From a virus: DNA of 23,004 bases. Under the pieces are notes generated by a model that did no database searches, was not told where the DNA came from, and saw only the letters and a list, made by a program, of their open reading frames with translations. The position numbers and the translations under genes were made by a program. This document shows, in pieces, positions 1 to 23,004 of this stretch; position 1 is the stretch's first letter, and the number at the start of each line of letters is the position of its first letter. The stretch lies in IMG/VR virus record IMGVR_UViG_3300031977_001327, positions 1 to 23,004 of that record, one strand, 5' to 3'.

Positions 1-248
1 GTAATATATTTGAATGATATGAAAGGTACATTATAATAATGACATACTTTAGCAAGAGCATATGCTTCCATATCTACAACTTCACCATATTTATTCATAA
101 GGTTCCATTGTTCAGAAGTAGATAGCTGTGTTTTCTTTACATAGTTCCAGGCAGCAGCAAGGTTTTCATTGTAGTTAGTTTTGTTACCAGTTGCATATTC
201 ATCTGGACTAACTCTAGTTGCTTTGTCTTCATCTATAAAAAAAGACAT
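1..248 (-). CDS. N-terminal part of late gene after gp15-like protein (gp16-like position), cut by window edge
   Basis: An 82-codon open frame runs from an ATG at 248 off the left edge. The start is fixed by an AGGAG ribosome binding site that overlaps the stop of the upstream gene, with a 3-nt gap. Position alone, directly after the gp15-like gene, predicts the large gp16-like internal virion protein. The first 55 or so residues (NYNENLAAAWNYVKK, then LSTSEQWNLM) read like the start of such a protein. The last part, VVDMEAYALAKVC followed by HYYNVPFISFKYI, closely resembles the conserved C-terminal block of MTA/SAH nucleosidases and related nucleoside phosphorylases (E. coli Pfs has a VEMEATAIAHVCHNFNVPF block). 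In that family about 170 residues precede this block, but only about 58 do here. A gene fusion, a junction with host DNA, an assembly chimera or chance similarity are all possible. The gene is certain; its function is open. Confidence 0.7.
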   Translation of the reverse strand, partial: MSFFIDEDKATRVSPDEYATGNKTNYNENLAAAWNYVKKTQLSTSEQWNLMNKYGEVVDMEAYALAKVCHYYNVPFISFKYI

Positions 249-251
249 AGA

Positions 252-2327
252 TTACTCCTGTATTTTAGATTTTATTAAATTTAAATCTAGGATTAGCGGT
301 TGTTGAGTTCCTTTAAATAAATCAAAATTTTTAGTCATTACATATCTTGGTTGACCTTTGAACGGATGGTTAGTTAATGAAATCATATACCGACCATTAC
401 CTACTGCAACAAATTCTGGGTTTTCATTATTTTTAAATATATCAATTGATCTGATAGAACCATCTCTTATAGATGCTCCAACACCTTCTTGATTACCAAT
501 AGCCTGTTTAAATAACTCTGGGTCTTGTCTTAATCTTTCTACAATGTTTGAAAATTGTCCTTGTTTTACAAATGAAGGTATAGAAATAAATGTACCATTA
601 TATTTATCTAATCCACCATAATTATCAATTTTACCAGCAGCTAAATTAATTGCATTTTCAAAAATATTTTTTTTGAAAGTTACATCTGTCTCTCCTTTAA
701 TATACATTTCATAAGCATAAATATATTCAGCAGCTTCAATAATGGCATTATAAGTTTCTGGATTATTTGGATAAGCTTCTCTATATTTTGCAACAGTAGA
801 TTTATAAGTGCTTTCAGATTTTTTAATACCTGGTGAAATGTTTTTGTTTTTAACAATATCGTAACCACTAATAGCTTTTTTAAATCCTTCTCCATACTGA
901 CCAGTTTGATTAAATAAACCACCTATATAAGCAAAGAATTTATTTTTAGGTGCAATTTCTGAAAAGACACGTCCAGCATCTTGACCAAATGTTTTATTAA
1001 TTGTTGATAACACTCTAACTAACTGATCTTTATTTCTATTGTTTTCAAAAAAATCAGTCAATTGTGATTTTTCATCTTCACTAAAATATTTAGTTTCAAC
1101 TCCATAAAATGCTGAAATAGATTTAGCCTGGATAATTCTTTCACTCATTGCATTAGCAACTGTATCTGATTGCGCAGGATTATTTAATAAATCAGTAATA
1201 GGTAAAGCGCTAACATTGTTAAATACACCAATATTTTTTGCAGTAGTGATTGGGTCTTTAATTAAACTGCTTGATATTTCATTATAAAAATCTCTAATAA
1301 CTTCAGATTTTAATACTATATCTGGGTCTGCACCTTCTTTAACAGTAAGTGCTGCAGAGTTTGCTTTAGATAATTCTTGATAATTCATTGTTTTTAATTC
1401 AGATAAAACTTGTCCTTTTAATAAAATTTTGTTTGCTCTATCTAAAATAGAATTATCTTGTGTTGAAGCAGCTTCATCAATTATGTTTTCTAAAACACTT
1501 ACATCTGGAAGACTGTAATCTTTCAATTGATCTTCCATAACCTTTAAAGTTTCTTTAGCAGTTTCATTTATAGTTTGTCTATTTTTTCCTGCATAAGCTT
1601 TTAGTTTTTCTATTGTATCTAAATTATTTATATTTTTAATTGCATTAGCTAAACCTTCTTCTGGGTTTACATCTATTTCTCTTTTTGCTTTATAAAAATC
1701 TATATCATCATAAGAACCCTTTTTTACTTTTTCTGAGTCTGGACCAAATAGATTTTGAAATTTAGATGAATTTAAAATATTATTTAAATCATTTAATGCT
1801 AAATCTTTTAGCTCTTGGGTCTCACCATAGACAACATCCTTTTTTAACTTTTCAATATTTTCTAATTCTAGTGTTTGGGATTTTATAATAAAAGCTTTGT
1901 TAGAGTTTTTTCTAACAACTATACCATCTTTAATTTCTTGTTTTTTTAAATATGAGTCAAATAATTTTTTAGAAAATCTATGTTTAAAATTACCACCAAC
2001 ATTAATTTTAGCTTTTGTTAAAGCATTATTATAATATTTAACTGCTTCATCTGGGTCATCTATCATGCCAGCTTTTTCAACTGCCATAGATAAACCTTCA
2101 AAATTTTCATTACCTTCTAATATTTGTCTTGATTTTTCTAATACTTCATTTTCTGATTTTCTAGTTTCTATTTCTGCATAAAGTTTTGTAGCAGTTTGTG
2201 CAGCTCCTTTAAATGCAGTTCCTATTTGTGCAGCTGTCGCCTGGCTAACTCTCATTCCAGACGTTGTAGGTCTAGCAGCTATTTCAGAAGTAGGTTTAAC
2301 TTGTGTTTCATAAATCTTAATTGCCAT
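252..2327 (-). CDS. gp15-like internal virion (core) protein
   Basis: This 691-residue protein lies between the gp14-like gene and the cut gp16-like gene, the place of T7 gene 15, whose product is an ejected core protein that helps DNA enter the cell. No signal peptide, membrane span or enzyme motif was seen. The protein is hydrophilic, Lys/Asn/Glu-rich and apparently mostly helical, as expected for an internal core protein. The ATG follows the gp14-like stop by 1 nt, and its GGAG ribosome binding site lies inside the end of that gene. The same GGAGTAATCTA string precedes the next gene. The assignment rests on order and length (T7 gp15 is about 750 residues) rather than on a recognised motif. 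Confidence 0.7.
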   Translation of the reverse strand: MAIKIYETQVKPTSEIAARPTTSGMRVSQATAAQIGTAFKGAAQTATKLYAEIETRKSENEVLEKSRQILEGNENFEGLSMAVEKAGMIDDPDEAVKYYNNALTKAKINVGGNFKHRFSKKLFDSYLKKQEIKDGIVVRKNSNKAFIIKSQTLELENIEKLKKDVVYGETQELKDLALNDLNNILNSSKFQNLFGPDSEKVKKGSYDDIDFYKAKREIDVNPEEGLANAIKNINNLDTIEKLKAYAGKNRQTINETAKETLKVMEDQLKDYSLPDVSVLENIIDEAASTQDNSILDRANKILLKGQVLSELKTMNYQELSKANSAALTVKEGADPDIVLKSEVIRDFYNEISSSLIKDPITTAKNIGVFNNVSALPITDLLNNPAQSDTVANAMSERIIQAKSISAFYGVETKYFSEDEKSQLTDFFENNRNKDQLVRVLSTINKTFGQDAGRVFSEIAPKNKFFAYIGGLFNQTGQYGEGFKKAISGYDIVKNKNISPGIKKSESTYKSTVAKYREAYPNNPETYNAIIEAAEYIYAYEMYIKGETDVTFKKNIFENAINLAAGKIDNYGGLDKYNGTFISIPSFVKQGQFSNIVERLRQDPELFKQAIGNQEGVGASIRDGSIRSIDIFKNNENPEFVAVGNGRYMISLTNHPFKGQPRYVMTKNFDLFKGTQQPLILDLNLIKSKIQE

Positions 2328-2328
2328 A

Positions 2329-2775
2329 TTAGATTACTCCTACTGTTGATGCGTCCGTTAAAAGACTAGATGCCGCTCTAAAGTAACTTGCGGTTTTAGC
2401 AACTCTACCTCTATATCGTTCAACATTTGCTTCTGCTCTTTGCATAATTGCATCATTTATTCCTTGGTCTCTAGCAATCTCAGCATTGTATTGCATCATG
2501 TCTCTATCAGTATCAACCATAATTTGATTTTCTAATGCTAAAGAATATGCTGAACCAGAAAATTCTACTCCTGCTCCTGCAAAAGAAGTTTCTAATGCAC
2601 CTCTTTGTTTTTCAGCAAAATAATCAAAACGTGGTAAATCGTATTGTTCAAATACTTTATAACCTTGTTCGGCTTGTTGTTCTTTTAATTTTGCATCTCG
2701 ATCAAGTAAAGCTGCATTGTAATTAGAAGCTTTTGCTGCTGCATCACCTGCAATTAAATCACCAAAAAAACTCAT
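2329..2775 (-). CDS. gp14-like internal virion protein B
   Basis: This 148-residue protein begins MSFFGDLIAGDAAAKASNYNAALLD. It continues with a long Ala/Glu/Gln-rich helical stretch (about residues 20-60 and 85-135) and a Gly/Ser-rich turn (AGAGVEFSGSA). This pattern is typical of podovirus internal proteins in the gp14 position, which form part of the ejected channel. It sits between the gp13-like and gp15-like genes. Its ATG overlaps the gp13-like stop in an ATGA junction, so translation is probably coupled. T7 gp14 is somewhat longer (about 196 residues). The name comes from gene order and character, not from a diagnostic motif. Confidence 0.7.
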   Translation of the reverse strand: MSFFGDLIAGDAAAKASNYNAALLDRDAKLKEQQAEQGYKVFEQYDLPRFDYFAEKQRGALETSFAGAGVEFSGSAYSLALENQIMVDTDRDMMQYNAEIARDQGINDAIMQRAEANVERYRGRVAKTASYFRAASSLLTDASTVGVI

Positions 2776-3215
2776 ACTATTATCCTCGCATATCTTATAT
2801 AATTTGAACCATCTGGACCGTAATACTTCATTAATCCTTCTTTTTCAAATCCTAACCATTCAGCAAATTTATGACCTAGTTTAAAATCTGCTTTTACGTT
2901 AGTTTGTATTCTTTTTACTTTAGAAGTTTTAACAAGTATATCAAATTTTTCTTTAAAATTTCTAGCCATAGATACTCTATATTTCCAAACATCTTTAGTA
3001 GCCATAACCCACCCTTCGGCTACACCATCCCACAGCAAGTAAATGCCGCCTGCCGCTATTGGCTTGTGATTTGCAAGCGCTGTAAACGACATCCCAACTC
3101 TTTCTAAATACTGAGCATATTTTCTATGCTCTGGTTTTAAATAAAGTTCTTGTGCATTAAGCTGTTGGCTTAATATAAATTTTGCGTGTTCTGACTTAAA
3201 AGGAATTATATCCAT
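2772..3215 (-). CDS. gp13-like protein with GNAT-type acyltransferase fold
   Basis: This 147-residue protein resembles the T7 gp13-type family (formerly DUF2833), whose members look like small GNAT N-acetyltransferases. Visible family traits are the beta-strand segment AAGGIYLLW near residue 55, the run of basic residues around MARNFKEKFD, and the end block FAEWLGFEKEGLMKYYG, which matches the C-terminal GNAT motif where a GF precedes an acidic/basic pair. The acetyl-CoA loop (Q/RxxGxG/A) is not clear, so enzyme activity is doubtful. In T7, gp13 is needed for virion maturation although it is not a major virion part. The start forms a TAATG junction with the stop of tail tubular protein B, and the end overlaps the gp14-like start by 4 nt. 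Confidence 0.75.
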   Translation of the reverse strand: MDIIPFKSEHAKFILSQQLNAQELYLKPEHRKYAQYLERVGMSFTALANHKPIAAGGIYLLWDGVAEGWVMATKDVWKYRVSMARNFKEKFDILVKTSKVKRIQTNVKADFKLGHKFAEWLGFEKEGLMKYYGPDGSNYIRYARIIV

Positions 3216-5224
3216 TAAGTATCGTATAGCTCCAATCTTGCGTAAATTGCTAAGACAGTCATAGGTAAAGGTTGATCTTGTTTTACTACTACAAAACCAT
3301 CTGTACCATAATCGCTCGGAAACTCGGTAGACTTATCTCCTGTAAACAAAGGAACAGGTGCGGTCATGGCAGCTGAACTATCTCTAAATGGAATAATATC
3401 CAAAGTATTTTCATTGGGTCCTACCTTAGCACCTACTGTTTCAAAAAATCTTACTGTTACATCATAAATTCTTTTTGTTTTAGTTTGGTCAGTAATTCCT
3501 CCACCCTCATCTATTCTCATAGTTTTTAATAATGAGTCATAACCTAGACCAACAACTGCATCGGTAGTTGCTATATCTAGTGATATAGAACCAGAACTGA
3601 CTACCTTATCTGGGTGTGTTGCACCATTAATGATAATTTTTACTGTTTCACCTTCTAAGTGATCTAATCCACTTAATGTACTCGTTGAAGAACCAGAATA
3701 AGTTAATCCACTATCTACAAAATGTATTTCTTCTAAGTCTGAACTAAAATTATATGGTGTTAAATATTCAACATATTTTTTAGTAGCACCATTAATTGTT
3801 CTTTCAACTATAACCCATACTTGGTCTTCATCAGTATCAATATCAATAACAGCAATTGATTTACATTTAGCATCAGTTCCACCAAAGTCATGTTCATGCC
3901 AGGCTACTACATCTTGTAATCTATTGTAAGTCATGCCTACTAAACTTCCATCTACTCTTACACACCAAACAATACTAAAAGGTTCTTGTTGATAATCCAT
4001 TTGAACAATGCCTGATAAAGTTATGTTTTCTGAAAGGATGGTAAGGTCTGGTGCTATGTAACCGTCTGTATCAAAGTTATAAGCTAATTCTCTAATTTTT
4101 CTTTTAGCTCTTTGAACAAACAAAGTTGAGTTACCAATTGATATTCCATCTATTCCTGCAGAACCATAGTTAGATTGTTTTCTAATATTTAGATTAGTAG
4201 GGGTTATAGGAGCCGTAGTTCCTCCAGACGTTACAGTAAATTCTCCACCTGTTGTCATTACAATTAAAGTTCTTGTAGCTTTAATAGATTGAATTGCGTT
4301 TACTTGGTTAGATGCAATTGTATAAATCATTGCAGAACTATCTGTAGTAGCTCCATGGTAATTATCATCCATATTTTCATAATCACCAGATACTGAAAAA
4401 AATAATGTTTGTGGTTGATCTGTAGTTCCTGCAAATACTAATCGTTGTTCAAAGAAGGTTACGCATCTTGGATGACCTGTGGTATCAGAGAATGAACCCA
4501 TTGCAAAATCATCAGTTGCAGAACCAGAAGATATTACCGATTGTACGGTACCCGATACAGAGGTTGAAGACGTATATCCTGTAATTTTAACATGACCATC
4601 TTTAATGTGAACTAATCTTCCAACATCAGTAGATAAAAAACCTTGGTTAGAATTAACACCTGTTGTTGATGATAAAGTTAATACAGTTGAAGCACCTTCT
4701 GCAGTATGAGAACTTGTCATAGTTGTAGAAGTAGTATTATGATCTTGAAAGGGACCATTTAAAAAATCAACTGTAGTTAGTGTCCAGGACGTATGACCTG
4801 TACGAGATAATTTTCTAACGGCATGATTTGGGTGGCATAAGTACATTACGTCAGCAGATTGCGCAAATTTTATATCAAACAATTCTGCTTCTAAGTATGG
4901 TGAACTAATTTCATAAGGTGAACCACCAGAAGAAATTTGACCATCATCTTTATAAAAACGAATATACTGATTACCAAATTCTAAAATATAAGTTTGAGTA
5001 GTTGAAAAAGAAAATGGAATAAGTCTGGTAGCTTTAGAACTATCTTTTACTTCAGATACAAAATGAGTTCCAGGTCTTCTAGTAATTGGACCATGAGGTT
5101 GAACTACAAAATTGTTTATTGTTTTACCAGATGAAAAATATTTTTGAAAGTCTGTACGACCTTCCATTCTAGGTGATAATTGTCCAGCAGTAAAACTTGG
5201 TACTGATACAAGTGTCTTTGGCAT
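3215..5224 (-). CDS. Tail tubular protein B (T7 gp12-like)
   Basis: This 669-residue protein begins with the typical gp12-family opening: VPSFTAGQLSPRMEGRTDF, then KYFSSGKTINNFVV and GPITRRPGTHFV. This is the conserved start of podovirus tail tubular B/nozzle proteins. Further family features are an early segment ending FGNQYIRFYKDDGQI, a central FEQRLVFAGT near residue 260 and many beta-rich Ser/Thr segments. The protein should form the hexameric nozzle below tail tubular protein A and carry fibre attachments. The gene follows tail tubular A by 1 nt and ends in a TAATG junction with the gp13-like gene. T7 gp12 is about 790 residues, so this is a slightly short but complete member. Confidence 0.92.
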   Translation of the reverse strand: MPKTLVSVPSFTAGQLSPRMEGRTDFQKYFSSGKTINNFVVQPHGPITRRPGTHFVSEVKDSSKATRLIPFSFSTTQTYILEFGNQYIRFYKDDGQISSGGSPYEISSPYLEAELFDIKFAQSADVMYLCHPNHAVRKLSRTGHTSWTLTTVDFLNGPFQDHNTTSTTMTSSHTAEGASTVLTLSSTTGVNSNQGFLSTDVGRLVHIKDGHVKITGYTSSTSVSGTVQSVISSGSATDDFAMGSFSDTTGHPRCVTFFEQRLVFAGTTDQPQTLFFSVSGDYENMDDNYHGATTDSSAMIYTIASNQVNAIQSIKATRTLIVMTTGGEFTVTSGGTTAPITPTNLNIRKQSNYGSAGIDGISIGNSTLFVQRAKRKIRELAYNFDTDGYIAPDLTILSENITLSGIVQMDYQQEPFSIVWCVRVDGSLVGMTYNRLQDVVAWHEHDFGGTDAKCKSIAVIDIDTDEDQVWVIVERTINGATKKYVEYLTPYNFSSDLEEIHFVDSGLTYSGSSTSTLSGLDHLEGETVKIIINGATHPDKVVSSGSISLDIATTDAVVGLGYDSLLKTMRIDEGGGITDQTKTKRIYDVTVRFFETVGAKVGPNENTLDIIPFRDSSAAMTAPVPLFTGDKSTEFPSDYGTDGFVVVKQDQPLPMTVLAIYARLELYDT

Positions 5225-5225
5225 T

Positions 5226-5807
5226 TTATAACCTACTATTTATAAAATCTTCTGAAGAAATATTATCTGTTGGACCTAGGGTAGCATCGGTATTGTAACC
5301 TTCACCAGCATCCGCATGTCTAGCTTCAGATAATTTTAATTGATATTTCTCTGCCATTCTTTGTTGTAAGGTTGCATTAGCAGTAACCGCATAAGCAATA
5401 TCAGAAGCAAGCGCTGCAGAAATACTTTCTCTTAATAAAACATCCATCTCATTAGGGTCAGTAATTCTTGCAACGTAAACTAATTTTACACTTGTATCGT
5501 TAGTTAAAATTTTACGTCCTTCAATTTTATAATTGGAGTCATAATTTTGTATTGTTAAAACTCTTAGACAATCAGAAGGTAAAGTATATTGTTTAGTAAA
5601 ACCCCAATCTGGATTAACTGTATCTGCAGCTAAAGTTTGTCTTTTTATTGCTGAGTTCCAAGGATGCGCTCTTAATACACTATCTTTAACGGTCTCATAT
5701 CTCGCATTACATAGTCTGCCATTTTTAGAATTTTCTGTTAGAGATAAAATAGTTGATGCACCTAATTGATTTAGTGCTGAGTTACAAATTTCTATTACAC
5801 TAGCCAT
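5226..5807 (-). CDS. Tail tubular protein A (T7 gp11-like)
   Basis: This 193-residue protein matches the gp11 family: the start ASVIEICNSALNQLGA, then CNARYETVKDSVLRAHPWN, then YTLPSDCLRVL, all conserved blocks of podovirus tail tubular protein A. The length equals that of T7 gp11 (about 196). The product forms the dodecameric ring joining portal and nozzle. Its ATG overlaps the end of the preceding 71-aa gene by 8 nt, with a GGAG ribosome binding site inside that gene, and the tail tubular B gene follows 1 nt after its stop. Confidence 0.92.
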   Translation of the reverse strand: MASVIEICNSALNQLGASTILSLTENSKNGRLCNARYETVKDSVLRAHPWNSAIKRQTLAADTVNPDWGFTKQYTLPSDCLRVLTIQNYDSNYKIEGRKILTNDTSVKLVYVARITDPNEMDVLLRESISAALASDIAYAVTANATLQQRMAEKYQLKLSEARHADAGEGYNTDATLGPTDNISSEDFINSRL

Positions 5808-6015
5808 CTTTTTTATTCTCCTTAATTATATATTTTCTTCTAATCTTTCTATCATTTTCTAATGCAAAAATCTCTTTTTCAGTTTTCTCAAGTTTTGCAT
5901 CAAAACCATGATGTATTTTAGCAGTATTTTTAAATCTATCTACTAAAACATACCTATACACATAATTCTCTTTTTTAAAATGTAATACAGGTTTTAAATC
6001 TTTTATTGTCTTCAT
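5800..6015 (-). CDS. Small unknown protein between capsid and tail tubular A genes
   Basis: This 71-residue, strongly basic protein (start MKTIKDLKPVLHFKKENYVY, end IIKENKKDG) has no family I recognise. It lies in the late operon between major capsid and tail tubular protein A and overlaps the latter by 8 nt, which supports its being translated. Its start codon lies 7 nt after a strong hairpin (6023-6042), and no clear ribosome binding site is visible. Translation may therefore depend on the hairpin or on readthrough from the capsid gene. Confidence 0.65.
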   Translation of the reverse strand: MKTIKDLKPVLHFKKENYVYRYVLVDRFKNTAKIHHGFDAKLEKTEKEIFALENDRKIRRKYIIKENKKDG

Positions 6016-6022
6016 AATGTGA

Positions 6023-6042
6023 TGAGGGGATTGCTCCCCTCA
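6023..6042 (-). terminator. Strong hairpin with GCAA tetraloop just after the capsid gene
   Basis: On the minus (transcribed) strand the bases read TGAGGGGAGCAATCCCCTCA, an 8-bp perfect stem closed by a GCAA (GNRA) tetraloop. It starts 12 nt after the capsid stop and ends 7 nt before the next ATG. T7 has its transcription terminator at the same place, after gene 10. No U-run follows here, so it may be a weak terminator, an mRNA 3' stabiliser or a translation-control hairpin. Confidence 0.7.
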
Positions 6043-6054
6043 CCAAGCTAATGA

Positions 6055-6930
6055 TTATTCGTTACATCTAATCTCAACTACTTTGTCTTCTTCCATTCTA
6101 GTAGCACCAATTGCCATAGAATAGTAAACTTGTGTAGCATAAGATTTATCATTTCTTTCATCAATTCTAGCTTTTACGTCAGAACCGATTGCAAGTTTTA
6201 CAGCATCTTCAGTAAACGCGAAGATTTTTCTATCGTCTGTATTAGTTGCATCGAAAGATAGTCTTGTAGACATGATGAACTGGAAACCCATAAACGAGTT
6301 AATATCACCTTGAGCAAGAGCTTTAACTGTGTTGAAGTCAGAGCTTTTTACTTCTGTAGTGTTTAACAAGTCTTGGATTTGTTTTGGACCACAAACGATG
6401 TACTTTTTGATTGAAGGGTCAACATCATTATTATCTAAGATGTATTTCGCTTCTAAAAGTTTCGCTACTGTTAATCCATCAGTTTGGTTTACAGTTGCAC
6501 CAATTTTTTGTGCTGCTGGTAGAGAAGTAGTAGTTCCACCTGCAACACCTGTAGCTGCATCTGCATCAAAAGCAGAAATGATAACATCATCCATACTTCT
6601 ACCCATAGCAGCAGCCGCAGCTTTTGCATAAGATGAAGTTGGGTCAATTAACATTCTTACTTTGTCTAGATCGTCAATAAGATCAGCCCACTCGTAATCT
6701 GCAAGAGATACACGTCTTCTAGAGTGGGGTGTATCTACTTGAGGAGTTGCGCCGTGTCTTGTTGTTCGAGCAACAGCTGCTGTAGCACCGATTTGGTCGA
6801 AGAAAGCATTTTTTCCTCTAACCGTTTCGACATCAACAGCACCTCTTAACTTACTCCCCATTTGTTGAGCAAGCATAGTAACATTTGAAGAATATTGTTC
6901 TACAAATGCTGTAGTTATTTGAGTTGACAT
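6055..6930 (-). CDS. Major capsid protein (T7 gp10-like position)
   Basis: This 291-residue protein has the features of podovirus major capsid proteins. These include an N-terminal FVEQYSSNVTMLAQQMGSKL segment, the GATPQVDTPHSRRRVSLADYEWADLID block (residues about 60-87) and the central DPTSSYAKAAAAAMGRSMDD helix, and its C-terminal half is rich in Ala/Thr. It lies right after the scaffold gene and ahead of the tail genes. A strong AAGGAG ribosome binding site precedes the ATG. A 145-nt leader upstream and a hairpin downstream suggest this gene has its own RNA-level control, fitting the large amount of product needed. Confidence 0.93.
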   Translation of the reverse strand: MSTQITTAFVEQYSSNVTMLAQQMGSKLRGAVDVETVRGKNAFFDQIGATAAVARTTRHGATPQVDTPHSRRRVSLADYEWADLIDDLDKVRMLIDPTSSYAKAAAAAMGRSMDDVIISAFDADAATGVAGGTTTSLPAAQKIGATVNQTDGLTVAKLLEAKYILDNNDVDPSIKKYIVCGPKQIQDLLNTTEVKSSDFNTVKALAQGDINSFMGFQFIMSTRLSFDATNTDDRKIFAFTEDAVKLAIGSDVKARIDERNDKSYATQVYYSMAIGATRMEEDKVVEIRCNE

Positions 6931-7075
6931 AATTTATGTCTCCTTTTTTGTGTTGTGTTAATGTTAAAATAATCGGTTGATTGTCCTTGCGGGTCGTCCT
7001 AAATTTTTAACCTCTCGGTCTTTTGTCTTTCCAAAATGCCAAACGGGTCTTTCGATTATCCGTTATTCAAATTTA
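6931..7075 (-). promoter_or_regulatory. 145-nt leader between scaffold and capsid genes
   Basis: This is the longest gap inside the packed virion block. Read on the minus strand it ends in AAAAAAGGAGACATAAATT before the capsid ATG. Possible paired segments are GTTAAAA with TTTTAAC, and ATAATCG with CGATTAT. The string AAAGAC occurs twice and AGGAC occurs twice. No convincing -35/-10 pair was found. A leader that regulates capsid translation or RNA stability is the simplest reading, but this is inference. Confidence 0.4.
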
Positions 7076-7918
7076 CTATACTGAGTTGTGTTTCAAAGCA
7101 AGTAAATCTTGAACCTCTTGAACAGCCAAAGCATGACCTGGATGATTTTTATTCCAGTATGCTGAACCTTCTTGTTGTAAACTAGCGATCTGTTTATCAA
7201 TTTCAGCAGGTGTCATGTATTGTGGTCCTTGTGCTGCTACTAATTTATCTTCACCTAAATCATTAGCTATATTAGCAAAAGCTTTGATAAAGTCTGGATG
7301 ATCTCCAATTTTGGTTCCATCTGATAAAGTTAAATGTGCAAAGTCATCATTGATATATTTGTTAGCAATGGTACTTGCTTGTTGAACTTTATTATCAAAT
7401 GCAGCACCCCATTCTTTTTTAAGAGTTTGTTCTGCATTAATTCTACCTTGTTCAGATTTTGAATTTAAATCTTCAATATAATTTTGCGTCATATCGTTAT
7501 AAAAATTCATTATCGCTTCTGCTTGTTTAGGTAATAAACCATTTTTATGTGCAGTCTCTTTAAAACCTTTAAGAGCATTTTCATCAATGTTAGAATTTTC
7601 TTTTAAATTAAATTCATAAGCATCTGGGTTTTCGGGTCTACCTAATTTACTATAAACTGCTTGCCAATCTTCATCCGTTGCAAATTTATTAGGAACAGGA
7701 ATTTTATCCGCTCCTACTAATTTTTGTGCATGGATATAAGATTTAGCTAATCCAGGTATATCTTGTATAGACTCTAAAGCTTTTTCAGCTTTTAAATCAT
7801 CTGGTAAACTATCTTTCCAATTAGAAATTTGTTCTGTTATTGGTGGTGTATTACTTAACTCTGTAACATTATTGTCAGACGCAACTTGTGGTTCCGCTAC
7901 CTGTGTTTCGTTACTCAT
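7076..7918 (-). CDS. Capsid assembly scaffolding protein (T7 gp9-like)
   Basis: This 280-residue acidic protein lies between portal-side genes and the major capsid gene, the place of T7 gene 9. It starts with a disordered stretch rich in Glu/Thr/Asn and then has blocks typical of podovirus scaffolds: WKDSLPDDLKAEKALESIQD, GLAKSYIHAQKLVGADKIPVP, then GRPENPDAYEF and a helix containing GLLPKQAEAIMNFY. The C-terminal third is helical, ending in SAYWNKNHPGHALAVQEVQDL. Scaffold proteins of this type assemble inside the procapsid and leave before DNA packaging. The start overlaps the end of the preceding gene by 8 nt, with a GGAG ribosome binding site. Confidence 0.9.
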   Translation of the reverse strand: MSNETQVAEPQVASDNNVTELSNTPPITEQISNWKDSLPDDLKAEKALESIQDIPGLAKSYIHAQKLVGADKIPVPNKFATDEDWQAVYSKLGRPENPDAYEFNLKENSNIDENALKGFKETAHKNGLLPKQAEAIMNFYNDMTQNYIEDLNSKSEQGRINAEQTLKKEWGAAFDNKVQQASTIANKYINDDFAHLTLSDGTKIGDHPDFIKAFANIANDLGEDKLVAAQGPQYMTPAEIDKQIASLQQEGSAYWNKNHPGHALAVQEVQDLLALKHNSV

Positions 7919-8135
7919 GGTTTTCTCCTTTAGGGTTTTTGTTTATGATTGATTTAATAAAAAGAACAACTTGTCTTTGTCCTTCTCTGTAAGATGTTTC
8001 GTGCGGGTCTGTTGAAAAAGATGTGTGATGCACGTTACATCTTTTTTCTAAGTCTTTTAGAACGGTTTTACCATCTTCTGACTTAAAAACTCTTTGATAT
8101 GTTTTTGTTAATTCAGCTATATCTTTTTTATTCAC
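7911..8135 (-). CDS. Small Bbp19-like phage protein
   Basis: This 74-residue protein has the pattern of the Bbp19-like family, a small protein usually found beside portal genes in podoviruses: YQRVFKSEDGKTVLKDLEKRC near the start, then SFSTDPHETSYREGQRQVVLFI. The F-x-S-x-D-G-K-x-V-L-x-D-L core and the later R-E-G-x-R segment are the recognisable parts. Its function is not established. It overlaps the portal gene by 8 nt at its start and the scaffold gene by 8 nt at its end. Confidence 0.7.
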   Translation of the reverse strand: MNKKDIAELTKTYQRVFKSEDGKTVLKDLEKRCNVHHTSFSTDPHETSYREGQRQVVLFIKSIINKNPKGENHE

Positions 8136-9705
8136 CTAGTACCTTAGCTAACGGTGCAGCTTTGTTAGCAATTTCAGCTTGCTGCATATCTTGCTGCATC
8201 TGTTGTTGTTGTGCTATTTGATTTTGTTGTTCAGCTCTGATTTGTTCTACTTCAGCTTTTGATTTTAAAACTTTAGCAGGAATACCTAATACATCTTTAA
8301 TATGACCAACCAAATTATCAGTATCTAAGTAATCAAATACAGGTGCAACATTTTGTAAAGAACCCATAATCTCAATACCTCTCATTAAAGAATTAAGTTC
8401 ACCAGTTTTCTGAGCTTTTGCTAGTGGTGATACATATTCAATCTCAATATTTTGAGCGCCAATAAATTCAGGGATTTCTTTAAATTTTTTATTTCTAAGT
8501 AAAATATTAAAACATCTTGTAATTAATGGCTGTAATAATTCTGATTGTAGTCTACCAAGCACGGGACCAAGTATTCTCATCTTTTCTTCGTTTCTTTGGA
8601 TAACCTCAGTCGCGGTCATTTGCGGTCCTTGAACAGAGATTAGTTGGTCAACAAAGAAGTTTTGTCTAATCGCATCCCGTCTTTGTTCTTCCATTTGTAT
8701 ACCCACAGGATTGTTTGCACCAATATTTAATGGTTCAATTCTTTCTCTGGTTCCTGCTCTGTAATAGTTTAATCCTCCTGGTACTGTTCTAATAGGCATC
8801 ATAAACCCGTCATCTGGAACCATTAGTGGTGGGTCGATTTGTTTTTGCGCAGCTTTGATAGAAGTTTTAGACATTAGATTTAACATCTTCACATCTGGTA
8901 ATGCGTTCATTGCTGGACTTCTACCGTATGTTTCATTCGATGATTTTAAATATCTAGGAACTGCATACGGAAACTCTTTGAAGTTTTTTTCTGATAATAA
9001 AAAACCAGATTCTTCGTGAACATAACAAGATACATATTTGTTGTTTGTATATTCGGTTGAAGGGTAAACACTATGAATAATACTAATATTATCATACGGT
9101 GCTTTATTAAATTTTTTAGCTAATTCTTCTGGTAAGTCTACTCCTGGAAATGCGTTGTAAATGTTTTTAGCTTGCATTTTAAATTTACGAGTTAAGCTAT
9201 CAACAAAACCTTTTTCATTTTCAGTTATATAAATTTCTGAGATATGAATATTTTTAAATCTTAATTCATTCTCATCATCATCTGCAATAAATAGAGCTGC
9301 TGTACCAAATGCAATAAGGTCATGGTATAATTCAAAAATTTCTTGTTGGAAATTACTTCTATTAAAAGCCTGGTTAAGAACTCTTGTGCAATCTTCTAAC
9401 CATTCCATTGCTTCATCTTCTTGGTTTAACTCATCATTTTTATATTTTAAATAAAACCATGGTGAAACTGTATTCGTTAACATTCCATGTAAAGATGCAG
9501 CTAATAATTCTAGAGAATGTGTTGCAGTACCATCAAAAATTAATTCGTGTCTCTTATCCCCTTTACTTCTGTTCTTAGTAATATCTGCTTTTCTAGGTAA
9601 CATATAATCAGCAACATCCTGCCAATGACTTTCCCAGTTTTGTCTTTCAGTTCTAAGAGAAGCATATCTCTCTAAGATCATTTTAGCTTTTGGTGTTATC
9701 TGCAT
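8128..9705 (-). CDS. Portal protein (head-tail connector, T7 gp8-like)
   Basis: This 525-residue protein is the dodecameric portal. Family blocks seen are ERYASLRTERQNWESHWQDV with ADYMLPRKAD near the start, FDGTATHSLELLAASLHGML (about residues 57-76), SPWFYLKY, and FGTAALFIADD (about 132-142). RSPAMNALPDVKMLNLM lies near the middle and ATEVIQRNEEKMRILGPVLGRLQSELL near residue 375. The C-terminus is a Gln-rich helix (about residues 490-512). The length matches T7 gp8 (about 536). The product is the packaging gate and joins head to tail. Confidence 0.95.
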   Translation of the reverse strand: MQITPKAKMILERYASLRTERQNWESHWQDVADYMLPRKADITKNRSKGDKRHELIFDGTATHSLELLAASLHGMLTNTVSPWFYLKYKNDELNQEDEAMEWLEDCTRVLNQAFNRSNFQQEIFELYHDLIAFGTAALFIADDDENELRFKNIHISEIYITENEKGFVDSLTRKFKMQAKNIYNAFPGVDLPEELAKKFNKAPYDNISIIHSVYPSTEYTNNKYVSCYVHEESGFLLSEKNFKEFPYAVPRYLKSSNETYGRSPAMNALPDVKMLNLMSKTSIKAAQKQIDPPLMVPDDGFMMPIRTVPGGLNYYRAGTRERIEPLNIGANNPVGIQMEEQRRDAIRQNFFVDQLISVQGPQMTATEVIQRNEEKMRILGPVLGRLQSELLQPLITRCFNILLRNKKFKEIPEFIGAQNIEIEYVSPLAKAQKTGELNSLMRGIEIMGSLQNVAPVFDYLDTDNLVGHIKDVLGIPAKVLKSKAEVEQIRAEQQNQIAQQQQMQQDMQQAEIANKAAPLAKVLGE

Positions 9706-9722
9706 TTATCCTCCAAATTAAT

Positions 9723-10454
9723 TTACCCTAGTAATTTTTTTTTTGTGATTAATGGTTCTGAACCACCTAATCCCGTTGATTGTGTTAATATAGTTTCTTT
9801 TCGACCTCTTTTTTTTACTCTTAAAGCTTTTTGTTCATCTGTTAACTCTCCACCATAAGCTGAAGTAGATTGACTAACTTCTGAAGTGGTAGGTCCATTT
9901 GGTGCTTGCGCAACCGCTGCTTTTTGAACTTGTGTTATAACCCTTCTGTCATCTCGTCTTTGTGCAATTGGATTACCATAAGCATCTGTTGTGTTAGAAC
10001 TTCTTTTTGAAAGATAGTCTTTATAAATACTTTCTTGTTTATTTCTGCTTAATTTAGAAAATTCTTCTTTACTATAACCAATATTTTTTTTTGCTCTTTT
10101 TGAAGTTAAAACTTTATCTGTAAAAAATGTTCTAGTTTTTTTAGCACCAGCATCAAAAAGTGGTTCAAATGGTCTTAACATTAATGGTCCACCTTGTTTT
10201 TTTGTATATGGATTATTTATAAACAAATCCATTTTAGCAGCAGTATCATTTTTCTCTCTTGGATCAGATAATGTTCCAGCAGTTACGGATTTTGTTTTTG
10301 AGCTTCCACTATCTGTTTGAGAATTAGGTCTAGTTGAAGTTTTAACGGGAGAAGATTTTTTAGTAGAAGTAGATTGTGTTCTATTTCTTGCAGCACCTCT
10401 TTCTCTAGCTGTAGACCCACCATAATTTTTTGAAGCTCCGTAACCGTATGGCAT
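9723..10454 (-). CDS. Low-complexity phage protein with C-terminal (R)xTILT...LLG motif
   Basis: This 243-residue, very basic protein sits between large terminase and portal. The N-terminal third is low-complexity Ser/Thr/Lys/Arg, probably disordered. A middle part has a few ordered segments (FEPLFDAGAKKTRTFF; YSKEEFSKLSRNKQESIYKDY). The last 30 residues carry GRKETILT, then GLGG, then TKKKLLG. The preceding 73-aa gene ends in a similar motif. I know this R-x-(S)TILTG...LLG tail from small proteins near podovirus portal genes, but not its function. A good AGGAG site precedes the ATG. Its place beside the portal suggests a minor head or head-completion role, which is inference. Confidence 0.75.
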   Translation of the reverse strand: MPYGYGASKNYGGSTARERGAARNRTQSTSTKKSSPVKTSTRPNSQTDSGSSKTKSVTAGTLSDPREKNDTAAKMDLFINNPYTKKQGGPLMLRPFEPLFDAGAKKTRTFFTDKVLTSKRAKKNIGYSKEEFSKLSRNKQESIYKDYLSKRSSNTTDAYGNPIAQRRDDRRVITQVQKAAVAQAPNGPTTSEVSQSTSAYGGELTDEQKALRVKKRGRKETILTQSTGLGGSEPLITKKKLLG

Positions 10455-10455
10455 T

Positions 10456-10677
10456 TTATTCTCCTAGTAATGTTTTCTTTTTAATTTTTTCATCTTCATC
10501 TGCTAGACCTCCTGGACCCGTCAAAATAGTTGATCTTCGTCCTTTTCTAGCACGCATAATTTTTTCCATTTTTTCTCTAGCTTCTTGTTCTCTTTCCTCA
10601 TCCTCAAAACTTGGCGGCTCGGGAGCTGGCGCTGGAGGTGGTGGTGCAGCAGGTATATCTGGTTTTAAAAATCCCAT
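10456..10677 (-). CDS. Small Pro-rich/acidic phage protein with RRSTILTGPGGL motif
   Basis: This 73-residue protein has a Pro/Ala-rich start (about residues 8-23), an acidic/basic helical middle and the end RRSTILTGPGGL, then KKKTLLGE. The tail motif is shared with the next gene downstream (9723-10454). It lies 10 nt after the large terminase stop and 1 nt before the next gene. Proteins of this kind are common next to terminase or portal genes of podoviruses, and their role is unknown. Confidence 0.75.
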   Translation of the reverse strand: MGFLKPDIPAAPPPPAPAPEPPSFEDEEREQEAREKMEKIMRARKGRRSTILTGPGGLADEDEKIKKKTLLGE

Positions 10678-10687
10678 ATTTTAATCC

Positions 10688-11962
10688 TTATAAAATTTTA
10701 TATTCTGTAATAGCATTAGGAAATCTTTTATTCAAATTTTCTTGATTTGGCAACTCATCAATTGCAATTGCCATATATCTAAAAGCATCATTCGCATGGC
10801 TCGACCAGTCGTGAATGGGTTTATTTGAGAACATTCTCATCTTCTCATTATACTTTCTATGATAATGTCTAAGCGCATCTATCAATGGTCGGCAGTTTCC
10901 AAGATCAATATAGACTCTAGGAAATATCATTTTAGCAGCATGAATACCGTCTTCGAGCGGTAATTTGGGTAAAATTTTAAAATTAATACCTAGTTGGTAT
11001 GCTACCTCGCGCCTTGTTTTACCAGAACTAAATTCAGTAACTTCAATATCGTGCGGTGCATAATGATGTTCGTAAAGATAATCTTTTTGTTTTATGATGT
11101 TTACATAGTGAGGTAAACCTTCTCGATTGTTTTCATAATAATCAATTATTCTAACAGTATTACCTAGTTGTTGAAAAAAAATAATAGACGTGGAATCTCC
11201 TACGCCGATGTCCCAAACTGTACTCACTAAAAGACTTGGGTCATACTCAATGCTACTTATCCTACCTTTATCTTCCGCTTGCTTGACTAGATTGCCATAT
11301 ACAGAACCTTCTATGTTGGCAATCCAATCACATTCAAATTCTTGTTTATATTTAGCTTCACCCATTTGAGCTAGCGCTGCATCTAATTCTTCCTGGTCAA
11401 TAATTTTAGTTTTAGATACTGGTGCTGTAAAGGCTAGCCACTTCTCATCTTTCATAGCATGCTGATAAATTTCGTAAAAAAAGTTTTGCATCCCAGCGGG
11501 TGTACCTATGAAATAACAGAAACCCTTACGATCTGATAATGCAGGTCTTAAAATTTCATTCCAAAGTTTAGGGTCTACTTGAGCGGTTTCGTCTATACAC
11601 ACCCCGTCTAAAAATATACCTCTTATGCTTTCTGCGTTTTCACTTGATAACAATGTTATACGGGAACCATTAGGTAGGTCGCATCTTAATTCTGTCTCAT
11701 TGTATTTTGTGCCAGGTATCTTAGCAGTAAATTGTTTAATATAGTCCCATGCGATGGATTTAGCTTGCTTATAAGTCGGAGCCACGTATGCAAACCTTGG
11801 GTTTTGCAAAGGGTGCATGAGAGCTGCTTTTATTAAATGATTTAAAATACAAACGGTCTTACCAAATCTTCGGTGACAATTTAGAACAGCAAATCTATGT
11901 TGGTCTAGCAAGTCGTGAAGTTCTTGTTGTTGAGGTCTAGGTGTATATAATTCTATGTGCAT
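10688..11962 (-). CDS. terL: Terminase large subunit
   Basis: This 424-residue protein is the DNA-packaging motor, with an ATPase followed by a nuclease. The Walker A-like motif is CHRRFGKT at residues 29-36. A Walker B with catalytic Glu is seen as GVCIDETAQ near residues 117-125, and the coupling motif as YFIGTPAG near 150. In the nuclease half, an acidic residue is in VWDIGVGDSTS near residue 250, with others in HYAPHDIEVTEF and at the end in HANDAFRYM. The sequence looks closer to the short terminases of the Terminase_6 type than to T7 gp19, which is about 586 residues. The ATG forms a TAATG junction with the upstream 67-aa gene. Confidence 0.95.
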   Translation of the reverse strand: MHIELYTPRPQQQELHDLLDQHRFAVLNCHRRFGKTVCILNHLIKAALMHPLQNPRFAYVAPTYKQAKSIAWDYIKQFTAKIPGTKYNETELRCDLPNGSRITLLSSENAESIRGIFLDGVCIDETAQVDPKLWNEILRPALSDRKGFCYFIGTPAGMQNFFYEIYQHAMKDEKWLAFTAPVSKTKIIDQEELDAALAQMGEAKYKQEFECDWIANIEGSVYGNLVKQAEDKGRISSIEYDPSLLVSTVWDIGVGDSTSIIFFQQLGNTVRIIDYYENNREGLPHYVNIIKQKDYLYEHHYAPHDIEVTEFSSGKTRREVAYQLGINFKILPKLPLEDGIHAAKMIFPRVYIDLGNCRPLIDALRHYHRKYNEKMRMFSNKPIHDWSSHANDAFRYMAIAIDELPNQENLNKRFPNAITEYKIL

Positions 11963-12165
11963 TAGTGTATTGTGGGTATGGTGTCGAATAAGTTATCTTT
12001 TGTTTCATAATTCATGCCAGACTTTGTTAGCATATAACTAGCAAATGCTTCCGCAATATCAGAGTTTTCAAAACCATGAACATGTATAACAAGACTATTA
12101 GTTTCTTTGTCTACAAATGCAAGTGTTGTTAAGTTCTTATCTATTTTAGGTTTCTTGTTTTTCAT
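11962..12165 (-). CDS. Small unknown protein directly upstream of terL
   Basis: This 67-residue protein has a pattern of alternating strands and a helix (LTTLAFVDKETNSLVIHVHGF, then EAFASYMLTKSG) and matches no family I recognise. Its stop overlaps the terL start in TAATG, so the two are probably translated together. It is the first gene after a 268-nt non-coding region. The small terminase is elsewhere (13606-13998), so this is probably not a terminase subunit. Confidence 0.65.
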   Translation of the reverse strand: MKNKKPKIDKNLTTLAFVDKETNSLVIHVHGFENSDIAEAFASYMLTKSGMNYETKDNLFDTIPTIH

Positions 12166-12433
12166 AGTGTTGTCTGTCTGTGTGTCTGTAACTCAAAGTC
12201 CCAATATATATATATTGCGACCTGCGACCAGTTTAGCGGGTATAGTGGCATTTTTGCAACACATTGTTGCATTTTTACATGCTATAGATTGTGTCTCAGA
12301 TACAATACCCGCGCCAACCGTTCTTATTCCTTATTAATATTTGTTGATTGTGTTTCTTTTGTGTGTTCTTGTTTTGTTCGTACTCCATAACACACGCGCG
12401 AAACTCTGTCCTCGCTAACCAAAAAACCAACAA
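12166..12433. repeat. Non-coding gap with nested repeats beside the terminase genes
   Basis: No credible gene lies in these 268 nt. Visible elements are a 16-bp perfect palindrome CAATATATATATATTG (12202-12217) and a tandem GCGACC repeat (12217-12222 and 12224-12229). There are two 8-bp arms, GCGGGTAT (12236-12243) and ATACCCGC (12305-12312). Between them lies a 7-bp inverted repeat with a 3-nt spacer, TGCAACACATTGTTGCA (12255-12271), with GCATTTTT on both sides of it (12248-12255 and 12269-12276). Arms TTGATTGT (12344-12351) and ACAATCAA (12430-12437) lie further out. A packaging site, an origin or a late promoter region could look like this. Confidence 0.6.
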
Positions 12434-12703
12434 TCAAGACTTTTTATTATTTCGTGCGAACTTGGCTGCTGCTTCTTTACTGCCAAACCCCCACTTTTTT
12501 AAAGCAAGAGCAAGACGCGTTGGCTCACCATTTGGTTTCTTCATTGGTCCATCCATCCCAGCAAACCTAGCTGCAAAGCTCACCCGTCTCGGGTTCTTAC
12601 CTTCTTTGACTGGAGCTTTTAAGTTACTTCCTTCTTTTTTCTTGAAGTAGTCTCGACCTTTTTGAGTCAATCCGCCTGTTTCTGATTTATGTTCTTTTCT
12701 CAT
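12434..12703 (-). CDS. DUF6321-like small basic phage protein
   Basis: This 89-residue protein carries the conserved pattern I know from a widespread phage family (DUF6321-like). It has GGLTQKGRDYFKKKEGSNLKAPV, then RRVSFAARFAGMDGPMKKPNGEPTRLALALKKW. In other members the block reads (R)KSFCARMxGMPGPMKKPNGKPTRKALALRKW. It is Lys/Arg-rich, so nucleic-acid contact or a minor virion role is plausible, but no function is established. The start overlaps the stop of the upstream 51-aa gene (TAATG), and it is the last gene before the repeat-rich gap. Confidence 0.75.
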   Translation of the reverse strand: MRKEHKSETGGLTQKGRDYFKKKEGSNLKAPVKEGKNPRRVSFAARFAGMDGPMKKPNGEPTRLALALKKWGFGSKEAAAKFARNNKKS

Positions 12704-12858
12704 TATGCTCTTTTCTTAGCAGTTTTAGCTGCTCTAACAAATTGTTTTGCTGTTGGTCTTCCTTTTTGTCCTGGTCGTCTCATTTTCTCACCAGAACCCG
12801 CAGCGATACGCTTTCGTTTAGCATGAATGTTTGCATATAATCCACGTGCCTTAGCCAT
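12703..12858 (-). CDS. 51-aa basic phage protein (GLYANIHAKRKRI type)
   Basis: This is a short gene running from ATG at 12858 to a stop at 12703. The product begins MAKARGLYANIHAKRKRI and continues SGEKMRRPGQKGRPTAKQF, a pattern I recognise from many small phage proteins of unknown role. About a third of the residues are Lys or Arg. Both ends use the TAATG overlap, upstream with the 43-aa gene and downstream with the 89-aa gene. This, together with the conserved pattern, makes it a real gene despite its size. Confidence 0.8.
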   Translation of the reverse strand: MAKARGLYANIHAKRKRIAAGSGEKMRRPGQKGRPTAKQFVRAAKTAKKRA

Positions 12859-12989
12859 TATTTACCTCTTTTGCTGTTCATTATTTTTTTCTTTAAAAAA
12901 GATGGTAACTTCTTTTGTCCACCTTTTAACTTACTTGACTTGCTTGGTCTTCCTTTTTTTGAACCGTACGTCCCCTTACCCATTGGCAT
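12858..12989 (-). CDS. 43-aa basic phage protein (GKGTYGSKKGRPSK type)
   Basis: The product starts MPMGKGTYGSKKGRPSK and ends LKKKIMNSKRGK, a recurring small phage protein type with no known function. The open frame extends upstream to 13052, but the ATG at 12989 is the better start. An AAGGAG ribosome binding site lies 7 nt before it, and the extra upstream residues run into the divergent promoter/operator region. Stop and next start overlap as TAATG. It is the first gene of a three-gene set of very basic proteins. Confidence 0.75.
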   Translation of the reverse strand: MPMGKGTYGSKKGRPSKSSKLKGGQKKLPSFLKKKIMNSKRGK

Positions 12990-13025
12990 AATGTTTCTCC
13001 TTGTATTAATTTGTAATATTACTTT

Positions 13026-13066
13026 ATCAATCATTGATTGACATATCGTCAAACAACAATTAAAAG
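13026..13066. promoter_or_regulatory. Divergent promoter region with operator palindrome
   Basis: The palindrome TTGAC-ATATC-GTCAA lies at 13038-13052. Its left arm is part of a consensus -35 box (TTGACA, 13038-13043) for the plus-strand gene at 13097, with TAAAAG (13061-13066) as a -10 at 17-nt spacing. Its right arm read on the other strand gives TTGACG, a possible -35 for the minus-strand genes starting at 12989. The candidate -10 for that direction, GATAAA, is weak. A second perfect inverted repeat, ATCAAT-C-ATTGAT (13026-13038), abuts it. The same TTGAC-N5-GTCAA is found at 18875, and with one mismatch at 15854. Confidence 0.6.
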
Positions 13067-13096
13067 AACTTTATAACTAACAAAGGAGAAAATCAA

Positions 13097-13609
13097 ATGG
13101 TTTTTATTTATAACAAAGACAGCTTTGATAATTCAGTTGAAGTTGATAACTACCCTTGGGGATTTAAAAAAACTAGTAAAAGATTTTGGTTAGAAACTAA
13201 TAAAAAAGGTACTAGATTAGTTTCTTCAACTAAAAATCCAAAGAACGGTGAATGGTGTAAACCAAAAGCTTCTACATATTCTCAAGTTGGTGTTTTAACT
13301 TCAGAAGAAAAAGATGGTAAAAACTTTATTTCTTGGACAGGTCTTTCAATTTATGCAAGTGATAAAGAAATAGTTGAATTTACTAGATCAGTAGATGTTC
13401 AACAATTACCAAAAGAAGCACAAAAAAAGATTTGTTTTCTTAAAGCTAAAAATCATGCTTGGAAAGGTGTAAAAGTTGAATTTGTTGCAAACCCAACACC
13501 AGAACAATCTCAAAAATTAAAAGAAAACAAAGAAAAAGCTGATAAATACTTAGCGGCTGTAGGCAATCAAGCCTATAATACTTGTTTAATCAAAAATAAC
13601 TTAAATTAA
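13097..13609 (+). CDS. Lone plus-strand gene of unknown function (moron-like)
   Basis: This 170-residue protein has no family I recognise. It is soluble, with no signal peptide or membrane segment. The first two thirds look beta-rich and aromatic (YPWGFKKTSKRFWLETN; NFISWTGLSIYAS; HAWKGVKVEFVA), followed by a Lys/Glu-rich helix near residues 137-152. It is the only plus-strand gene between 1 and 15949. It has a good AAAGGAG ribosome binding site and its own -35/-10 pair under an operator palindrome. GC-rich hairpins follow its stop. A single gene with promoter and terminator, inserted against the direction of its neighbours, is the classic layout of a moron. Such genes often act in the lysogen or in phage-phage conflict, but no specific role is visible. 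Confidence 0.85.
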   Translation: MVFIYNKDSFDNSVEVDNYPWGFKKTSKRFWLETNKKGTRLVSSTKNPKNGEWCKPKASTYSQVGVLTSEEKDGKNFISWTGLSIYASDKEIVEFTRSVDVQQLPKEAQKKICFLKAKNHAWKGVKVEFVANPTPEQSQKLKENKEKADKYLAAVGNQAYNTCLIKNNLN

Positions 13610-13998
13610 CCCTCAATAACCTCGGGAGCCTTTGGCTCCTGGGGTTTTCCCCAACTAATAGTCAAAGTATTATCAGATTTAACTTCCTGTTTAATTTTAT
13701 CTCCAAATATTCCACTAGCTAACTTTGATGCTAACCAACGTGCATGATGCGCTAGTTCTCGAGTCTGTTGAAAGTATTTTGGGTCTTGAGGTTTACTTAA
13801 CATCTCATGGATTTGGTCAAGGATAGTGAAAGTTCCTACCTCTCTTGCTTTCATAATTTGTTTATGAAATTTATCGTCATCTCTCATTTTACGATAAACA
13901 ACTGATAATGATGGATAGTTCTTATCCTTACATATTTCAGTTAAAGTTTTACCGTTCTCAAGCTTCTCTATAATATTTTCTGTTTTTTCTAATTGCAT
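13606..13998 (-). CDS. terS: Terminase small subunit
   Basis: This 130-residue protein has the typical small-terminase N-terminal helix-turn-helix. GKTLTEICKDKNYPSLSVVYRKMRDD is followed by FHKQIMKAREVGTFTILDQI, matching the Terminase-small-like pattern (LxxICxxxxxPSxxTVYRWxxxDxxFxxxYxxAR). The helical middle (TRELAHHARWLASKLASGIFGDK) fits the oligomer core. It recognises the packaging site and works with the large subunit. It is separated from terL by about 1.6 kb holding other genes and a repeat-rich gap. Its stop overlaps the stop of the convergent gene 13097-13609, and it overlaps the preceding gene by 41 nt. Confidence 0.88.
   Translation of the reverse strand: MQLEKTENIIEKLENGKTLTEICKDKNYPSLSVVYRKMRDDDKFHKQIMKAREVGTFTILDQIHEMLSKPQDPKYFQQTRELAHHARWLASKLASGIFGDKIKQEVKSDNTLTISWGKPQEPKAPEVIEG
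13625..13652. terminator. Two adjacent GC-rich hairpins at the convergent gene end
   Basis: GGAGCC-TTT-GGCTCC (13625-13639) is followed at once by GGGGTTTTCCCC (13641-13652). They lie 15-43 nt after the stop of the plus-strand gene and inside the 3' end of terS. The GC-rich arms stand out in an AT-rich genome. A terminator-like or RNA-stabilising role for the plus-strand transcript is likely. A classical U-run after the first hairpin is missing, apart from the TTTT loop of the second. Confidence 0.5.
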
Positions 13999-14218
13999 CT
14001 AAAATATACTCATCTGTTTTGTTTTTATATTGTGGTAAGTTTTTTAGAGATTTCAACTGTCCTTCAAGTGTAGTTGGACCCGTAGACATCCCCGCATGAT
14101 ACTTGCAACGATAATGACCTGTCTTCATCAAATTACCCTTGCACCGACAGCGCACCGTAAACTTAGAACCCCTGGTGTAACTCTCACATTGCTTTAGTAG
14201 TTTGTTACGACCAGGCAT
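13958..14218 (-). CDS. HGGxSTG-domain-like small protein
   Basis: This 86-residue protein contains CKYHAGMSTGPTTLEGQLKSL. It matches the phage HGGxSTG motif (CxxHGGxSTGPxTxEGxxR) with Ala in place of one Gly. Before it lies a Cys/Arg cluster (VRCRCKGNLMKTGHYRCKYH), possibly a zinc site. Proteins of this type are common next to small terminase genes, and their role is not established. Its 3' end overlaps the start of terS by 41 nt, so the two are expressed together. Confidence 0.75.
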   Translation of the reverse strand: MPGRNKLLKQCESYTRGSKFTVRCRCKGNLMKTGHYRCKYHAGMSTGPTTLEGQLKSLKNLPQYKNKTDEYILDAIRKNRKYYREA

Positions 14219-14269
14219 ACCACATATAGTTTATCATTTTTTATAAGTTTTTTTTAAGTTTAGCAAGCA

Positions 14270-14824
14270 TTAGGCTAATTTTTTAGTTTTTTTTTTAATC
14301 TCTCCAGTTACCTTATCTTTTGTGTAATCGTTCCCGTCAGAACCTCGAAACTCATCCAGCATCCCCCAGGATGCGTGGTATTTTAATTTAATACCTTTAA
14401 ACTCAATATCCTTATTCTGGCTTGGCAAGAAGGGTGTATTCGAAGAATAGCTATTTCCATATTTATAATTGCTATATGGTTTAATTACTTTGGTTTTATT
14501 AATACTTATAATATTTGATAACTCAGAGTTATAAAATTTGATAACTCTGGAATTTGTTAATAACTTCTCTTGTATTGGTAGCTTATATTCAAGCGTAGAT
14601 TGTTTTCTTTTAGTCTGGATAATATTAAGCTTTTTTAGTCTGGCAATGGAACGGTAAACGGTGAGTTTAGAAAGTCCAACCCTGTCTGCTATCGTCTGAA
14701 CTCGGGGATAACAAACCTTAGTCTTACGATTATAAAAACTAACCAAACCAAAATAAACCAACTTATCAGAAGGTGTCAGTTTAGAGCTTTTTAATATACT
14801 CTCATCCGCTACAAAGAAACTCAA
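14270..14824 (-). CDS. Winged-helix DNA-binding protein, HTH_36/replication-initiator type
   Basis: The N-terminal half carries KLTPSDKLVYFGLVSF, then CYPRVQTIADRVGLSKLTVYRSIARLKKLNII, a helix-turn-helix of the HTH_36 type found in plasmid and phage replication initiators and related regulators. The C-terminal half is low-complexity and Lys/Asn-rich, ending in a short Lys tail. The start I prefer is TTG at 14824. A GGGGG ribosome binding site lies 7 nt before it, and the TTG overlaps the upstream TGA (TTGA). A GTG at 14848 is possible but has its AAAGG site too close. No polymerase or helicase gene lies in the window, so this is the best replication-initiator candidate, though a transcription regulator is equally possible. 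Confidence 0.75.
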   Translation of the reverse strand: MSFFVADESILKSSKLTPSDKLVYFGLVSFYNRKTKVCYPRVQTIADRVGLSKLTVYRSIARLKKLNIIQTKRKQSTLEYKLPIQEKLLTNSRVIKFYNSELSNIISINKTKVIKPYSNYKYGNSYSSNTPFLPSQNKDIEFKGIKLKYHASWGMLDEFRGSDGNDYTKDKVTGEIKKKTKKLA

Positions 14825-15213
14825 AACGGTACCCCCTTTAAAACACACCCTTTAACGTGTCTCTCCTGTATCAGTTTTAGCATCTTTATAAATTCTGGAG
14901 GGTTCATTACCCTCAGCTCGCTTTCGGCAGGTGTGAGCTTCTTAATGCGAAATTGGGTAACTTCATCATGTTTGGAACCAGGAGTGTAAAACACAAGATA
15001 TGCAGGTACTTTACAAGCTATTGCAATTTTCTCGGTAACTGTGGTAGTCTTATAGGTTTGTCCTTTATCAACCGCGGTTTCAAACATAGCCAACGGTTCC
15101 TGGCATTTTTGACAAATCTCGATAAAATCCAGGTCTAATCCTGCCAGACCATCGAACCTTCTGTGAAATTCGCTAAAATGATCGCCAATATTAAAATAAT
15201 TGTAGCGCGCCAT
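14821..15213 (-). CDS. Unknown protein, possibly nuclease-like, with CxxC
   Basis: This 130-residue protein has an arrangement that resembles a small nuclease core: LDLDFIEICQKCQEPLAMFET (about residues 25-45), then KTTTVTEKIAIACKVPAYLVFY (about 55-76), then a basic C-terminal part. Asp/Glu residues in the first strand pair, Glu45 and Lys55 could form a PD-(D/E)XK-like site, and CQKC could bind metal. This is pattern reading and I cannot name a family. It lies between a coiled-coil protein and the winged-helix protein in the repressor-to-terS operon. Its start shares a TAATG with the upstream stop. Confidence 0.7.
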   Translation of the reverse strand: MARYNYFNIGDHFSEFHRRFDGLAGLDLDFIEICQKCQEPLAMFETAVDKGQTYKTTTVTEKIAIACKVPAYLVFYTPGSKHDEVTQFRIKKLTPAESELRVMNPPEFIKMLKLIQERHVKGCVLKGVPF

Positions 15214-15392
15214 TAAAGTCCATTTTTTCTTAAATCTGTTAATTGTGAATTGATTTTGTTAGTTAGCTCCTCGATAGCTTTATCCTTATGATCTATGATC
15301 TTTTTTAATTCATTGACCTCTTTATCCTTAATTAAGTTTTCTTGTTTTAAATCATCAGATTTAGTTTTATTAAGATGATTTTTTGTACTCAT
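15213..15392 (-). CDS. Small coiled-coil protein
   Basis: This 59-residue gene runs from ATG at 15392 to a stop at 15213. The product (start MSTKNHLNKTKSDD) is very rich in Lys, Glu, Asp, Asn and Leu, with heptad-like spacing through residues 16-55, so it is almost surely a coiled coil. Its start overlaps the end of the upstream 90-aa gene by 23 nt, and its stop forms TAATG with the next gene. This tight coupling is the main reason to accept it. Its function is unknown. Confidence 0.65.
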   Translation of the reverse strand: MSTKNHLNKTKSDDLKQENLIKDKEVNELKKIIDHKDKAIEELTNKINSQLTDLRKNGL

Positions 15393-15642
15393 ATAATACC
15401 TCCACTTTTATGATTACAGAATTAGGAATAACATTTCGATTGCCTACCTCAGTCCCTTCTGTATCTGTGGACCAATCAGAACAAATCACAGTATTTTTTT
15501 TATTTTTTTCGATAATAAACCCCGTGCTATAGCAAACAGCAACATTATCTTTTTTAGCTGCATCAATATTTTTCCAATCATTAAATGCACAAATATCTTC
15601 CCAGGTTATTAGAACAAATTTTTTAGGTTTAAATTTATTCAT
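15370..15642 (-). CDS. Small phage protein with WEDI start, unknown function
   Basis: This 90-residue protein has the segments KKFVLITWEDICAFNDWK, then VAVCYSTGFIIEKNKKNTVICSDWS and VIPNSVIIKVEVLYEY. I have seen this layout (V-x-WEDI, then a G-(F/Y)-(I/L)-x-E strand and an IP segment) in many small phage proteins of unknown role, mostly in early or lysogeny regions. It overlaps the repressor gene by 8 nt, so it belongs to the same transcript. Confidence 0.7.
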   Translation of the reverse strand: MNKFKPKKFVLITWEDICAFNDWKNIDAAKKDNVAVCYSTGFIIEKNKKNTVICSDWSTDTEGTEVGNRNVIPNSVIIKVEVLYEYKKSS

Positions 15643-15832
15643 AAAAATCTTTGATCGTTACCTTATTTTTAGTAGCTGTTTTTATTTTATCTAACATTGA
15701 TTTTCTTGGAATACGCGAACCAGTACACCAACGATGAACGGTTGAAGATGAAGTTTTATTTTTTAAACCAATCAAATCAGCCAATTGCTTATAAGTTAGT
15801 TTTTTTGTTTTTCTAAATTTATCTAATTGCAT
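15635..15832 (-). CDS. Cro/CI-type XRE repressor, DNA-binding domain only
   Basis: This 65-residue protein is one helix-turn-helix domain: KLTYKQLADLIGL (helices 1-2), SSSTVHRWCTGSRIPRKSMLDKI (recognition helix and after), and VTIKDFYE, which resembles the end of Cro-type proteins. No cleavage or dimerisation domain follows. It is transcribed away from the early block, and a palindromic operator overlaps its promoter, so it probably represses itself and the early genes, as in lambda-like switches. The likely start at 15832 has almost no leader (see the promoter entry), so translation may be leaderless. Confidence 0.85.
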   Translation of the reverse strand: MQLDKFRKTKKLTYKQLADLIGLKNKTSSSTVHRWCTGSRIPRKSMLDKIKTATKNKVTIKDFYE

Positions 15833-15840
15833 TAAAATTG

Positions 15841-15871
15841 CTTATAGTCATATTTGACAGTTTGGCAAATA
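15841..15871. promoter_or_regulatory. Repressor promoter and operator in the divergent switch region
   Basis: A 21-bp imperfect palindrome lies at 15851-15871, with 8 of 10 base pairs symmetric: arms TATTTG and CAAATA, inner CA/TG. Its core is TTGAC-N5-GGCAA, one mismatch from the perfect palindromes at 13038 and 18875. On the minus strand TTGCCA (15863-15868), 16 nt, TATAAG (15841-15846) form a good sigma70-type promoter pointing at the repressor gene. The start point would fall within about 2 nt of the ATG. On the plus strand TTGACA (15854-15859) is a perfect -35 box without a clear -10. A protein bound here would block both directions. Confidence 0.65.
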
Positions 15872-15903
15872 AATAAAAATACACCTAAGAATAGTAATTT
15901 TTA

Positions 15904-15949
15904 ATATTAATGTTTACATGATGTTCTACAATAGTTAGTTGTTCGTTCA
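15904..15949 (+). promoter_or_regulatory. Candidate early promoter before the plus-strand block
   Basis: A near-consensus -10 box TACAAT lies at 15927-15932, with only weak -35 matches 16-18 nt upstream. A small palindrome ACATGATGT (15916-15924) is just before it. The start point would be about 10 nt before the ATG at 15950, which has no visible ribosome binding site, so a leaderless or near-leaderless mRNA is possible. The early promoter could instead use the TTGACA at 15854. Confidence 0.35.
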
Positions 15950-16258
15950 ATGGATTTAGATAAAAAATTAAAAAATATTCTAAAAAAATCTAACATTGAA
16001 ACAGAGCTGCCAGAATGGTCTAAGTTCTACAATTGGAACCATCACTCACCTTCACAAATTAATTTAAATGATGATTTATTTTGTTTTAAATATTTTTATT
16101 TAACAGACAAAGATAGAGCTGATTTTAAACCTAATGCAAAAATGGTTGCAGGTGCAAACATTGGTCAAGCAGTAGCACAAATATTTGCAAAGAAAATTTA
16201 TAACAGAAACAAAAAACAATTCTTTAAAACAGAGGAAACTAAATTCGATGACAGTTAA
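15950..16258 (+). CDS. N-terminal half of a split PD-(D/E)XK nuclease
   Basis: This 102-residue product contains WNHHSPSQINLNDDLFCFKYFY and AKMVAGANIGQAVAQIF. These resemble the first two blocks of RecB/Cas4-type phage exonucleases (SxSxxxxxxxCPxxxxY and a Gly-rich helix). The catalytic D...ExK lies in the next gene, which starts 11 nt before this stop in the +1 frame. Either the two halves form one enzyme from two chains, ribosomes shift frame, or one base has been lost or gained. No ribosome binding site is visible before this start. Confidence 0.65.
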   Translation: MDLDKKLKNILKKSNIETELPEWSKFYNWNHHSPSQINLNDDLFCFKYFYLTDKDRADFKPNAKMVAGANIGQAVAQIFAKKIYNRNKKQFFKTEETKFDDS

Positions 16259-16913
16259 CAAAGAAGAAATATTTAAATTAGCAACTGAAGCTTATAATAC
16301 TTACAAACCATTAAATGAATTTGATGGCTATGAATACAATAGTAACAAAGAACATTTATTAGATGTATTAAAACAAACTATACAAGGTATTGAAGAAATT
16401 GGATTGTCAGGCAACATATTAGCAGAGAAACCAGTTAAATATAAATTTACTGGCTGTGTTCTTCCAGTATCGGGTCAAATAGATTTATGTGATGATACAA
16501 AGTTTATTGAAATTAAAACCAAATGGAGAAAAAGAACTGGTAAATATAAATCAGACGGCACCCCAAGTATGAGTATCGTAAAACCCAACCCATTTGATGA
16601 TTATTTTTTACAAACTGCCTTCTATTATTTTGCAACTAAACTTGAACCACACTTATTAATGGTCAATGAAGATAGCTATAAAATTTATAACAAAGAAAAT
16701 TGTCCTCAACTTCAAGAAGATAATTTAAAAAGAATAGCACTTAAAATCAGACAAACCTGTTTAAGAAGGGAGCGCCTGGCGGAGCGACACTCTGGGACCC
16801 ACAATTGGACAGAAGATGTAAATTTAGATTTAAGTAATTTTAAATGGGATGATGAACACAAACCAGTAGCAGAGCAATTATGGAACGAAAACCTTTTAAC
16901 ATCTATCAAATAA
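16248..16913 (+). CDS. Catalytic half of a split PD-(D/E)XK exonuclease
   Basis: From the ATG at 16248 this is a 221-residue protein. The nuclease signature is seen as LPVSGQIDLCDD, then FIEIKTKWRKRTGK: the Asp of GQID and the Glu-x-Lys of EIK bind metal and catalyse. It is followed by FDDYFLQTAFYYFATK, the usual Q-x-x-x-Y helix. Such RecB/Cas4-like nucleases in early phage operons make single-strand tails for the annealing protein, which is encoded 170 nt downstream. The open frame extends upstream to a TTG at 16185, but the ATG overlapping the previous stop (ATGACAGTTAA) is the likelier start, with AGAGGA 11 nt before it. A GC-rich stretch encodes part of the C-terminal region (16767-16801). 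Confidence 0.75.
   Translation: MTVNKEEIFKLATEAYNTYKPLNEFDGYEYNSNKEHLLDVLKQTIQGIEEIGLSGNILAEKPVKYKFTGCVLPVSGQIDLCDDTKFIEIKTKWRKRTGKYKSDGTPSMSIVKPNPFDDYFLQTAFYYFATKLEPHLLMVNEDSYKIYNKENCPQLQEDNLKRIALKIRQTCLRRERLAERHSGTHNWTEDVNLDLSNFKWDDEHKPVAEQLWNENLLTSIK
16767..16801 (+). repeat. GC-rich island with palindromic core inside the nuclease gene
   Basis: About three quarters of the bases in this 35-nt stretch are G or C, against about one third around it. It contains CGCC-T-GGCG, two GGAGCG copies and GGGACCC. It encodes an Arg-rich segment (RRERLAERHSGTH) without breaking the frame. A small palindromic insertion is one explanation, and a conserved DNA site is another. Confidence 0.5.
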
Positions 16914-17077
16914 ATTTATTTAAAAACAAATATAATTTTGGTAAAAACAAAATTAGAGCCAACAGCAAGATTATAGTTTTTTCATTTGCTATAATCTTTT
17001 TGCTCCCTCTGTTAGTTAACTTTGGCTCTGATCTGTGGGATATTGCATCTTTCCTTTTCAACAATGTCCCACAGTAA
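16880..17077 (+). CDS. Possible small membrane protein overlapping a structured element
   Basis: The 65-codon frame encodes a basic N-terminal part and one hydrophobic segment (KIIVFSFAIIFLLPLLVNF, about residues 29-48), then an amphipathic end. It overlaps the nuclease gene by 34 nt and has no clear ribosome binding site. Two large hairpins (16952-17074) cover its second half, and its stop follows the last hairpin base directly. It may be a true single-span membrane protein, or the frame may be incidental to a non-coding element. Confidence 0.4.
   Translation: MERKPFNIYQINLFKNKYNFGKNKIRANSKIIVFSFAIIFLLPLLVNFGSDLWDIASFLFNNVPQ
16952..17074. other. Double-hairpin element upstream of the annealing-protein gene
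   Basis: Two large inverted repeats abut each other. The first spans 16952-17032. Its outer arms AGAGCCAA (16955-16962) and TTGGCTCT (17022-17029) extend by three more pairs, one a wobble. Its inner 10-bp stem AAGATTATAG (16967-16976) / CTATAATCTT (16989-16998) is joined by AGC/GCT. The second spans 17033-17074, with arms CTGTGGGATATTG (17033-17045) and CAATGTCCCACAG (17062-17074), 13 bp with one G-U pair and a 16-nt loop. The ATG of the annealing-protein gene is 9 nt further on. Confidence 0.7.
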
Positions 17078-17083
17078 CTTATT

Positions 17084-17677
17084 ATGAATATAACTCCCAA
17101 ACAATACTTAGAAAATTTAATCAATAACAAACAATGCTATGATTTAGATAATGGCAAAGTTGCTTTGTATCATAAAGATATAGAACACATGGCAGCATAC
17201 TTTGATATATCTGTTGATGTAGATATTAAAACTGCAGACGGTAAACTTAGATTTGCAATTTGTAAAGCAACTGCAATTGATAATTCTAATAACAGAAAAT
17301 ACTCTAGCCTTGGTGAAGCGCATCCAGATACTAATGGTTTTGAATACTTTGTAGCAGTTGCAGAAAAGAGAGCTGTAGATAGAGCTATTTTAAAAGCGCT
17401 GCACTTGCATGGAGATGTATTATCTTTTGAAGAATTAGATTTAAGAAACAAACCTAAAAAACAATCAGTTCAAAAAACAACTGAACAACCAAAAGTTAAA
17501 ACTTTAACAGAAGAAGTAGAACAAAAAATTTTAAAGTCTAAAGACAAAGAAAGTTTTACCAAGAACTTAGGAAAGTATGCAAACTTTCTTGAGCAATTGT
17601 TAAAAGAAAATCCTGGTTATGCAAATAAATTGCTAGAAAAAATCCAGGTGAAACAACAACAAATGGAGGACAAATAA
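17084..17677 (+). CDS. Putative single-strand DNA annealing protein (Rad52/ERF-like)
   Basis: This 197-residue protein has the segment SLGEAHPDTNGFEYF followed by AEKRAVDRAILKALHLHGDV and SFEEL near residues 75-120. It resembles the core of phage single-strand annealing/ERF-type recombinases (GEA...AEKRAxDRAxLKxxxLxGxVxSEEE). The C-terminal third is a Lys/Glu/Gln-rich helix, probably a flexible tail. It lies between an exonuclease and an SSB-like protein, which makes a red-type recombination cassette. The start has no clear ribosome binding site and lies 9 nt after a 13-bp hairpin, so its translation may be controlled by that structure. It ends in a TAATG junction. Confidence 0.65.
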   Translation: MNITPKQYLENLINNKQCYDLDNGKVALYHKDIEHMAAYFDISVDVDIKTADGKLRFAICKATAIDNSNNRKYSSLGEAHPDTNGFEYFVAVAEKRAVDRAILKALHLHGDVLSFEELDLRNKPKKQSVQKTTEQPKVKTLTEEVEQKILKSKDKESFTKNLGKYANFLEQLLKENPGYANKLLEKIQVKQQQMEDK

Positions 17678-17973
17678 TGTCATTTAATCCAAAACCAGGC
17701 TATGTCTGTTCGTTTTCTATGATGAAAAATCCTAAGAAAACTGAAGACAAACATCCAGACTTAGTCTTAGTCAACCACATGTCTAAAAAAGGCAATATGG
17801 TTCCTAAGAACTTTACCATTAAATTAAATGGTCAAGACGTTTGGTGTCAAGCATCAGCCTACAAACAAGAAGATGGTTCAGTTAAAATTACAATAACTGA
17901 AACAGACTCTTTAAAGAAACCAGGTTTTGCGCCTAAGCCACAACAAGCGGCTGCAGCGGAAGACTTTATTTAA
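17677..17973 (+). CDS. Possible single-stranded DNA-binding protein
   Basis: This 98-residue protein has a beta-rich body (YVCSFSMMKNPKK; FTIKLNGQDVWCQASAYKQEDGSVKITITE), then a Pro/Ala/Gln-rich linker, and ends AAAEDFI. A compact beta domain, a flexible linker and an acidic-hydrophobic tip is the general plan of SSB proteins (bacterial SSB ends DDIPF). The body is short for a classical OB fold and I do not recognise the family, so the name is tentative. It has a strong GGAGG site and a TAATG overlap with the annealing-protein gene, which supports a joint role. Confidence 0.55.
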   Translation: MSFNPKPGYVCSFSMMKNPKKTEDKHPDLVLVNHMSKKGNMVPKNFTIKLNGQDVWCQASAYKQEDGSVKITITETDSLKKPGFAPKPQQAAAAEDFI

Positions 17974-17975
17974 AT

Positions 17976-18188
17976 ATGAAATACGGTTTAACTCCAGTAC
18001 ATCGTAAAGTTTATGAGTGGATTAAATCGTATATAGAAAAGCACGGGTATGCGCCGTCTTATGATGAGATCAAGGTGGCGCATAATATGAAAACCAGATC
18101 ACACGTTCACAAAGTTATTGAAAATTTAGAGAAAAGAAAATGGATAACCAAGATACCAGCGACAGCCAGAAGCATAACCATCCTTTAA
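17976..18188 (+). CDS. LexA-type winged-helix domain without protease part
   Basis: This 70-residue protein matches the N-terminal DNA-binding domain of LexA: LTPVHRKVYEWIKSYIEKHGYAPSYDEI, then MKTRSHVHKVIENLEKRKWI and ARSITIL at the end. Full LexA is about 200 residues, and the self-cleaving serine protease domain is absent here. It could act as a non-cleavable regulator or compete for host SOS boxes. It starts 2 nt after the SSB-like gene and overlaps the DUF3310 gene by 49 nt. The frame is intact and ends naturally, so it is not a decayed remnant of a larger gene. Confidence 0.85.
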   Translation: MKYGLTPVHRKVYEWIKSYIEKHGYAPSYDEIKVAHNMKTRSHVHKVIENLEKRKWITKIPATARSITIL

Positions 18189-18394
18189 AAAGTTTAGAAA
18201 CCCAAGAAGGTGGAACACATTATCAAGGCTTTGTCATTCAGCCTGCAGAATATATTGTAAAAAATAAATTAACTTGGCTAGAAGGTAATGTTGTAAAATA
18301 TGCGTCTAGACATAAAAATAAGAATGGCGCACAGGATATTAAAAAAGCTATACAATGCTTAAAAATCATACTAGAAATAGAGTATGGTGAATAA
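18140..18394 (+). CDS. DUF3310 (SaV-like) protein
   Basis: This 84-residue protein has the DUF3310 pattern: GGTHYQGFVIQPAEYI, then LTWLEGNVVKYASRHKNKNG and AQDIKKAIQCLKI. This family is common in phages and is sometimes annotated as a nucleotide kinase, but its biochemical role is not settled. The start overlaps the LexA-type gene by 49 nt. The first 24 residues are hydrophilic and outside the domain. The end overlaps the next gene by 11 nt. Confidence 0.9.
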   Translation: MDNQDTSDSQKHNHPLKSLETQEGGTHYQGFVIQPAEYIVKNKLTWLEGNVVKYASRHKNKNGAQDIKKAIQCLKIILEIEYGE

Positions 18395-18653
18395 ATATGT
18401 AAAGAAATGGGAATACGAATGTAGTGTTACGTTTGAAGTAACCGACAAATCAGTAGAAACATTAGCTTTAATGAAAAATCCACCAGACAATGCTAACTGT
18501 ATTGTAGACCCCAAAGACTTGAGGTTTATTAAATCTACCGTGAAGGAGGTAAAGCAGGTTGCAAACAATGTATCAAAAACTGACAAAAGAGATACAGGAG
18601 ACGGAAAAACAAAGAAAAAATCTTTTGTCGAAGATAAGCAGGCAAAAAAATAA
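18384..18653 (+). CDS. Small unknown early protein
   Basis: This 89-residue protein starts at an ATG overlapping the DUF3310 stop (ATGGTGAATAA). Residues 1-60 look folded (KKWEYECSVTFEVTDKSVETLALM; CIVDPKDLRFIKSTVKEV). The last 25 are Lys/Asp-rich and disordered. Its 3' part overlaps the next gene by 95 nt in another frame, and the low-complexity tail may be shaped by that overlap. No family recognised. Confidence 0.6.
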   Translation: MVNKYVKKWEYECSVTFEVTDKSVETLALMKNPPDNANCIVDPKDLRFIKSTVKEVKQVANNVSKTDKRDTGDGKTKKKSFVEDKQAKK

Positions 18654-18759
18654 ACTGGGTGAATATCCAGTAAATGCTTTAGCCATTGCTAAACAAGCTA
18701 ACGATAAGTTAGTTAATATAGTCCAGCTGCAGGACCAAAGAAAACAACTAGAATACTAA
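18559..18759 (+). CDS. Small coiled-coil protein with overlapping start
   Basis: This 66-residue protein (KLTKEIQETEKQRKNLLSKI and following) has heptad-like Leu/Ile spacing and is probably a coiled coil. A near-consensus AAGGAGG site lies inside the upstream gene at about 18544, 9 nt before a TTG at 18559. An ATG at 18568 is the alternative start. The strong site is the main evidence that this overlapping frame is translated. No family recognised. Confidence 0.6.
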   Translation: MQTMYQKLTKEIQETEKQRKNLLSKISRQKNKLGEYPVNALAIAKQANDKLVNIVQLQDQRKQLEY

Positions 18760-18933
18760 GTTTTCTTAAATAGTAGCACACAACTTGTAAAACTTCTTTT
18801 ACTTGCTAAGGGTCCTTTACACTTTTTTCAAAATAATCTGTAACATTAGTTGATAAAACAATCACAGATACCTGTTGACTAAATGTCAATAACTATGGTA
18901 CAAGCAAATCAACTAATAAAGGAGCAAAAAAAA
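18760..18933 (+). promoter_or_regulatory. Intergenic promoter with operator palindrome
   Basis: The perfect palindrome TTGAC-TAAAT-GTCAA lies at 18875-18889. Its left arm is a -35 box (TTGACT), with TACAAG (18899-18904) as a -10 at 18-nt spacing. Transcription would start near 18911, which supports the ATG at 18934 as the start of the next gene. Earlier in the gap there is a weak AT-rich hairpin GTAAAA-CTTC-TTTTAC (18788-18803). The operator is shared with 13038 and, with one mismatch, 15854. Confidence 0.6.
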
Positions 18934-19167
18934 ATGAACATACACAAACAAAAACCAAATGTTAATGCTTGTGAGTATTGTGGTACTGCTTTTAATAAAG
19001 ACCAAAATACTTACGGTGGTATTTACTGTAACATTGAATGTGCTGCTCATAGAGGAGTTAGATACGGTTACAATAATTTAGTTGAAAAATTTGATGCAAT
19101 CAAAGTTTCTGATTGGAATGAAAAAATTTTTCCAATGTCTAAATATGAAAAAGCGAGAGGAGTATAA
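18934..19167 (+). CDS. Small zinc-finger-like protein
   Basis: From the ATG at 18934 this is a 77-residue protein with CEYCGTAF and YCNIECAAHRG, a C-x2-C plus C-x3-C pair that probably binds one zinc ion. The frame is open upstream to 18883, but AAAGGAG lies 9 nt before 18934 and the predicted transcription start is downstream of 18883. The rest of the protein is hydrophilic. It is the first gene of an operator-controlled transcript that leads through two genes to the integrase. No family recognised beyond the zinc pattern. Confidence 0.7.
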   Translation: MNIHKQKPNVNACEYCGTAFNKDQNTYGGIYCNIECAAHRGVRYGYNNLVEKFDAIKVSDWNEKIFPMSKYEKARGV

Positions 19168-19656
19168 ATGTCAGCAAACTTAAAAATAAAAAATATAAAA
19201 GTAATACATGCTGCGTTCGAAGATAAACCAGTACACATTGCTAATTATAAATTATCAACTTCAGACCAAGTATTTATGGGTGTTGGTAAATATACAACTA
19301 AAGATGTATTGCAAAATGTTTGGCAAGGTACACAAAACATCGAAGACAGTTGGAGTAATCCAGATGCAATTGGTGTTGAGTATGACTACAACGTAGACAA
19401 GTTAGAAAATGTTGAAGTCTTAAAACCTTTAAAAATTATTAAAGGCAAAGCTTATGGACACAGAAGTACAAGTGTTGGTGATTACATGATTGTTCAATAT
19501 CAAGATTTAAATGTTGAGTCTTTGTATATGTGTGAGCCTGCAGGTTTTTCACTTAAACAAAGTAATCATGGAGCGCCTATAAACTTAACCGATTGTGAAT
19601 GTGGTTTAGTTATGGGTTCAGAACGTGCAGCTAAAATCAAAGCAAAAAAATCGTAA
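19168..19656 (+). CDS. Unknown protein with HRSTSVGD motif
   Basis: This 162-residue protein starts 1 nt after the previous stop with a GAGAGGAG site. The segment KAYGHRSTSVGDYMIVQ near residue 95 resembles an R-S-(M/T)-S-V-G-D block known from several phage and mobile-element proteins of unknown role. The C-terminal part ends in a Lys-rich tail, and Cys residues in LTDCECGL may bind metal. The body looks beta-rich. It forms a TAATG junction with a tiny membrane protein gene. Confidence 0.7.
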   Translation: MSANLKIKNIKVIHAAFEDKPVHIANYKLSTSDQVFMGVGKYTTKDVLQNVWQGTQNIEDSWSNPDAIGVEYDYNVDKLENVEVLKPLKIIKGKAYGHRSTSVGDYMIVQYQDLNVESLYMCEPAGFSLKQSNHGAPINLTDCECGLVMGSERAAKIKAKKS

Positions 19657-19754
19657 TGAAAAAAATAATTTATTACATCTTAGGTTTTGTAGCTGCTGAA
19701 GTAATGATTGTTACATTAGCAATGTTAATTTTACATACATGGTCTATTCAATAA
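19656..19754 (+). CDS. 32-aa single-span membrane peptide
   Basis: This short gene runs from an ATG at 19656, overlapping the previous stop (TAATG), to a stop at 19754, 16 nt into the integrase gene. The product starts MKKIIYYILGFVAAE and is hydrophobic through residue 27, so it should form one membrane helix with a positive N-terminus. Its position between two coupled genes suggests it is translated. No function can be given. Confidence 0.5.
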   Translation: MKKIIYYILGFVAAEVMIVTLAMLILHTWSIQ

Positions 19755-20788
19755 GAAAAAACGGAAACAAATACAAAGTATACGATGAGGGTCGAAAGAC
19801 CCTCGCGTCATTTGATACTAAAGAACAGGCTATCGCCTGGACAACCAAGCCAAGCACTATAGATTTTACACAAGCTTTTAATTTATTTAATCAAAATATA
19901 GATAATCAAGTAAACAATGGAATAATTAAGAAACATACAGGACAAAGATACCAAGAAATCGTTTCCTGCCACATACAACCCCTTATTTTAAACATCCCTA
20001 TAAATACATACAAGTATTCAGATTTCTTAAACAACTACCTTGTAAAGCTCTCTATGGCGGTTTCTCAGACCACTATGCAGCCATTGTCAGCCAAAACTTA
20101 CAAAGATGTAATTGCGGTCTTTAGAATGGTTATAAAGTATATACGAGACCTAGATTATGATATTGGAGATTGTATTAAAATATTAGAGTACCGAACCAAG
20201 GTGCCTGCTAATAAAAAAAATATAATTAAAAATGAATTTTATACAACAAGCTCTGATGCTAAATTATTAATTCAATCAGAAACTAATTTAAAATATAAAA
20301 CTTTATATTGTTTAGCTTTAGTCTCTGGAGCCAGAACCAATGAGCTGCTTGCTGCTTGTTATTCTAATTTTAAAAATAATACCTGGACCATACAAAATAC
20401 TTTAGACAATGATAATGTATTTGAACCAGGGTCAGTTAAGACTATTGCAGGATATAGAACAGTAGATATTACCCCAGAACTCAATACACTTATTAAAAGT
20501 TTAAAATTATTAAATTTATCTCAAGATAGATTATTCGATATTTCTAAAAGCCAAGTTAAGTACCATACGCAAAAACTTGCAGCATCAATTGGTATCGCCT
20601 GGCAAGGTGGATTAAGTCCATTTAGAAAACTATCTTCTAGTTTAGTCTTCGATAGCAATGTCTTATCTGAAAAAGAGTTCAGAGATAGATATGGTTGGGA
20701 AGACTTAAAAACATTTAGGAAGTATTACCAAAGACAAACTAGAAACAATGCTAGAGTTGATGGTATATTTAACAAACTGCTTAACTAA
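19739..20788 (+). CDS. int: Tyrosine-recombinase integrase
   Basis: This 349-residue protein is a phage integrase. It has an N-terminal arm domain (about residues 1-35), a core-binding helical domain (about 40-155) and a catalytic domain after 165. Catalytic features seen are Arg199 in SGARTNELL, Lys234 in SVKTIAGYRT, Arg296 in LSPFRKLSSS, Trp320 in YGWEDLKTF and the nucleophile Tyr329 or Tyr330 in FRKYYQR. The usual His of the H-x-x-R box is Ser293 here (SPFR), which is unusual. It should recombine phage and host attachment sites. No tRNA-like att core was recognised. A short hairpin lies in its early coding region (19787-19804). The start overlaps the upstream peptide gene by 16 nt without a clear ribosome binding site. 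Confidence 0.9.
   Translation: MVYSIRKNGNKYKVYDEGRKTLASFDTKEQAIAWTTKPSTIDFTQAFNLFNQNIDNQVNNGIIKKHTGQRYQEIVSCHIQPLILNIPINTYKYSDFLNNYLVKLSMAVSQTTMQPLSAKTYKDVIAVFRMVIKYIRDLDYDIGDCIKILEYRTKVPANKKNIIKNEFYTTSSDAKLLIQSETNLKYKTLYCLALVSGARTNELLAACYSNFKNNTWTIQNTLDNDNVFEPGSVKTIAGYRTVDITPELNTLIKSLKLLNLSQDRLFDISKSQVKYHTQKLAASIGIAWQGGLSPFRKLSSSLVFDSNVLSEKEFRDRYGWEDLKTFRKYYQRQTRNNARVDGIFNKLLN
19787..19804 (+). other. GAAA-tetraloop hairpin inside the integrase gene
   Basis: GAGGGTCGAAAGACCCTC is a 7-bp perfect stem with a GAAA (GNRA) tetraloop. It begins 48 nt after the integrase start codon and covers codons 17-22. It is much more GC-rich than its surroundings. It is too far from the start to block initiation directly, but it could affect mRNA stability or bind a protein. 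Confidence 0.55.
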
Positions 20789-20797
20789 AGGAGACTT

Positions 20798-21148
20798 ATG
20801 GCAGAAAAAATATGTAGACACTTACCTTATGATAATGAGATTTGTACCAAACTAATTGGTGCGACCGCATATAATCTAAAAAAGTTTAGATTAGAAAAAG
20901 GTATGACACAAATGAGACTAGCAGATAAGCTTAGTAATTATTTAGGTCAAAGATATTCATATCAACAAATACAAAAGTATGAGTCTTTAAATGAAAACAA
21001 AAACAAAATACCATTAATTGTTGGATTTGCTTTTGCTAAGATACTCAATAAACCTTTGGAGTCTTTTTTCATTAGCAAACAAGAACAAGATAATGCTGTT
21101 ATTTTTGCAGGTGAATTAAAACCAAAACAAGAAAACATTAGTGAATAA
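20798..21148 (+). CDS. Second XRE-type regulator
   Basis: This 116-residue protein has a central helix-turn-helix domain (about residues 23-85): YNLKKFRLEKGMTQMRLADKL, then YSYQQIQKYESLNENKNKIP, and FAFAKILNKPLESFF, the usual XRE layout with a Q-x-Q-Y-E recognition helix. A short extension before and a 25-residue tail after carry no protease motif. A clear AAAGGAG site precedes the ATG, 9 nt after the integrase stop. Being cotranscribed with int, it may control integration/excision or the early block. Confidence 0.88.
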   Translation: MAEKICRHLPYDNEICTKLIGATAYNLKKFRLEKGMTQMRLADKLSNYLGQRYSYQQIQKYESLNENKNKIPLIVGFAFAKILNKPLESFFISKQEQDNAVIFAGELKPKQENISE

Positions 21149-21443
21149 AAAAAAAGAACCAGTATTGTATGTAGGCAATTGCCATTACTGCAATAAAAGT
21201 TTGTATTCTAATACGGGTGGGTGGATAGCTAGTCCAAAGTTTAAACCTACCCGTGTGATTAGACACTTTTGTCATAATGGTAAAGATGGCAGCTGCTTTG
21301 ATATATATTGTAATTTTATAAATGATTTAAAAATAAATGCTGAGATAGCGCATGTGAATACCATGGAAACAGACTGGCAAAACAGACTACCTTATAAACA
21401 AATGATTGAGGAATTTTTGAAAAAAGGAAAACATGATACTTAA
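21141..21443 (+). CDS. Small Cys/His-rich protein, possible zinc binder
   Basis: This 100-residue protein starts at GTG 21141, overlapping the XRE gene by 8 nt. It has CHYC (residues 14-17), then RHFCHNGKDGSC and a further Cys in IYCNF, consistent with one zinc site. The part after residue 65 is helical. It overlaps the HNH gene by 11 nt. No family recognised. Confidence 0.65.
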   Translation: MNKKKEPVLYVGNCHYCNKSLYSNTGGWIASPKFKPTRVIRHFCHNGKDGSCFDIYCNFINDLKINAEIAHVNTMETDWQNRLPYKQMIEEFLKKGKHDT

Positions 21444-22080
21444 AGATTATATTAAGATAAATCCTAATTTTCCAATACTACAAAAAACTAAAGTGTGCTT
21501 AGATTGTAAAAAAAGAAAATCTATTTTTTTGTATGATTATAGACACGATACTAAAAAATTAAAAAACCAATGTCATCGTTGTGTAAGTATAAAAAAATTA
21601 CAATGGAAAAGAAACAATAGAGATAAAGTTTTAAAAGGTAGTCGTGCAAGATATAAAAAATTTAAAAAAGAAATTTGTTATAGAATGTCTACAGAATATT
21701 ACATTAAAAATAAAAAGTTTGATGTATTAGAAAGAAAAATACAAAGAGGTAAAAATCATTATCAAAATAATAAAACTTATTATTCAGTAAAGAGCGCCAA
21801 ACAAAGAGCTAGAAAAAAACTACGGGTATTTCCTAAAGGTGTGGAGTGTAAAGAAGTAATGGCAATCTATAAAAAAAGAGATGAATTAAATAAAAAATAT
21901 GGATTTAAAAAATATTCAGTTGACCATATAATTCCTTTAAAACATAAATTTGTTTCTGGTTTACATGTAGCAAATAATTTACAAATATTAACTACAACAG
22001 AAAATTTACAGAAAGCTAATAAATTTATTCCAGGACACAATGAAGCTTTTTACAATACCAAGTATTGGAAATATATTTAG
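21433..22080 (+). CDS. HNH endonuclease
   Basis: This 215-residue protein has an N-terminal zinc site (C22-x2-C25 and C47-x2-C50), a long Lys/Arg/Tyr-rich middle and a C-terminal HNH nuclease domain. The domain reads FKKYSVDHIIPLKHKFVSGLHVANNLQILTTTENLQKANKF, with DH followed by the N of NNL and a closing Asn/Lys block. It may be a free-standing homing-type nuclease or a functional early endonuclease. Being the last plus-strand gene and convergent with late genes, it sits at a common insertion place. Its stop overlaps the stop of the next, minus-strand gene by 4 nt. Confidence 0.88.
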   Translation: MILKDYIKINPNFPILQKTKVCLDCKKRKSIFLYDYRHDTKKLKNQCHRCVSIKKLQWKRNNRDKVLKGSRARYKKFKKEICYRMSTEYYIKNKKFDVLERKIQRGKNHYQNNKTYYSVKSAKQRARKKLRVFPKGVECKEVMAIYKKRDELNKKYGFKKYSVDHIIPLKHKFVSGLHVANNLQILTTTENLQKANKFIPGHNEAFYNTKYWKYI

Positions 22081-22265
22081 TTAGATGTCATTCGATCTAT
22101 ATGGTTATAGATACGTCCGATCTGTTTATCTATACTCATAATTTCTTCAGTAAGCATGCCAACATGAATTTGTAATTCTACAATTGTAATTAAAACATAC
22201 GTTGATAAACCCATTAGTATGGTACCTAGTAATGCAATTAAAGCTGTATTAGTTTTTCTGCTCAT
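22077..22265 (-). CDS. Small membrane protein, single span
   Basis: This 62-residue protein has a basic start (MSRKTNT), one hydrophobic helix (about residues 8-30, ALIALLGTILMGLSTYVLIT) and an amphipathic helical tail. It is the last gene of the right-hand minus-strand group and overlaps its upstream neighbour in ATGA. A role in lysis or at the envelope is possible from context, but no motif supports it. A 7-bp hairpin ATCTATA-TGGT-TATAGAT (22095-22112) lies near its end, at the convergent junction with the HNH gene. Confidence 0.7.
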   Translation of the reverse strand: MSRKTNTALIALLGTILMGLSTYVLITIVELQIHVGMLTEEIMSIDKQIGRIYNHIDRMTSN

Positions 22266-22423
22266 AAAACTTTACCTTTATTTATACCTTTTTTAATAAC
22301 ATATTTCTGAGTTCCATTAGCTCCAGCATTAACTTCTTTTTTAAGATTTATAAATAGTTTCATCTCATTAGTTTTTTTTTCTGTCTTTTTTTTAAAAGAC
22401 TCTAAAACTTTAGTATCTCTCAT
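22262..22423 (-). CDS. Small basic protein, unknown
   Basis: From the ATG at 22423 this is a 53-residue, Lys-rich protein (MRDTKVLESFKKKTEKK and following). The frame is open further upstream to 22510, but that extension lies wholly over the Cys-rich gene, and the ATG at 22423 follows that gene's stop by 1 nt. Stop and next start overlap as ATGA. No family recognised. Confidence 0.6.
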   Translation of the reverse strand: MRDTKVLESFKKKTEKKTNEMKLFINLKKEVNAGANGTQKYVIKKGINKGKVL

Positions 22424-22424
22424 G

Positions 22425-22622
22425 TTAGTGCCTACAAGTATCGCAGGTACAAATATCCCCATCATAAAAATGATTGTGTAACACATCTTTACAATGACAT
22501 TTGCAACCACATATTTTACATCTGTTTCGTCTTTTTCTTTTCTCTTTGGGTAATAATATCTTTTCTATTTTATTAAAAATTTTATCTATAATCCCAAGCA
22601 ATTTATAAAATAAACTATCCAT
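22425..22622 (-). CDS. Cys/His-rich small protein with amphipathic N-terminal helix
   Basis: This 65-residue protein has a hydrophobic/amphipathic helix at residues 3-24 and a Lys/Arg patch (26-34). A dense Cys/His cluster follows: Cys at 35, 38, 40, 42, 44, 58, 60 and 63, with His at 43, 49, 51 and 65. Two zinc ions, or a metal cluster, could be held. The start shares TAATG with the upstream gene. The combination of a membrane-seeking helix and a metal knuckle is unusual. No family recognised. Confidence 0.7.
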   Translation of the reverse strand: MDSLFYKLLGIIDKIFNKIEKILLPKEKRKRRNRCKICGCKCHCKDVLHNHFYDGDICTCDTCRH

Positions 22623-22771
22623 TACTTTCCCTGACCTCTATATTTTTTCATTCCCGTTTGTCTCTTTTTACTTTTATTCATAGTAGACTTTTTTGGTCGT
22701 CTACCAATGCTAGTTGTTTTTGGTATACGTTCGTGTGGCTGCTTACTTATATCGAATTTTATTTTTGCCAT
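22622..22771 (-). CDS. 49-aa basic phage protein (KKYRGQGK type)
   Basis: This short gene runs from an ATG at 22771 to a stop at 22622. The product contains RIPKTTSIGRRPKKSTMNKSKKR and ends MKKYRGQGK. It matches a small protein type widespread in podoviruses, where the end reads (F)KKYRGQG(R/K), usually found near tail and lysis genes. Its function is unknown. Both ends overlap neighbours (29 nt upstream, TAATG downstream). Confidence 0.8.
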   Translation of the reverse strand: MAKIKFDISKQPHERIPKTTSIGRRPKKSTMNKSKKRQTGMKKYRGQGK

Positions 22772-22856
22772 AATTCTTTTTAGGTTTCTTAGTTTTTACT
22801 TTAGGTTTCTTTTTACTGTATTGACTAGCAAAACTAATTGGTGCGTATTTAGACAT
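22743..22856 (-). CDS. 37-aa Lys-rich protein
   Basis: This short gene runs from an ATG at 22856 to a stop at 22743. The product begins MSKYAPISFASQYSKKK and is Lys-rich to the end. It starts 1 nt after the upstream holin-like stop and overlaps the next gene by 29 nt. This position is the only support, because the sequence is too simple to place. Confidence 0.45.
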   Translation of the reverse strand: MSKYAPISFASQYSKKKPKVKTKKPKKNYGKNKIRYK

Positions 22857-22857
22857 A

Positions 22858-23004
22858 TTATTTCTTCTTAATTAGATCAGTTGCTTTTATACCATAGATA
22901 GCTGAAACAATTGCAATCCACAAAGAAACTAGCCACCACGGCATTTCCTGGAGTTTAGCAAAATATAAATCTATTTTATTTTGTATATCTTCATCCTCAG
23001 CAAA
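22858..23004 (-). CDS. Holin-like membrane protein, N-terminus outside the window
   Basis: The last 48 residues of a gene enter from the right edge. An acidic/hydrophilic part leads into EMPWWLVSLWIAIVSAIYGIKATDLI, one Trp-rich membrane helix, and then a Lys-Lys-Lys end. A short membrane protein with a basic end in a group of small late genes fits a phage holin, but the start and any other membrane segments are not visible. Confidence 0.5.
   Translation of the reverse strand, partial: FAEDEDIQNKIDLYFAKLQEMPWWLVSLWIAIVSAIYGIKATDLIKKK

Follow-up and report, generated by a model that had tools for sequence, protein, structure and literature searches.

The closest described systems for this comparison are the lambdoid CI/Cro operators, represented by OR and OL of lambda and by the operators of 434 and P22. 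The DNA studied here is the 23,004-base viral contig IMGVR_UViG_3300031977_001327, the complete record of which is referred to as the window. Its portal protein is 59 to 62% identical over the full length to those of HTVC010P, Greip, and HTVC024P, and it has a regulator gene divergent from a nuclease gene, a layout common to the window and the isolates Skadi-1, HTVC203P, and HTVC034P. Judged from the homologous portal and this gene layout, the window phage belongs with the HTVC010P-type pelagiphages. Integrase-bearing relatives of HTVC010P are already known, and passages of Mizuno et al. 2013 (PMC3861242) tie some of these contigs to SAR11 by integrase and att. The window also carries an integrase gene, which is one mark of a temperate phage: it codes for a tyrosine integrase of 349 amino acids (aa) (19739..20788, plus strand; phrog_1 integrase, 2.6e-23) that is 83 to 99% identical within the window clade. 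The phage is probably temperate, of an ocean type related to SAR11 viruses. Querying genomes, one per species, with the integrase revealed no related integrase and no prophage or host, an absence that is weak evidence in such a set; an alignment search of genome contigs found no relatives either, and no tRNA gene was found in the window. Two further genes were recorded: an endonuclease VII/HNH-like gene (21433-22080; phrog_1035, 9.5e-10), which is absent or strongly diverged in relatives, and a gene (17976-18188) for a 70-aa protein that consists of the LexA DNA-binding domain only, lacking the LexA peptidase part (Pfam 3.9e-11), and is kept in all 11 window-clade contigs tested.

Three copies of the palindrome TTGAC-N5-GTCAA lie in the window where the earlier note had placed them, all on the plus strand in the orientation given. 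Operator 1 (TTGACATATCGTCAA, 13038..13052) is perfect and is flanked by packaging/structural genes running leftward and by the lone rightward gene at 13097; Operator 2 (TTGACAGTTTGGCAA, 15854..15868) has one fixed mismatch and separates the leftward cro gene from the rightward nuclease operon; and Operator 3 (TTGACTAAATGTCAA, 18875..18889), again perfect, is upstream of the transcript leading to the integrase and to XRE116, a 116-aa XRE protein. No further copy with 0 or 1 mismatch exists in the 23,004 bases, as had been read by eye, and a scan of the whole record for perfect copies agreed with that of the window. The sites are all intergenic, as claimed: two listed open reading frames overlap them (starts at ATG 18883 and TTG 13052), yet better starts are present behind A/G-rich stretches, at 18934 and at about 12990. 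About 0.02 copies had been expected, and 1,000 dinucleotide shuffles gave a mean of 0.027 perfect copies, with two perfect copies in 1 of the 1,000. The statement that the copies are unlikely by chance holds in that such pairs are rare in shuffles, but the motif was chosen post hoc, and a fairer figure is the 9% of shuffles in which some N5 palindrome recurred whose 5-bp arms included at least two G/C. Given this post hoc choice and the comparable finds in 9% of shuffles, the window on its own is no more than suggestive, and we regard conservation in relatives as decisive for the reality of a shared site.

Viral contigs supplied relatives of Cro, XRE116, and genes 13097 and 19168. All three sites recur, promoter for promoter, in nine contigs (the window, L002, L020, L021, L024, L025, L027, L028, and L047), among which Cro is 78 to 100% identical. 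The scan of relatives proposed earlier yielded 21 perfect N5 copies in 12 clade contigs (159 kb), a sample that is partly redundant, with some contigs near-identical and those inside each group related rather than independent; the remaining spacers between 0 and 15 gave zero perfect copies in the same 159 kb. The arms do not vary at any site; the spacers differ among contigs at sites 1 and 2, and the flanks vary more. The arms of Operator 1 are unchanged in nine contigs while its spacer, flanks, and downstream gene change; the GGCAA mismatch of Operator 2 is fixed (12/12 contigs); and Operator 3 is conserved in 12 contigs, its spacer being invariant in the clade. The distant contig L029 has a counterpart of Operator 3 with another spacer, TTGACAAGTTGTCAA, upstream of the XRE116 operon, and this site is perfect, while its cro-proximal site is degenerate (TGTTTTCGTTGTCAA). 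Conservation across the clade contigs strongly supports the idea that a shared operator joins the three promoters. One-mismatch N5 copies, TTGAGGTTTAGTCAA, were also seen within the small-terminase gene of L002 (820-834) and L041 (2652-2666), probably by chance.

Behind Operator 1, the gene at 13097..13609 (plus strand) encodes a 170-aa protein with no assigned function and zero Pfam or PHROGs matches; it is swapped or strongly diverged in L020, L021, L024, L025, and L047, in all of which Operator 1 is kept. The first rightward early genes, the nuclease region at 15950..16913 (plus strand; 15950-16258 and the overlapping 16185-16913), share synteny with a gene that is annotated as a putative nuclease and runs divergently from the regulator gene in Skadi-1, HTVC203P, and HTVC034P, and they have tblastn matches in phages carrying Cro homologues of intermediate distance (L048-L075, the intermediate phages). 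The first gene behind Operator 3 (18934..19167, plus strand; start 18934 likelier than 18883) is found in some relatives and missing from others. Two stretches, window 13097-13609 and 18934-19656, look like exchangeable slots in which the operator and promoter are constant and the genes differ among contigs. Homologues of the 13097 gene elsewhere have GAAC-N7-GAAC about 115 bp upstream (L004-L009, L011, and L013-L017). Of 14 loci that do not belong to the window clade, 12 had this element, compared with zero when six control spacers were used, and it resembles the alphaproteobacterial LexA box; a 13097-type gene may be under SOS control in other contigs and under operator control in the window clade.

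The earlier note named the 65-aa Cro-type protein as the likely binder, and distant homologues of this protein support that choice. Cro65 (15635..15832, minus strand; HTH_3, 2e-6) matches PHROGs transcriptional regulators, and its structure model (pLDDT 86) has five helices. The fold matches of the model include C.Csp231I controller-operator complexes, SinR-DNA, and P22 c2 with its operator, at probabilities of 0.92 to 1.00, yet with E values of at least 0.29. A search that used aligned distant Cro homologues as the query returned 80 loci, of which 77 were analysed; the best TTGAC/GTCAA fit upstream of cro, about 35 bp before the gene, had a spacer of 7 in 74 of these 77 loci (27 perfect, 47 with one mismatch). 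The remainder of the 684 kb held 19 perfect N7 copies versus 5 of all other spacers, and in L140, L164, L189, and L193 extra N7 copies occur before a nuclease-like gene beyond a CI-like gene. Since N7 copies precede cro in distant Cro homologues, the half-site tracks the Cro family. The half-sites are equal in the N5 and N7 groups, but the spacing is 2 bp apart, which counts against Cro65 as the binder. The spacer length could not be assigned to the loop after the recognition helix, as L194 combines a long loop with N6. In the regions read of isolated HTVC010P-type phages, the Cro homologues of which are about 32 to 39% identical, the perfect motif is absent; nor does an N5 or N7 copy precede cro in the intermediate phages, or such a site occur in Rhizobium phage RHph_Y25 and Mesorhizobium phage vB_MseS-P1, which have distant Cro homologues. 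In most of the longer intermediate contigs a TTGCCAATAAG element precedes cro and is repeated about 900 bp upstream, and in L054, L056, L057, L070, and other intermediates this upstream copy is inverted and lies beyond the CI-like gene; the element is perhaps the diverged operator of this group. As a separate observation, the cro start codon is placed 8 nt past the TATAAG −10 box (window 15832-15868), with a similar arrangement in close relatives, and because the start codon sits only a few bases past the −10 box, the cro mRNA may be leaderless.

Two points that the earlier note lacked are the absence of a CI-like gene beside cro and the prospect that XRE116 may share the sites. In the sister and intermediate phages, a CI-like HTH protein of about 205 to 229 aa is encoded between the nuclease gene and cro (33/33 intermediate loci tested, L060 being an example). 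A search for this protein in 11 window-clade contigs gave zero matches, and the gap between cro and the nuclease gene in the window measures just 117 bp. The CI-like proteins that were tested gave no Pfam hit to a peptidase domain, and for this reason we do not claim induction by cleavage. XRE116 is encoded behind the integrase gene and under Operator 3 (20798..21148, plus strand), with HTH_3 and Pou hits slightly under the Pfam cut-offs. It is found in the window clade and in L029, with a few weak tblastn matches elsewhere. For the distant XRE116 match L116, the motif is absent from the 800 bp of upstream sequence that was read. XRE116 may act on the same sites, since the N5 spacing is seen solely in phage groups carrying it, and we consider it a candidate both for second binder and for replacement of CI.

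From these data, we think it likely that a single dimeric Cro/CI-type regulator uses the palindromes as its operators; Cro65 is the best candidate for this regulator, and XRE116 possibly shares the sites. The roles may be reversed, with XRE116 acting as the main binder, a lysogenic repressor made on the same transcript as the integrase behind Operator 3, and Cro65 binding weakly or elsewhere. Besides the restriction of N5 to its carriers, this would fit a recognition helix (SYQQIQKY) that is invariant, L029 included, even at 37% overall identity, and the fact that the only perfect site of L029 lies ahead of the XRE116 operon. Matching half-sites are nonetheless found at the cro promoters of many phages lacking an XRE116 match, and Operator 2 adjoins cro rather than XRE116, so that we hold this arrangement to be unlikely.

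The arms could also be −35 boxes that face each other in a pair of overlapping divergent promoters, with no protein operator involved, given that TTGAC is the −35 consensus and that sites 1 and 2 are located between divergent genes. Each left arm had been called a −35 box, and this is plausible, with TAAAAG, AAATAC, TACAAG, and the TATAAG of leftward cro at 16 to 18 bp; the −10 boxes are weak, however, and none of the three promoters came up in a consensus scan. At Operator 1 the promoter would read TTGACA-17-TAAAAG and at Operator 3 TTGACT-18-TACAAG, while at Operator 2 the GGCAA arm corresponds, on the complementary strand, to the cro −35 box TTGCCA, with TATAAG 16 bp on in the window and 16 to 17 bp on in the sequences read. 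Paired −35 boxes alone do not account for an N5 spacing that each contig repeats unchanged at three different promoters and that has no alternative from 0 to 15 in the 159 kb, for a sister group fixed on N7 with one exception at N6, or for site 3, behind which there is no leftward gene; we judge them a very improbable explanation. Equally, the phage might have borrowed the site of a host regulator, since phages are known to use such regulators and 13097 homologues in other contigs stand behind the LexA-box-like element. The motif, however, tracks the phage Cro lineage, its spacing shifts with the phage regulator group, and the isolated phages that lack it in the regions read grow mostly on Pelagibacter HTCC1062 (the host of the window phage may differ), which leaves a host protein scarcely plausible. 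Chance combined with the shared ancestry of recently diverged contigs, for which the 9% of shuffles would speak, can be practically discounted, being already contradicted by arms that did not diverge when flanks and downstream genes did and by a separate N7 family with identical half-sites at the equivalent place.

If the palindromes are operators of Cro65, a dimer bound at each of the 15-bp sites would lie over the −35 box of an early or lysogeny-related promoter, with which each operator overlaps in our reading, and would block RNA polymerase. We infer that three units would be held down together in this way: gene 13097, the nuclease/recombination operon with cro, and the integrase/XRE116 transcript. 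With the fixed imperfect arm at cro, autoregulation would be weaker than the repression exerted on the other two units. XRE116 might share the sites and stand in for the CI missing beside cro, and both proteins may bind, like CI and Cro in lambda. A further-reaching proposal, which we put forward tentatively and with some doubt, is a CI-less lysogeny switch, in which CI was lost and XRE116 of the integrase transcript took its place at an operator of altered spacing (N7 versus N5); integrase and repressor would then be made and shut off jointly via Operator 3, with Cro65 acting on the same three sites.

The window resembles the lambdoid phages in having a small Cro-type HTH protein encoded divergently from the early operon, palindromic operators over the elements of divergent and remote early promoters (as read from the sequence), and an operator at the regulator's own promoter. 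It differs in its single operators, which in lambdoids come in groups of three, in their length of 15 bp with N5, in an operator before the integrase transcript with XRE116 behind the integrase, and in lacking a CI-like gene adjacent to and divergent from cro. Because the adjacent CI gene is missing, we regard the window system as a variant of the lambdoid Cro/CI set. The Mizuno et al. 2013 (PMC3861242) contigs are likewise integrase-bearing, and the passages concerned describe no repressor operators; in the limited library searched, no operator was described for this phage group. The HTVC010P-type pelagiphages (HTVC010P, Greip, Skadi, HTVC203P, and HTVC034P) share the portal and the divergent regulator/nuclease layout but have no perfect motif copy in the regions read, and searches with the integrase, XRE116, and gene 13097 gave zero matches in the phage collection. 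Sister marine phage contigs (L030, L109-L113, and L120-L194) have a homologous Cro with the half-sites before cro, further motif copies at other promoters, and a homologous small terminase (L112); unlike the window, they show N7 spacing, a CI-like gene, and a longer loop after the recognition helix, and an XRE116 match was not found in them. Early, integrase, and accessory genes thus appear to be jointly controlled in the window phage with no CI-type repressor gene beside cro. The analysis yields a testable operator, a likely protein for it, and a jointly controlled gene set that includes an exchangeable accessory-gene slot. Together with its relatives, the window forms a natural series, from CI with N7, through no CI with N5, to isolates devoid of the motif, in which the loss of a CI repressor and the re-spacing of an operator could be traced.
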